A stretch of DNA of 64,000 nt from Streptococcus oralis (GTDB lineage Bacteria > Bacillota > Bacilli > Lactobacillales > Streptococcaceae), in contig NZ_CP023507.1 of NCBI RefSeq assembly GCF_002386345.1, positions 1,550,001-1,614,000 of the forward strand, in the 5' to 3' direction. The translations under genes were made by a program, and so were the position numbers. Of the stretch, positions 1 through 64,000 are shown piece by piece. Each line of letters begins with the position of its first letter. Within the stretch, counting starts at the first letter, position 1. The notes beneath the pieces were generated by a model. It was not told where the DNA came from and did no database searches. It saw only the letters and a program-made list of their open reading frames with translations.

Positions 1-1413
1 CATTGTTCTTGGTATCTTTAAATTTCAAGAAGACACCAAAGCGTGATTTGCCCTTTTCAGAATCATCTTTGAAGGTTAAATCAACTGTCGCATTTCCATT
101 AGCATCGACAGTCAATCCTTGTTTTTCAAACAAAGCTGGTTTGCCATCATTGTCATTTTGGGCCGTTGAAGACAATTGATTGTAGCGAACACCCTTTTCT
201 TCACGAATAGTGACGGTTCCTTGTTGCTCTTTATTCGCTACTGTTTGCCATTCAGGAGTTACTGCCTTAGGTGTTTCAGGTTTAGTAGCTGCAGGTTTAT
301 CCTCTTTTGGTTTTTCTTCAGCCGGTTTTCTTTCTCTTCCAAGTCTGCTGGTTTCACACTTGAAATTCCCTGTATGTGGTCCTGGATCCATTTTAGTTGA
401 GCTGGTGAGAAGAGAATGCCTCCGCTCCGTTTTCCAACTACACCATTTTGGTGAACACCGACTAGTTTGCCTTCTGTATCAAAGATACCGCCGCCACTAG
501 CACCCGGTTTTCCTCCTTGGTAACCAATCCCTTGGACACCTTCTCCGTATGGTTCCGCAAAATCAACTGTAGTATTGACAATCGGATTCAATTTTCCTTC
601 TGGATAACCAAAGACATGGAGCTTATCTCCAATTTTCTTAACTACTGGCTTTTTAGTTACTTCAACAGGCGTATTTTCTAGAACTGTACGCAATCTCACA
701 AGGGCCAAATCATTTTTGAAGCCTTTCAGATAGCCTTCACGATCCCAATGAATAATATCTTTCTTGCTAAACTTGACATCTGGCAATCCTGGATATGAGA
801 TGCTATAGATATCTCCATCCCCTTGGTCATTATCCACAACCTTACGGATATTGCCGTCTTGGCTATCCTTGATAAAGTTGTGAGAAACCGTCAAGACAAG
901 GTCTTTAGCAACGACAATACCGCTACCTTCTCCTGATGGCGTCTTAATCTTAACAGTCGCGCCGTAGTTTAATTCCCCATTGGTCGTTTTAGCCACATCT
1001 TCTGGGACGAGCTTGCCAGTATCTTGGGCCAATTGATCCTTGTCAACTTCGCGCCCATTGTCTTCAGCTTTCTCCAACTTATCTTCTAATTCTTTTGGCA
1101 GATTGCTTGGCTTTTCAGACTTTTCTTTTTCTTGAGCCAACAACTCTTCTTCTGTTTGTGGGCCTTCAGTAGTTTCAGCTGAACCAGGATTCTGAGCGGC
1201 AGCTTCCTTGTCAAAATCGTGCCCCTCATCACTAGCCTTCTTATCCAAATCAGCTAGTTCACTCGGCAAATTATCTGTTGAACCAACTCTTGCTTGATCA
1301 GCTAATACTGGGCTAGCTGCGAAGAAAGTCGCTCCAATCATCACCGAAGCTACTCCAAGCGTAAACTTACGAATACTGAACTTACAGCGTTTTTCAAAAA
1401 ATCGTTTATCCAT
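1..1413 (-). pseudogene. Endo-alpha-N-acetylgalactosaminidase (GH101) N-terminal part with inserted trypsin-like protease module; partial and frameshifted
   Basis: The gene starts at the ATG at 1413 behind an AGGAG and runs off the left edge. The intact frame encodes 384 residues and ends at 259. It has a YSIRK-type signal (KFSIRKFTLGVASVMIG, residues 11-27), two similar acidic helical stretches (near 48-70 and 103-127), and a trypsin/V8-like serine protease domain at about 148-350. The triad looks intact: His178 in TVSHNF, Asp235 in NDLALVRL, Ser306 in GASGGG. After about residue 362 the true frame continues one base over, at a T run (326-329) one base shorter than expected. The shifted frame is open to base 1 and encodes EKPAEEKPKEDKPAA, EWQTVANKEQQGTV and FGVFLKFKDTKNN. 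From memory these match the start of pneumococcal GH101 (SP_0368), which also lies beyond the cps locus. GH101 removes core-1 O-glycans from mucin. As I recall it, the pneumococcal protein lacks the protease module. Sequencing error cannot be excluded. Confidence 0.75.
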
Positions 1414-1439
1414 GAACTCCTAAATCCTTTCATTTTCCA

Positions 1440-1453
1440 GTAAGCGTTTACAT
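1440..1453 (-). promoter_or_regulatory. Probable cre (CcpA) site in the 5' UTR of the GH101 gene
   Basis: On the minus strand the sequence is TGTAAACGCTTACT, close to the cre consensus TGNAANCGNTNNCA. It lies about 27 bp upstream of the start codon and about 75 bp downstream of the predicted transcription start, which suits roadblock repression by CcpA. A glycan-degrading enzyme is a typical CcpA target. Confidence 0.6.
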
Positions 1454-1528
1454 TTCGTTTTTAAAAAATACTCCTTTCTCTGAAAGTGCTCTGCTTAACT
1501 GTTATAAATAAAAAATAATTGTACTTTT

Positions 1529-1557
1529 AATATAACAAATAAAAGACCAGAAAGCAA
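1529..1557 (-). promoter_or_regulatory. Candidate promoter of the GH101 gene
   Basis: The minus strand has a -35 TTGCTT (1557-1552), a 17-base spacer and a -10 TATATT (1534-1529). It would give a leader of about 110 nt. The rest of the 378-bp gap between the GH101 gene and rmlD holds only the cre site, a weaker cre-like match (1603-1616) and the rmlD promoter. Confidence 0.45.
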
Positions 1558-1753
1558 TAGGAAATAGGTAAAATTCACTAAAATTTTCTCTTTTCTGAAC
1601 AGTGCTAACGCTTAGAATTTTAAGAATCGCTTTACAGCTATAAAAAAATTCTATCTCAAAGAATCTAATAAACAGTTTCATTTCAAAAACAGATTCTTAT
1701 CGGATAGAAACCAGTAAAACAAGGACCGAAAATCAGATTTTTTATCATTTTTT

Positions 1754-1785
1754 TGCTATGATTAGATAGAATAAAAGTTAAGGAG
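1754..1785 (+). promoter_or_regulatory. rmlD promoter (extended -10) and ribosome binding site
   Basis: TGCTATGAT (1754-1762) is a good extended -10 element with no clear -35. AAGGAG at 1780-1785 is correctly spaced from the ATG at 1792. It shows that rmlD is transcribed on its own, apart from the rest of the polysaccharide operon. Confidence 0.55.
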
Positions 1786-1791
1786 AAGACA

Positions 1792-2646
1792 ATGATATTA
1801 ATTACAGGTGCGAATGGTCAACTCGGTACCGAACTACGTTATTTACTAGATGAACGAAATGTAGACTATGTTGCAGTTGATGTGGCCGAAATGGATATCA
1901 CGAATGCTGAAATGGTTGAGAAGGTATTTGCTGAAGTCAAGCCAACTCTGGTCTATCATTGTGCAGCCTACACTGCTGTTGATGCTGCAGAAGACGAGGG
2001 GAAAGAACTGGATTTTGCCATCAACGTAACTGGAACTGAAAATGTAGCCAAGGCCTCTGAGAAATACGGAGCTACTCTGGTCTATATCTCGACAGACTAC
2101 GTCTTTGATGGAAAGAAACCCGTCGGACAAGAATGGGAAGTCGATGACCTACCTGATCCGCAGACAGAATATGGGCGTACCAAGCGAATGGGGGAAGAAC
2201 TTGTTGAAACCCTTACGTCACAGTATTACATCATCCGCACTGCTTGGGTCTTTGGAAATTATGGCAAAAACTTTGTCTTTACAATGCAAAATCTTGCCAA
2301 AACCCATAAAACTCTCACTGTTGTCAACGACCAACACGGCCGCCCAACTTGGACACATACCTTGGCTGAGTTTATGACCTACCTGACTGATAATCAAAAA
2401 GAGTATGGCTACTACCACTTATCAAATGACTCCACTGAAGATACCACTTGGTATGACTTCGCTGTCGAGATTCTTAAAGACAGTGATGTTGAAGTAGTTC
2501 CAGTAGACTCCAGCAAGTTTCCTGCCAAGGCTAAACGCCCCCTCAATTCAACCATGAGTTTAGCCAAAGCGAAGGCGACAGGTTTCGTCATTCCAACCTG
2601 GCAAGATGCCCTTAAAGAATTTTATAAACAAGAAGTAAGAAAATAA
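1792..2646 (+). CDS. rmlD: dTDP-4-dehydrorhamnose reductase RmlD
   Basis: This protein of 284 aa catalyses the last step of dTDP-L-rhamnose synthesis, the NAD(P)H-dependent reduction of dTDP-4-keto-L-rhamnose. It is a cytoplasmic short-chain dehydrogenase. Visible are the N-terminal Rossmann motif GANGQLGTELR (residues 6-16), the STDYVFDG segment near residue 100, and the YGRTK catalytic Tyr-x-x-x-Lys near residue 126. The length is normal for the family. It is the only polysaccharide gene on the plus strand. It has its own promoter and converges on rmlB, with the GH101 gene running divergently on its other side. In related loci rmlD commonly follows rmlB in the same direction, so this looks like a local inversion or a relocated copy. 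Confidence 0.95.
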   Translation: MILITGANGQLGTELRYLLDERNVDYVAVDVAEMDITNAEMVEKVFAEVKPTLVYHCAAYTAVDAAEDEGKELDFAINVTGTENVAKASEKYGATLVYISTDYVFDGKKPVGQEWEVDDLPDPQTEYGRTKRMGEELVETLTSQYYIIRTAWVFGNYGKNFVFTMQNLAKTHKTLTVVNDQHGRPTWTHTLAEFMTYLTDNQKEYGYYHLSNDSTEDTTWYDFAVEILKDSDVEVVPVDSSKFPAKAKRPLNSTMSLAKAKATGFVIPTWQDALKEFYKQEVRK

Positions 2647-2663
2647 AAGTTTATGACATATAT

Positions 2664-2697
2664 AAAAAGCAAGAGGCTTTAAATTCTCTTGCTTTTT
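2664..2697. terminator. Bidirectional terminator between rmlD and rmlB
   Basis: A 12-bp stem (AAAAAGCAAGAG and CTCTTGCTTTTT) encloses a 10-base loop, with A and T runs on the two sides. It can end transcripts of rmlD (+) and of the long polysaccharide operon (-). Confidence 0.85.
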
Positions 2698-2706
2698 AGT
2701 ATCTGA

Positions 2707-4303
<1,597 letters not shown>

Positions 4304-4308
4304 AATTT

Positions 4309-4902
4309 TTACAAATCTCCTTTTCTTAAAGGTATGACATCCTTGAGCAGTGGATGATGTTTATCTGCTTCCGAAACTTCTGCTTCTGCTAGGTTTTCCC
4401 ACTGGATTCCCAAAGCTGGGTCTGCATAGTTGACAAAAGCATATTTAGGCTTGAGTTCAAGTGCCCAATAGTCATTGACCAGATAGCTATAAGAAACTGT
4501 ATCCGATAGGACTTGGAAACCATTGGCTACGCCACGAGGGACAAAGATTCCCTTACTTGCATCAATCTCGGTCTGATAAACATTTCCAAAAGTCTCACCT
4601 TCACGTAGGTCAACCCAAGAACCCAGAACCTTGCCACCATCTGCTACTGAGATGTACTTGTCCCAAGGTTCAGCATGGAGGCCCCGGAGAACATTTTTGC
4701 GAGAAAAGCTGATGTTGTTTTGCAGTTTTCCTTCTGCAAAGAAGCTTTCAGGAAAACCAAGCGGTAGCATCTTTTCTTTCTGAAAATTTTCCTTAAACCA
4801 GCCACGATTGTCACCATGAACCGGAATGTCGAACTCTAACAAACCTGGAATGGCATCAATCTTGCGCACTGCAAGTGTTTTGCCGAAAAAATTATCTGTC
4901 AT
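4309..4902 (-). CDS. rmlC: dTDP-4-dehydrorhamnose 3,5-epimerase RmlC
   Basis: RmlC epimerises C3 and C5 of dTDP-4-keto-6-deoxyglucose, the third step towards dTDP-L-rhamnose. The 197-aa cupin protein contains HGDNRGWFKENFQ, NISFSRKNVLRGLHAEPWDKYISV with the catalytic histidine region, and VPRGVANGFQVL. These are the conserved blocks of the family. The ATG at 4902 directly abuts the rmlA stop codon. The pair is thus read from one transcript and probably translationally coupled. The C-terminal motif (YADPALGIQWE) is also typical. There is no sign of damage. Confidence 0.95.
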   Translation of the reverse strand: MTDNFFGKTLAVRKIDAIPGLLEFDIPVHGDNRGWFKENFQKEKMLPLGFPESFFAEGKLQNNISFSRKNVLRGLHAEPWDKYISVADGGKVLGSWVDLREGETFGNVYQTEIDASKGIFVPRGVANGFQVLSDTVSYSYLVNDYWALELKPKYAFVNYADPALGIQWENLAEAEVSEADKHHPLLKDVIPLRKGDL

Positions 4903-5772
4903 CTAAATTTCTCCAATCAAACGGAGCAAGTATTGCCCGTATTCGTTCTTCTTGAGAGGTTGCGCCAACTTCAGCACATCTTCGCGGCTGATATAACCCA
5001 TTCGGTAGGCAATTTCTTCTAGATTGGCAACCTGAACATTTTGCATCCTTTGAACCGTTTCGATATATTGGGATGCTTCTAACAGACTCTCATGTGTCCC
5101 TGTATCCAGCCAGGCAAAACCACGTCCCATAACTTCAACTGACAAATCCCCACGCTTCAAATAAGCATTGTTAACATCTGTGATTTCCAACTCGCCACGA
5201 GCACTCGGTTTGATCTGTTTGGCAATCTCCACAACGTCATTGTCATAGAAATAAAGACCTGTCACTGCATAGTTAGAGCGAGGATTCTCTGGTTTTTCTT
5301 CAATGGAAATGGCATTCATGTCTGTATCAAACTCGACCACACCAAAACGCTCTGGATCCTTCACTTGGTAGCCAAAAACAGTCGCACCCTTCTCTTTCTT
5401 GGCTGCCTTTTGAAGCATTTTGCTCAAACCAGGTCCATGATAGATATTATCCCCCAAGATCAATGCAACACTATCGTCACCGATAAATTCTTCACCGATA
5501 AGAAAAGCCTGAGCAAGTCCGTCGGGACTAGGCTGTTCCGCATAGGAAAGCTTGATCCCAAATTCGGAACCATCCAAGAGCAGGTCCTTAAAACGGGGTA
5601 AATCCTGTGGTGTTGAGATGATCAAAATGTCCTTAATCCCAGCCAACATCAAGGTTGACAAAGGATAGTAAATCATGGGTTTATCATAAACTGGCATCAG
5701 CTGTTTTGATGCAGTTCGAGTAAGTGGGTACAAGCGCGTTCCCGAACCACCCGCAAGAATAATACCTTTCAT
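4903..5772 (-). CDS. rmlA: Glucose-1-phosphate thymidylyltransferase RmlA
   Basis: RmlA joins glucose-1-phosphate and dTTP to dTDP-glucose, the entry step of the rhamnose pathway. The 289-aa protein starts with [18 protein letters not shown], the nucleotide-binding GGxGTRLxPxT motif. Further family markers are [26 protein letters not shown] and [10 protein letters not shown]. The length is standard. It heads the rmlA-rmlC-(membrane protein)-rmlB set, separated by 48 bases from the upstream glycosyltransferase. dTDP-rhamnose is needed by the rhamnosyltransferase WchF in the same locus. Confidence 0.96.
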
Positions 5773-5820
5773 AATGAAGTAACCTTTCTAACGAACTGAT
5801 TAATGAGTAGCTTCAAATTC

Positions 5821-6873
5821 TTACTTCAATTTAGAAATAGCCGATTTCAGATAATCACCATTTCGAAGCGCTACTCCTACTTGTCTAGCATTAGCTGACA
5901 GTTTCATGTAATCTCGATCTGTCAAATCGTCTAGTGACTTTTGGAGGTCATGTAAAGAATCAACTGCTATTCCACACTGTTTGTCCAGTACAAAGTGGGC
6001 CAGAGCCGATTCCTTCCACACTACTAGTGGGAAACCTGATGCCAAATAAAGAGAAGCCTTGTGCGAGTTGTTAAAGCGTAGGTAGTTTCCGTAAGAACCT
6101 TGACAGGTTTCTGAGCTGTCTCCGTCCCAGACCAAACCAAAACTACCTTCAAGAGCAGCTGGGAGGTCATCTGGCATAAAGGAACCAAAGTAGCTAGTGT
6201 TTTTCAATGCACGACTTTCATCATAGCCCACTCCGTACAAGTTATAGGCTGGCTGTTCTGGCAAGTTATAAAGATAACCTGACTTTGCAGGGTTCAAATT
6301 TCCAGCAACGATAATAGGCTGATCTTTTTGGAGATTTGGTTTTTCAGCAAAGTTTGGAATCAGATAGTCAAAAATCTCCAAGCTAACCATTTTATCTGCT
6401 GGCACTCCTTGACCTACCAGAACTTTCTTCATGATATCGTTATGAACGATAATGCCATCCACTGACATCAAAGCTTTCTTTTCCTGGAAGTAATTTCTCA
6501 CTTTATGACGGAATTTTACTTCTGAACCTGCTGCATGACGCAAGGTTTCAATATCATGGATCAACAGATAGAATTTTGCTCCTCTTTTTTGCGCCTGCTT
6601 GATGAGTTGTGAGATGAAAAATGTATGGTGGATAATAGGGAACTGAATCACCAATTCATCTCCAGCTCCCAACTGATCAAACACAGACTTGGTCGCACGA
6701 TATTTGTGTTGTTGAGCTTTAAAGAAATTCATCTTATACCAATTCTCAACCTTGAGCTCCAAGCCCTCATAACCCTCTGAGATTAGAATAGCTTCCACGT
6801 CATTCCGTGCCTTACTCCCTGCATTCTTTTCGTGTGCATTATGCAGAAATGAATCCTTCAGATAATATTTCAC
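5821..6873 (-). CDS. Glycosyltransferase, probable galactofuranosyltransferase
   Basis: This cytoplasmic protein of 350 aa resembles beta-1,6-galactofuranosyltransferase/EpsI-like proteins. It has an HDIETLR segment near residue 120, IIVHNDIMKKVL near 155, a GNLNPAKSGYLY glycine-rich segment, and GLVWDGDSSETCQGSYGNY, a nucleotide-sugar binding block. It uses a GTG start at 6873 preceded by GGGGAG. It follows glf, which supplies UDP-galactofuranose, so addition of Galf to the lipid-linked repeat is the likely role. The exact acceptor and linkage cannot be read from the sequence. By position it may correspond to WefE of oral streptococcal receptor polysaccharide loci. Confidence 0.75.
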   Translation of the reverse strand: MKYYLKDSFLHNAHEKNAGSKARNDVEAILISEGYEGLELKVENWYKMNFFKAQQHKYRATKSVFDQLGAGDELVIQFPIIHHTFFISQLIKQAQKRGAKFYLLIHDIETLRHAAGSEVKFRHKVRNYFQEKKALMSVDGIIVHNDIMKKVLVGQGVPADKMVSLEIFDYLIPNFAEKPNLQKDQPIIVAGNLNPAKSGYLYNLPEQPAYNLYGVGYDESRALKNTSYFGSFMPDDLPAALEGSFGLVWDGDSSETCQGSYGNYLRFNNSHKASLYLASGFPLVVWKESALAHFVLDKQCGIAVDSLHDLQKSLDDLTDRDYMKLSANARQVGVALRNGDYLKSAISKLK

Positions 6874-6900
6874 CTTTTCTCCCCTTTATCTGTGAAGTTT

Positions 6901-8004
6901 CTAGATACTCTCTAGTTCTTCCTCTACCACATCCAATGCACGTTCAACAGTCACATGCATATCATAATATTTATAATCTGCCAAGCGACCACAGAAGATC
7001 ACGCGTCCATTTTTCTCAGCTTCTGCTAGATACTGCTCATAAATAGCATTGTTTTTGGCATCATTGATTGGATAATAAGGTTCATCTCCTCTTTTCCAAT
7101 CTGCTGGATATTCACGAGTAATAACGGTCTTGGCCTGAGTCCCAAACTCAAAATGTTTGTGCTCGATGATACGCGTATAAGGTATATCACGTTCAGTATA
7201 GTTGACTACAGCATTTCCTTGATAATTTTCTTGGTCCAGAATCTCATGCTCAAAACGGAGACTGCGATACTCTAGTTCACCAAACTTATAGTCAAAGAAC
7301 TGGTCAATCATCCCTGTGAAGACAAGCTTAGTTGCTGAAGCCTCCAAGCTCTTACGATCAGCAAAGAAATCTGTATTAAGCTCTACTTCGATTCCTTCCA
7401 ACAACTTTTCGATGATGACATTGTAACCACCAATTGGAATCCCTTGGTAACGGTCGTTGAAATAATTATTGTCATAAGTCAATCGAACTGGTAAACGCTT
7501 GATGATAAAGGGTGGTAGTTCAGTAGCAGAACGCCCCCATTGCTTTTCGGTGTAACCCTTGATTAGCTTTTCATAGACATCCGTACCAATCAACTTAATG
7601 GCTTGTTCCTCTAAGTTTTTAGGCTCAACATCTTGCATGTGTGTCGTCTGCTCAGCAATTTTGTCCTTGACTTCTTGGGGTGTCTTTGTCCCCCACAAAG
7701 CATAGAAAGTATTCATGTTAAAAGGCAGATTGTAAAGATGTCCTTGATAGTTGGCAATGGGAGAATTGATGTAATTGTTAAACTCCGCAAACTGATTGAC
7801 ATAATCCCAGACCTTTTTATTGGATGTATGGAAGATATGAGCCCCATACTTGTGGACATTGATTCCTTCAACAGATTGGCAATAGATATTCCCACCGATG
7901 TGGTCACGTTTGTCAATCACCTTCACCTTCTTGCCACGTTTGTTGGCTTCGTGGGCAAAGATTGCACCTGACAAGCCAGCACCGACAATCAAATAATCGT
8001 ACAT
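6901..8004 (-). CDS. glf: UDP-galactopyranose mutase Glf
   Basis: Glf interconverts UDP-galactopyranose and UDP-galactofuranose in a flavin-dependent reaction. The 367-aa protein begins with MYDYLIVGAGLSGAIFAHEA, an FAD-binding Rossmann motif, followed by DKRDHIGGN. It has YGAHIFHTSNKKVW, GYTEKQWG and RLPVRLTYDNNYFNDRYQGIPIGGY, characteristic of bacterial mutases, plus an arginine-containing C-terminal GRLADYKYYDM block. It lies between the flippase wzx and the putative Galf transferase, so the polysaccharide is expected to contain galactofuranose. Confidence 0.96.
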   Translation of the reverse strand: MYDYLIVGAGLSGAIFAHEANKRGKKVKVIDKRDHIGGNIYCQSVEGINVHKYGAHIFHTSNKKVWDYVNQFAEFNNYINSPIANYQGHLYNLPFNMNTFYALWGTKTPQEVKDKIAEQTTHMQDVEPKNLEEQAIKLIGTDVYEKLIKGYTEKQWGRSATELPPFIIKRLPVRLTYDNNYFNDRYQGIPIGGYNVIIEKLLEGIEVELNTDFFADRKSLEASATKLVFTGMIDQFFDYKFGELEYRSLRFEHEILDQENYQGNAVVNYTERDIPYTRIIEHKHFEFGTQAKTVITREYPADWKRGDEPYYPINDAKNNAIYEQYLAEAEKNGRVIFCGRLADYKYYDMHVTVERALDVVEEELESI

Positions 8005-8013
8005 AAAATCTCC

Positions 8014-9426
8014 TTATTTCTTTAAAACACTTTTTAGTTCTTGAAAATCCAAGACACGTAAGACCAAAACCAAGCCACCGTAGACTAGGAAGCCAAGCAG
8101 AGAATAGATCAAGACATTCACAACAGACGAGAAGTGCATGAAAGCTTGTACAGAATACAAAGCGCCGTACATCAGTAGTGCTGCTAGAAGTATTTTTAGC
8201 ATGGATGGTAGAATCTTGACCTCTTTTAGATACGAACGTGTAAAGTAGAGTTGGATCAGCCAGACCAAACCTTCAGTCGCAACAGATACAATTGAAGCTC
8301 CAATATAGCCCAGAGGCGGGATCAAGAGGAGATTCAAGCCCACACTAAAAACAGCTGGAATAGTTGTTGATAGCATAAATTCACGATTCTTATTGTGAGG
8401 AATCAAGATTTGAATTCCCATTATGTTAGTCCAGCCAATAAAGAACATTCTAAAGACCATGATGGCAATCGCATAGCGAGCATCTTGGAAGTCTTGCCCC
8501 AGGAAAAAATTGACAAAATCTTTGTTAACAATTAAAATCCCCGCAATCATCGGGAAGATAACCAAGTTATACACTAAGAAAGACATTTCATGTAACTTGT
8601 TAACCGCCTTTTGATTACCTGATGAGAGGAGATTGGAGACCCGAGGCAACATAACACTACCAAGCGACGTTACCAAAGTCAACAAAATATTCAATAATTT
8701 CAAGGCTTGATCATAGATCCCGACATCCTTGGTCGAAGACAAGGCACCCAACATGGTGCGATCTAGCGTGATGTAGAGTGAAATGGCAATCTGTGGCAGA
8801 AACAAGAGAATGACTGGTTTGATATGCTCTTTGGCATAGGCTATATCCAAATGCGGCTTGCGAATGTGCTCCCGAGCAGGAAGCCACATACTCAACTGAC
8901 CTAGTAGATCATAGGCAACCAAGAGGATGATATACAAGTACAAGTCGGATGGTTTCTTAACAAATAGGAATATCGAAACAACACCTAGAAGTTTGACCAT
9001 TGTGTTACGAGCTGTGATTTTTTTGAAATCTTCTAACCCTTGAAAAAGCCAAGAAATATCAAAACCACGAGACAGCAAACTAAAGCCAAGTATATAGGCA
9101 ATTGGATTGTTCATCGACGGCATAAGTAAGCAGACAATGATATAAAGCGTAACTGCTAAACAGGTTGAAAGGACTTGTAAACTGTAAATACCCCAGAAGG
9201 TCTTTTCGACTTCCTTACGATGGCCGGAAATTTCCTTTGTCCCATAATTGGCTACTCCCAGCGTCGCCAGTAGGATAAAATAAGTCACGATAGAATTATA
9301 GTATCCGTATGACCCCAAATCATCCGAGGAGAAAACCCGAGTAATATAGGGTGTAGTAATGACTGGTAAAACGATTACTAACAGCTGATAAGAAAGATTA
9401 TATAAATAATTTTTTAATACTTTCAC
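8014..9426 (-). CDS. wzx: Polysaccharide repeat-unit flippase Wzx
   Basis: Wzx moves the undecaprenyl-linked repeat unit across the membrane. The 470-aa protein is almost entirely hydrophobic, with about 12-14 membrane segments typical of the MATE-like polysaccharide transporter family. It starts with VLKNYLYNLSYQLLVIVLPVITTPYITRVF, a recognisable RfbX/Wzx N-terminus. The start codon is GTG, and its GTGA overlaps the stop of wzy by four bases, indicating coupled translation. Wzx usually has some specificity for its own repeat unit, so it belongs with the transferases upstream. Confidence 0.9.
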   Translation of the reverse strand: MKVLKNYLYNLSYQLLVIVLPVITTPYITRVFSSDDLGSYGYYNSIVTYFILLATLGVANYGTKEISGHRKEVEKTFWGIYSLQVLSTCLAVTLYIIVCLLMPSMNNPIAYILGFSLLSRGFDISWLFQGLEDFKKITARNTMVKLLGVVSIFLFVKKPSDLYLYIILLVAYDLLGQLSMWLPAREHIRKPHLDIAYAKEHIKPVILLFLPQIAISLYITLDRTMLGALSSTKDVGIYDQALKLLNILLTLVTSLGSVMLPRVSNLLSSGNQKAVNKLHEMSFLVYNLVIFPMIAGILIVNKDFVNFFLGQDFQDARYAIAIMVFRMFFIGWTNIMGIQILIPHNKNREFMLSTTIPAVFSVGLNLLLIPPLGYIGASIVSVATEGLVWLIQLYFTRSYLKEVKILPSMLKILLAALLMYGALYSVQAFMHFSSVVNVLIYSLLGFLVYGGLVLVLRVLDFQELKSVLKK

Positions 9427-10583
9427 AAGGAGTTCCTCGTTGTAGATTTCTTCGATTCAAATTCAATAACTGGCAAGGTTGCAAATAGAGTAAACATAAA
9501 AATATTATAAGACGGGCGAACCCAGAAGGCCTCAAACATACAGTTGACTGCTATTAAGGATAAGGCCGTCAATAGCAAATAATTCTTTTTGCGATAAAGA
9601 GACCAAGACCTAACTATGTATAACACGACCAATAAGAGAACTGGAATCATCCCATAGGTAAAGAGCATCTGAACGTAGGAAGAGTCTACATAGTCGTAGC
9701 TCAAAACGGATTCTGTACGCCCCCCATAACCGATAAATGATATGCCCCGAATCCCAAACCACTGCACTGCATATTTTTTTAGTGCCTCATGTCCTAGGTG
9801 TAATCTCATACTAAAAAAATTGTTTAGAGCCACATACATTGGATGAGACCAGGTAAATTTAGAAGAGAGATAAATCATTACTGAAGACGCTATACCAGCC
9901 GATAAAGGAAGTAAAGCAAAAAGCCGTCGCTGTTTATCATTTCGGAAATAAAAGTACAGAAAAATGAGCGCCATTACAGTAATAGAAGCGGCATTAAGCC
10001 TCGCATCGCAATATCGAATAATGAAATAAGCCAGACCAAATCCTAAGGCAGTCCGTAAAATAATGAATTTCTTTCTAAAGATATACGATATAGCTGTATA
10101 TAGATAAAAACAGTGAGAAGCAAAATCAGTTGGATAAATAAAGCCAAATGAATTTCGAACAACGACTCCCGCAGATCGTGATTGGACAAATTGCAAGTTT
10201 GGAATAGCACCAATCACGGCCAAGAGCACTATCAATACAATAAAAAACAAGGCTACAACAGAGTATATTTTAAGTACACTTTCCATCTCAGCCTTGTAAA
10301 GAAAGACAAGCAGAAACATATACATCAATGCATTAAGGTTCCCAGTCTTATAGTAAACCATGCCCCCAGCAAAAAGAAGAATTGGTGCAAAGATGAGATA
10401 GCTTATAGAGTAGTGATGAATATAAGCAAATCGCATAGCAAGTAAAAGGACCGCAAAAAAAGGAACTAGATTAGGAATATTAGGTAAAACAGGAGCTAAC
10501 ATAGACGTATTGATCATATCTATGGAGACAACCACTATTAAAACTGCTGCAATTAGCAATTTATCACGTTCTAACTTTAACAT
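9423..10583 (-). CDS. wzy: Polysaccharide repeat-unit polymerase Wzy
   Basis: This 386-aa protein has about ten membrane segments and no soluble enzyme motif. It lies directly before wzx and within a Wzx/Wzy-type locus, which fits the O-antigen/receptor-polysaccharide polymerase. A larger loop at about residues 240-300 (TWSHPMYVALNNFF...SYDYVDSSYVQMLFTYG) probably corresponds to the extracytoplasmic catalytic loop. Wzy proteins are poorly conserved in sequence, so the call rests on topology, length and position. The gene overlaps wzx by four bases. Its AT-richness relative to rml genes is usual for serotype-specific central genes. Confidence 0.8.
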   Translation of the reverse strand: MLKLERDKLLIAAVLIVVVSIDMINTSMLAPVLPNIPNLVPFFAVLLLAMRFAYIHHYSISYLIFAPILLFAGGMVYYKTGNLNALMYMFLLVFLYKAEMESVLKIYSVVALFFIVLIVLLAVIGAIPNLQFVQSRSAGVVVRNSFGFIYPTDFASHCFYLYTAISYIFRKKFIILRTALGFGLAYFIIRYCDARLNAASITVMALIFLYFYFRNDKQRRLFALLPLSAGIASSVMIYLSSKFTWSHPMYVALNNFFSMRLHLGHEALKKYAVQWFGIRGISFIGYGGRTESVLSYDYVDSSYVQMLFTYGMIPVLLLVVLYIVRSWSLYRKKNYLLLTALSLIAVNCMFEAFWVRPSYNIFMFTLFATLPVIEFESKKSTTRNSL

Positions 10584-10621
10584 TTTCTTTTTCCTTTTCT
10601 TCTTTCGTCCCTAACTCTTAC

Positions 10622-11587
10622 TTAGGATTTTTTTAACTTTTTAAATTGATAATAGAGCCGCGGATACTTAGTAATTAAAACATAGAGGATCCTACGTTTC
10701 TTGCTAACTCTAGCATTCTTCAAGACAAGAGGCAAATAAGGCCTGGTTTCCTCCTGAAGTCTCTTGAATTCTACTGAATCCCCATCCTTAATCATCGTAA
10801 AGATAAGAAGACTTCCTGTAAAGAAGCGTGAAATGATAGCTTCTTGGAGTTCTGAACTCTCAGGATAGGTTGCATTCACAACCTCTTTTAAATGATCAAT
10901 TGCTTCGTAAAACTCGTATTGTTTTGGAGTGAAAGCCGAGGCAGTAATGCTACCAGGTCTATGGTAATAATGGTAAATCGGAAGATGGTACAAGGCCACG
11001 GATTGGGCTTGGTTGAGATGCTCACTGATAACATAGAGGTCTTCGTAGATGCGCCCCTTGGGGAAGGGAGCTTTCTCAAGAAGTTCTTTCCGATAGAGTT
11101 TCCCACAAGCAGAGACCGTCACAAGGTCTCCATAAAGCATCTCAGTCAGAGCCTTTGCCTTGTCATAGACCTTAACTTGGTCTAAATCAAGCTGATCCAA
11201 GTGAAAATTTTGAAAACGATGATAGTGAGCTGTTGGCTCTACTTTGCCACTCACCATATCTGCTTGGGTACGACTTTGTAGCTCTGCTAGCAGTTCCAAG
11301 GCGCAGGGTTCCAGATAGTCGTCTGGATCTAGGAAAGTAATCCAGTCACCCTTGGCTTTTAAGACCCCATAGTTCCGAGCATCAGACAAGCCACCGTTGA
11401 CCTTATGGTAGCTAGTCACCCAATCATATTGCTGGGCATACTGGTCACACAAGTGTCCTGAGCCATCACTCGAGCCGTCATCAATCAAGAGGACTTCCAT
11501 ATCCTTGTAAGTCTGATGTTCCAAACTCTCCATGGCATAATGAAGGTAGTTCTCCACATTGTAAACAGGCACAATTACCGAAATCAT
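10622..11587 (-). CDS. Family 2 glycosyltransferase
   Basis: This protein of 321 aa begins with MISVIVPVYNVENYLHYAMESL, the classical GT2/GT-A start. It continues with LLIDDGSSDGSG, NGGLSDARNYG and ITFLDPDDYLEP, which holds the metal-binding DxD. GRIYEDLYV near residue 180 fits the catalytic-base region. It transfers a sugar from a nucleotide donor to the lipid-linked intermediate on the inner face of the membrane. Donor and acceptor cannot be assigned from sequence. In oral streptococcal receptor polysaccharide loci a transferase in this position (WefD-like) adds Gal or GalNAc. Confidence 0.85.
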   Translation of the reverse strand: MISVIVPVYNVENYLHYAMESLEHQTYKDMEVLLIDDGSSDGSGHLCDQYAQQYDWVTSYHKVNGGLSDARNYGVLKAKGDWITFLDPDDYLEPCALELLAELQSRTQADMVSGKVEPTAHYHRFQNFHLDQLDLDQVKVYDKAKALTEMLYGDLVTVSACGKLYRKELLEKAPFPKGRIYEDLYVISEHLNQAQSVALYHLPIYHYYHRPGSITASAFTPKQYEFYEAIDHLKEVVNATYPESSELQEAIISRFFTGSLLIFTMIKDGDSVEFKRLQEETRPYLPLVLKNARVSKKRRILYVLITKYPRLYYQFKKLKKS

Positions 11588-11621
11588 ATTTTCTTTTCTT
11601 TCTCTTACTTAGTTTTACAGT

Positions 11622-12620
11622 TTAAATCTCAAATGAGCTTCTATCTGGAAGCAGTTGATCCATAGCCTTGATAAAGTCTGTCATCACCTGCTCCTCGTCT
11701 TGAATGTTAAATCCATCATTGATACACATAATTTGGTATTTGCCAGAATTTAGTATCTTCCAAAAATCTGGTCCGGCATTATCCAAAGAAAAGAGTCCCC
11801 CCAACTTAGGATTTCCGACAGCGTATTGACCACTGGCAATCTGCCAATACTTAAAGAGCCAAACATTGGTATCAGAAGGATTTCTAAAGCGACTAGCCGA
11901 GGTTCTTTCCAAGACAGCTTTTTCCTTTTCCCATACCAAGTTCATCGTTGATCTTAGTAGAGGATAGGGCAGATGACTCTCCCAGAAACCACAGATAAAC
12001 TGACTATTTCTGTATAGTAGCGACTTAACGATACTTTTTAATCCCTGCTTTGGATCAAAGAATTGGCCATTCTTCAAAATTTCATTTCGACTGAAATAGC
12101 TAGTGACAATCTCCATGTCATTTATCTGAAAATTCCCCGTTCCATATCGCTCAGGAATAATCGGTGAAAGAGCCGTATTATATTTGGGTAAACCATCCTC
12201 TGAGAAAAAATCTGTCGGCTCGACTGGAGCTGTCAAATACATATCGTCATTAAAAAAAACAAAATGCTCAGAGAGTCCGGGGATCCGATGGATATTACTT
12301 TCGATAGGATTGGCAGAAAAAACTGGCAGGTAGTCATTGCAGATAATCTCTGTATGATCTACCAATACCAATTTATCACTGTTTAACTCTAACCAGCTTG
12401 GCTTTTGCTGGTCGGTCACGAGGTAGACCTTATTAACCCAAGGAGCAAATTTTTCAACTCCTCTAAACCAATATTTAAAGGTCCCCCATTCTCGGTAAGC
12501 CTTGACTGAATTCATACTCTGTTTAGAAGTATTAACCGATCCATCATAGCTTGATTTTTTTTCTTGCCACACAGGATCATTCCCATCAACCCAAGTAACA
12601 ACAAAATCTATTTTATTCAT
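11622..12620 (-). CDS. Stealth-family hexose-1-phosphate transferase
   Basis: This 332-aa protein contains the Stealth conserved regions: CR1 at the N-terminus ([14 protein letters not shown]), CR2 ([20 protein letters not shown], then TDQQKPSWL) and CR3 ([19 protein letters not shown]), plus a C-terminal CR4-like segment. Stealth proteins transfer hexose-1-phosphate from a nucleotide sugar and create phosphodiester bridges. WefC in S. oralis receptor polysaccharide synthesis is the best-known streptococcal example. Its presence predicts a phosphodiester-linked repeat unit, Gal- or GalNAc-1-phosphate by analogy. It sits between the GT4 and GT2 genes in the operon, three bases from the GT4 start of the next reading unit. 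Confidence 0.88.
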
Positions 12621-12622
12621 AA

Positions 12623-13780
12623 CTAATCTTTTCTATCTGTTTTATACAACTCCGAAAAGTTCTTGATGTAACTCTCCAAAGAAAACAGCTCTTTTTGTCT
12701 CTGATATCCTACTCGCCCAAATTTTTCTCTTTTTTCAGAACTATCTAGTAAGAGAGAAATGGCATTAGAAAGTTCTTGAGGACGATTTGGTTTGACTAAG
12801 CAACCACTTTTGTCATCTACTACCATTTCAGCTATTCCCCCATTGTTATAACCAACAACTGGTTTTGAACAAGCCATGGCTTCTAGGACCACTGTAGGTA
12901 GGGAATCAGGTTTTATACTTGGTAAGACAAAGATATCAAACATATTATAAAGTTCAGAAGTCTTATCGTAGTAATCAATACGATGAATTTGTGACACAAC
13001 AGATGAAGAAGCTATTCTCTTATCTAGTTCTTCTAAGCGCCATTCTTCACCAGGAAAAACACCTCCAGCTAGGAAAGCCACCGCTTGCTCATTCTTTTCC
13101 AAAAGTGGCTCGACTGCTTCTATGAAATCATTTTGTCCTTTGATAGCATTGACCCGACCAATCATGCCAATCACAAGTGCATCTTGCGCAATGTCAAATT
13201 TTTCACGAATAGAAGACGCATCCATTGGATAATAGACAGTATTATCGACACCGTTATAAATCACTTCCACTTGGCTATCTTTGATAAAAGGAGACTGCTT
13301 GATATGATTAGCGACCGCTTGGGACACCGTCACAATCTTGTCTGCATATCGTCCCATGAGCATATTGATAAAGTCAGAAATAGCTTTGGGTTTGACGATA
13401 ATCTCATGAACATGCCAAATCAAAGGCAGCTTGAGCTTGCGTTTCAAATAGATGCCCTCCAAAACAGCCGCTGTATTATTGTGAACCATATCTATACTGT
13501 GTTGTCGAGCATAGAGGGCGATTTGCTTAGCATAGAAATTATAAGAGCGAATATAGTCGGCAATGCCTTTAGGATTAAAGTATTTTCTACGTAAAATCGG
13601 ATAATCCAACACACTGACCTGAGCCCCAACTTGACGCAAGGCCTCGACTAAAACACCATCATTTGGCAGGATGACATGAGCTTCAAATTCTTTGGAATCC
13701 AATCCTTTGATCAATTCCAATAAGACCTTATCTGCTCCATACATTTCTGCACCAGCATGCAAGTATAAAATCCGTTTCAT
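12623..13780 (-). CDS. Family 4 glycosyltransferase
   Basis: This GT-B protein of 385 aa has an N-terminal acceptor domain ([36 protein letters not shown] near residue 100) and a C-terminal donor domain with [17 protein letters not shown] and the E-x7-E region [23 protein letters not shown]. These are standard for retaining family 4 transferases. It lies three bases after wchF stops, inside the same operon. It probably adds the third sugar to the Glc-Rha lipid intermediate. The donor is not readable from sequence. Confidence 0.85.
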
Positions 13781-13783
13781 TCC

Positions 13784-14956
13784 CTATCCTTTAAACACTT
13801 CTTCATAATCTGACACAATCTTTTCCCATGTGAAAGCTGAGAGGATTCTTTGGCTTGACTTGAAATCCAAGTCAGTTATTGCTGCCTGATCAAATCCTTC
13901 TACTTCCTCAATGACACGTGCCAACTCATCTTTTTTCCAATAAATGGCCCCATCTTCACCAACTTCACGGTTAAAGCCAACATCTAGCAACAAATTTAGT
14001 TTTGTGGATGCTAGGGCTTCCAGTAAAGAAGGGTTGGTTCCTCCAACCTCATGCCCATGGAAATAGGCAAAGGCGTTTTCACGAATGTACTTGAGTAACT
14101 CTTGGTCATAGACAGTACCGACAAATTTGACCCTAGGATCTTTGTCAAAACCAGTATCCCGTAACAACTGGTCGTAAAATTTATTCTGCTCCACATTTGT
14201 GATGAGAACAAAGTCCTTTTTGGACTTGGACTTGATAAATTCACGAATCATGGCTTCGTAGTTATTTTCAGGAACAAATCGTCCCACTACTAGATAATAG
14301 CCATTTTCGCTAACTCCTTTTTCCTGATACCAGTTTCGAACCTTGGTATCTTCTGCCTTCAGGCTTGAAGGAGCAGTGTCTGTCCCATAGGCAATATAGG
14401 TGGTCTTTGGTTGATACTGTTTATAGTCCTCTCGAATATATTGTTCGATATTTTTGCTATCACATACCAATAAATCAGCATGCTTGACCATGAGTTGCTC
14501 TGAGAATTTCCAGTACTTACGAACTGGTAAGCTCCATTTTGCTCGTAGCCATTCATGACCATCTGGATTTACCAGCAACCGGCCACCGATCACACGAATC
14601 TTTTTCTTAAGTCCAGAAATAAAAGGACCGATGCGACAAGCTAGAATATAAAAAATGGGAGCCTCGTCCTTGTTTTCCTTAGCCAATTCAATAGCCTTGT
14701 TGACCGCTGCAATATCGTAAGCGATAGCACGAGCCGGGCCAATATTAGGAACATCAATGTTGAAACAAATGGCCCCATTATGCTCAAACTGGTCATCCGT
14801 GATGCCAGATTTAGCTGAATTTTCACGCATACAAGCAACATAGTATTGTATGTTGCTGTCTTTTTGATATTCGGTTAATTTTTCAACAAAGGTTTCAAAT
14901 CCTCCATACTTGGCAGGAATCCCCTTTGAACCAATGATATAAACTGACTGTTTCAT
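13784..14956 (-). CDS. wchF: Rhamnosyltransferase WchF
   Basis: This protein of 390 aa has the DUF1972/GT4 architecture of Cps2T/WchF, which transfers L-rhamnose from dTDP-rhamnose to the glucose laid down by WchA. Recognisable parts are SVYIIGSKGIPAKYGGFETFVEKL at the N-terminus, VNPDGHEWLRAKW near residue 130, YYLVVGRFVPENNYE, and YFHGHEVGGTNPSLLEALAS with the GT4 glutamates. Its position immediately after wchA and the presence of rml genes support the rhamnose donor. It is the second transferase of the assembly line, on the cytoplasmic face. Confidence 0.9.
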   Translation of the reverse strand: MKQSVYIIGSKGIPAKYGGFETFVEKLTEYQKDSNIQYYVACMRENSAKSGITDDQFEHNGAICFNIDVPNIGPARAIAYDIAAVNKAIELAKENKDEAPIFYILACRIGPFISGLKKKIRVIGGRLLVNPDGHEWLRAKWSLPVRKYWKFSEQLMVKHADLLVCDSKNIEQYIREDYKQYQPKTTYIAYGTDTAPSSLKAEDTKVRNWYQEKGVSENGYYLVVGRFVPENNYEAMIREFIKSKSKKDFVLITNVEQNKFYDQLLRDTGFDKDPRVKFVGTVYDQELLKYIRENAFAYFHGHEVGGTNPSLLEALASTKLNLLLDVGFNREVGEDGAIYWKKDELARVIEEVEGFDQAAITDLDFKSSQRILSAFTWEKIVSDYEEVFKG

Positions 14957-14986
14957 TTCTCTCCTAACAAGACTGAGGGGCAGAAA

Positions 14987-16354
14987 TTACTTCGCCCCAT
15001 ATCTCATAAATACAACCTTAACGGTCTTCAATAAAATTTCAATATCTTTCCAAATAGTCCAATCATCAATATAGGCTACATCTAATTTGACAACTTCATC
15101 GAAATCCTTGATCTCGCTTCGTCCACTGACTTGCCACAAGCCTGTTATCCCAGGTTTAAAACTCAATCGACGTTTTTGTTCAGGTGTATACTTTTCATAC
15201 TCATCCACTGTTGGGGGACGGGTCCCGACCAGACTCATATCTCCGATTAAAACATTCCAAAACTGAGGCAACTCATCTATGCTGGTCTTACGAATAAAGC
15301 GACCAATTGGTGTGATACGAGGATCATCATCAACCTTAAACATACCACCTTGCATGGTATTTTGAGCCAAAAGTTCTTGTTTGCGTTTCTCAGCATTCAC
15401 GCACATAGATCTAAATTTATAGAAAGTGAAATGTCGGCCATTTTTTCCAATACGAGTTTGAGAAAAAATCGCTGGTCCACCATCTTTTCTAATCATTGGA
15501 ACCAAAACAATACTCACCAAACCGCAGATAATCAGTCCGACAATTGAACCACAAATATCAATGATCCGTTTAGCGACCACATGACTAGGTTTATAAAATT
15601 TTGTTGAAAAAGATACAACATTCAAACCTGCCATTTCACGAATTTTTTTATCACTACCTAGATTATCGTTAAAAGCATTGAGATTGACTGTCACATCTAT
15701 TCCCATGGTTTCAAAGAGAGAAATATAATCTTCAATGTTATACTCTTCACTAGGTAGATTGATAAAGACCTCATCGACAACTTCATGAGTTGTATAGTCT
15801 AAAATATTTTCAGCAGGAATGACTTTTAAATGTTCATGACGGAAGTTTGGCTGATCTAAAACACTAACCGCTTCTAACTCCCATAAAATTTCACTTGCTT
15901 CTATCAGTCTATCCATTACTTTCTCAACTCTAGAAGTCGCCGTTATCAAAAAGACTTTCTTTCTTCCTTTTAAGTTTGGGAATAGTCGTTTCCAATAACG
16001 CTTAATACATAGATTCATCAGATAAAGCAAAATGGAATGTATTATCAAAAAATACACCATCCCTCGTCTTGAAATGCTAAAACGATCTTCTAAGAAAAAA
16101 TTCGAGATGCTAATCGCTAAAGCAAAGAAAATAATATATTTTGCTGTTCTGATAAACTCTGCCAAGTACCCTCTTTTGAAAAAATCTTGTCCGTAATCAC
16201 TAATATGAAAGACAAGATAATGGAGAATGTATAGAATTACCATTGAGGTGTATACAATCTCTGTTTCTTTAACAAAACTGAGTAAATAAGCTAAAATAAT
16301 GACAAGAAAACTCTGGAATACTGCCAAAGAAATCTTCAATCCCTTTTCTTCCAT
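14987..16354 (-). CDS. wchA: Undecaprenyl-phosphate glucose phosphotransferase WchA
   Basis: WchA starts the repeat unit by moving glucose-1-phosphate from UDP-glucose to undecaprenyl phosphate. The 455-aa protein has four N-terminal membrane segments (residues 10-125), a CoA-binding-like middle region, a further membrane segment near 275, and the bacterial sugar transferase domain. The latter shows FSQTRIGKNGRHFTFYKFRSM, IGRFIRKTSIDELPQFWNVL, SLVGTRPPTVDEYEKY and KPGITGLWQVSGRS. These match the WchA/CpsE family. It follows the four conserved regulatory genes, as in pneumococcal and S. oralis loci. Confidence 0.95.
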   Translation of the reverse strand: MEEKGLKISLAVFQSFLVIILAYLLSFVKETEIVYTSMVILYILHYLVFHISDYGQDFFKRGYLAEFIRTAKYIIFFALAISISNFFLEDRFSISRRGMVYFLIIHSILLYLMNLCIKRYWKRLFPNLKGRKKVFLITATSRVEKVMDRLIEASEILWELEAVSVLDQPNFRHEHLKVIPAENILDYTTHEVVDEVFINLPSEEYNIEDYISLFETMGIDVTVNLNAFNDNLGSDKKIREMAGLNVVSFSTKFYKPSHVVAKRIIDICGSIVGLIICGLVSIVLVPMIRKDGGPAIFSQTRIGKNGRHFTFYKFRSMCVNAEKRKQELLAQNTMQGGMFKVDDDPRITPIGRFIRKTSIDELPQFWNVLIGDMSLVGTRPPTVDEYEKYTPEQKRRLSFKPGITGLWQVSGRSEIKDFDEVVKLDVAYIDDWTIWKDIEILLKTVKVVFMRYGAK

Positions 16355-16376
16355 AATATCTTCCCTAGGCTATTTA

Positions 16377-17069
16377 TTATTTTTTGCCATAATTCCCATA
16401 GTTTCCATATGCTCCATAGGAGCCATATTTTTCGACTGAAGTATTAAATTTATTTAGAACTACTCCTAGAAATGGTTTACTTGTTTGTTCGAGTTGTTCT
16501 TTAGCTTTTTGGACATCGCGACGATTTGTTTCACCAGCCGCAGTCACCAAAACAGAAGCATCACATTTCTGTGTAATGATTGCAGCATCAATAACAACTC
16601 CTATCGGTGCGGTATCAACAATGATATAATCAAAGTATTTATGCAGAGTATCAATCATAGTTGCAAAATTTTCACTTTGTAGCAAAGCTGTAGGGTTTGG
16701 GGATACAGAACCTGCCTGGATAACAAATAAATTTTCAACATTTGTTTCGCATAAACCTTGTGATAAGTCTGTTGTCCCTGATAAATATTCTGTTAACCCT
16801 GTAATCTTTTCACGTGATTTAAAAACACCCGACATGACAGAATTACGGATATCCGCATCGATTAACAGTGTCTTATATCCCGCACGCGCGAAAGCCCAAG
16901 CAATATTAGTAGAAGTTGTTGATTTTCCTTCCCCAGACTTTACAGATGTAATTGCAATTACTTTTAAATTATTCCCACTCAGTTGAATATTGGTGCGAAG
17001 CGCATTGTAGTACTCTTCAGCTTTTCTTGCCTGATCCAATTTTTTGTGTGCAATTTCTAACGTTGGCAT
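16377..17069 (-). CDS. wze: Tyrosine-protein kinase Wze (CpsD)
   Basis: Wze is the cytoplasmic autophosphorylating tyrosine kinase of the BY-kinase family. It works with Wzd to control chain length and wall attachment. The 230-aa protein has Walker A (SVKSGEGKSTTS, about 42-53), Walker A' (LLIDADIR), Walker B (DYIIVDTAP), and a C-terminal tyrosine cluster (YGSYGAYGNYGNYG) that is the phosphorylation target. It lies nine bases after wzd. Wzh, encoded upstream, is its phosphatase. Confidence 0.95.
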   Translation of the reverse strand: MPTLEIAHKKLDQARKAEEYYNALRTNIQLSGNNLKVIAITSVKSGEGKSTTSTNIAWAFARAGYKTLLIDADIRNSVMSGVFKSREKITGLTEYLSGTTDLSQGLCETNVENLFVIQAGSVSPNPTALLQSENFATMIDTLHKYFDYIIVDTAPIGVVIDAAIITQKCDASVLVTAAGETNRRDVQKAKEQLEQTSKPFLGVVLNKFNTSVEKYGSYGAYGNYGNYGKK

Positions 17070-17078
17070 TTCTCTCTC

Positions 17079-17771
17079 CTATCTCAATTTATCCAAGTTT
17101 GGAACAACTCCCAAGAGTGCAATTTGCATAACATCCTCAACATCTTCTGGGCGTTTCACTCGTGTATCCAAGAGTTCGACAAGGAGAACAGTGACAACCA
17201 TCGCAACTGCTCCCACAAGGAATCCAACCATTGTATTACGACGAATATTTGGAGACGATGGCGATGTTGCAGGACGTGCTTCTTCAAGTGTAGTCACATC
17301 TGAAACGCGCGTTACACTGATGATTTTTTGAGCAGCAACCTCTCTCAAAGAGTTGGCAATCCGACTTGCTTCTTCTGGTACGCGATCAGTAACAGAGATA
17401 GAGACAATACGCGTATCAACAGGAACTGTTACTTTAATTTTACTAGCAAGACCTTTTGGAGGGAGTTCTAGTTTCAAATCAGTCGCAACCTTCTCTAAAA
17501 CGTCTTGCGAGAGAATGATTTCTCGATAGTCTTTTACCAAGTAAGATCCTGCTTGCAAGTCTTGGTTAGTCAAGCCAGGCTTATCTCCCTGATTGCGATT
17601 GACCACATAAATTCGGGTCGTACTCGTAAACTCCGGCTTCACAATAAAACTACTGTAGGCAAATGCTACTGTCCCTGTCACGAATGCTACCAAAGCAATT
17701 AAAAATTTTCGTTTCCAAAGGATTTTAAGTAAGTGAAATACATCGATTTCCATCATATTTTGTTCTTTCAT
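17079..17771 (-). CDS. wzd: Chain-length regulator and kinase activator Wzd (CpsC)
   Basis: Wzd is the membrane adaptor of the Wzd/Wze pair and belongs to the Wzz superfamily. The 230-aa protein has a membrane segment at about 26-46 ([21 protein letters not shown]), an extracytoplasmic domain containing [13 protein letters not shown], and a second segment at about 180-200 ([26 protein letters not shown]). The Pro-rich stretch before the second segment ([13 protein letters not shown]) is typical. AGGAG precedes the ATG. It is nine bases after wzh and ten before wze. Confidence 0.94.
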
Positions 17772-17779
17772 TTTTTCTC

Positions 17780-18511
17780 CTAAATCAATTGATCCATTAT
17801 TATTTTTCGGGGATTATCCTTAAAAAGTTCCTTAGCCTTATCTTCGCTGTATTTTTTGGCAATGATATCATAGGCTTCCTCCATATGAGGAGGTCTGTGA
17901 TCCAAGTTGTGCATATCACTTGCTATCACATGAACCAGATCTCGTTCCAAGAAATACTGGGCTCTCTTTTTCATAAATTTATAGGTTTCTCCGAAGAGTT
18001 TTGGTTTCAAAACATGAGAACTATTAACCTGAGTATAACATCCCATGTCAATTAGTTCTCGCACGCGCTTTTCATTGTTTTCTAAAGCATCGTAACGTTC
18101 AATGTGGGCAATGACGGGTGTAATGCCTAGCATTAGAATATCACTCAATCCCTTATGCATATCTCGATAAGCTGTATTCATACTAAACTCAATCAAAGCA
18201 TAGCGACTATCGTTAAGGGTTGGGATTAATTTCTTTTCTAACTTCTCAACAACATCTGGCGTATAGTAGATTTCTGCCCCATAGGCAATGATTAGGTCAT
18301 CAGCAACTTCCTTAGCCATTTCTCGTACCTTCAGAAAGTTGGTTGCGATTTTTTCTTCAGGAGTTTCGAACATCCCTTTTCGTCTATGCGATGTTGAAAC
18401 GATTGTCCGCACTCCTTGACTATAGGCCTCTCTAAGAAGTTTTTTACTCTCCTCTATCGACTTTGGACCATCGTCCACATCAAAAACGATGTGCGAATGG
18501 ATATCTATCAT
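17780..18511 (-). CDS. wzh: Protein-tyrosine phosphatase Wzh (CpsB)
   Basis: Wzh is a manganese-dependent PHP-family phosphatase that dephosphorylates Wze. The 243-aa protein begins [18 protein letters not shown], which supplies the first metal-binding HxH motif. Further metal ligands are in the GAEIYY region (near 80), the AHIERYD region (near 135), and [13 protein letters not shown] near the C-terminus. The gene follows wzg by one base and precedes wzd by eight, in the conserved order of streptococcal Wzy-dependent loci. Confidence 0.95.
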
Positions 18512-18512
18512 G

Positions 18513-19958
18513 CTACTTGCCCTCCATCACATCATTGATAGCAGCTTTGGCAGCGGCCAAGCTACTTTCATCAATTTCCATCATGTAGAGGTTACTATCT
18601 GGCATAGCGTATGAAGGAAGATCCGTGCGTCCAGTTCCCTTCAAGTCTTGAGAGTTGACTTTGTAATTCCCGCCACTCTCCAATTGAGTATTAACCAGAT
18701 CCATCATGGTTTCCAAAGGCATATTGGTCTGAAGAGAATCTTGCAATCCTTGGATGATGTTATCGTAGTTTTTTAAAGCCTCAGTTGACGTCAACTTCTG
18801 AATAATAGCTACAATAACCTTTTGTTGGTTCCGACCACGATCTCGATCTCCATCTGCTAGAGAGTAGCGCTCACGGACAAAACCAAGAGCCTGCTCAGAG
18901 TCTAAATGAACATTCCCAACAGGGAAATGGTACTTGCCATGCAAAGAAGTGAAATCCTGATCATTATAGACATCAACACCACCTAAAAGGTCAATCAATT
19001 TCAAGAAAGAAGTGAAGTTCAAGCGAACATAGTAGTTAATATCCACCCCATAGAGATTTTCCAAAGTATGAATCGACGAGTCCACTCCATAGATTCCAGC
19101 GTGGGTCAATTTATCCTTTTGATTATTTCCCCCATCCGCGATCGGAACATAGGAATCTCGAGGCGTTGTAGTCAGAAGGATTTTCTTGGTATCTCGGTTC
19201 ACAGTCATCAAAATGTTTACATCTGAACGCGAAACGGAACTAATCGGACCATAGGTATCAATACCACTCACATAAATATTGAAAGCTTTATTCTTTGATA
19301 CCTTTGGTGCCGCTACATCCTTAGTTAATTGTTTTGTATAGATTTTTTTGATTTTTGAAGCATAATCTGGATACTCTGCTTCAATGATATTTTCAAAAAC
19401 ACTATTTAAGACAATTGCTTTCGTTTCGCCAGAAAGCAGACTCTTATAAGCTGCTAGATAAGAAGTACTCTGTTCAACTGTCAAGTCTTTACTCTGTGTC
19501 GTCTTAATATCCGCCACCAACTTTTGGATATTATCATTATCTGTTTCAGTCGGACCTGTTACACTATCCAACTGGGTCACATTATTGATTTCACTATCTT
19601 TCAAAACGACCACACTCATCGAATACTCTGAGTAGTTTGAGGTCGCATTGATATGATTGGTAAAACCGACAAACTGTTGCAAAGCATAGAGAGAAACGGA
19701 GCTAACTACGATAGCAAGTGTCAAAAAGAAAACCGTAAACTTCTCGGCTTTTTTATACACTATCAGAAGGATTGCAATTACAATAGAAATTAGAATTAAA
19801 ATCGTAGCCAGAATATTGAGATATCTAAAGGCCAGGATATTATGTTTAAAAATCAAGAACAACAAAAAACCACTCAATAAAAAATAAATGGATAATAAGA
19901 ATATATTAATATTTCGCTTCGCATTCCCTAAACGAGCTCTCTTTGAGCGTCTACTCAT
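18513..19958 (-). CDS. wzg: LytR-CpsA-Psr family protein Wzg (CpsA)
   Basis: Wzg is the first gene of the polysaccharide operon. LCP proteins attach undecaprenyl-linked polysaccharide to peptidoglycan. The 481-aa protein has three N-terminal membrane segments (about 15-40, 44-68, 75-95), an accessory extracellular domain (about 110-220), and the LCP domain (about 235-400). The LCP domain shows [39 protein letters not shown], and the arginine-rich [22 protein letters not shown] precedes the ATG. Confidence 0.95.
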
Positions 19959-19989
19959 AATAATCTCCTAAACCTTCATAATTAAAACC

Positions 19990-20018
19990 ATTATATCATA
20001 AACCAACAATAAATGCCA
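19990..20018 (-). promoter_or_regulatory. Polysaccharide operon promoter
   Basis: The minus strand has TGATATAAT (extended -10, 19998-19990) about 30 bp before wzg. The sequence 17 bases upstream (TGGCAT) is a weak -35. No internal terminator is evident from here to rmlB, so one transcript probably serves the whole minus-strand locus. Confidence 0.5.
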
Positions 20019-20104
20019 TTTATTCATTATAGTTAAGCGTTTTTATTTATACCTTTTTTCCAAAAAAAATTTAGGTCATTTACTCGTTTTTAGTTTAACG
20101 GATA

Positions 20105-20138
20105 CAAAAACAAGGCTCCTGAATAGGAAACCTTGTTC
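20105..20138 (-). terminator. Terminator of the downstream AliB-like gene
   Basis: The minus strand has a stem AACAAGG...CCTTGTT extended by inner TTCCT/AGGA pairing, followed by a T run. It lies six bases after the stop codon at 20144 and separates the lipoprotein gene from the polysaccharide operon. Confidence 0.8.
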
Positions 20139-20143
20139 TCATC

Positions 20144-22105
20144 TTATTTTACGTGGTTTTCAAACTCTTTTTGGCTCTTTTCGATAGCTCTTTTACTTTC
20201 TGCTTCCCACTTAGCCTTGGCTTCATCAAATTGTTTCTTGGTAACAGGGTCTTTTTGTAATCTCATGTACTTATAATTATTTCCGTCACCCTTGATTCCC
20301 ACTAGGGAGTAGGCACGTGTAAACGGAGTTACTTTGGTTACAGAGGCTGTACCACCATTTGACATAGCAGACATGACTAGAGAATTGTCAATCATCCAAG
20401 CTTGCGCTTCAGCGTATTTTTCATAACGCTTAGCGACATCTTTGTTCTCAGCATCTGCTTCTTTCAAGAGTTGTGTATAGGTATCGAGCCCCAAACTCTT
20501 AATGAGCTCTTGGTCTTCCTTGGCATCAAGACCAAAAATCTTGAGATAGAAGCCAGTTTCAGCATTGAAGGGATCTAGATAAGTTGATGGATCCTGGTAA
20601 TCACCAACCCAACCATCAAAGTTTAGGTCGTAGTCACGAGCTGCTGGATTTGGTGCTAGGAAGGCAACATTTCCAAAGTCATCTGTAGAAAGCTGTTGAA
20701 CATCAATGACGATATTGTCAGAACCTAGTACTGTTTCAAGGGTTTGTTTAACCGAGTTCATACCAGAAACCGCATTTTTATTTGTCTGATCAACAGGGAC
20801 ATCCAAATGGATTGGGAAAGTCACGCCTTGGGCTTCTAATTCCTTTTTAGCTTCCGCAAATTTTGCTTGGGCCTTTTCCTTATTGAAGTAAGCATCTTGA
20901 GCGTCTGCTAAATTGATGCCTGACCACTCAGTTCCGTAGTTCACAAGCTTAGAAGCTGTTACTTCTCCAAAGGTCTTGTCTCCCACCTGGACAAATGTTG
21001 GGGGAACCAGAGTATTACGAAGGGTTTTGCTCGCTGCTTCTTCACCGTTAGATTGAGCAGAGTAGGCTGTTCGATCAATTCCAAAGTTGATAGCCTGACG
21101 GAATTTTTTATTTAAGATAGCTGTTTGAGCTGATTTCTTTTGTTCGTCCGTTGTTTTAGCGGTATGATTATAGGTTTTGCGGTTGACGTTAAAGTTAAAG
21201 TACCAAGATGTCTTGTCTTGTAAGCTATAGACGATATTGTCTTGGTATTTTTCTTTTGTCTTAGCATAATTCGAACTGTTTGGATAGACTCCTGCAATCG
21301 AGTAAGCACCACTTTCAAAGTTTCGAATGGTCATCTCCTGATCTGACCCATCAAAGTAGGCTAACTTAACTTTTTCAATGGTTACTTTATCATGGTCATA
21401 ATAGTGTGGATTCTTCACATATTCGATCGAAGATTTTGATGTGAAATCTTTTAACAGATATGGACCGTTATAAAGGATGCTGTCTGGTGTCAAGGTACCA
21501 AAGTCTTTATCTTTTGATTTCAAAAACTCTTCGTTGACTGGGAAAAGAATACTATTGGTTGTCTTAGAGTTCCAATAAGGTTCTGGTCGTGTCAAAGTGT
21601 ACTCAACCGTATAGTCATCCAAGGCTTTGACACCAACAGTTGAAAAGTCATTGGTCACACCCGTCACATAGTCATTCAATCCCTTGATTGAATTTTGAAT
21701 CAGATCCATGGCTTGCCCCTTGTTGTCCGCAGCATATTTGATCCCAGTGACAAAATCCTGAGCTTTGACTGAAGCGTATTCCTCACCATCAGCCGTATAC
21801 CACTTGGCATCTTTTCTAAGCTTGTAGGTATAGGTCAAACCATCTGATGAAACAGACCAATCCTCCGCAAGAGCAGGTACGAGGTTCCCATAGCTGTCAT
21901 TTTCTAGCAATCCATCTACGAGATTGGTAATAACGGCAGTGTTATCTGCATAATAATCTAGAAGATAGTTAAAAGTTGTTGGATTCGCACTAAATGTTGA
22001 TGAATAAGTGCTAGTATCTGTGTTGGACTGTCCACATGCAGAGAGCAAAATCCCTGTCGCTAAGACAAGACCTGTCCCGATTAGTCTTTTTTTCAGTTTG
22101 ATCAT
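20144..22105 (-). CDS. Oligopeptide-binding lipoprotein, AliB-like (AliD-type)
   Basis: This is a family 5 extracellular solute-binding protein that captures oligopeptides for an Ami/Opp permease. It has a lipoprotein signal with the lipobox LLSAC at about residues 20-24 and the SBP_bac_5 regions DGLLENDSYGNLVPALAEDWSVS, YTYKLRKDAKWYTADGEEY and ILYNGPYLLKDF. I prefer the second of two adjacent ATGs (22105, 653 aa), because AAAGGAG is only three bases from the first. No permease genes are nearby, so it must share one encoded elsewhere. Tandem AliB-like genes beside dexB are known from non-encapsulated pneumococci (aliB-like ORF1/ORF2, aliC/aliD). This is the copy nearer the polysaccharide genes. 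Confidence 0.88.
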   Translation of the reverse strand: MIKLKKRLIGTGLVLATGILLSACGQSNTDTSTYSSTFSANPTTFNYLLDYYADNTAVITNLVDGLLENDSYGNLVPALAEDWSVSSDGLTYTYKLRKDAKWYTADGEEYASVKAQDFVTGIKYAADNKGQAMDLIQNSIKGLNDYVTGVTNDFSTVGVKALDDYTVEYTLTRPEPYWNSKTTNSILFPVNEEFLKSKDKDFGTLTPDSILYNGPYLLKDFTSKSSIEYVKNPHYYDHDKVTIEKVKLAYFDGSDQEMTIRNFESGAYSIAGVYPNSSNYAKTKEKYQDNIVYSLQDKTSWYFNFNVNRKTYNHTAKTTDEQKKSAQTAILNKKFRQAINFGIDRTAYSAQSNGEEAASKTLRNTLVPPTFVQVGDKTFGEVTASKLVNYGTEWSGINLADAQDAYFNKEKAQAKFAEAKKELEAQGVTFPIHLDVPVDQTNKNAVSGMNSVKQTLETVLGSDNIVIDVQQLSTDDFGNVAFLAPNPAARDYDLNFDGWVGDYQDPSTYLDPFNAETGFYLKIFGLDAKEDQELIKSLGLDTYTQLLKEADAENKDVAKRYEKYAEAQAWMIDNSLVMSAMSNGGTASVTKVTPFTRAYSLVGIKGDGNNYKYMRLQKDPVTKKQFDEAKAKWEAESKRAIEKSQKEFENHVK

Positions 22106-22143
22106 CATTCACTCCTTTATGTCACTTTTTATAACATAACCAT

Positions 22144-22172
22144 ATTTTATCAAATTTATTCAAAAATGTAAA
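22144..22172 (-). promoter_or_regulatory. Promoter of the second AliB-like gene
   Basis: The minus strand has -35 TTTACA (22172-22167), a 17-base spacer and -10 TAAAAT (22149-22144) with a TG extension. The gene therefore has its own promoter as well as a terminator in front of it. Confidence 0.6.
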
Positions 22173-22206
22173 GTTACTGCCTTTATGACAACTGGTGTCT
22201 CAAAAC

Positions 22207-22237
22207 AAAAAAGAAGCACAGTTTCCTGCAACTTCCT
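22207..22237 (-). terminator. Terminator of the first AliB-like gene
   Basis: On the minus strand GAAGTTGCAG and CTGTGCTTC form an imperfect stem with a GAAA loop, followed by TTTTTTG. It lies 15 bases after the stop codon at 22252. Confidence 0.7.
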
Positions 22238-22251
22238 TTTCTGTTTATAGA

Positions 22252-24219
22252 TTACTTGACGTGTTTTTCAAGTTCTTTTTGGTATTTGGCATTTGTCTCG
22301 ATTTTTTCTTGTTGCCATTTCTTGAAGGCTTCTTCGTATTCTTTTGCAGTCACAACGTCATTTTGCAATTCCAATCCTTTGAATACAAATGGGTCTCCCT
22401 TGATCCCGACTTGAGAGTAAGCTTTTGTAAATGGTACAGTACGGCTAACCGTTGGAGAACCACCTGAAGAAGCAACTGGGATTAAAAGTGAACTATCCGA
22501 TACCCAAGCTTGAGCTTTAGCATATTTTTCATAACGCTTATTAAGGTCGCTGGTTTCAGCTGCAGCGTCATCCAAGAGTTTCTTGTATTCGTCCAGTCCA
22601 ACTTGAGCCATCACTTCTGGATCTTTTCCGCGATTGATCCCCAAGTGTTTAAGGGCAGAACCCTTCTTAGCATCAAGGATGTTGAGGTAGGTAGCCGGGT
22701 CTTGATAATCTGGTCCCCAACCAGTTCCGTTCAAGTCATAGTCTTTTTGGGATGGAACCTTGGCTTGAGATGTAATGCTCATTTTCTCATTATCTGTCAT
22801 TTGAAGGACATCGACAATGACATTTTCAGTACCAAGTGATGATTCGATAGACTGCTTGAGTGAGTTAGTTTGTTGAACCGCGATTACATCTGTTTGTTCA
22901 ACCGGGATATCCAAATGGATTGGGAAGGTAACCCCCTTGCCCTGCAATTCTTCCTTGGCTTTAGCAAAGGCTGCCTTAGCTTTTTCAGGACTGTAAATCG
23001 TATCCTTGCCATCTGTAAGGGCTACATCTTTCCACTGGTCTCCATATGAAACGAGCTCTGCCTGTGCCAACTCTCCAAAGGTTTTTTCACCCACTTGAAC
23101 GTAGTCATGTGGCACTAGGCTGTTACGGATAATCTTGTCCGCACCTTCTTCACCATTCAACTGAGCAGTATAAGAATGACGATCAAGGGCAAAGTTCAGC
23201 GCCTGACGGAAGTTCTTGTTGAGAAGAGCTTCTTTCGTTGATGTTTTTTGAGCTTCGTCTGTTTTAGCTGTTTTATTGTAAGATTGGCGGTTTACGTTAA
23301 CAGTGAGGTAGTAGCTTGTCGCTTCTTGTGGACTGTAAACAATCTTATCGCCGTACTCTTGTTTAGTTGACTCAAAATTTGAACTTGTCGGGAAGAGACG
23401 AGCTGTTGTATAAGCTCCTTGTGTAAAGCTACGAATCAAGGATTCTTGGTCTGATCCATCGTAGAAAGTTAGTTTAATATTGTCAATCTTGACATTGTCC
23501 TTATCCCAGTAGTTTGGATTCTTTTCATATTCAATGACTGATTTTGAAGTCAATGATTTCAAGAAATAAGGACCATTATATAGGATACCTGATGGGGTTG
23601 GTGCACCGTAGTCGCTCCCTTTAGAATTCAAAAATTCTTCATTAACTGGGAGCATGGTTGCAGTTGTGACCTTAGAGTTCCAGAAACTCTCTGGTTTGTT
23701 GAGCGTATATTCTACCGTATAATCATCAACAGCCTTAACTCCTACGGTAGAGAAATCATTGCTCTCACCACTAACATACTCTGCCAAACCTTTGATAGAA
23801 TCCTGAATCAAAGAAAGACCATCTGATTTTCCGTCAGCGGCATGTTTAAGCCCAGTAACAAAGTCTTTAGCTTTAACTTCAGCGTATTCTTCCCCATCAG
23901 AAGTATACCATTTTACACCCTTACGAAGTTTGTAGGTGTAAGTCAAACCATCCTTTGAAACAGACCAGTCTTCTGCAAGTGATGGAATTAAGTTCCCATA
24001 CTTGTCATTTTCCAAAAGACCATCAACAACGTTTGCTATAACGTCAGAAGTTGAGCTCTTGCTCGTCACACTATAGTCCAAAGAAGATGGATCCATAGCA
24101 TAGACATAAGAGAATGTCTTGGGAGCATCCGCTTTCTTTTCACTTTGCCCACAAGCAGTTAACAGTAGGGCCGCACTCAAAACAGCACCTGCTCCTAAGA
24201 GCCACTTTTTCGATTTCAT
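22252..24219 (-). CDS. Oligopeptide-binding lipoprotein, AliB-like (AliC-type)
   Basis: This is a second family 5 peptide-binding lipoprotein, of 655 aa, clearly paralogous to its neighbour. Both share DGLLEN-KYGNLIPSLAEDWSVS, TYTYKLRKGVKWYTSDGEEYA, ILYNGPYFLKSLTSKS and the C-terminal YEKYAKAQAW region. The signal peptide ends in the lipobox LLTAC. I chose the ATG at 24219 (MKSKKWLLGAG), with AAGGAG six bases upstream. A longer in-frame start at 24252 would overlap the predicted -10 box. It captures peptides for uptake, and in relatives such proteins also sense peptides. It matches the aliC position next to dexB described in non-encapsulated pneumococci. Confidence 0.9.
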   Translation of the reverse strand: MKSKKWLLGAGAVLSAALLLTACGQSEKKADAPKTFSYVYAMDPSSLDYSVTSKSSTSDVIANVVDGLLENDKYGNLIPSLAEDWSVSKDGLTYTYKLRKGVKWYTSDGEEYAEVKAKDFVTGLKHAADGKSDGLSLIQDSIKGLAEYVSGESNDFSTVGVKAVDDYTVEYTLNKPESFWNSKVTTATMLPVNEEFLNSKGSDYGAPTPSGILYNGPYFLKSLTSKSVIEYEKNPNYWDKDNVKIDNIKLTFYDGSDQESLIRSFTQGAYTTARLFPTSSNFESTKQEYGDKIVYSPQEATSYYLTVNVNRQSYNKTAKTDEAQKTSTKEALLNKNFRQALNFALDRHSYTAQLNGEEGADKIIRNSLVPHDYVQVGEKTFGELAQAELVSYGDQWKDVALTDGKDTIYSPEKAKAAFAKAKEELQGKGVTFPIHLDIPVEQTDVIAVQQTNSLKQSIESSLGTENVIVDVLQMTDNEKMSITSQAKVPSQKDYDLNGTGWGPDYQDPATYLNILDAKKGSALKHLGINRGKDPEVMAQVGLDEYKKLLDDAAAETSDLNKRYEKYAKAQAWVSDSSLLIPVASSGGSPTVSRTVPFTKAYSQVGIKGDPFVFKGLELQNDVVTAKEYEEAFKKWQQEKIETNAKYQKELEKHVK

Positions 24220-24250
24220 AAGTAATCTCCTTAAAGATAGTGTTTTCACC

Positions 24251-24278
24251 ATTATACCCTATTTTTTCATAAAAGCAA
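24251..24278 (-). promoter_or_regulatory. Promoter of the first AliB-like gene
   Basis: The minus strand has -35 TTGCTT (24278-24273), a 16-base spacer and a consensus -10 TATAAT (24256-24251). Its position rules out the longer in-frame start codon at 24252. Confidence 0.6.
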
Positions 24279-24350
24279 GAACTTTCGCCAGATTTTTTAG
24301 AAAATTCTAACAAATATTTTTTAAAGGTTTTTCTATATATTTTTCAACAA

Positions 24351-24382
24351 AAGAACCCCAAGCATCAAAGGCTTGAGGTTCA
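24351..24382 (-). terminator. dexB terminator
   Basis: The minus strand stem GAACCTCAAGC/GCTTGGGGTTC is followed by TTTTG, directly after the dexB stop. Confidence 0.8.
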
Positions 24383-24388
24383 CTTATT

Positions 24389-26008
<1,620 letters not shown>

Positions 26009-26033
26009 TCATTATTTTAATAATCTATAGTCT

Positions 26034-26062
26034 ATGATAGCGCTTTTTTGAACATAGTGCAA
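26034..26062 (-). promoter_or_regulatory. dexB promoter
   Basis: The minus strand has -35 TTGCAC (26062-26057), a 17-base spacer and -10 TATCAT (26039-26034). The -35 hexamer lies inside the cre site, so binding of CcpA should block polymerase. Confidence 0.65.
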
Positions 26063-26071
26063 GCGTTTGCC
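26058..26071. promoter_or_regulatory. cre (CcpA) operator over the dexB -35 box
   Basis: TGCAAGCGTTTGCC on the plus strand matches 13 of 14 positions of the cre consensus TGNAANCGNTNNCA and is nearly palindromic. It also lies upstream of the divergent DUF1846 promoter. Confidence 0.75.
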
Positions 26072-26103
26072 TAATCTTTTTGATTTCTTTTTTGACTCCG
26101 TAG

Positions 26104-26132
26104 TTTCCTAACTTCCAATTTTTTATTATAAT
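26104..26132 (+). promoter_or_regulatory. Promoter of the DUF1846 gene
   Basis: The plus strand has -35 TTTCCT (26104-26109), a 17-base spacer and -10 TATAAT (26127-26132). It is divergent from dexB. AGAGGT before the ATG is a modest ribosome binding site. Confidence 0.55.
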
Positions 26133-26151
26133 AGAGGTCAGAGGTAAAAAA

Positions 26152-27636
26152 ATGAAAAAACAAGCTTTTAGTTCTGAACAATATTTGAATCTACAGCGCG
26201 ACCACATCTTAGAGCGCATTAATCAATTTGACGGCAAGCTCTACTTGGAGTTTGGTGGTAAAATGTTAGAAGATTTCCACGCTGCTCGTGTTCTTCCTGG
26301 TTATGAGCCTGACAATAAAATCAAGCTCTTGCAAGAATTGAAAGAGCAGATTGAAGTTGTGATTGCTATTAATGCTAGCAATATCGAGCACTCTAAAGCA
26401 CGTGGTGACTTGGGCATTTCTTATGACCAAGAAGTTCTTCGTTTGATTGACAAATTCAATGAACTGGGAATCTTTGTCGGTTCTGTTGTCATCACACAAT
26501 ACGCCGGACAACCCGCTGCAGATGCCTTCCGAAACCAGCTCGAGAAAAATGGAATTGATTCTTATCTTCATTATCCAATCAAAGGATACCCGACGGATAT
26601 GGACCACATCATTTCTCCCGAAGGTATGGGAAAAAACGACTACATCAAAACCAGTCGCAACTTGATTGTCGTAACCGCTCCTGGACCTGGTTCTGGAAAA
26701 TTGGCAACTTGTATGTCCAATATGTACCACGACCAACTCAACGGTATCAAGTCTGGCTACGCTAAATTTGAAACCTTCCCAGTCTGGAATCTGCCCCTTC
26801 ATCATCCAGTCAATTTGGCCTACGAGGCTGCAACCGCAGACCTTGACGATGTCAACATGATTGACCCTTTCCATCTCCAAACCTACGGAGAAACCACTGT
26901 CAATTACAACCGTGATATCGAAATTTTCCCAGTGCTCAAACGTATGTTGGAACGCATTCTCGGTGAGTCTCCATACGCTTCACCAACAGACATGGGTGTC
27001 AACATGGTTGGTTTTGCTATTACTGATAATGAAGCTGCTATCGAAGCTTCTAAACAAGAAATCATCCGTCGCTATTATCAAACTGTTCTTGATTTTAAAG
27101 CTGAAAAAGTCGGAGAAACTGCTGTCAAGAAGATTGAACTTCTCATGAACGATCTCGGTATCACACCTGCAGACCGTCAGGTTGCTGTCGCAGCACGTCA
27201 AAAGGCTGAAGAAACCGGTGGTCCTGCCCTAGCTCTTGAATTACCATCTGGTGACATTGTCACTGGTAAAAACTCTGAACTCTTTGGTCCTACAGCTGCT
27301 GCCTTGATCAATGCTATTAAAAAATCAGCTGACATCGCTAAGGAAGTGAAACTAATCGAGCCTGAAGTCGTCAAACCAATTCAAGGTCTTAAAATCAATC
27401 ATCTAGGTAGCCGCAATCCGCGCCTGCATTCAAATGAAATCCTGATTGCTCTTGCAATCACAGCTATGGAAAATCCTGATGCTGCGCGCGCAATGAAAGA
27501 ACTGGGTAACCTCAAAGGAAGTGAAGCTCACTCAACCATCATCTTAACTGATGAAGACAAGAACGTCCTTCGCAAGCTAGGCATCAACGTAACCTTTGAC
27601 CCATACTACCAATACGATCGCTTGTATCGCAAATAA
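26152..27636 (+). CDS. DUF1846 family protein
   Basis: This 494-aa cytoplasmic protein belongs to the widely conserved DUF1846 family, whose function is unknown to me. There is no signal peptide or membrane segment. Conspicuous blocks are [24 protein letters not shown] near the N-terminus, the glycine-rich [22 protein letters not shown] near residue 180, which resembles a nucleotide-binding loop, and [15 protein letters not shown]. It is followed by its own terminator. The neighbours luxS and dexB are the same as in the pneumococcus (SP_0341 region), so the block is ancestral. Confidence 0.88.
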
Positions 27637-27643
27637 AAACTCA

Positions 27644-27670
27644 AACCTCTCCTTTCTTGGAGAGGTTTTC
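27644..27670 (+). terminator. Terminator after the DUF1846 gene
   Basis: AACCTCTCC and GGAGAGGTT form a perfect 9-bp stem with a six-base loop, followed by TTTC. It lies directly after the stop codon. Confidence 0.8.
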
Positions 27671-27694
27671 TCTCTATCTCAAGAGCACCCTTTA

Positions 27695-27703
27695 TGATAT
27701 AAT
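27695..27703 (+). promoter_or_regulatory. luxS promoter (extended -10)
   Basis: TGATATAAT is an exact extended -10, 28 bases before the ATG, with GAAAGGA as ribosome binding site. No good -35 was seen. Confidence 0.55.
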
Positions 27704-27730
27704 GAAGGAAGAAAACTGAAAGGATTTACC

Positions 27731-28213
27731 ATGTCAAAAGAAGTTATTGTCGAAAGTTTTGAACTAGACCACACCATTGTTAAAGCACCCTATGTCCGCT
27801 TGATTGGGGAAGAAACAGGGCCAAAGGGAGATGTCATCTCCAACTTTGATATTCGCTTGGTGCAACCAAATGAAGACTCTATCCCTACCGCTGGCCTTCA
27901 CACGATCGAGCACCTCTTGGCCAAACTCATCCGTACCCGCATTGACGGCATGATTGACTGCTCACCATTTGGTTGCCGTACAGGCTTCCACATGATTATG
28001 TGGGGACGCCATACCAGCGCTGAGATTGCAGCTGTTATCAAGGATTCGCTCAAAGAAATTGCTGAAACCACTACTTGGGAAGATGTTCCTGGAACAACCA
28101 TCGAATCTTGCGGAAACTACAAGGACCACAGCCTCTTTTCTGCTAAAGAATGGGCGAAACTCATTCTGGAACAAGGAATCTCAGATGATGCCTTTGAGCG
28201 CCATGTCATCTAA
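27731..28213 (+). CDS. luxS: S-ribosylhomocysteine lyase LuxS
   Basis: LuxS cleaves S-ribosylhomocysteine to homocysteine and DPD, the precursor of autoinducer-2, as part of the activated methyl cycle. The 160-aa protein has the metal-binding HTIEH motif ([12 protein letters not shown], about residues 57-68), the conserved cysteine region [13 protein letters not shown], and the C-terminal [20 protein letters not shown]. Length and motifs are complete. It is monocistronic, with its own promoter and terminator, and converges on clpL across a BOX element. Confidence 0.96.
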
Positions 28214-28218
28214 ACACA

Positions 28219-28256
28219 AAAAGGAACCAGCTTTTTAGCTAGTTCCTTCTTTTTTA
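28219..28256 (+). terminator. luxS terminator
   Basis: GGAACCAGCT and AGCTAGTTCC form a 10-bp stem with one mismatch and a TTTT loop, followed by a T-rich tail. Confidence 0.8.
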
Positions 28257-28273
28257 TTCTCAAAATTTTGTCT

Positions 28274-28381
28274 TATACTCAATGAAAATCAAAGAGCAAA
28301 CTAGGAAACTAGCCGCAGGCTGTACTTGAGTACGGCAAGGCGACGTTGACGTGGTTTGAATTTGATTTTCGAAGAGTATTA
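28274..28381. repeat. BOX element, boxA-boxC form without boxB
   Basis: This ~107-bp sequence is bounded by inverted ends (TATACTC and GAGTATTA). It contains the typical BOX segments: CAATGAAAATCAAAGAGCAA with AGCCGCAGG (boxC end) and CGGCAAGGCGACGTTGACGT with TTCGAAGAGTATT (boxA end). No boxB module lies between them. BOX elements are dispersed, probably mobilised repeats of pneumococcus and relatives, and form stable stems when transcribed. The clpL stop codon (28381-28379) lies within the terminal repeat. Confidence 0.88.
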
Positions 28382-30484
28382 GGCTTTTTCACGAATAACT
28401 AAACCACCATCTTCCATATCTGCTTCCAGATGTTTAGCATCTAGATGATCCAAGTGGAAGTCTGTCACCTTATCACGAATTTGTTGTTCAACCACGCGAC
28501 GGAGAGGACGAACACCCATAACTTCGTCATAGCCTTCTTCTGTGATAAAGTCCTTAGCCGCTTGGCTGACTTCTAAATTAATGTCTTTCTTAGCCAAGGT
28601 TTGGTTGACTTCCGCCAACATCAAGTCCACAATCTTAGAAAGGTCCTCCTTATTCAAGTGTGAGAACTCGATAACTGCATTAAAGCGGTTAAGGAACTCT
28701 GGGCGGAAGAATGGTTTCAAACGATCCATCAATTCTGGTTTGTCAGCATCTTCTGTCAAGTTGGCTTCATAACCAAATCCAGCATTTGATGTCGCGATAA
28801 TGACCGTGTTCTTGAAGTTCACTGTATTTCCTTGACCATCAGTCAAACGACCATCATCCAATACTTGGAGGAGAAGGGTGATTACTTGAGGATCAGCCTT
28901 TTCAATTTCGTCCAAGAGAATGATAGAGTAAGGATTACGACGAACACGTTCTGTCAAGGTATTGCTATTGTCATCATACCCCACATAACCTGCTGTTGTA
29001 CCAATTAACTTAGATACGGCTGTGCGGTCACTGTATTCAGACATATCCAAGCGGATAATCGCATCCTTGGTACCAAACATATCCAATGCCAATTGCTTAG
29101 CAAGCTCCGTCTTACCAACTCCAGTAGGCCCTACAAAGAGGAAGCTACCGATTGGGCGATTGCCTTCATCAAATCCTGCACGGTTACGACGGATAGCACG
29201 AGCTACTGCTTCTACTGCCTTATCTTGGCCAATTACCTTGTGTTCCAAGCGATGAGCCATATCTTTTAGGCGTTCGATATCAGATGCCCCCATTTGAGAA
29301 ACTGGGATACCAGTCATACGCTCTACGGACTCAGCCACATCGTTGATGCTTGCAGTCACTTTCATGTCTTCTGTGTGGTTTTCGACTTTTTTCTCTAATT
29401 CTGCAATACGTGTTTTAGCATTGAGAGCTGCTTCAAAGTCTTCTGCCTCAACTGCTTTTTCTTGCTTGTCTTTTTCTGCCTCAATTTCCCGTTCAACAGC
29501 ATGCACATCTGTTACAGGATGTTGAGCTGCCAAGTGAGCAGCCGTTACATCGACAAGGTCAATAGCTTTATCTGGCAAGCTGCGTTGTGGAATGTATTGG
29601 ATGGAATAATCCACTGCTGCTTTCAAGACTTCGTCTGGCAAAATGACATTGTGGTGTTGTTGATAGAGGTCACGAATCCCTTGAAGGATTTTAAAAGTAA
29701 CCTCTGCTGAAGGAGCATTAACCTTGACTTCGTTGAAACGACGAGCAAGAGCTGCATTCTTCAAGATGGTGTTACGGTATTCGTCTTGAGTCGTTGCCCC
29801 AATAACTGTCAACTCACCACGAGAGAGAGCTGGCTTGAGAATGTCCGCAAGCCCTTTAGATCCACTGTCTCCACCAGTGCTACCAGCACCGAGAATTTGG
29901 TGAATTTCATCAAAGAAGAGGATAATATTCCCTGCTTCTTTCACTTCATTGACTAGGTTTTGAACGTTTTCTTCAAAGCTACCACGGTATTGAGTTCCAG
30001 CCTCAAGACCTGAGATATCAATAGAAATAATTTCCTTGTTCTTGATGGCAGCCGGAACATCTCCATTCACAATCGCTTGTGCTAGACCTTCGACAACGGC
30101 TGTCTTACCAACACCTGCATCTCCGACCAGAACAGGATTGTTTTTGGTACGACGTGAGAGGATTTCAGAAGTTTCTTGAATTTCCTTGTTTCGTCCGATA
30201 ACAGGATCCAGCTTGCCCTCGCGAGCTTCCGCTGTCAAGTTACGACCTAGTTTAGCAAGGACACCGTCTTGTTTCATACCTGAAGCGTGTTGTTGCATTT
30301 GCACCTCAGATTCTGCATTTCCTGGTAATTTCCCAGTTGCACGATACTGAGCAAATTCCTCAGGTGTCACTTCTCGTCCATTAATCAAGTAGCGACGATT
30401 TTCAGAACTATATCCTCGCATACCACCCATCAATTGGTTAAATAAATCATCCATGTTGTTAAAGTTATTAAAGTTGTTGTTCAT
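28379..30484 (-). CDS. clpL: ATP-dependent chaperone ClpL
   Basis: ClpL is a Hsp100-type AAA+ chaperone of Gram-positive bacteria involved in heat and antibiotic tolerance. The 701-aa protein has a short Asn/Met-rich N-terminus ([14 protein letters not shown]) and a first AAA domain with Walker [14 protein letters not shown] and Walker [13 protein letters not shown] coiled middle stretch rich in Glu/Lys (about 325-375) follows. The second AAA domain has [15 protein letters not shown] and [13 protein letters not shown] CtsR-type operator over the promoter marks it as a class III heat-shock gene. Its leader carries a 29-codon ORF. The stop codon falls in the BOX element. Confidence 0.95.
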
Positions 30485-30567
30485 ATTTTTTACCTCGTTT
30501 ATTGTTTATTATTTGCAATCTCTGATATTGACTATCTTTGACCTTTGTTTTAAAAATTTTAGACTAG

Positions 30568-30657
30568 CTAACTAACTACTCTACGTATAATTTCTGGTTT
30601 TTCTTTCTTAAATAAGCCTTTTATCATCTTCTTTTCAAAATCTGTTAGATTTAACAT
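30568..30657 (-). CDS. Small leader ORF upstream of clpL (29 aa)
   Basis: The ATG at 30657 opens a 29-codon frame ending in TAG at 30570-30568. The encoded peptide runs MLNLTDFEKKMIKGLFKKEK and then PEIIRRVVS, an amphipathic, strongly basic sequence. An unusually strong Shine-Dalgarno sequence (AAGGGGTGAGG) sits three bases before the ATG, which is good evidence for translation. It lies between the clpL promoter and clpL, so it is on the same transcript. It could be a regulatory leader peptide or a small heat-induced protein. I recall a small annotated ORF next to pneumococcal clpL but know of no function. Confidence 0.6.
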   Translation of the reverse strand: MLNLTDFEKKMIKGLFKKEKPEIIRRVVS

Positions 30658-30689
30658 AGGCCTCACCCCTTTCTAGGGTATCTATCATA

Positions 30690-30719
30690 CATTTTCAATA
30701 AATAGAATCATTGAAAATG
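30690..30719 (-). promoter_or_regulatory. 5' UTR hairpin of the clpL transcript
   Basis: A perfect 10-bp inverted repeat (CATTTTCAAT and ATTGAAAATG) with a 10-base loop lies between the promoter and the Shine-Dalgarno sequence of the small ORF. It is AT-rich and would melt readily, so a thermosensor or stability role is possible. This is inference. Confidence 0.5.
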
Positions 30720-30754
30720 AAGTTTTCTAAGGAATTCATTTTCCTTATGCTTCT

Positions 30755-30783
30755 ACTATATCACATTGGTCAGTAAAAGTCAA
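30755..30783 (-). promoter_or_regulatory. clpL promoter
   Basis: The minus strand has -35 TTGACT (30783-30778), a 17-base spacer and -10 TATAGT (30760-30755) with a TG extension. CtsR-like sites overlap and precede the -35. Confidence 0.7.
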
Positions 30784-30789
30784 CATCTT

Positions 30790-30806
30790 TTTGACCAAAT
30801 TTGACT
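30790..30806 (-). promoter_or_regulatory. CtsR operator
   Basis: AGTCAAATTTGGTCAAA fits the CtsR heptad direct repeat RGTCAAA-N3-RGTCAAA at every heptad position. A weaker site (GGTCAGTAAAAGTCAAC, 30768-30784, plus strand) overlaps the -35 box. CtsR represses class III heat-shock genes. Confidence 0.8.
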
Positions 30807-30854
30807 ATTTTTTTAAAATTTTTTTGAAGTCTTGAATAGATAATGTAAGTACAC

Positions 30855-30884
30855 AAAAAAGCCAGTCCTATAGACTAGCTTTCT
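30855..30884 (-). terminator. pflB terminator
   Basis: AAAGCTAGTC and GGACTGGCTTT form a stem with a TATA loop followed by TTTTTTG on the minus strand. Confidence 0.8.
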
Positions 30885-30902
30885 TTTCATTCTAATTGAA
30901 TC

Positions 30903-33218
30903 TTAGCTCAATGCGTCATCCATTGAAAGAACTTCGTGGAAGACACGTTGTGTCAATTCAGTTTTTTGTTCTGGAGTGAGGTATTTAGTGTTTACACAGT
31001 ATCCAGAGATACGTACGATAACGTCTTCACCTGACATAATCTTTTCGTAAACATCGTTCAAGTCCATAACGTTCAAGTTAACGTGTTGTCCACCGTTTTC
31101 AAAGTAACCATCAAGGATTGTTACCAAGTTATCAACTTGTTCGTCACGAGTCTTACCAAGAGCACGTGGAGAAACTTGAGTTGTCAATGAGATACCATCA
31201 GCTGCGTAACCAAAGTCAAGGCTAGCAAGTGAGTTCAAGTTTTGCAACCATCCACCTTTAGCTTTGTTAGATGGGTTAGCACCTGGTGAGAAGAATTCAA
31301 GTTTAGACAAGTTCACAGAACCATCTTCGTTGAGGTATACACCTTTGTGGACTGGTGAGTTACCAGTTTGTTTAGAGTAAGCAACGTTAGATGTGATAGT
31401 CAAGAGTGATACTGTAGCTTCAGCGTCTTTGTAAAGTTTGTGGCTACGTAGACGAGTCGTGTAAGCTTCGATCAACCATTCAGCCAATTCGTTTGAACGA
31501 GGGTCATCTTCACCCCAACGTGGGTATTCACCGATTGTTTCGTAATCGTAGATGTAGCCATTTTCATCACGGATTGGTTTAACAGTAGCGTACTTGATAG
31601 CTGACAATGTATCAACTGTATTAGCGAATCCACAGATACCGAATCCCATATTAGCGCGTTGTTTAGTTGGCAAGAAGGCCATTTGAACAGCTTCGTAGTT
31701 GTACTTGTCAGTCATGTAGTGGATGATGTTCAAAGCATCTACATAAGTGTCAGTCAACCAGTCAAGAGATTTTTCAAAGTTCGCTTTAACTGATTCGAAT
31801 TCAAGAACTTCGTCACGGATAGGATCGATGTCAAATACTTTGTAGTCTTTGTGAACATCGTCGTAACCACCGTTCAAACCAGTAAGAAGGGCTTTAAGAA
31901 CGTTTACACGAGCACCGAAGTACTGGATGTTGTGGCGTTGATCTTCGTTTTCTGGGTCAAGTGGTGACACACAGCATGAGATACAGCTCATTTCTCCGTA
32001 TCCGTCTTTAGCCATTGTTGTTACACCTTCGTATTGGATAGAAGAGTGTTTGTGGCTCATGTGCATACAGTAGCGACGGAAGTTGTATGGCAATTTGTCA
32101 GTCCAAAGAACTGTCAAGTTTGGCTCTGGAGAGTTACCGATATTGTCAAGAGTGTTCAAGAAACGGTAGTCCATCTTAGTAACACGGTGACGACCGTCGT
32201 TACCCATACCAGCCATAGAAGTTGTGATGAAGGTTGGGTCACCTGAGTACAATTGGTCATAAGCTTTTGTACGAGCAAATTTAACTGTACGAAGTTTCAT
32301 AACGAAATCATCAACAAACTCTTGGATTTCTGATTCAGTAAATGTACCGCGAGCAAGGTCACGTTCTGCAAAGATGTCCAATACGATTGGCACACGTCCT
32401 AGAGATGTAGCAGCACCGTTAATAACACGGCAGACAGCCATGAAGGCGATGTTAACCCATTGGATGGCTTCTTTCGTGTTCATCGCTGGTTTGCGGACAT
32501 CAACTCCGTAAAGGTCACCCAAGCGAACAACTTGTTGCAATGCTTGGTATTGAAGGTTTACTTCTTCACGAAGACGGATTGTTTCTTCATCGATTTCTTT
32601 AATCGCATTCCAGTCGTTTACTTTTTCTTGCATCAAGTAGTCAGCACCGTAAAGAGCAAGACGTGCGTAAACACCGATGATACGTCCACGTGAGTAGGCA
32701 TCTGGAAGACCAGTTACAGTGTGAGCGTGACGAGCGCGACGGATATTTGAAGTATAGGCACGGAAGATACCGTCGTTAACTGTTGTTACGTATTTAGTGA
32801 AGATTTCGTGAACAGCTGGATCTGGTTCGTATCCATTTTCTTTCAAAGTAGTTTCAGCCATACGGATACCACCTTTTGGCATGAAGTTCAATTTGAAGAG
32901 TTCATCGTTTTGGATACCAAAAATCACTTCGTTTTCTTTGTCGATAAATCCAGCAGGAATATCAGCAATAGATGTTGGACGAGTGTCCATTGGGAAACGA
33001 GTTTCTTCGTAGTGTGCTTTTGTTTCTTCTACGATTTTTTTGATGTGAAGTGAACGTTCTGTTGGTCCAGCAAGGAAACTTTCATCTCCATCGTAAGGTG
33101 TGTAGTTAGCTTGAACGAAGCGAGAAATACTTGCTTTTTCTTTCCAATCTACGCCTTTGAAGCCTTCCCAAGCTTTATCAAAAATATCTTGTGCTTCAAC
33201 AACTGTCTTAACAACCAT
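30903..33218 (-). CDS. pflB: Formate acetyltransferase (pyruvate formate-lyase) PflB
   Basis: PflB is the anaerobic glycyl-radical enzyme that converts pyruvate and CoA to acetyl-CoA and formate. The 771-aa protein contains the adjacent active-site cysteines in [13 protein letters not shown] near the middle and the C-terminal glycyl radical motif [15 protein letters not shown] chose the ATG at 33218 ([11 protein letters not shown]) with GAGGA seven bases upstream. A longer in-frame start at 33254 lacks a suitable site. The gene is monocistronic with its own terminator. The activating enzyme is not in this window. It is divergent from dinB, as in pneumococcus from memory (SP_0459/SP_0458). Confidence 0.95.
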
Positions 33219-33273
33219 GTTAATGTCCTCATTTTTCTTTCTAGTAACAGCCATCTGTTACATTCATGAGACA

Positions 33274-33300
33274 AGTATACCACACAGTAACCGATTTCAA
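33274..33300 (-). promoter_or_regulatory. pflB promoter
   Basis: The minus strand has TGGTATACT (extended -10, 33282-33274) with TTGAAA (33300-33295) as -35 at a short 15-base spacing. Confidence 0.5.
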
Positions 33301-33394
33301 CAAGCGAAATCCGGCTTTTTTGTTACTTTCTTTTCTAATACAGTCTAATTTTAGGCACAATCTGTATTATATTTTTGAAAGTAGGATTACTCTT

Positions 33395-33423
33395 TTCCAT
33401 TTTTTCAGAAAAAAAGGTATAAT
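33395..33423 (+). promoter_or_regulatory. dinB promoter
   Basis: A consensus -10 TATAAT lies at 33418-33423, about 30 bases before the dinB start. The -35 region is weak. Confidence 0.45.
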
Positions 33424-33454
33424 GAATAGAAAATGACACTAGAAAGGGATTGAA

Positions 33455-34516
33455 ATGCTCATATTTCCATTGATAAATGATTTGTCCAGAAAAATCATCC
33501 ATATCGACATGGATGCCTTTTTTGCTGCGGTGGAAATAAGAGATAATCCCAAGTTAAAGGGCAAACCTGTCATTATCGGAAGCGACCCTAGACAAACAGG
33601 TGGTCGAGGTGTCGTTTCTACCTGTAGCTATGAGGCGCGGGCTTTTGGTGTTCATTCAGCCATGAGCTCTAAAGAAGCTTATGAGCGCTGTCCCCAAGCT
33701 GTCTTTATCTCAGGAAATTATGAAAAGTATAAGACTGTAGGACTTGAGATTCGAGCTATTTTTAAACGCTACACTGATTTGATTGAACCTATGAGTATTG
33801 ACGAAGCCTACTTAGATGTGACGGAAAATAAACTCGGTATCAAGTCTGCAGTCAAAATAGCCCGCCTCATCCAACAAGATATCTGGCAGGAGCTACACCT
33901 GACTGCTTCTGCAGGTGTTTCCTATAACAAATTCTTAGCTAAAATGGCTAGTGACTATCAAAAACCACATGGTTTGACAGTGATTCTCCCAGATCAAGCC
34001 CAAGACTTCCTCAAACAAATGGACATTGCTAAATTTCATGGCGTGGGCAAAAAAACAGTTGAACGCCTTCATGAAATGGGCATTTATACTGGTGCAGACT
34101 TATTGGATGTCTCAGAAGTCACTTTAATCGATCGGTTCGGCAGACTCGGTTATGAGCTTTATCGAAAGGCAAGGGGCATTCATAACTCACCGGTCAAGTC
34201 CGATCGCATTCGTAAGTCCATTGGCAAGGAAAAAACCTACGGAAAGATCCTACAAGTAGAAGAAGACATTAAAAAAGAGCTGACTCTTCTCTCCGAAAAG
34301 GTAGCTCACAATCTCAGCAAGCAGGACAAAGCTGGAAAAATCATTATCCTCAAAATACGATATGCTGACTTCTCCACTCTGACTAGACGAAAAAGCCTCC
34401 CACAAGCTACACAGGACGCTAGTCAGATTTCTCAAACCGCCCTTCAACTCTACGAAGAGCTAGCTGAAAAAGAAAAAGGTATCCGTTTACTAGGAATTAC
34501 GGTGACAGGATTTTAA
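33455..34516 (+). CDS. dinB: DNA polymerase IV DinB
   Basis: DinB is a Y-family translesion polymerase without proofreading. The 353-aa protein shows the catalytic [19 protein letters not shown] near the N-terminus and [12 protein letters not shown] near residue 110, which together supply the metal-binding acidic residues. Helix-hairpin-helix-like [17 protein letters not shown] follows, then the little-finger domain. The ATG at 33455 has GAAAGGGA upstream. It converges on uppP with a shared terminator. The C-terminus is short and shows no obvious clamp-binding extension. Confidence 0.93.
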
Positions 34517-34549
34517 AAAGCTTGAAGGAAACTTCCCTCAAGCTTTTTT
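34515..34549. terminator. Bidirectional terminator between dinB and uppP
   Basis: AAAAAGCTTGA and TCAAGCTTTTTT form an 11-bp stem with T runs on both strands. It overlaps the dinB stop codon. Confidence 0.85.
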
Positions 34550-34550
34550 C

Positions 34551-35396
34551 TTATACAAACAAACGCACAAAACTATAGAGCAACAAGACACTACCGAGTA
34601 CGATACGGTATTTACCAAAGAGTGTAAAGTCGTGTTTCTTCACATAGCTGGTCAAGAAACGAATAGCAACCATGCTGACTCCAAAGGCAACACCCATGGC
34701 TACAAGAAGTAAGAATAGTTGACCAAAACTCAAAAGTTGACCTGCTTTGATAAATTTGAAAATCTTTAAAGCACTAGCTCCGAACATAACAGGAATTCCG
34801 AGATAGAAGGTAAACTCTGTTACGACTGAGCGGCTTGTTCCATTCAACAAACCACCAACGATAGTCGCACCTGAACGGCTCGTTCCCGGGAAGAGGGCGA
34901 GGACTTGGAAGAGCCCAATGTAAAGGGCTGTTTTATAAGGCAACTTGTCAAGCTCTGTTACTGTTGGTTCAATGGCTTGCGCCTTATTTCGTTTTTCAAG
35001 GTAGATAAAGGCAACCCCATAGATAATCAACATGATTGCAACTGAAACCATGTTATGGAAGTTGGCATCAAACCAATCATCTAATTTAAAAACCAATAGC
35101 AAAGGCAAGGTCGCAACCAAGACTTTTGACCACAATTGCCAAGTTCTACGAACTTCGACCTTAGTTTTACCAGGTTTGAAGGGATTAAGCTTATTAAAGT
35201 AAATGACCATAACTGCTAAAATGGCACCAAGCTGAATGACAACATTAAACATGGACATGAAGGCTTCATTTTGGTCCTTGTATTGTACAAATTCTTCAAC
35301 CAAGATCAAGTGGCCAGTACTTGAAATGGGCAACCATTCTGTAATTCCTTCAACAATCCCAAAAAAGATTGACTTCAAAATTTCAATAAAATACAT
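34551..35396 (-). CDS. uppP: Undecaprenyl-diphosphatase UppP (BacA)
   Basis: UppP dephosphorylates undecaprenyl pyrophosphate and so recycles the lipid carrier used by peptidoglycan, teichoic acid and the polysaccharide locus of this window. It also gives bacitracin tolerance. The 281-aa membrane protein has about eight hydrophobic segments. It carries the signature motifs [21 protein letters not shown] (residues 17-37) and [16 protein letters not shown] near residue 175. It is monocistronic, with an extended -10 promoter close upstream. Confidence 0.95.
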
Positions 35397-35420
35397 ACAT
35401 TACTCCTTTTTCTGTCCTCT

Positions 35421-35429
35421 ATTATAGCA
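35421..35429 (-). promoter_or_regulatory. uppP promoter (extended -10)
   Basis: The minus strand reads TGCTATAAT, an exact extended -10, 25 bases before the uppP start codon. AAAGGAG serves as the ribosome binding site. Confidence 0.55.
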
Positions 35430-35455
35430 TAATTTCAGATGTTGCGATAGATTTT

Positions 35456-37351
35456 TTAGAAGGCGCCGATGCTACCACCGCCTCCGCCTCCTGAGAATCC
35501 TCCACCTGAACTTCCACTTCCAGAAGATACAGAGTAATTGCTAGCTGTATTTGCGACAGCTGTATATTGCTTGATTTGTGCAGTTGAGGTGTAGAACTGT
35601 GAGTGCCAACCATAGGCTACATAAAGATTCAAATCTGGATTTTCAAGCTGAATATGGCGAACTTTCATTAACTTGCTCACCTTCTTGGCATAACCAAAGA
35701 GAGTCGCATAGACCAATAGACGGTTCCAAAGGACGATGCTCTCTAGCTCGGCCTGATCCAGATGAGCGATGTCGCGAAGCATATTTTCAAAACTCGTCCA
35801 GAGATAGAAGATCTCCGCTCCTTCCTCTGTTAGAACTCCATCGCGATAGGCTCCTCGCGTGGCAAGGTAAACCCAGAAACTAGTCCCTAATCCTGTCAAT
35901 CCTAAGAGTAGAAATGGGATCGAAAAGAAACCATGTGTTTGCCAGCTATAGTAAAAGAATAGCAGTCCACCTAGAGCTGTTATGGCTGAACAGACCCGCA
36001 TCCCGAGAGCAAGGCGACGTTCCTCACTTGTCAAGGGACGATAGTAGCTTGGGATACGAAGTACATGGACCTTATCCTTGACACAAGACTGAATGCGTTG
36101 AAGTCTTCCTTCAAAGGAGCGTTTGAGACGCGAGCCTGTTTCTCGGATATGTTTTTCATCTGACTCTTTGGCACCACGGTAAAGGGAAGATGAAACTTGG
36201 TAATCAGGGAAGAGCTCTGAAATAGCCAATTCTTTCTTATTTGACAAAGTCATGCGCAGGCATTCCTTCTCAAAATTGGACAAACCCTTTTCACTGATAA
36301 TGCGCACATAAGGTTCCTCATCCCCTTGGAAAATAGATAAATGGCCTCGATCTACTAAATCCAACAAGGTTGCCTGAATCAAACGTTCAAAAGTAAATTT
36401 ACCAAACCCTGATTTGTTTAGGGGATTGACTTCCTCTAAGGAGGTTGAATACACTGCTTCTGCTAAAACCATCGGAGGCAAATCCATCGGTGGTTCGTAG
36501 AGTCGATGATCTTTTGGAAAGACCTTTTTAATGCTTGTACTCTGACGAAACATCCTATAGAAGAGAGGAACTAAAAGTAAGAGGCTCATAAAAATGACGG
36601 GGAACACCCATTTCATCATTATCTCACTTTGCGCTTTTTCTGTCGCTATATTGCTTTCAATCCGGTTAAAATCGGTTAAACGTTCTTCCTCTAATCCTTG
36701 ATCTGGAGCTCCTGCAAAAGCACTTCTCAGCCAGTATGCGTGTAATTCGATCTGTCGCTTTCTAGGAAGGTCTTTCATTTTGACATGATAGAGATTATTT
36801 ACTTTTTCAACACTAGAGTCCCTTAGGAGTTGACCTGCATGAAAATAGAGTTTCTCTGCTGGGGTATCAGAGCTAACTTTAAACTCAATCTCTTTGATGT
36901 CTCCAGTACTATCGGTCAAGGGTTGCCAATTTAGCTCTGCGATATCCTTATATAAGAAGAGAAGGTTGGTTAGTTTCCAGGTAACCGTTACCCGAACAGT
37001 ATCTCCAGCATAGCCAGCATTGTAAATTTTTACCTTGTAGCCGTCCTCTTCCTCCATAGTATAGAAGGAAGCATTTTGAACAATTCTTCCATTTTTAGAA
37101 ACCTGAACGGTCGGATCGGGATCAATGTCAAATCCTTCCGGCATTTTCCCAGCTTTCCCGAGTCCAACTAACTGACCATTATAATCATCTCCAAAGCGGT
37201 AGGTAATTGTTTCCTTAAAAATTGCAGTATTATCTGCATGAATATTCAAATCACCCTGATAGGATAAGATATCAAAGTCTACTGCAAAAACCAGACTCGG
37301 TATAAATAATAAATAAGCAAATACCAAAGCCAACAGCCATCTTTTTTTCAT
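35456..37351 (-). CDS. DUF2207 family membrane protein
   Basis: This 631-aa protein has a signal peptide (KKRWLLALVFAYLLFIPSLVFAVDF), an extracytoplasmic N-terminal DUF2207 domain (about 25-215), a membrane segment near 245-265, a cytoplasmic basic region, and two membrane segments near 460-505. The C-terminus is unusual: SSGSGSSGGGFSGGGGGGSIGAF, a glycine-rich tail found on many DUF2207 proteins. The function is unknown. The family is often near cell-envelope genes. It is divergent from the amino-acid transporter genes. Only ~100 bases separate it from uppP, which has its own promoter. Confidence 0.85.
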   Translation of the reverse strand: MKKRWLLALVFAYLLFIPSLVFAVDFDILSYQGDLNIHADNTAIFKETITYRFGDDYNGQLVGLGKAGKMPEGFDIDPDPTVQVSKNGRIVQNASFYTMEEEDGYKVKIYNAGYAGDTVRVTVTWKLTNLLFLYKDIAELNWQPLTDSTGDIKEIEFKVSSDTPAEKLYFHAGQLLRDSSVEKVNNLYHVKMKDLPRKRQIELHAYWLRSAFAGAPDQGLEEERLTDFNRIESNIATEKAQSEIMMKWVFPVIFMSLLLLVPLFYRMFRQSTSIKKVFPKDHRLYEPPMDLPPMVLAEAVYSTSLEEVNPLNKSGFGKFTFERLIQATLLDLVDRGHLSIFQGDEEPYVRIISEKGLSNFEKECLRMTLSNKKELAISELFPDYQVSSSLYRGAKESDEKHIRETGSRLKRSFEGRLQRIQSCVKDKVHVLRIPSYYRPLTSEERRLALGMRVCSAITALGGLLFFYYSWQTHGFFSIPFLLLGLTGLGTSFWVYLATRGAYRDGVLTEEGAEIFYLWTSFENMLRDIAHLDQAELESIVLWNRLLVYATLFGYAKKVSKLMKVRHIQLENPDLNLYVAYGWHSQFYTSTAQIKQYTAVANTASNYSVSSGSGSSGGGFSGGGGGGSIGAF

Positions 37352-37378
37352 AATCGGTTCCCTTTCAATCTTTTTACC

Positions 37379-37387
37379 ATTATATCA
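37379..37387 (-). promoter_or_regulatory. DUF2207 gene promoter (extended -10)
   Basis: The minus strand reads TGATATAAT, 28 bases before the ATG at 37351. It lies back to back with the divergent transporter promoter. Confidence 0.5.
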
Positions 37388-37414
37388 TTTTTTATAAGTA
37401 AAGGCTTACTTGTA

Positions 37415-37443
37415 TTGAAAATCTCACTATTTTTAGATACAAT
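37415..37443 (+). promoter_or_regulatory. Amino-acid transporter operon promoter
   Basis: -35 TTGAAA (37415-37420), a 17-base spacer and -10 TACAAT (37438-37443) lie 38 bases before the ATG at 37481. Confidence 0.7.
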
Positions 37444-37480
37444 AGAGAGAGTCATTTTTAGACTAGAAATAGGAGAAAAC

Positions 37481-39046
37481 ATGAAAAAATTATGCTTATC
37501 TATCCTTGCTAGCCTAGCCCTTACCTTAGGACTAGTTAGCCAAGTCCAAGCCGACGAATATTTACGCATCGGGATGGAGGCAGCTTACGCTCCCTTCAAC
37601 TGGACCCAAGACGACGATAGTAACGGCGCCGTCAAAATCGACGGTACCAACCAATATGCCAACGGCTACGATGTTCAAATTGCTAAAAAGATTGCCAAAG
37701 ACCTTGGTAAGGAACCTTTGGTTGTGAAAACCAAATGGGAAGGACTTGTTCCAGCCCTTACTTCTGGCAAAATCGATATGATCATTGCCGGTATGAGCCC
37801 AACCGCTGAACGCAAACAAGAAATTGCTTTTTCAAGCAGTTACTATACTAGCGAACCGGTTCTATTGGTAAAAAAGGACTCTGCCTATGCAAATGCCAAA
37901 TCTTTAGAGGACTTTAGTGGGGCAAAAATCACGTCTCAACAAGGTGTTTATCTTTATGACCTGATTTCCCAAATTCCAGATGCCAAAAAAGAAACAGCTA
38001 TGGGTGACTTCGCCCAAATGCGTCAAGCTCTGGAGGCTGGTGTTATTGATGCCTATGTTTCTGAACGACCTGAAGCAATGACCGCTGAGTCTGCTAACGC
38101 TAAGTTCAAAATGATCCAACCTCAACCAGGTTTCAAAACTGGCGAAGAAGATACAGCTATTGCCATTGGACTTCGTAAAGATGACAGCCGCATCAGCCAA
38201 ATCAATGCTAGCATCGAAACCATCTCTAAGGATGAACAAGTAGCCCTCATGGATCGTATGATCAAAGAGCAACCTGTGGAGTCTACAACAACAGAGGAAG
38301 AAAGTAGTTTCTTTAGCCAAGTCGCTAAGATACTTTCTGAAAACTGGCAACAACTCTTGCGTGGTGCTGGTATCACACTCTTAATCTCCATTATCGGAAC
38401 CATCACAGGTCTCCTTATCGGACTTGCGATTGGGGTCTTCCGTACCGCTCCACTATCTGAGAACAAGGCAATCTATGGCTTGCAAAAGCTACTTGGCTGG
38501 ATCCTTAATGTCTATATCGAGATCTTCCGTGGTACACCAATGATTGTTCAATCCATGGTTATCTACTATGGAACTGCCCAAGCTTTCGGTATCAATCTTG
38601 ACCGCACACTAGCTGCTATCTTCATCGTCTCAATCAATACGGGTGCCTACATGACAGAGATCGTCCGTGGTGGTATCCTAGCAGTTGACAAAGGACAGTT
38701 TGAAGCTGCAACTGCTCTTGGTATGACCCATAATCAAACCATGCGTAAGATTGTCCTACCTCAGGTTGTCCGCAATATTCTACCTGCTACTGGTAATGAG
38801 TTTGTCATCAACATCAAAGATACCTCCGTATTGAACGTTATTTCTGTTGTTGAGCTTTATTTCTCAGGAAATACTGTAGCAACACAAACCTATCAATACT
38901 TCCAGACCTTTACCATCATCGCCGTGATTTACTTTGTCCTCACCTTCACTGTGACCCGTATCCTACGCTTTATCGAACGTCGCATGGACATGGATACTTA
39001 CACTACAGGTGCTAACCAAATGCAAACGGAGGATTTGAAAAAATGA
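37481..39046 (+). CDS. Polar amino-acid ABC transporter, fused substrate-binding and permease protein
   Basis: This 521-aa protein combines two functions. Residues 1-22 form a signal peptide ([21 protein letters not shown]). About 25-255 are a family 3 solute-binding domain ([37 protein letters not shown]). About 280-500 form the permease with several membrane segments and the [21 protein letters not shown] coupling motif. Such GlnPH-type fusions import glutamine, glutamate or other polar amino acids. The ATG at 37481 has AGGAG upstream. It ends with ATGA overlapping the ATPase start. The substrate cannot be fixed from sequence. Confidence 0.9.
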
Positions 39047-39783
39047 CACAAGCAATCCTTGAAATCAAACACCTCAAAAAATCCTATGGGCAAAACGAAG
39101 TGTTAAAAGACATTTCCCTCACCGTCCATAAAGGAGAGGTTATTTCCATCATCGGGAGCTCAGGAAGCGGAAAATCAACCTTCCTTCGTTCAATTAATTT
39201 ACTCGAAACACCTACAGAGGGAGAGATTCTCTATCGAGGAGAAAATGTCTTAGAAAAAGGCTATAACCTCACCCATTATCGTGAAAAACTCGGTATGGTT
39301 TTCCAATCTTTCAATCTCTTTGAAAATCTGAATGTCCTTGAAAATACAATCGTCGCTCAGACGACTGTCCTTAAACGCGACCACTCTGAAGCTGAAAAAA
39401 TTGCCAAAGAGAATCTCGAAAAAGTCGGTATGGGAGAACGTTACTGGCAAGCCAAGCCCAAACAACTCTCAGGGGGACAAAAACAACGCGTGGCTATCGC
39501 CCGCGCACTCTCCATGAATCCTGACGCCATTCTCTTCGACGAACCAACATCTGCCCTCGACCCTGAAATGGTCGGAGAAGTCCTCAAAATTATGCAGGAT
39601 TTGGCTCAAGAGGGCTTGACCATGATCGTTGTAACCCACGAAATGGAGTTCGCTCGCGATGTTTCTCACCGTGTCATCTTTATGGATAAGGGCGTCATTG
39701 CTGAAGAAGGCAAACCAGAAGAACTCTTCACGAACCCTAAAGAAGAACGAACAAAAGAATTTCTTCAACGTTATCTCAGCTAA
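39043..39783 (+). CDS. Amino-acid ABC transporter ATP-binding protein (GlnQ-like)
   Basis: This 246-aa ATPase energises the fused transporter encoded immediately upstream. It has Walker [16 protein letters not shown] (about 36-50), the Q-loop at [10 protein letters not shown], the signature [15 protein letters not shown], Walker [15 protein letters not shown], and the switch histidine in [11 protein letters not shown]. These match the polar amino-acid ABC subfamily. Its ATGA overlaps the permease stop, and a terminator follows. Confidence 0.93.
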
Positions 39784-39789
39784 TAAACA

Positions 39790-39817
39790 AAGACTGCATA
39801 AAGAATGCAGTCTTTTT
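39790..39817 (+). terminator. Terminator of the amino-acid transporter operon
   Basis: AAGACTGCAT and ATGCAGTCTT form a perfect 10-bp stem with an AAAGA loop, followed by a T run. Confidence 0.85.
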
Positions 39818-39832
39818 AATTTGTAATTGTAA

Positions 39833-39863
39833 AGAAAAGGCAGACTCGACTCAGGAATCTGCC
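39833..39863 (-). terminator. Terminator of the 71-aa protein gene
   Basis: On the minus strand GGCAGATTC and GAGTCTGCC form an imperfect stem followed by TTTTCTTT. Confidence 0.65.
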
Positions 39864-39875
39864 TGTGACCACAGT

Positions 39876-40091
39876 TTAATCTTCAAATTTTTCATGATTT
39901 TTTTCATAGAAATCGATTAAACCAAGAGCTGTTTCAAATGAAATATTTTTAACTTTTGCGCGTCCTTGTGCTAGAGCAATGATAGACATTTCACGCGCAT
40001 TCGTTTCTTTAGAGATACGGTAGCCTGTGATTTTCTTATCACGAACCCAGCCAACAACTGCTTCTACTTTTTCAAAGTTCGACTTAGCCAT
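39876..40091 (-). CDS. Small conserved protein, possible helix-turn-helix
   Basis: This 71-aa protein, MAKSNFEKVEAVVGWVRDKK at the start, is soluble and charged. The segment KITGYRISKETNAREMSIIALAQGRAKV looks like a short helix-turn-helix of the kind found in small Cro-like proteins, though I cannot place it in a family. The ATG has AGGAG seven bases upstream. Both a near-consensus promoter and a terminator frame it, so it is a genuine, probably well-expressed monocistronic gene. The function is unknown. Confidence 0.75.
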   Translation of the reverse strand: MAKSNFEKVEAVVGWVRDKKITGYRISKETNAREMSIIALAQGRAKVKNISFETALGLIDFYEKNHEKFED

Positions 40092-40124
40092 GTTCTTCTC
40101 CTAAATTATTCTTTACAATACTTA

Positions 40125-40153
40125 ATTGTATACGTTTTTATTTCGTTTGTCAA
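40125..40153 (-). promoter_or_regulatory. Strong promoter of the 71-aa protein gene
   Basis: The minus strand has a perfect -35 TTGACA (40153-40148), a 17-base spacer and -10 TACAAT (40130-40125). Confidence 0.75.
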
Positions 40154-40197
40154 TAAAAAAACATATATTCATCGTAACTATATTATTCTGCATATTT

Positions 40198-41094
40198 TTA
40201 TTTAGCTTTTAAAGCCGATAATATATGAGTTCTTATATCCTCAACTCCATTAGGATTTGCTGGCAGGAAGATTGTATTATTACCATCTTTATCTGCAAAA
40301 TTATTCAACGTATCTAAATACTGGTTCGTTAATAGGATAGACATGATTTGTTCTTCAGTCAGCTCAACATTGGCTCCTTTTAACTCTTGGATAGAATCAG
40401 CTAGTCCGTCAACAATTGCTTTACGCTGCTCTGCAATCCCTACACCATGTAGGCGATCTTTTTCTGCTTCTGCTTCTGCTGCGGTCACGATTTTAATCTT
40501 ATCTGCTTCAGCAAGCTCTTGCGCCGCAACTCTCTTACGTTGAGCCGCGTTAATTTCATTCATTGATTGTTTTACTTCAGCATCAGGTTCAACCTTAGTA
40601 ATCAGCGTTTTGACAATGATATACCCATACGTAGACATTTCTTCAGCCACTTGTTTTTGAACTTCTAAGGCGATTTCATCCTTCTTCTCAAACAACTCAT
40701 CTAGGGTTAGCTTTGGTACAGATGAACGCAAAGCATCTTCAATATAGGATTTAATCTGGGCTTCTGGACGCATCAATTTATAATAGGCATCTGTGACATT
40801 GTTTTCATTTACTCGATACTGAGTTGCCACATTCATCGTTACAAATACATTATCTTGCGTCTTTGTCTCTACAACAATCTCACTTTGCAACAAGCGTAGT
40901 TGAACTCTTGCCGCAATCCTATCAATTCCAAAAGGAGCTCGTAAATGAATACCACTATTGCTCAACTTTTGGTATTTCCCAAAACGTTCTATGATAGCGA
41001 CAGATTGTTGTCGAACCACATACACAGAACTAACCATGATCACTGATGCAATCACCACTAAAAACAATAAAACAAGTAAAATTTGTAAAAACAT
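40198..41094 (-). CDS. SPFH/stomatin-like membrane protein
   Basis: This protein of 298 aa has one N-terminal membrane segment (about 3-26, ILLVLLFLVVIASVIMVSSVYVV) and a cytoplasmic or membrane-associated SPFH domain (VRQQSVAIIERFGKYQKLSNSGIHLRAPF; FVTMNVATQYRVNENNV). An alpha-helical Ala/Glu-rich stretch follows (about 190-225, AQELAEADKIKIVTAAEAEAEKD). SPFH proteins form membrane microdomains and often act with membrane proteases, but no protease or NfeD gene is adjacent here. The promoter is close to consensus. The partner and role are not readable from context. Confidence 0.9.
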   Translation of the reverse strand: MFLQILLVLLFLVVIASVIMVSSVYVVRQQSVAIIERFGKYQKLSNSGIHLRAPFGIDRIAARVQLRLLQSEIVVETKTQDNVFVTMNVATQYRVNENNVTDAYYKLMRPEAQIKSYIEDALRSSVPKLTLDELFEKKDEIALEVQKQVAEEMSTYGYIIVKTLITKVEPDAEVKQSMNEINAAQRKRVAAQELAEADKIKIVTAAEAEAEKDRLHGVGIAEQRKAIVDGLADSIQELKGANVELTEEQIMSILLTNQYLDTLNNFADKDGNNTIFLPANPNGVEDIRTHILSALKAK

Positions 41095-41121
41095 GGGAAT
41101 CTCCCCCTTTCGTCACCCTCA

Positions 41122-41150
41122 TTATAGCACCATCATTACCATTACGCAAA
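41122..41150 (-). promoter_or_regulatory. Promoter of the SPFH protein gene
   Basis: The minus strand has -35 TTGCGT (41150-41145), a 17-base spacer and -10 TATAAT (41127-41122) with TG extension. Confidence 0.7.
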
Positions 41151-41176
41151 TAATATGATAATAATTTTATTTTAGC

Positions 41177-42427
41177 TTAAACTAGCATATTGTACAACGT
41201 TTCGTTGCCATTCAAATTAATATAAGATGGGTCAAATTTTTCCATCCGATGAATCAATCCAGCATAATCATGTTTATTGGCAAGGGCTACCCCAATCAAG
41301 ACAGGGCCTGTCCCCTTGCTTGCTCGTTTGATATATTCAAAACGAGTGATGTCATCATTTGGCCCCAAAATGTCATTTACAAACTCTCGTAGAGCTCCTG
41401 GACGTTGTGGGAAATTCACTACAAAGTAATGCTTGATTCCATCGTAAATCAAGGCACGTTCTTCCATCTCTGGCATGCGGTTGATATCGTTATTTCCTCC
41501 AGAAATGATACAACAAATCGTCTTGCCTTTGATATAGTCTGATAAAACTTCCAAGGCTGCAACGCTGGCAGCTCCGGCTGGTTCCGCTACAATACCTTGT
41601 TTGGAATAAAGATCAATCAAGGTTTCAGAAATCAATCCCTCGTCCACCCCAATCAGCGTTTCAACATTCTTACGGGTCGCTTCATAGGTTAATTGTCCAA
41701 CCTTCTGCACAGCTATCCCATCAGCAAACTTATCAATTTCTTTGAGTTTAACTGGTCCCCCAGCTTCAAAGGCAGCTTTCATAGAGCGAGCTCCATTGGC
41801 TTCTACTCCAATCACTTCGATAGTCGGGTTGGTTTCCTTAATATAAGTAGAAACACCGGCAATCAATCCACCACCACCTACTGGTACAAGTACTGTATCA
41901 AAATCAATAGACTCTTTACGGGCTTCTTCAAGAATCTCATAGGCTACAGTCCCTTGACCAGCCTGAACATGCGCATCATCAAAAGGATCGATGAAGGTCC
42001 GGTTTTCTGTTAATGTAAATTCTTGCGCTGCCTTAGCAGAAGCATCAAAGGTATCCCCAACCAACTTGATTGTCACGAACTCTCCACCGAAAAAGCGAAC
42101 TTGCCCAATCTTTTGTTGCGGTGTTGTGATGGGCATAAAGATCGTTGCAGGAATCTTCATCTCATTACAAGTATAGGCGACACCTTGGGCATGATTTCCC
42201 GCAGAGGCACAGACTACACCACGCTCGCGTTCTTCTTTTGATAGTTGAGAAATGGCATAATAGGCTCCACGAATTTTAAAAGAGCGAACTCGTTGCGCAT
42301 TCTCCTTTTTGAGATAAATCTTTGCTTGGTATTTTTCTGATAAATAATGATCATATTCTAGTGGTGTATCAACTACTACACCACTCAAAACTTTGTGGGC
42401 TTTCACCACATCTTTTGCACTTAGCAT
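41177..42427 (-). CDS. ilvA: Threonine dehydratase IlvA
   Basis: IlvA deaminates threonine to 2-oxobutanoate, the first dedicated step of isoleucine synthesis, using pyridoxal phosphate. The 416-aa protein has the PLP-lysine motif VRSFKIRGAYYAIS (about 47-60), the Ser-rich SAGNHAQGVAYT, the glycine loop VPVGGGGLIAGVSTY, and a short C-terminal ACT-like regulatory domain (VNFPQRPGALREFVNDILG) for feedback control. GAGGAGGAG precedes the ATG. It follows ilvC but is separated by a strong terminator, so it may be read only by readthrough or from an unseen promoter. Confidence 0.94.
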   Translation of the reverse strand: MLSAKDVVKAHKVLSGVVVDTPLEYDHYLSEKYQAKIYLKKENAQRVRSFKIRGAYYAISQLSKEERERGVVCASAGNHAQGVAYTCNEMKIPATIFMPITTPQQKIGQVRFFGGEFVTIKLVGDTFDASAKAAQEFTLTENRTFIDPFDDAHVQAGQGTVAYEILEEARKESIDFDTVLVPVGGGGLIAGVSTYIKETNPTIEVIGVEANGARSMKAAFEAGGPVKLKEIDKFADGIAVQKVGQLTYEATRKNVETLIGVDEGLISETLIDLYSKQGIVAEPAGAASVAALEVLSDYIKGKTICCIISGGNNDINRMPEMEERALIYDGIKHYFVVNFPQRPGALREFVNDILGPNDDITRFEYIKRASKGTGPVLIGVALANKHDYAGLIHRMEKFDPSYINLNGNETLYNMLV

Positions 42428-42452
42428 TGTCTCCTCCTCAAATACTGTTCAA

Positions 42453-42484
42453 GATAAAAAACGAGTTAGGTACCCCCAACTCGC
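42453..42484 (-). terminator. Terminator between ilvC and ilvA
   Basis: CGAGTTGGG and CCTAACTCG form a 9-bp stem with a short loop, followed by TTTTTT on the minus strand. It lies between two pathway genes read in the same direction, so it may act as an attenuator. Confidence 0.8.
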
Positions 42485-42506
42485 CTTCTGTCTCTCTTTA
42501 CAAGAA

Positions 42507-43559
<1,053 letters not shown>

Positions 43560-43606
43560 TTATAGGCTGGTTTAACAAATTTATGCTGGATTTTATACTA
43601 AGAGTA

Positions 43607-44083
43607 TTAGTCGCGGGTAAATCCAGTTGCACCCGTACGAGCGATATTTTTAATACCATATGGTCGAATCACTCGTAATAAAGCTTCACTCTTCTCAGCA
43701 TTTCCCGTCATCTGGATGGTGATTGAGCTTGGAGCCACATCTACTACCGTTGCACGGAAAGGTTGGATAATGGCCAAGATTTCTGCACGCTTCTCAGCAG
43801 GAGCAGATACTTTTACCAAGATCACTTCTCTTTCCAAGTGTGGTTTATCTGTGATATCACGAATGCGAATTACATCAATCTGACGATTGAGTTGTTTAAT
43901 GATTTGCTCTACTTCATCATGTGAAGCTACATCAATAATGATGGTGATGCGAGATACATTGGGATTCTCTGTCGCACCAACTGAGATACTCTCAATATTG
44001 ACTTGACGACGAGAAAGGACACCTGTAAAACGATTCAAAACTCCTGAACGGTTTTGCAATCTAGCTGTTAACATTCTACGCAT
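43607..44083 (-). CDS. ilvN: Acetolactate synthase small subunit IlvN
   Basis: IlvN is the regulatory subunit that activates IlvB and confers valine feedback inhibition. The 158-aa protein has an N-terminal ACT domain (RRMLTARLQNRSGVLNRFTGVLSRRQVNIESISVG) and a C-terminal ACT-related domain (REVILVKVSAPAEKRAEILAI). The ATG overlaps the ilvB stop by eight bases, so the subunits are probably produced by coupled translation. Confidence 0.95.
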   Translation of the reverse strand: MRRMLTARLQNRSGVLNRFTGVLSRRQVNIESISVGATENPNVSRITIIIDVASHDEVEQIIKQLNRQIDVIRIRDITDKPHLEREVILVKVSAPAEKRAEILAIIQPFRATVVDVAPSSITIQMTGNAEKSEALLRVIRPYGIKNIARTGATGFTRD

Positions 44084-45776
44084 GGAACTTCACCCCCAAC
44101 ATCTCATGATTGCTCTTACCAGCTGGTACCATCGGTAAGACCTGTTCCTTACGAGAAATATCCACCTCGATAAACATGGGCACATCCTCCAGAATGACTT
44201 CTAGATCCTTCTCTATCGTCTCTGGATTATCAAATTTATAGTTTTTGATGCCATAAGCCTGTGCCATCAGCTGGAAGTCAGGAAGTGTATCAAAGACTGA
44301 CTCGGAAGTTCTACCCTCATAGAAGGATTCCTGCCACTGACGAACCATTCCTAGTGAGTGGTTATTCAACATGACAACCTTAATCGGCACCTTGTAGATG
44401 TTTAGAATCGCTAGCTCTTGGTTGGTCATTTGGAAACCACCATCACCGACAAAAAGGATGACTTCTTTTTCTGGATTGGCAATCTTGGCTCCAATAGCTG
44501 CAGGAACTCCGAATCCCATGGTACCCAAACCACCTGAAGTGACTAACTGACGCTCATTTTGGTAAGGATAATACTGAGCTGTCCACATTTGGTGTTGCCC
44601 TACATCTGTGACAACAATGGCATCTCCATTCGTCAACTCACCGATGCGTTCAATAACGGCCTGAGGTTGAACCACACGTTCTTTCTTATCATAAGAACGA
44701 ACGCGGTTCTTGTCCTTGGTAACTTTGTCAATCCACTTTTCAGTATTGTTATGGACAGTTGGTTCTGCTAGGAGCATCTGCAAGGCTTTCTTAGCGTCCC
44801 CAACCACTGGAATATCTGCACTGATAATCTTACCAATCTCAGCTGGATCTATATCGATATGGGCAACCTTAGCATTCTTCGCGAAGGTCTTAGGGTTCCC
44901 AGTCAAGCGGTCATCGAAACGGCAACCAATACTAATCATAAAGTCCGCTTCCGTCATTGCAATATTGGCTGCGAAAGAACCGTGCATGCCTCCCATCCCT
45001 AGGAAGAGCGGATGACTCGTTGCAATGGTTCCTTGCCCCAAAAGACTAGTGACTACTGGAATTTGGTAACGTTCAGCAAATTCATTAAGCTCCTTAGAAG
45101 CTTCTGCATAGCTAATACCGCCCCCTGCTAACAAAACAGGTTTCTTGGCTTTTGACAATTGCTTCAAGATTTTCTTGATTTGCATGTCATTTGGATCAAG
45201 TGTCGGTTGGTAACTTGGTAAATTCACCTCCGGCGAATAGATGAAATCTGTCTCTAGGGCTGATACATCCTTTGGCAAGTCAATCACAACTGGACCTGGA
45301 CGACCTGTCGTTGCGATATGGACAGCTTCCGTAATAATACGAGGAATATCTGCTGTCTCACGAACTTGGTAATTGTACTTGGTAATGGGCATGGTAATCC
45401 CCACAATGTCTGCCTCCTGAAAGGCATCCTTTCCTATCCCAGCTCGCGCAACCTGACCTGTAAAGACCAAAAGGGGAACGCTATCGCTCATGGCATCTGC
45501 AATCCCTGTAATGGCATTTGTTGCTCCCGGGCCACTCGTGACGACGGCAACGCCCAACTTTCCAGTTGATTTGGCATATCCTTCAGCTTCGTGCAAACAG
45601 CCTTGCTCATGGCGTCCCAAGATGTGGCGAATACCTTTAAAATTATATATCGCATCATACAAAGGTAAGACCGCACCACCAGGATAACCAAAAATAGTAT
45701 CAATCCCTAAGTCCCGAAGTGTTTCCAAAACTAGGTCCGACCCCGTCTTAGGAGATTCTAAACTGATTTTCTCCAT
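44076..45776 (-). CDS. ilvB: Acetolactate synthase large subunit IlvB
   Basis: IlvB is the thiamine-diphosphate enzyme that condenses pyruvate with pyruvate or 2-oxobutanoate. The 566-aa protein shows FGYPGGAVLPLYDAI near the N-terminus with ILGRHEQGCLHEAEGYA, which holds the catalytic Glu, a central FAD-binding-like domain, and the ThDP motif VGDGGFQMTNQELAILNIYKVPIKVVMLNN. I chose the ATG at 45776 (MEKISLESPKTGSDLV), preceded by AAAGGGG. An upstream in-frame start at 45821 overlaps the -10 box. It heads the ilvB-ilvN-ilvC unit, with a CodY-like box upstream. Confidence 0.95.
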   Translation of the reverse strand: MEKISLESPKTGSDLVLETLRDLGIDTIFGYPGGAVLPLYDAIYNFKGIRHILGRHEQGCLHEAEGYAKSTGKLGVAVVTSGPGATNAITGIADAMSDSVPLLVFTGQVARAGIGKDAFQEADIVGITMPITKYNYQVRETADIPRIITEAVHIATTGRPGPVVIDLPKDVSALETDFIYSPEVNLPSYQPTLDPNDMQIKKILKQLSKAKKPVLLAGGGISYAEASKELNEFAERYQIPVVTSLLGQGTIATSHPLFLGMGGMHGSFAANIAMTEADFMISIGCRFDDRLTGNPKTFAKNAKVAHIDIDPAEIGKIISADIPVVGDAKKALQMLLAEPTVHNNTEKWIDKVTKDKNRVRSYDKKERVVQPQAVIERIGELTNGDAIVVTDVGQHQMWTAQYYPYQNERQLVTSGGLGTMGFGVPAAIGAKIANPEKEVILFVGDGGFQMTNQELAILNIYKVPIKVVMLNNHSLGMVRQWQESFYEGRTSESVFDTLPDFQLMAQAYGIKNYKFDNPETIEKDLEVILEDVPMFIEVDISRKEQVLPMVPAGKSNHEMLGVKFHA

Positions 45777-45816
45777 TATTCCCCTTTCTCTTCTCTTAAA
45801 AAAATAGCTTGTTACT

Positions 45817-45844
45817 ATCATACCATTTTTTCAAAAATTTTCAA
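45817..45844 (-). promoter_or_regulatory. ilvB promoter
   Basis: The minus strand has -35 TTGAAA (45844-45839), a 16-base spacer and -10 TATGAT (45822-45817) with TGG extension, about 40 bases before the start codon. Confidence 0.65.
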
Positions 45845-45856
45845 GACAAAAGAGTC

Positions 45857-45871
45857 AATTTTCTGAATTTT
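45857..45871. promoter_or_regulatory. CodY-like box upstream of ilvB
   Basis: AATTTTCTGAATTTT matches 13 of 15 positions of the CodY consensus AATTTTCWGAAAATT. It lies 12 bp upstream of the ilvB -35. CodY senses branched-chain amino acids in streptococci, and ilv genes are classical targets. Confidence 0.65.
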
Positions 45872-46053
45872 CTATCTAAAAGTGTATTTATGAATCTTTT
45901 CCTCATTTTTATTAAGTTATCTACGGAATTAGGAACCTTTATTTACTTTAATTTATCAAATTAGATTATTTTCTTTCTGGATAGAATTAGTATTTTTCTC
46001 ACTTAGCGATCAAATTCGTATACTATATTCAGCAAAAATGAATAGTTAAAGAC

Positions 46054-46083
46054 AAAAAGGAAGCCACTAAGTGACTTCCTTCT
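46054..46083 (-). terminator. fusA terminator
   Basis: AAGGAAGTCAC and TGGCTTCCTT form an imperfect stem followed by a T run on the minus strand, 14 bases after the fusA stop. Confidence 0.8.
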
Positions 46084-46097
46084 AGAGTGAGGACTGA

Positions 46098-48179
46098 TTA
46101 GTCTTCACCTTTGTTTTTCTTAATGATTTCTTCTTGTACTGACTTAGGTACATCTTCGTAGTGGTCAAATACCATCATGAAGGTACCACGTCCTTGAGAT
46201 GCAGAACGAAGAACTGTTGCGTAACCGAACATTTCAGCAAGTGGAACGTAAGCACGAACGATTTGGCTGTTACCGTGTGCTTCCATACCATCTACACGTC
46301 CACGACGAGCAGTTACGTGACCCATAACATCACCAAGGTTTTCTTCAGGAACAGTGATGGTTACAAGCATCATTGGCTCAAGGATAGCTGGTTGTGCTGA
46401 TTTAGCAGCTTCTTTAAGGGCAAGTGAAGCCGCGATCTTGAAGGCAGTTTCAGATGAGTCGACATCGTGGTATGAACCATCGTAAAGCTTAGCTTTAACG
46501 TCAACCATTGGGTAACCTGCAAGAACACCGTTAGCCATAGATTCTACCAAACCTTTTTCAACCGCTGGGATAAATTCACGAGGAACCACACCACCGACGA
46601 TTGCGTTTTCGAATTCGAATCCTTTACCTTCTTCGTTTGGAGTAAATTCAATCCATACATCACCGAATTGACCTTTACCACCAGACTGACGTTTGAAGAA
46701 TCCACGTGCTTGAGTAGAAGCGCGGAATGTTTCACGATAAGATACTTGAGGAGCACCTACGTTTGCTTCCACTTTGAACTCACGACGCATACGGTCAACA
46801 AGGACGTCAAGGTGAAGTTCACCCATACCAGAGATAACTGTTTCACCAGTTTCAACGTTTGTTTCAACGCGGAATGTTGGATCTTCTTCAGCCAATTTTT
46901 GAAGAGCGATACCCATCTTGTCTTGGTCTGCTTTAGATTTAGGCTCAACCATCAATTGGATAACTGGTTCTGGAACGTTGATTGACTCAAGGATGATTTT
47001 AGCTTTTTCATCTGTCAATGAGTCACCAGTTGTTGTATCTTTCAAACCAACGGCAGCTGCGATATCACCTGAGTAAACAGTGTCAATTTCTTGACGGCTG
47101 TTAGCGTGCATTTGAAGGATACGTCCGATACGTTCACGTTTACCTTTAGAAGTGTTCAATACGTAAGAACCTGATTGGAGAACACCTGAGTATACACGGA
47201 AGAATGTCAAACGACCTACGAATGGGTCAGTCATGATCTTGAAGGCAAGAGCTGCGAATGGCTCATCATCAGATGCTGGGCGAGTTTCTTCTTCATCTGT
47301 ATCTGGGTTGATACCTTTGATTGCTGGGATGTCAAGTGGGCTTGGAAGGTAGTCGATAACCGCATCAAGCATCAATTGAACACCCTTGTTCTTGAAGGCA
47401 GAACCACACAATACTGGGAAGAATTCAACATTGATAGTTGCTTTACGGATAGCAGCTTTCAATTCTTCGTTAGTGATTTCTTCACCTTCAAGATATTTCA
47501 TCATCAAGTCTTCATCAGTTTCAGCGACTGCTTCAACCAATTTTTCACGGTATTCTTGAGCTTGGTCAAGGTATTCCGCTGGAATATCTTCTTCAAGGAT
47601 ATCTGTACCAAGGTCGTTAGTATAGATTTCAGCTTTCATCTTGATCAAGTCGATGATACCGCGGAAGTCATCTTCAGCACCGATTGGCAATTGGATTGGG
47701 TGTGCGTTTGCTTGAAGACGGTCGTGAAGTGTGCTTACTGAGTAAAGGAAGTCAGCACCGATTTTGTCCATTTTGTTGGCAAATACGATACGTGGAACTC
47801 CGTACTCAGTTGCTTGACGCCAAACTGTTTCAGTTTGAGGCTCAACACCTGATTGTGAGTCAAGAACAGTAACCGCACCGTCCAATACACGAAGAGAACG
47901 TTGTACTTCGATTGTGAAGTCCACGTGTCCTGGTGTGTCGATGATGTTTACGCGGTGGTTGTTCCATTGAGCTGTTGTCGCAGCAGATGTGATAGTGATA
48001 CCACGTTCTTGCTCTTGCTCCATCCAGTCCATTTGTGACGCACCTTCGTGAGTTTCACCGATTTTGTGGATTTTACCAGTGTAGTAAAGAATACGCTCAG
48101 TAGTTGTTGTTTTACCGGCATCGACGTGAGCCATGATACCGATATTACGAGTTTTTTCAAGTGAAAATTCGCGTGCCAT
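46098..48179 (-). CDS. fusA: Elongation factor G FusA
   Basis: EF-G drives tRNA-mRNA translocation on the ribosome by GTP hydrolysis. The 693-aa protein shows the G1 motif [21 protein letters not shown] (about 14-34), the switch II region [31 protein letters not shown] (NKxD), and the C-terminal domain IV block with the [12 protein letters not shown] end. The length is normal. In this genome it follows rpsG after an unusually complex 334-base spacer with a terminator and a new promoter, so its expression can be uncoupled from rpsL-rpsG. Confidence 0.97.
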
Positions 48180-48216
48180 GAGGTTTGTTTCTCCTATTTA
48201 TTTTAATTTCTATTCT

Positions 48217-48225
48217 ATTATAACA
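48217..48225 (-). promoter_or_regulatory. fusA promoter (extended -10)
   Basis: The minus strand reads TGTTATAAT, an exact extended -10, directly after a rho-independent terminator and about 38 bases before the fusA start. AGGAG is the ribosome binding site. Confidence 0.6.
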
Positions 48226-48231
48226 CGATTT

Positions 48232-48263
48232 TAATAAAAACGGATAGGCAGGACCTACCCGTT
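48232..48263 (-). terminator. Terminator between rpsG and fusA
   Basis: AACGGGTAGG and CCTATCCGTT form a 10-bp stem with one G-T pair, followed by TTTTTATT. It lies within the str operon. Confidence 0.8.
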
Positions 48264-48319
48264 CTCAATGTTTATCTTGTTTTTGTTGGTTTCAACTTAC
48301 GAGCTGGTAAGTTGAGTTA

Positions 48320-48423
48320 AACTCGAGCTAAAAGCTCAAGTTAGCTGATTTGAACTCAATTGAACTCGGGCTAAAAGCTCAAGTTAGCTGATTTGAACTC
48401 AATTGAACTCGGGCTAAAAGCTC
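48320..48423. repeat. 43-bp tandem direct repeat (2.4 copies) between rpsG and fusA
   Basis: Copies start at 48320, 48363 and 48406, with the last truncated after 18 bases. The first two differ at one position (CGAG against CGGG). Each unit contains GAGCTAAAAGCTC or a close variant, which forms a small hairpin, and an AACTCAATTGA segment. The repeats are transcribed between rpsG and fusA. Confidence 0.9.
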
Positions 48424-48513
48424 GGAAAATAGATAAGCTTTCCTAGAATCTTTGATTCTGCGTCAAGCTTCCTAATTTTCAGTCGCTTTTTTAACGCCCT
48501 TAGTATCTTATTC

Positions 48514-48984
48514 TTACCAACGGAAGTGTGCGAAGGCACGGTTAGCTTCAGCCATACGGTGAGTGTCTTCACGTTTCTTAACTGCTGCACCTGTGTTGTT
48601 CGCAGCATCCAAGATTTCTTTTGCAAGACGGTCTTGCATTGTGTGTTCACCACGAAGGCGAGCGATGGTTACCAACCAACGAAGTCCAAGTGTTGTACGG
48701 CGTTCTGGACGAACTTCAACTGGGACTTGGTAGTTAGATCCACCAACACGACGTGCACGTACTTCAAGTACAGGCATGATGTTTTCCATAGCTGTTTCAA
48801 ATACTTCAAGTGCATCATTGCCAGTAGCTTCTTTGATTTGCTCAAAAGCACCGTAAACGATTGAAGCAGCTGTACCACGTTTACCATCAAGCATAACGCG
48901 GTTGATAAGACGAGTAACTAGTTGTGAATTGTAAAGCGGATCTGGCAATACGTCACGTTTTGGAGCTCTATTTTTACGACTCAT
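48514..48984 (-). CDS. rpsG: 30S ribosomal protein S7
   Basis: S7 nucleates assembly of the 30S head by binding the 3' domain of 16S rRNA. The 156-aa protein begins [20 protein letters not shown] and ends [15 protein letters not shown]. It contains the conserved [17 protein letters not shown] and [17 protein letters not shown] blocks. Its length is standard. It lies 19 bases after rpsL. In E. coli S7 also represses its own operon by binding mRNA, but no such site can be recognised here with confidence. Confidence 0.98.
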
Positions 48985-49003
48985 TTCTCTTTATCCCCTT
49001 TCC

Positions 49004-49417
49004 TTATGCTTTTGGACGTTTAGTACCGTATTTAGAACGGCCTTGTTTACGATCGTTAACACCTGCAGTATCAAGTGCACCACGGACGATATGGTAACGT
49101 ACCCCTGGAAGGTCTTTTACACGTCCACCACGAAGAAGCACCACGCTGTGCTCTTGCAAGTTGTGTCCGATACCTGGGATGTAGGCAGTAACTTCGATAA
49201 GGTTGCTCAAACGTACACGAGCGAATTTACGAAGGGCAGAGTTAGGTTTTTTAGGTGTCATTGTTCCCACACGAGTTGCAACACCACGTTTTTGTGGTGA
49301 AGAAACGTTTGTTTGAACTTTTTTATGACTGTTGTAACCAACGTTCAAAGCTGGTGATTTAGATTTTTCTACTTTTGATTTACGCGGTTTGCGAACCAAT
49401 TGGTTAATTGTAGGCAT
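49004..49417 (-). CDS. rpsL: 30S ribosomal protein S12
   Basis: S12 lies in the decoding centre and is the classical target of streptomycin resistance mutations. The 137-aa protein begins [20 protein letters not shown]. It contains [19 protein letters not shown], with the Lys of the TPKKPNSA motif present as in sensitive strains, and [26 protein letters not shown]. It opens the str operon, with a perfect -35 box about 165 bases upstream. Confidence 0.98.
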
Positions 49418-49515
49418 CTACATTCTCCTGTGTTTTTTATTTTTGGTGATGATACACTTGGTGACAGCTACCATCTGTGTGTACTTTTGCAACATTTGTC
49501 AGCACGTCCCTGTAC

Positions 49516-49535
49516 ACTTTTGAGAGACCAAAAGT
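49516..49535 (-). promoter_or_regulatory. Hairpin in the rpsL leader
   Basis: ACTTTTG and CAAAAGT form a perfect 7-bp stem with a six-base loop, near the start of the ~130-nt rpsL leader. The role is unknown. Leaders of ribosomal operons often hold autoregulatory structures. Confidence 0.35.
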
Positions 49536-49552
49536 AAAAAGTACCGTCTATT

Positions 49553-49582
49553 ATTGTAACACAATTTTTCCTTCATTGTCAA
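49553..49582 (-). promoter_or_regulatory. rpsL operon promoter
   Basis: The minus strand has a perfect -35 TTGACA (49582-49577), an 18-base spacer and -10 TACAAT (49558-49553) with TG extension. This suits a highly expressed ribosomal operon. The gap 49418-49734 holds this promoter, a leader hairpin and the terminator of the response regulator gene. Confidence 0.75.
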
Positions 49583-49648
49583 GATATTTTTCATTTTTAT
49601 TCTGATCTTTTAACTCTTTGACACTAGCTTTCACCGCTTTTCTAAACC

Positions 49649-49674
49649 AGAAAAGGAGGCAATTTGCCTCCTCC
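49649..49674 (-). terminator. Terminator of the two-component system operon
   Basis: AGGAGGCAA and TTGCCTCCT form a perfect 9-bp stem, followed on the minus strand by TTTTC. Confidence 0.75.
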
Positions 49675-49734
49675 TTTCTAGTATGGATTTCCTTCGATTC
49701 AAGTTATCATTTCGGAATTGTTTAACCCTTCTTA

Positions 49735-51433
<1,699 letters not shown>

Positions 51434-51437
51434 AGAT

Positions 51438-52172
51438 TTATTTTACCTCAATCCTTTTTTTCAGCTGGATTACCAGTACACCAAAGAAAACTGTATAGCC
51501 TAGCACAACCAAGGCAGAAAGAATATTAAATTCATGGTGTTCCAAATAAGTAGAGACGACCTGCATCAGTTGATAGGTTGGAGTCAGCTTTCCAATAGAT
51601 TGGAGCCATTCTGGGAAGGAATCCAAGGGGAACCACAGTCCACCTAGAACAGCCAAAGCAATATAGGCAATATTTCCAACAACCGTCATCAGTTGAGCAC
51701 TGGGTAGCAAGCTCACCAAGACCCCCATGCTGATAAAGACCACGCTTCCGATCAGCAAAATAGCACCAATTACCATCCAGTCAAGCCAAGGCAGAGTCAC
51801 TCCACGGACAAAATGACCAACTGAAAAGACAACTATAACTGATAACAAGAAAGTTAGCAGAGTGCTGAACAGTTTTGATACATAATATTCTACCATAGAT
51901 ACGGGAGAATGTTGAATCAATTTTTGCCAGTTGTTTGTCTTATCAGACTCGAGTGTGCTTGGGATACTGAAAAAAGCACTTGACATGATACTAAAGAGCG
52001 TCATGGCAAAGAGATAGGCTTGAAGAGCGATTTCTGGAATGTCTGATCCTGACATCATACCAGAGAAAATAAGGTAAAATACACTTGGAAGTCCGATGGA
52101 TAGCAAGTAGTAGATGGCTTGCCGTTTCATCAGAATGATTTCTACTTTCATGAGACTTGTCATATTTTTCAT
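51438..52172 (-). CDS. ABC-2 type transporter permease
   Basis: This 244-aa protein has six predicted membrane segments in the ABC-2 pattern (about 20-40, 53-75, 100-122, 135-155, 165-185, 218-238). A TTG lies two codons upstream at 52178, but AAAGGAG would then be too close. The ATG at 52172 (MKNMTSLMKVEIIL) has correct spacing and is chosen. With the ATPase encoded upstream it forms an exporter of an unknown substrate, perhaps a peptide, lipid or antimicrobial. Genes of this kind beside DesK/LuxR-type systems often act in envelope stress. Confidence 0.88.
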   Translation of the reverse strand: MKNMTSLMKVEIILMKRQAIYYLLSIGLPSVFYLIFSGMMSGSDIPEIALQAYLFAMTLFSIMSSAFFSIPSTLESDKTNNWQKLIQHSPVSMVEYYVSKLFSTLLTFLLSVIVVFSVGHFVRGVTLPWLDWMVIGAILLIGSVVFISMGVLVSLLPSAQLMTVVGNIAYIALAVLGGLWFPLDSFPEWLQSIGKLTPTYQLMQVVSTYLEHHEFNILSALVVLGYTVFFGVLVIQLKKRIEVK

Positions 52173-52184
52173 CGTCAATCTCCT

Positions 52185-53060
52185 TTAGTCTTGAGTCGTT
52201 TCGAAGATACTGTCTAAGAGAGTTCGATTGCGAACTTCAATTTCTTCGATCATGCAGCCCTGTTCTTGCAAGACTTTCCATACTTTGCTGGCTTCTTTGG
52301 TTGTGAAGGAAAGAGCATTTTGCTTGATTTCAAGCCCTTGAATCTGGTCCAAAGTGCTGATAACTTCCTGATAAGTTAGTGGTACCGTAAAATGTTTTTC
52401 TTGTTCTTCACCACGCATGGCATAAGGTGTCGTATCACGGATCAATTCACCCTTGTGGAGGACCAAAATGCGGTCAGCCGTATGTTCTACCTCTTCGATA
52501 TAGTGAGAAGAGTAGACAATGGTGACACCATTTTTCTTTAACTGATTGACAATTTCCCAAAAATGCTGACGTGTCGAGGTATCCATGGCAGCAGTTGGTT
52601 CGTCCAAAAATAGAATTTTCGGACGACCTATTAAAGACAACACGAAAGAGAACAAACGTTTTTGCCCACCAGACAACTTGCCCGCTAGCTGATTTTTCTG
52701 CTTGTCCGAAAATCTCAGCAAGTCATCAATTTCTTGATTGGAGAGACTGTTTGGATAGATTGATTGAAAGAAGGATAAGAGTTCTTTCACTTTCAAGTCT
52801 TGAACCACCGTATTTTCTTGAGGTAAGATAGAAATAAGCTGCTTTAATCGAGGATCTGTTGGTGCAAAGCCTTGAATGGCTATCTGACCTGAGCTCATGA
52901 ACTTGTCTCCCAAGAGGCAATCAATCAAGGTTGTCTTCCCTGCTCCGTTAGGCCCGATCAAGGCGACACATTCACCATCGTTGATTTCAAAAGAGATGTT
53001 CCGCAATATCTCCTTGTCTTTTATTTTCTTACTCAATTTCTCAACTTTAATCACAGTCAT
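52185..53060 (-). CDS. ABC transporter ATP-binding protein
   Basis: This ATPase of 291 aa has Walker A IGPNGAGKTTLIDCLLG (about 35-51), the signature LSGGQKRLFSFVLSLIG, Walker B ILFLDEPTAAMD, and the switch His in YSSHYIEEVEHT. A C-terminal extension of ~75 residues follows the nucleotide-binding domain, as in many CcmA/drug-exporter ATPases. AAAGGAG precedes the ATG. The start overlaps the upstream small gene by 14 bases. Confidence 0.92.
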   Translation of the reverse strand: MTVIKVEKLSKKIKDKEILRNISFEINDGECVALIGPNGAGKTTLIDCLLGDKFMSSGQIAIQGFAPTDPRLKQLISILPQENTVVQDLKVKELLSFFQSIYPNSLSNQEIDDLLRFSDKQKNQLAGKLSGGQKRLFSFVLSLIGRPKILFLDEPTAAMDTSTRQHFWEIVNQLKKNGVTIVYSSHYIEEVEHTADRILVLHKGELIRDTTPYAMRGEEQEKHFTVPLTYQEVISTLDQIQGLEIKQNALSFTTKEASKVWKVLQEQGCMIEEIEVRNRTLLDSIFETTQD

Positions 53061-53241
53061 GAGATTCTCCTTTCAACCACTTCATTCCCATAGGGAAAAC
53101 AACGAAAATCATAAATCCAAAACCCCAAGCACCACGAATAAATTGGCGAAGCAAGGTTTGGTCAAACCAACCAGTAAACATTTCCACTAACCATACCAAG
53201 AGTGACAGGCCGATAAAGAAATAGATGATTGCTTTTTTCAT
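53047..53241 (-). CDS. Small membrane protein in the ABC/two-component operon (64 aa)
   Basis: This is a 64-aa protein with two hydrophobic segments (AIIYFFIGLSLLVWLVEMF, about 4-22, and FGFMIFVVFPMGMKWL, about 41-56). The ATG forms an ATGA overlap with the upstream stop. Its 3' end overlaps the ATPase start by 14 bases. Such tight overlaps argue that it is translated and stoichiometrically linked to the exporter. It corresponds by position to a small hypothetical gene in the pneumococcal TCS11 operon (from memory). The function is unknown. Confidence 0.8.
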   Translation of the reverse strand: MKKAIIYFFIGLSLLVWLVEMFTGWFDQTLLRQFIRGAWGFGFMIFVVFPMGMKWLKGESHDCD

Positions 53242-53429
53242 TCCTCAAACTCCTTTTTCACATCTCTGACTAATTTCAAACCTTCTCTGACAAGCCAAGA
53301 CATCATTCCAAAGCCAGCAAAGAGCTCCCAAGGAAAATGATAGAAACCCTCGTCCAATCCTGAAAACATGAGATAGGTCATAACTCCTGCTGCTACTAAA
53401 CTCACTGCGACAATCATTTTATTTTTCAT
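53238..53429 (-). CDS. Small membrane protein, first gene of the ABC/two-component operon (63 aa)
   Basis: I chose the ATG at 53429 (MKNKMIVAVSLVAAG), which has GGAGG seven bases upstream. An in-frame ATG at 53456 would start inside the -10 box. The 63-aa product has a hydrophobic segment (about 5-22), a second weaker one, WELFAGFGMMSWLVREGL (about 33-50), and an acidic-basic tail (RDVKKEFEE). It resembles its neighbour only in topology. It heads the operon, so it is the first product made when the two-component system is induced. The role is unknown. Confidence 0.78.
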   Translation of the reverse strand: MKNKMIVAVSLVAAGVMTYLMFSGLDEGFYHFPWELFAGFGMMSWLVREGLKLVRDVKKEFEE

Positions 53430-53455
53430 TTCTTCTTCCTCCATTTCATACTTCA

Positions 53456-53461
53456 ATTATA
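53456..53461 (-). promoter_or_regulatory. Promoter (-10) of the ABC/two-component operon
   Basis: A consensus -10 TATAAT on the minus strand lies 27 bases before the start. The -35 region is poor, which suits an activator-dependent promoter. Confidence 0.5.
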
Positions 53462-53493
53462 GACTTTTGAAGTTGGCGGAGCTAGATGCTTCT

Positions 53494-53520
53494 GTCACTA
53501 GGAAATATGACAAATGTCAT
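53494..53520. promoter_or_regulatory. Candidate response-regulator operator
   Basis: ATGACA-AA-TGTCAT (53507-53520) is a perfect dyad, and a further TGTCA half-site lies at 53494-53498. It sits 46-60 bases upstream of the -10 box, a usual place for activator binding by LuxR-type regulators. Confidence 0.5.
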
Positions 53521-53546
53521 AAAAAAGAACCGATTTCTCGGTTCTT
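53521..53546 (-). terminator. Terminator of the large surface protein gene
   Basis: AAGAACCGA and TCGGTTCTT form a perfect 9-bp stem with a GAAA loop, followed by TTTT on the minus strand. Confidence 0.85.
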
Positions 53547-53554
53547 AAAAATGA

Positions 53555-56500
53555 TTAGTCTGATTCATCGTTTCGTTTCTTTTTACCTAGTAATCCAAAT
53601 GTCATGGCACCTGCTAGGGCTGTCAGAATTCCTAGATTTTTCAAACCATCTTCTTGAGTTCCAGTATTTGGAAGTTGATGTTTTTCTACAGAGATGTTTT
53701 GCGTCAATTGATCTGGTTTCGAATCAGGTACTGAAAGTTCTTTTTTATCAGACGGCTTCACTTGCTCTGGAAGTTCTACTACTGTTGGAGTATAGAATCC
53801 TGAAATGATATTTCCATTGCGATCTTTACGGATCACTTTCACACCTTTGGCTTGTCCTACAAAGTCTGCCTCAGGGGTAAAGGTGACGGTGCCATCTGGT
53901 GAGATTACATAAGTTCCTTCACCTGGAACGACTTTTTCAGTTGTTCCATCTTCAAAGGTTGGTGGAACTGTCAGCTCGACATCACCTGTAAAGTTTGGTT
54001 TACCAGTCTGAGTTTGACCTTTAAGACCTTCGGATGTCGCATCACTCACTTGTGTTTGGCCATGGACAGTTGGTGTGTAATGAGCAATAACTACATTTCC
54101 ATACATATCCAGACGTTTCACAACCAATCCTTTAGCTGTACCAACAAAGTCTGGTTCTGGAGTAAAGGTAATCTTACCATCTTTATCAATTGTATAACTT
54201 CCTTCACCCGGAACAACCATAGTCGTGCTACCATCCTCAAATGTTGGTGGTACAGTCGGATCGATATGCCCTTCAAACACTGATGTTGCCACTTGTGGTT
54301 GGCCTTTTGCTCCTGTAGAAGCCGTATCATGACCAGTAGATGGATCCACAACTGTTGGGCGATAGCTTGCAGTAACTGGAGTACCATTCTTATCCTTGCG
54401 GACAATCGTTACGCCTGTTCCTTTTCCTACAAAATTAGCTTCTGGAGTGAAGGTGACGATGCCATCTGGTGAGATTGCATAAGTCCCTTCACCTGGAATC
54501 ACTTTTTCAGTTGATCCATCTTCAAATGTCGCCGCCACAGTTTCATCGATTGGAACAAGCGGATTACCACCTTCAAATGTTGGCGTACCTGTTTGAACAA
54601 GACCCTTAATATTAACTGAAGAAGTATCTTTACCAGTTGGAGTCACCTTAGTAAACTCTGGACTGTAGGTCGCAGTAACTGGAGTGCCATTCTTATCCAC
54701 ACGTTTCACTGTAACTGGATCTGGGTTTCCAACAAACTGCTTGTCTGGAGTGAAGGTCACTGTACCGTCTGGTGCAATCGTGTAAGTTCCTTGACCTGGA
54801 ATAGATTTCCCTTTGCTTCCATCTTCGAAGGTTGGCTCTACTGTTTCATCGATTGGAACCAGTGGATCACCACCTTGGAAAGTTGGGGTGCCTGTTTGAG
54901 GGACACCTTGAGGACCTGTGCTCGTTGCGTTAGTGCTGGTTGGAACTACTTCTTTCACAACCGCTTGGTACTTGACAGTAACAGGAGTTCCGTTGGCATC
55001 CACACGAGTCAATTCAAGCTCTGGTGTTTCACCCTTGAACTGTTTATCAGGAGTGAAGGTCACCTTACCGTCTGCATCCACTTCGAATTTACCAACATTT
55101 GGTACTTCTTTCACAGTTGTACCATTGTCAAATAGTGGAGTTGAATCAGCTGGGAATGGAACTGAGTCATGACCTGGAGTGAAGGTCACTTTACCTTCTT
55201 GGACCTGACCTTGCAGACCCTCTGTCTTATCACCTGAACCAGTCGGAGTTACCTTAGTAAACTCTGGGCTGTATGTCGCAGTAACTGGGGTGCCATTCTT
55301 ATCTACACGTTTGACTGTAACTGGATCTGGGTTTCCAACAAACTGCTTGTCTGGTGTGAAGGTTACAGTTCCGTCTGGTGCAATCGTGTAAGTTCCTTGG
55401 CCTGGAATAGATTTCTCTTTGCTTCCATCTTCGAAGGTTGGCTCTACTGTTTCATCAATTGGAACCAGTGGATCGCCACCTTGGAAAGTTGGAGTACCAG
55501 TTTGTGGGACACCTTGAGGACCTGTGCTCGTTGCGTTAGTGCTGGTTGGAACTACTTCTTTCACCACCGCTTGGTACTTGACAGTAACAGGAGTTCCGTT
55601 GGCATCCACACGAGTCAATTCAAGTTCTGGTGTTTCACCCTTGAACTGTTTATCAGGAGTGAAGGTCACCTTACCGTCTGCGTCCACTTCGAACTTACCA
55701 ACATTTGGCACTTCTTTAACAGTTGTACCATTGTCAAATAGTGGAGTTGAATCAGCTGGGAATGGAACTGAGTCATAGCCTGGAGTGAAGGTCACTTTAC
55801 CTTCTTGGACCTGACCTTGCAGACCCTCTGTCTTATCACCTGAACCAGTCGGAGTTACCTTAGTAAACTCTGGGCTGTAAGTCGCAGTAACTGGAGTGCC
55901 ATTCTTATCCACACGTTTCACTGTAACTGGATCTGGGTTTCCAACAAACTGCTTGTCTGGAGTGAAGGTTACAGTTCCGTCTGGTGCAATCGTGTAAGTT
56001 CCTTGGCCTGGAATAGATTTCTCTTTGCTTCCATCTTCGAAGGTTGGCTCTACTGTTTCATCGATTGGAACCAATGGATCGCCACCTTGGAAGCTTGGAG
56101 TGCCCGTTTGTGGAACACCCTGAGGACCTGTGCTCGTTGCATTAGTGCTAGTTGGGGTTACCTTAGTCACTGTTGGGGTATAAGTCGCAGTGACTTCTGT
56201 TCCATTCTTATCCACACGTTTCACTGTAACTGGATCTGGGTTTCCAACAAACTGCTTGTCTGGAGTGAAGGTCACTGTACCGTCTGGTGCAATCGTGTAA
56301 GTTCCTTGACCTGGAATAGATTTCCCTTTGCTTCCATCTTCGAAGGTTGGCTCTACTGTTTCATCGATTGGAACCAGTGGATCACCACCTTGGAAAGTTG
56401 GGGTGCCTGTTTGAGGGACACCTTGAGGACCTGTGCTCGTTGCGTTAGTGCTGGTTGGAACTACTTCTTTCACAACCGCTTGGTACTTGACAGTAACAGG

Positions 56501-59500
56501 AGTTCCGTTGGCATCCACACGAGTCAATTCAAGCTCTGGTGTTTCACCCTTGAACTGTTTATCAGGAGTGAAGGTCACCTTACCGTCTGCATCCACTTCG
56601 AATTTACCAACATTTGGTACTTCTTTCACAGTTGTACCATTGTCAAATAGTGGAGTTGAATCAGCTGGGAATGGAACTGAGTCATGACCTGGAGTGAAGG
56701 TCACTTTACCTTCTTGGACCTGACCTTGAAGTCCTTCTGTCTTATCACCTGTACCAGTTGGCGTTACTTTCTCAACAACTGGGGTATAGGTCGTTACAGC
56801 CGACTCTCCATTTTTATCCACCACTCCAACTCGAACTGGAGTTGCCGGACCATAGAAGGTTTTCAGTGGAGTAAAGACAATTGTTTTATTTACAAGATCT
56901 AAATCGTACGTCCCTTGGTTGGCAATGGTTAGCGAAGTTACCTTTTGTCCATTCTCATCATAAAGAAAGACACTACTTTGGACTAGTTCGACGGATTTCT
57001 TTGCTCCATTAATGGTTGTTGTCCCTTTTGTAAAGTGAACCGCACTCTCGCTTGCTCTATCCTCATCAAATTGAATCGTTGCTGCCTGCTTCTGCCCTTG
57101 AAAGCCTTTAGATTTCGCTACACTTGCTGAAGGTACAACTGGAAGCGGAACATAATACACCAACCTATCCCAAGAGAATTCTTTTTCCAACTCTTCATCG
57201 CTCGGATTTATCGCACTAATCCAATATTGATCAAGAGCCTCATCTCCCGACAATGTATTTGCGTCAATATCTTCACCTGGGTAATAGCCAGGAATTTCAG
57301 GCGAAATCACTTGAGACCAAGTTTGGTCTACAGACCAGGCTGAGTAAGTCACACCTGCTGTCGCATCATTTGGGTGGATTTTTGCCAAAACCTGATCGAT
57401 TCTCTTCGTTCGAGTAAACGAATGGGATTCTACATGTCTGGGAGGAAGAAGCGATAAATCAGGATTTTTTGCTTTTCTGTAATACTCATAATTAATTTCA
57501 CGAGTTCCACGAACAGTTTCGGTTAGTTCTGTAATCTTGTGTCTAAACTGAAACTTGAATTGTTTTGGACTAGCCGAGTCACCAAAGGTATGATCTATAA
57601 AATCGTTACTGATCAGTTCATATCCTGCATCTTCCAATTTCTTAATTCGACGAGCAGGATCATAAGAAATTGGTCCATTAGATTTTCCTACAACTGTGTC
57701 TACCTGGCCTAGTTGCACTTCCTTAGACGGATCATTTACATCCACAAAGGTAAAACTTGCAGATGACAGTTTGGTAGACATTTGGATTGAAACATTATTG
57801 GACTCAGTGTACTTGGAACTGCCATTTGCCAGAGCCGAAGAAAGATAAGCCGTAGCACCTGGGGCAGTATCTTGCCCGATAACTGCTCCATCGATAGGAA
57901 ATTGAACCCTACTTCCAGCAGCAACCGGAGCAGTCGAATGCCAACGAACTGCACGAATCTCTGACCAATCCGACACTTGATCTGCTGTGAGCCATTGTGA
58001 AGCATTAATTTCTGCAGCAGTACCCGCGATACGACTATATTGAACCTCCCAGCCTGAAGGTGGTGTTAAAGCTTTTGTCAAACTCACTGTAAATTCAGAA
58101 CCACGATTTCTGGATTCTAGCTGTTTATCGCCTTTCATCGGCAGGGATGATAAAACATAGACATCTGAAACCGCCTGTTTCGCTGCGTTTTTATAGGTCA
58201 CTCTGAAATCAATCTCATCACCAGGATAGTGCTCTTGGGTATTATAGGCAAAGTGTTGATCTGTAGCTCTCTTCACTTCAGAGTAGACACCACTCGCTTC
58301 AGAAGCCTGTACGATCACATCGAAGTCATAAGAAACCGAATTTTTCGAGGTAACTGTAATGCCGTCGAGCTCCCCTAAGTCGTAACCATTCTGAGCTTGA
58401 ACGTCAGGAAGTTCCTCGTCCCAAAAAGCAATCGCTTTATAGGTGTAGGTCCCATTTGGAATCGTCTTGTTTTCTAACTTCAAAAGTGTTGCAGGCATAG
58501 GGGAGTCTGGAGTCCCCTTTACTTGGGCATAGTAGAGAGTTTTCCCAGTATCTTTGTAATTATAATAGACCTTAAAATTAGGATTTCCACTAAAGTTTAA
58601 TTGTGGATCAGCCAAATAAGCCAGATGGTAAACTCCCGTCAAGTTTGCGAAGTTCTGAGTAGGAGTTTCTTTACCCGCAGTCCTTGTGATAAAATCTTCC
58701 TTAAAACCAGAAGCATCTGTGTGTCGATTGAAGACATCTGTCCGACGGCGTCCAATCATCGAAATTTGCTGGCTAACGCGTGTTAATTCGGCTGAGGCCG
58801 TTTGAGATAAGGAAACAGTGTTACGAGTATTCTTAAAAGTGGAATCCGTTCTAGAATCCAACTTACTAATCGTCGAGTCTTTATAGAGACTTTCCCAATT
58901 ATTAAAACGTGTTTTGGTTTGGAAAACAAACATTGATGTATCATTTGTTGAGGACTTCCTCATCTTGATGTTTTTAAACTTGTACTCCAGTTCCTTCACA
59001 TCTTGCTCTTCCGTCAGTCGTAGACTACGAGTGCTACTGTTAAAAGTGCCTAATAACTCACCTGTAGCTTTATTGTATACTTCTACAGATGCATCCGGTG
59101 AAGAGAAAAATTCATTCCAATAACGATCCTCAATCGCATTGACTTCTCGATAAGACTCTCGTGAATCCTGTATTTTATGGGTGACCGTGTAGTCATTGAT
59201 AGGATAATCTTTTTCAACCTCAGCAACTGATGAAAGTCGAACATAAGAACGGTATTCTGTTTCACCATAAGAACGAATCATCTCCGAGTCAGACTGATTA
59301 TAGTGTCTAAATTCAAAGAGAGAAGACTCTGGCTGATCTGTTTTTTGAACAAAGAGAGTATAGGGAAGAACGGCCGTATTTTGATAGCTAGTCCCATCTG
59401 CTTTCGTATAGATACCCGTCACGGTTAGGTTTTGCGCTTTTCTATTGATATCTGCTACTTTGGCATTCTTTAACTTGAAAGAAATTGGAATGAGCTTATT

Positions 59501-60790
59501 TTTATTGTTATTAATATCTTGAAGCGGATTGTTAGCTCTGTTAATCGTCAGATGGTAACCCGTCGCATCGGCAGTCCATCCTAGAGCTTTAGCTTCATCT
59601 GTCAATTCATAACCTTCTTTTAACTCTATATTATAGGTATAAGATGTGACAGGATCAATGATATTCCCCCCGACATCACTAATCCCCATACCATTGATCA
59701 TACGACCATCAAAGACACCATTTCCATAGTTGAAGTAATCATTTCTTGCCGTATTATTCTTAGGATCTTTCGCACCGTTAAATAGATAGTAGGACACGAC
59801 CGATGAATCATCGTCGACAATACCATCGTTATTTCGATCGTAGCCAATGACCTGATTGCCAGACATTGGAGTCAGACCCCCTACACCGTTTTCTAAGACT
59901 TTCCACGTGTGTTCAATGCTTCCAAGTTCTTTGAGGACATTGTCATTTTTGTCATAGAGCTTAGCAGTTGCGGTCACTTTATGGTCCGGCCCAATTGCTT
60001 GGACAGCACCTCCCCAGTTATGCGTCAGAGGATCTATCTGAAAAGTATAGACGAAGTTATAGTTTGCTCCACCTCTCAGATTTGCAGGTTCTATCTTTAA
60101 ATCAAGGTCTCCATTTATTTTTTCTTGGCTGAACTTTACACCACCGACTGGAGAAGGGGTCAATTTAATAGCCTTCCCATTTTGGAAATGAATTTTGATA
60201 TACCCACCAGAATAGTCTGCTTCGTGTCCAGTAATACTAAAAGTCATGGACTCACGAACACTATCTACCGCATGGATATCCTTGATTGGCGAATGAGTTT
60301 TAAATTCTGCATTGACTTCATCTAGCGATCTCTTGCGCCTAGAAGAAGTTTTCCCGCTAGAGCCACTTTCTTCCTTGCTTTTCTGCTCAGTTTGAGTTGA
60401 TTCTAGAGATTGCTTTTTCTCCTCATCTAAAGAAGGCTGACTCGCTTCCTTCGTATTGTCAACTTGAGAAACTGGTTGGCTCTGAGAGACTGGTGCAGAT
60501 ACTTCTGTTTTGGACGGTTCAGCTTTATCCTCCAGCTCCTTAACCGCTTCGTTCTGTGTTACCACTTTTTGAGGCTCAGAAATGACTTCCTGCCCATTCT
60601 CAGCACTTTTTTCCTTCTGTTGAATTTCCGCCTGCGTTTGTTGTTCCTTATTGTTGACTTGAGCTTCATCCGCTTGCACTGGAGAAGTAGCCATGACCAT
60701 AAAGGTTCCTAGCAATACCGAACAGGTCCCAACACTTAACTTTCTAATTGAAAAGCGGGAAAAAGATTGATTAAAAATTTTTTTCTTCAT
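53555..60790 (-). CDS. LPXTG-anchored surface protein with CshA-type fibril repeats
   Basis: This cell-wall-anchored adhesin-like protein has about 2411 aa. It starts with a YSIRK-type signal (FSIRKLSVGTCSVLLG) and an ADEAQ cleavage region. A Gln/Glu/Lys-rich stretch (about 40-145) with an SSRRKRSLDE motif comes next. A large non-repetitive region (about 160-1230) is presumably the ligand-binding part. Eleven repeats of about 100 residues follow (about 1230-2340), each ending in PDGTVTFTP...VTVKRVDKNGTPVTATYTP-like sequence. The C-terminus has LPNTG, a membrane segment and KKKRNDESD, so sortase A anchors it. The repeats match the CshA family, which forms fibrils in S. gordonii. The second of two adjacent ATGs (60790) has the better spacing to AAAGGAG. 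Confidence 0.92.
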   Translation of the reverse strand: MKKKIFNQSFSRFSIRKLSVGTCSVLLGTFMVMATSPVQADEAQVNNKEQQTQAEIQQKEKSAENGQEVISEPQKVVTQNEAVKELEDKAEPSKTEVSAPVSQSQPVSQVDNTKEASQPSLDEEKKQSLESTQTEQKSKEESGSSGKTSSRRKRSLDEVNAEFKTHSPIKDIHAVDSVRESMTFSITGHEADYSGGYIKIHFQNGKAIKLTPSPVGGVKFSQEKINGDLDLKIEPANLRGGANYNFVYTFQIDPLTHNWGGAVQAIGPDHKVTATAKLYDKNDNVLKELGSIEHTWKVLENGVGGLTPMSGNQVIGYDRNNDGIVDDDSSVVSYYLFNGAKDPKNNTARNDYFNYGNGVFDGRMINGMGISDVGGNIIDPVTSYTYNIELKEGYELTDEAKALGWTADATGYHLTINRANNPLQDINNNKNKLIPISFKLKNAKVADINRKAQNLTVTGIYTKADGTSYQNTAVLPYTLFVQKTDQPESSLFEFRHYNQSDSEMIRSYGETEYRSYVRLSSVAEVEKDYPINDYTVTHKIQDSRESYREVNAIEDRYWNEFFSSPDASVEVYNKATGELLGTFNSSTRSLRLTEEQDVKELEYKFKNIKMRKSSTNDTSMFVFQTKTRFNNWESLYKDSTISKLDSRTDSTFKNTRNTVSLSQTASAELTRVSQQISMIGRRRTDVFNRHTDASGFKEDFITRTAGKETPTQNFANLTGVYHLAYLADPQLNFSGNPNFKVYYNYKDTGKTLYYAQVKGTPDSPMPATLLKLENKTIPNGTYTYKAIAFWDEELPDVQAQNGYDLGELDGITVTSKNSVSYDFDVIVQASEASGVYSEVKRATDQHFAYNTQEHYPGDEIDFRVTYKNAAKQAVSDVYVLSSLPMKGDKQLESRNRGSEFTVSLTKALTPPSGWEVQYSRIAGTAAEINASQWLTADQVSDWSEIRAVRWHSTAPVAAGSRVQFPIDGAVIGQDTAPGATAYLSSALANGSSKYTESNNVSIQMSTKLSSASFTFVDVNDPSKEVQLGQVDTVVGKSNGPISYDPARRIKKLEDAGYELISNDFIDHTFGDSASPKQFKFQFRHKITELTETVRGTREINYEYYRKAKNPDLSLLPPRHVESHSFTRTKRIDQVLAKIHPNDATAGVTYSAWSVDQTWSQVISPEIPGYYPGEDIDANTLSGDEALDQYWISAINPSDEELEKEFSWDRLVYYVPLPVVPSASVAKSKGFQGQKQAATIQFDEDRASESAVHFTKGTTTINGAKKSVELVQSSVFLYDENGQKVTSLTIANQGTYDLDLVNKTIVFTPLKTFYGPATPVRVGVVDKNGESAVTTYTPVVEKVTPTGTGDKTEGLQGQVQEGKVTFTPGHDSVPFPADSTPLFDNGTTVKEVPNVGKFEVDADGKVTFTPDKQFKGETPELELTRVDANGTPVTVKYQAVVKEVVPTSTNATSTGPQGVPQTGTPTFQGGDPLVPIDETVEPTFEDGSKGKSIPGQGTYTIAPDGTVTFTPDKQFVGNPDPVTVKRVDKNGTEVTATYTPTVTKVTPTSTNATSTGPQGVPQTGTPSFQGGDPLVPIDETVEPTFEDGSKEKSIPGQGTYTIAPDGTVTFTPDKQFVGNPDPVTVKRVDKNGTPVTATYSPEFTKVTPTGSGDKTEGLQGQVQEGKVTFTPGYDSVPFPADSTPLFDNGTTVKEVPNVGKFEVDADGKVTFTPDKQFKGETPELELTRVDANGTPVTVKYQAVVKEVVPTSTNATSTGPQGVPQTGTPTFQGGDPLVPIDETVEPTFEDGSKEKSIPGQGTYTIAPDGTVTFTPDKQFVGNPDPVTVKRVDKNGTPVTATYSPEFTKVTPTGSGDKTEGLQGQVQEGKVTFTPGHDSVPFPADSTPLFDNGTTVKEVPNVGKFEVDADGKVTFTPDKQFKGETPELELTRVDANGTPVTVKYQAVVKEVVPTSTNATSTGPQGVPQTGTPTFQGGDPLVPIDETVEPTFEDGSKGKSIPGQGTYTIAPDGTVTFTPDKQFVGNPDPVTVKRVDKNGTPVTATYSPEFTKVTPTGKDTSSVNIKGLVQTGTPTFEGGNPLVPIDETVAATFEDGSTEKVIPGEGTYAISPDGIVTFTPEANFVGKGTGVTIVRKDKNGTPVTASYRPTVVDPSTGHDTASTGAKGQPQVATSVFEGHIDPTVPPTFEDGSTTMVVPGEGSYTIDKDGKITFTPEPDFVGTAKGLVVKRLDMYGNVVIAHYTPTVHGQTQVSDATSEGLKGQTQTGKPNFTGDVELTVPPTFEDGTTEKVVPGEGTYVISPDGTVTFTPEADFVGQAKGVKVIRKDRNGNIISGFYTPTVVELPEQVKPSDKKELSVPDSKPDQLTQNISVEKHQLPNTGTQEDGLKNLGILTALAGAMTFGLLGKKKRNDESD
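53770..57100 (-). repeat. Eleven CshA-type repeats, seven in a near-identical A/B array
   Basis: Each unit is about 303 bp (101 codons). From the N-terminal side the order is one divergent unit, A-B-B'-A-B-A-B, then three divergent units. A units carry DKTEGLQGQVQEGKVTFTPG, and B units carry TSTGPQGVPQTGTP. The 527-bp segment 54687-55213 appears identical to 56202-56728, exactly 1515 bp (five units) away. Such arrays change copy number by recombination. Confidence 0.9.
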
Positions 60791-60836
60791 CATTTCTCCT
60801 TTATATTCATACTTAATCTAATATAACAGCTTTATC

Positions 60837-60866
60837 ATTATAACTTATAGTAAATCGAATTTCCAA
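60837..60866 (-). promoter_or_regulatory. Promoter of the large surface protein gene
   Basis: The minus strand has -35 TTGGAA (60866-60861), an 18-base spacer and -10 TATAAT (60842-60837), about 47 bases before the start. Confidence 0.6.
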
Positions 60867-60913
60867 TAGAATGTTCATTTCTACATAAATTTCTTTATAA
60901 CTCCGTTTGCATA

Positions 60914-60945
60914 GAAAAAGGAAGCTGAAAAACCAGCCTCCTTCT
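60914..60945 (-). terminator. fakA terminator
   Basis: AAGGAGGCTGG and CAGCTTCCTT form an imperfect stem followed by TTTTT on the minus strand. Confidence 0.75.
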
Positions 60946-60969
60946 GTTGTTTTCATTCAATTTTTACCA

Positions 60970-62637
60970 TTATTCCACACTGAAAAGATATGGATATACG
61001 GGTTGTTGACCTTGGTGAATCTCTACTTCAACATCTTCAAATTCTTCTGCGATTTCTTGGGCAATTTCATTGGCAAGTTCTTCGCTTCCGTCTTCACCGA
61101 CATAGAAGGTTACGATTTCACTATCTTCGTCCAACATATGTTTCAAAGTTTCTGTCAAGGTTTGGTGCATGTCAGGATTTGACACGAGGATTTTCCCATC
61201 GACCATACCCAGATTATCATTTTCATGAATTGCTAATCCATCGATAGTTGTATCACGAACGGCTGTTGTTACACTACCGCTGATGACATCACCAAGGGCC
61301 GCAGTCATGCGCTCTTTGTTTTCTTCGATTGATTTGCTTGGATCAAAGGCAAGAAGGCTGGTCAACCCTTGAGGAATTGTACGTGCTTCTACCACAACAG
61401 CAGGTTGTTCAAGCACTTCAGCCGCAGACTGAGCTGCCATAAAGATATTTTTGTTGTTTGGCAAGAAGATAATGTTGCGAGCATTGACCTGTTCAACAGC
61501 CTTGATAAAGTCTTCTGTTGAAGGGTTCATTGTCTGACCACCTTCGATAACATAATCCACACCTTGGGCACGGAAGATATCTGCTAAACCTTGACCAGCT
61601 ACTACTGCGATAAGGGCATACTCTTTTGTTTCAGCAGGCTTGTTGCCTTGAGTTGCTTCTTTTTCAACTTGCGCTTCGTGTTGGTTACGCATGTTGTCCA
61701 CTTTTACCTTGATCAAGCTACCATATTTGAGACCTTCTTGCATGACAAGACCTGGATCTTCTGTATGGACGTGAACTTTGACAATCTCATCATCGTTGAC
61801 AACAAGCAGTGAGTCGCCTAAGTCATTCAAGTAGTTACGGAATTCATCGTAGTCAAAGTCCTTAGAATAAGTTGGACCTTGTTTGAGGGCTACCATGATC
61901 TCCGTACAGTAACCGAAGGTAATATCCTCAGTTGCCACATGACCTGCTACAGACTTGTGGTGCTCTGCATTAATCATTTCACTCATGTTGGCAGGAGTAG
62001 CTACAAAGTCTTCAGAAGCACTGTATTCACCAGTAAGAGCTGAAAGGAATCCTTCGTAGATGAAGACCAAACCTTGACCACCTGAGTCTACCACACCAAC
62101 TTCCTTAAGGACTGGAAGCATTTCTGGTGTCTTAGCCAAAGCTGCTTTTGCGCCTTCCAAGGCTGCACGCATGACCTCAACAGCATCATCTGTTTGCTCC
62201 GCTTTTTTCTTGGCACCAATAGCCGCTCCACGAGAAACAGTCAAAATGGTCCCTTCAACTGGTTTCATAACCGCTTTATAAGCTACTTCGACACCGGATT
62301 GGAAGGCAAGAGCCAAGTCTTGACCTGTTAATTCATCTTTTTCCTTGATAGCCTGAGAGAAGCCACGGAAGAGCTGAGAAGTGATAACCCCTGAGTTCCC
62401 ACGCGCACCCATCAAGAGCCCTTTGGCAAGAATACTCGCTACTTCTCCAACTGTAGAAGCAGGCTTGTCTGCTACTTCTTTCGCACCATTTTCAATGGTC
62501 ATTCCCATGTTTGTCCCAGTATCTCCATCTGGAACTGGAAAGACGTTCAATGAATTGACATATTCTGCTTGCTTATTCAAACGAGTTGATGCAGCTTGCA
62601 CCATCTCTTGGAATAAACTGGTAGTAATTTTTGACAC
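60970..62637 (-). CDS. fakA: Fatty acid kinase catalytic subunit FakA (DAK2 domain)
   Basis: FakA phosphorylates fatty acids bound to a DegV-family FakB protein, so exogenous fatty acids can enter phospholipids. The 555-aa protein has an N-terminal DAK2 nucleotide-binding domain (NVFPVPDGDTGTNMGMTIENGAKEV, about 31-55; RGNSGVITSQLFRGFSQAI), a middle FakA domain and a C-terminal DegV-like region (IIFLPNNKNIFMAAQSAAEV). It starts with GTG at 62637, seven bases after AGGAG. It directly follows asp23, as in most Firmicutes (yloU-yloV). Confidence 0.92.
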   Translation of the reverse strand: MSKITTSLFQEMVQAASTRLNKQAEYVNSLNVFPVPDGDTGTNMGMTIENGAKEVADKPASTVGEVASILAKGLLMGARGNSGVITSQLFRGFSQAIKEKDELTGQDLALAFQSGVEVAYKAVMKPVEGTILTVSRGAAIGAKKKAEQTDDAVEVMRAALEGAKAALAKTPEMLPVLKEVGVVDSGGQGLVFIYEGFLSALTGEYSASEDFVATPANMSEMINAEHHKSVAGHVATEDITFGYCTEIMVALKQGPTYSKDFDYDEFRNYLNDLGDSLLVVNDDEIVKVHVHTEDPGLVMQEGLKYGSLIKVKVDNMRNQHEAQVEKEATQGNKPAETKEYALIAVVAGQGLADIFRAQGVDYVIEGGQTMNPSTEDFIKAVEQVNARNIIFLPNNKNIFMAAQSAAEVLEQPAVVVEARTIPQGLTSLLAFDPSKSIEENKERMTAALGDVISGSVTTAVRDTTIDGLAIHENDNLGMVDGKILVSNPDMHQTLTETLKHMLDEDSEIVTFYVGEDGSEELANEIAQEIAEEFEDVEVEIHQGQQPVYPYLFSVE

Positions 62638-62639
62638 GA

Positions 62640-63005
62640 TTATTCTCCTACAACTTTGATATTTTGAATGTAGACATTCACAGTCTGAGCAGTAATTCCT
62701 AGTTGATTTTCTAAACTAAAACGAACACGCTCTTGAATGTTTTTTGACACTTCGCTTATCTTTACTCCGTAGCTCAATACAGTATAAACATCAACTGCAA
62801 TGCTACCATCTTCGGCTGCTTTTATAACAACACCCTTAGAATAATTTTCCTTACCAAGAAGGGCTTGGAAATTGTCTTTGAGGGCATTTTTACTAGCCAT
62901 ACCGACCACTCCAAAAATCTCAGTTGCGGCACCACCTACTACGGTTGCAATCACTTCATCTGTCAGTTCGATTTGACCATCTTTTGTATTAATTTTTACA
63001 GTCAT
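62640..63005 (-). CDS. Asp23/Gls24 family envelope stress protein
   Basis: This YloU-type protein of 121 aa shows VKINTKDGQIELTDEVIATVVGGAATEIFGVVGMASKN at the N-terminus and the family's VDVYTVLSYGVKISEVSKNIQERVRFSLENQLG stretch. It is soluble. The Asp23 group associates with the cell envelope and is linked to alkaline or envelope stress, and this conserved copy is always next to fakA. The stop is two bases from the fakA start, so they are co-translated. Confidence 0.92.
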   Translation of the reverse strand: MTVKINTKDGQIELTDEVIATVVGGAATEIFGVVGMASKNALKDNFQALLGKENYSKGVVIKAAEDGSIAVDVYTVLSYGVKISEVSKNIQERVRFSLENQLGITAQTVNVYIQNIKVVGE

Positions 63006-63033
63006 TTTTTTTACCTCAACTAGTTGATACTCT

Positions 63034-63062
63034 ATTTTATCATATTTCAGCCCAAGTGTAAA
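63034..63062 (-). promoter_or_regulatory. asp23-fakA promoter
   Basis: The minus strand has -35 TTTACA (63062-63057), a 17-base spacer and -10 TAAAAT (63039-63034) with TG extension. Confidence 0.65.
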
Positions 63063-63126
63063 AGCAGAATGCTGTATCTGCGGATATTTACTCTATTTTT
63101 CAAATGGTTTTATCCTTAGAGCAAAA

Positions 63127-63150
63127 GAAAAAGACCAGTTAGGTCTTTTC
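63127..63150 (-). terminator. rpmB terminator
   Basis: AAAAGACC and GGTCTTTT form a perfect 8-bp stem with a five-base loop on the minus strand, followed by further T residues. Confidence 0.8.
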
Positions 63151-63157
63151 ATTTTTA

Positions 63158-63346
63158 TTAAACGCGTTCAACTTTACCTGATTTCAAAGCACGAGCTGAA
63201 GCCCAAACTTTTTTAGGTTTACCATCGATAAGAACCGTAACTTTTTGAAGGTTTGGTTTTACGGCACGTTTTGTTTGGTTCATCGCGTGTGAACGGTTGT
63301 TTCCTGATACAGTCTTACGACCTGTAAAGTAACATACTTTAGCCAT
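63158..63346 (-). CDS. rpmB: 50S ribosomal protein L28
   Basis: L28 is a small basic protein of the large ribosomal subunit. The 62-aa sequence [20 protein letters not shown] followed by [16 protein letters not shown] and the [14 protein letters not shown] end is typical for Firmicutes. AGGAGG precedes the ATG. It is transcribed alone from its own promoter and ends at a terminator. It is divergent from the decayed IS at the right edge and lies upstream of asp23-fakA in the same direction. Confidence 0.97.
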
Positions 63347-63404
63347 TGTGTTTTCCTCCTATTAGATCTAATATAGCGGATGTGCTAGCACCACATACCG
63401 TACT

Positions 63405-63433
63405 ATGTTATCACACTTTCTCTATTTTGGCAA
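63405..63433 (-). promoter_or_regulatory. rpmB promoter
   Basis: The minus strand has -35 TTGCCA (63433-63428), a 17-base spacer and -10 TAACAT (63410-63405) with TG extension. The stretch 63434-63539 beyond it shows no gene. Confidence 0.6.
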
Positions 63434-63539
63434 GGAAATTCGAAGACTTTTTAGTGTCTAAATTTTTGGGACTAGTCAAATATCCTTATAACTCCATAAG
63501 AAAGCGAGATTTTTCAGACAAAAAACTGGAAAAAGTTTC

Positions 63540-64000
63540 GGCTCTGTAATTTCTGTAGTGGGTAAAACCACTGTAGGAATGATGGAGCCTATTTGTTGTA
63601 GAAAAAAGTCCCATAAGATCTATAATGAAAAGCGACCAAACCATCATTAAAAAGACTTATATGGAACCATTCAATTTTATCACAAACACACTGGGGATCA
63701 AAGACTAGAACATTACTATTTTGGATGTTCTAGATGCTGGAACTCATAAAGAAATCATCGCTAAGCTGGATTATCCTGCTCCTAAATACCCTCACTTCCA
63801 AGGACAAATGACTAAATATGACTTCCGGAAAGAATCAAAAATTCCCTATTTAGAGTGTGCGGGTTACAAGACTCTCATTCGATTGAGAAAGCGCCGTTTC
63901 CGCTGTAAAATCTGTAAAAAAATGTCTGTCGCAATCAAGCCCTTAATCAGATTAAAGATAAAGAGGAGAAACATGAGTGGAGTCGTAACCATCAAAACGG
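63540..64000 (+). mobile_element. ISL3-family (IS1167-like) insertion sequence remnant
   Basis: GGCTCT at 63540 resembles an ISL3-family end. From 63661 a plus-strand frame reads MEPFNFITNTLGIKD, a TAG stop (63706-63708), then THKEIIAKLDYPAPKYP, YDFRKESKIPYLE and RLRKRRFRCKICKKM. These match the N-terminal part of IS1167-type transposases. The first zinc-ribbon cysteine pair has been lost (YPHFQ where CPxC is expected). Beyond about 63935 the similarity stops. The element is inactive, and its right end lies outside the window or has been deleted. Confidence 0.7.

What the first reader, a model, noticed from the sequence alone, without database searches (positions are those of the whole stretch)
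1..1413. Serine protease module spliced between the YSIRK signal and a GH101 mucinase
The gene begins like pneumococcal GH101 endo-alpha-N-acetylgalactosaminidase and ends (in the shifted frame) with the same EKPAEEKPKEDKPAA...EWQTVANKEQQ sequence. About 250 residues with an intact trypsin/V8-type triad (His178, Asp235, Ser306) sit in between. The flanks both carry a GAGAAAGAAA/EKEK sequence, and two similar NLP-x-EL helices border the module, so it may have been gained or lost by recombination at short repeats. A surface enzyme joining proteolysis to mucin deglycosylation would be a striking combination. That the pneumococcal form lacks the module is from memory.
Basis: partly seen in the sequence, partly recalled or inferred. 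Interest (0 to 1): 0.72.

Follow-up and report, generated by a model that had tools for sequence, protein, structure and literature searches.

The report
Protease head on a streptococcal mucinase
Mouth streptococci carry a surface enzyme that fuses a serine-protease-like head to a mucin-sugar-cutting body; the fusion is real and already reported, the copy in this genome is broken by a frame shift, and the slot that holds the protease is exchanged, emptied or filled by other parts in related bacteria.

Summary
Window 259-1413 (minus) encodes a YSIRK signal and a trypsin/V8-type domain (H178, D235, S306); the next frame runs left into a complete GH101 mucinase with LPXTG anchor. The chimera is not new: NCBIfam's SpGH101 model contains the protease, and a 2025 paper reports an extra S1B peptidase domain in commensal SpGH101 and ZmpA (PMC12211801). 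Of 94 Streptococcus GH101 loci, 65 have the module (62 in frame) and 29 lack it. Triad and S1-type His are invariant in 63 of 63 modules; dN/dS is about 0.045. Not found in print: pneumococcal-type GH101 nests among module-bearing S. oralis genes and lacks 795 nt; seven S. infantis-type genes keep a 93.6%-identical module on a 64.4%-identical GH101 body, the break lying in the linker; S. cristatus/sinensis hold a sialidase in the slot. In the window's strain a frame break separates head from body, so the fusion is probably not made there. Protease activity is untested.

The parts
1321..1395 (-). YSIRK-type signal peptide (residues 7-31)
   Evidence: PF04650 7.5e-13
1204..1272 (-). first NLP-x-EL helix (residues 48-70)
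   Evidence: alignment to the second copy, 0 of 2000 shuffles as high
1120..1131 (-). left EKEK-coding A-rich repeat; left edge of the stretch missing in pneumococcal-type GH101
1036..1104 (-). second NLP-x-EL helix (residues 104-126), inside the gained/lost stretch
358..1005 (-). serine protease module (residues 137-352), S1B / V8-like
880..882 (-). catalytic His178
   Evidence: H in 63 of 63 GH101-linked modules
709..711 (-). catalytic Asp235
   Evidence: D in 63 of 63
496..498 (-). nucleophile Ser306
   Evidence: S in 63 of 63
451..453 (-). His321, position of the S1 histidine of glutamyl endopeptidases (that role is recalled)
   Evidence: H in 63 of 63; an [IV]HQ motif is also present in the five other-context proteins looked at
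328..343 (-). frame break between head and body, in the A-rich linker (the right EKEK-coding repeat lies here)
   Evidence: tblastn of the intact G119 protein switches frame here
1..391 (-). start of the GH101 frame: linker, then GH101_N; goes on left of the window to G000:C1:1544992 with GH101 catalytic domain and LPXTG

Best explanation
The gene is the mitis-group form of the SpGH101 surface mucinase: YSIRK signal, N-terminal slot holding an S1B (V8/glutamyl-endopeptidase-like) protease module, Glu/Lys/Pro-rich linker, GH101 O-glycanase body, LPXTG anchor. SHOWN by sequence: anatomy; invariant triad; strong purifying selection; a related module in other surface proteins with glycosidase or M26 domains (fucosidase, sialidase, M26 metalloprotease); head and GH101 body exchanged against each other, with the break in the linker; absence of the module from pneumococcal-type GH101, best read as loss. 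INFERRED (about 0.45): the head is an active or activatable glutamate-preferring protease that cuts host glycoprotein backbones which the body strips of O-glycans, perhaps after its own release or activation by cleavage in the Glu-rich linkers. In the window's strain the head would be made and exported without anchor, and the GH101 body has no signal in its frame, so this copy is probably a recent inactivation (or one sequence error).
Against: The isolated related domain GhTrp (34% identical) showed no measurable activity on small chromogenic peptides and a peptide library, and has a malformed S1 pocket (PMC11970125); [quoted passage not shown] Pneumococci do without it. No activity could be tested here; Glu preference rests on one histidine and the fold. 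The first 94 residues of the model are low confidence and I had no coordinates, so an activating N-terminus and the S1 pocket could not be judged.
Confidence: 0.6

Rival explanations
1. The head is a zymogen-like maturation or release device: it acts mainly on its own protein (or on sister surface proteins), trimming the N-terminus, and not on host glycoproteins.
For: GhTrp is described as pro-enzyme-like with activation by N-terminal excision (PMC11970125); in the 3 proteins looked at, the left linker is 21-23% and the right linker 15-17% Glu; LVP[ED]DVAK lies just before the domain in 55 of 63 rows.
Against: Pneumococcal GH101 is kept without the module; no cut site was tested; linker Glu may be only low-complexity spacer.
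Confidence: 0.25
2. The head has lost protease function and serves as a binding or spacer domain.
For: No activity found for GhTrp, whose authors keep this possibility open.
Against: His, Asp, Ser and the S1 histidine are invariant in 63 of 63 rows that span 62-100% identity to the window's module, and the HN, G-x-SGG and HQ motifs are kept in the fucosidase, sialidase and M26 proteins looked at; a pure binder would be expected to lose them somewhere.
Confidence: 0.2
3. The frame break in the window is a sequencing or assembly error and this strain makes the intact fusion.
For: It lies in an A-rich run; 62 module-bearing relatives are in frame through the junction.
Against: Of 44 G119 ORFs with a match in the window it is the only frame-split one; 43 are full length. 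A broken head also occurs in G123 (pieces in different frames, with stops), and SP0368 is marked 'fs' in a table of PMC2828477.
Confidence: 0.4
4. Pneumococcal-type GH101 is the older form and the oral species gained the module.
For: More distant Streptococcus GH101 genes (suis, uberis, gallolyticus) and the outgroup rows that could be judged lack it, so a gain did happen deeper; the count of 4 changes cannot itself tell gain from loss.
Against: The pneumococcal-type gene L171 lies in a set of nine rows, 8 of them with the module, SH-aLRT 100, and its head is nearly the same as that of module-bearing L192. Recombination could blur this; the tree has SH-aLRT support only.
Confidence: 0.12

Closest known systems
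SpGH101 family endo-alpha-N-acetylgalactosaminidase (NCBIfam NF040533)
   Same: The model of 1962 positions matches the head at 1-371 (709.5 bits) and the body at 363-1961; so the model itself includes the protease.
   Different: In the window the two parts are in different frames; pneumococcal SpGH101 (PDB 3ecq) lacks the module.
Trypsin-like (S1B) domain of M26 IgA1 protease of Gemella haemolysans (GhTrp; 7uvk, 9ect)
   Different: There it precedes an M26 metalloprotease, here a glycosidase; 34% identical.
Glutamyl endopeptidases (V8, BGP, Esp) and Spl proteases
   Different: Those are free secreted enzymes (recalled); identity 16-25%.
Commensal SpGH101 with extra peptidase S1B domain (PMC12211801, Fig. 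2 legend)
   Same: The same architecture, reported 2025 in commensal study strains.
   Different: The section and passages read give no junction, distribution, body exchange or slot alternatives; its supplement was not seen.

Membership tests
GH101 (PF12905, endo-alpha-N-acetylgalactosaminidase) | GH101 catalytic domain over cut-off | tested here: met
   406.6 bits, cut-off 25, full profile 1-272
SpGH101 (NF040533) | whole-protein score over 2900 bits | tested here: met
   body ORF alone 3485.6 bits
SpGH101 (NF040533) | one reading frame from signal to anchor | tested here: not met
   frames differ at about 328-343; module and GH101 in one frame in 62 relatives
YSIRK/LPXTG sortase-anchored proteins | YSIRK signal and LPXTG anchor | tested here: met
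   48.5 bits and 27.0 bits, but in the two separate frames
Peptidase family S1B (V8-like) | trypsin-like fold with His-Asp-Ser | tested here: met
   PF13365 47.8 bits over cut-off 27.6; triad 63 of 63; fold
Peptidase family S1B (V8-like) | proteolytic activity, Glu in P1 | not testable with these tools
   no assay; His321 only a hint
M26 IgA1 protease | M26 metalloprotease domain in the protein | tested here: not met
   no M26 match in either ORF
Exfoliative toxin group (considered) | membership by sequence | tested here: inconclusive

The most novel reading that the evidence does not exclude
The GH101 locus of streptococci works as a cassette locus for attack on mucosal glycoproteins: signal and anchor stay, an N-terminal partner slot is filled by a protease (65 of 94), a second GH101_N domain (16), a sialidase (5) or none of these (8), and the GH101 body itself can be replaced behind an unchanged head by recombination in the linker. 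The protease module is a shared part also fitted to fucosidases, sialidases and M26 proteases, and pneumococci differ from oral relatives by having emptied the slot.
Probability: 0.45. Interest if true: 0.62.

Novelty: new variant of a known kind. Interest (0 to 1): 0.48.

Why it matters
The solved SpGH101 (3ecq) has an empty slot; the form with a protease is the commoner one across Streptococcus species (65 of 94 GH101 loci), and my searches brought up no assay of it. If the head is active, oral commensals cut both the sugars and the backbone of mucins with one anchored protein, and loss of that head is a defined difference between pneumococcus and its commensal kin. The shared module also gives a second, independent setting in which to settle the open question of what the trypsin-like domain of M26 IgA1 proteases does.

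Tried and rejected
Rejected: module as chance ORF (Pfam, fold, selection). Rejected: programmed frame shift; 62 relatives are in frame there. Repeat-driven deletion as a proven mechanism: only 9 nt at best, 30 of 500 shuffles, so kept as plausible only. A published pneumococcal marker peptide (PMC12687362) as species label: it also occurs in module-bearing L065/L142 and L192, so not used. Sp. DD10 (G209, L175) as a further frame-shifted case: its junction is an assembly gap of N, so unassessable. A GH101-fucosidase fusion in S. cristatus DD08 (L140): the join runs across an N gap and the open frames of the other four cristatus/sinensis genomes gave no fucosidase match, so dropped; the sialidase in the slot lies before the gap and is found in 5 of 5. 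Two tree rows called 'none' (L111, L122) have under 730 nt upstream and cannot be judged. In one search rows L204 and L210 came out empty through a fault in my cut and L183, L141, L198 were cut too long; the body-B loci were treated anew. A promoter scan upstream gave nothing above chance. Of the 25 ORFs only L241 holds an N run, at its C-terminal end behind the named domains.

Literature: searches (open-licence PMC only, so most subscription journals are missing). Seen: PMC11970125 (abstract and sections 1 to 3), PMC12211801 (section 12 and passages), PMC9637739, PMC11861894, PMC2828477, PMC3218663, PMC12687362 (passages only); the rest as search listings.

Full report
WHAT IS THERE. The window starts at G000:C1:1550001 of a single-contig 2,053,209-bp genome. 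On the minus strand, ORF 259-1413 (384 aa) has a YSIRK signal and a Trypsin_2 domain. A second frame, open leftward from 391 and running out of the window to G000:C1:1544992, is 1799 aa long and holds GH101_N, galactose-mutarotase-like domain, GH101 catalytic domain (406.6 bits), beta-sandwich, domain 5, galactose-binding domain, F5/8C and an LPXTG anchor. NCBIfam's SpGH101 model covers the head at 1-371 and the body at 363-1961. The frames meet at about 328-343. The nearest named row in the GH101 tree is S. oralis subsp. dentisani. The next gene to the left is another YSIRK glycosidase with GH20 and beta-N-acetylglucosaminidase domains.

THE FRAME BREAK. G119, whose GH101 core is 100% identical after rounding, has the gene in one frame. 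Of 58 G119 ORFs of 150 aa or more in the matching stretch, 44 hit the window; 43 are full length in one frame and one is split: this gene. So the break is isolated, though one error in an A-rich run cannot be excluded. 62 relatives are in frame through the junction; G123 has its head in pieces in different frames, with stops. In the window's strain the head would lack an anchor and the body lacks a signal in its frame.

HOW COMMON. PF12905 is found in 94 of 284 Streptococcus genomes. In those 94 loci the module is in frame with GH101 in 62, present but not in the GH101 frame in 3 (the window, G123, and G209, where the junction is an assembly gap), and absent in 29. Of the 120 best protein relatives listed (of 741), 119 carry PF13365; the exception P0113 shares strain name and contig length with P0117 and looks like another start call. 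Outside the genus the module was not seen at E 1e-10 in two drawn samples: matches in 24 of 395 genomes of the order, all in 1 of 80 genera, and in 6 of 398 of the class, 1 of 145 genera; the Gemella M26 domain shows that relatives exist elsewhere.

PNEUMOCOCCUS LACKS IT, BEST READ AS LOSS. PDB 3ecq (SpGH101) matches the head only over residues 42-108, before the protease. L171 (G157; 1767 aa) aligns to 3ecq over residues 40-1567 with few differences in the part printed, and has YSIRK and GH101 but no Trypsin_2. In a search with it, 19 of the 120 hits listed (of 704) lack PF13365; the seven of them that bear a name are S. pneumoniae, and the largest such cluster (98% identical, unnamed) has 9342 members. 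In the GH101 tree (108 rows, SH-aLRT only) L171 sits in a set of nine rows of which eight have the module (support 100). The label needs 4 changes on that tree, which by itself does not tell gain from loss. Against four relatives the missing stretch is 795 nt, a multiple of three, between A-rich EKEK-coding repeats (EKAK on the left in L193); the best ungapped split leaves 13 to 57 mismatches in 199 columns, the higher counts because I allowed no gaps in the linker. The repeat is only 7-9 nt exact in 60 loci scanned, and 30 of 500 shuffles reach 9 nt, so it marks the seam without proving the mechanism. A loose end: DD10 (L175), whose body belongs with S. cristatus (support 100), has a protease module only 53% identical to the window's, so slot content changed in that clade too.

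HEAD AND BODY ARE EXCHANGED. Seven S. infantis-type loci (L204, L206, L207, L208, L210, L212, L213) share 93.6% of the module with 14 other loci of that type, but only 64.4% of the GH101 core; within each group core identity is 98.6% and 96.7%. In the module tree the smallest starred set around L204 mixes all seven with four ordinary rows (support 96); in the core tree they are distant, next to a contig labelled Carnobacterium whose upstream part is missing. Along L188 against L208, nucleotide identity in 150-column steps is 80-99% from position 1211 through the upstream genes and head, 49-83% from the linker (5111) to 9743, and 83-100% from there through the C-terminus and the genes beyond. 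In L184 against L206 the head is 79-98%, the body 49-82%, and the downstream part 65-97%, but there the upstream flank too is unlike (47-61%), so the picture is less clean. Both bodies carry the full GH101 domain set. I read this as replacement of the mucinase behind an unchanged protease head at one locus.

OTHER TENANTS OF THE SLOT. Classing the 94 loci: protease 65, second GH101_N copy 16 (S. suis, S. pacificus and kin, S. hyovaginalis), sialidase 5 (S. cristatus, S. sinensis), none of these 8. The sialidase stretch is 97-100% identical to that of L140 in the five.

OTHER HOSTS OF THE MODULE. Of 25 ORFs with a module-like domain outside GH101, 13 were scanned with Pfam: 5 with alpha-L-fucosidase (one in the window's own genome at G000:C1:157814-163774, one also with a sialidase), 3 with sialidase and two trypsin-like domains, 3 M26 metalloproteases, 2 with two trypsin-like domains and anchor or choline-binding repeats. 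These modules are far from the GH101-linked ones (outgroup branch; 33-45% identity). PMC12211801 reports an S1B domain in ZmpA and a trypsin-like choline-binding protein; the searches listed brought up no text on the fucosidase and sialidase forms.

MECHANISM. Best reading: an anchored two-enzyme protein in which GH101 removes O-glycans and the head, active as such or after N-terminal processing, cuts the exposed backbone. The company the module keeps (O-glycanase, fucosidase, sialidase, IgA1 protease) and its constraint argue for a role on host glycoproteins; activity itself is not shown. VERDICT.

Noticed in passing
L246:5688-12167 (+), genome G157: The pneumococcal-type genome carries an M26 metalloprotease with a Trypsin_2 domain, although PMC11970125 names S. 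pneumoniae IgAP as the type without it.
   Followed up: no
L233:2815-8775 (-) = G000:C1:157814-163774: The window's own genome has a second YSIRK protein, 1986 aa, with the same kind of protease head before an alpha-L-fucosidase; the match is 38% identical.
   Followed up: partly
L140, L143, L153, L176, L189: S. cristatus/sinensis GH101 has a sialidase between signal and GH101_N.
   Followed up: partly
L205, L209, L211, L216, L218-L228, L231: A second GH101_N domain sits in the same slot in 16 loci; L133 (outside the 94) has three copies.
   Followed up: no
L241:919-8706 (-), genome G209: One 2595-aa open frame joins YSIRK, trypsin-like, alpha-L-fucosidase and sialidase domains; an N run lies only at its C-terminal end.
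   Followed up: partly
L111 (contig JUUF01000388.1): A contig labelled Carnobacterium maltaromaticum encodes a GH101 of the S. infantis body-B type; perhaps a mislabelled assembly or a transfer.
   Followed up: no
L002:1-4851 (-), left of the window: The neighbour gene is another YSIRK glycosidase, GH20 plus beta-N-acetylglucosaminidase, running off the fetched stretch.
   Followed up: no
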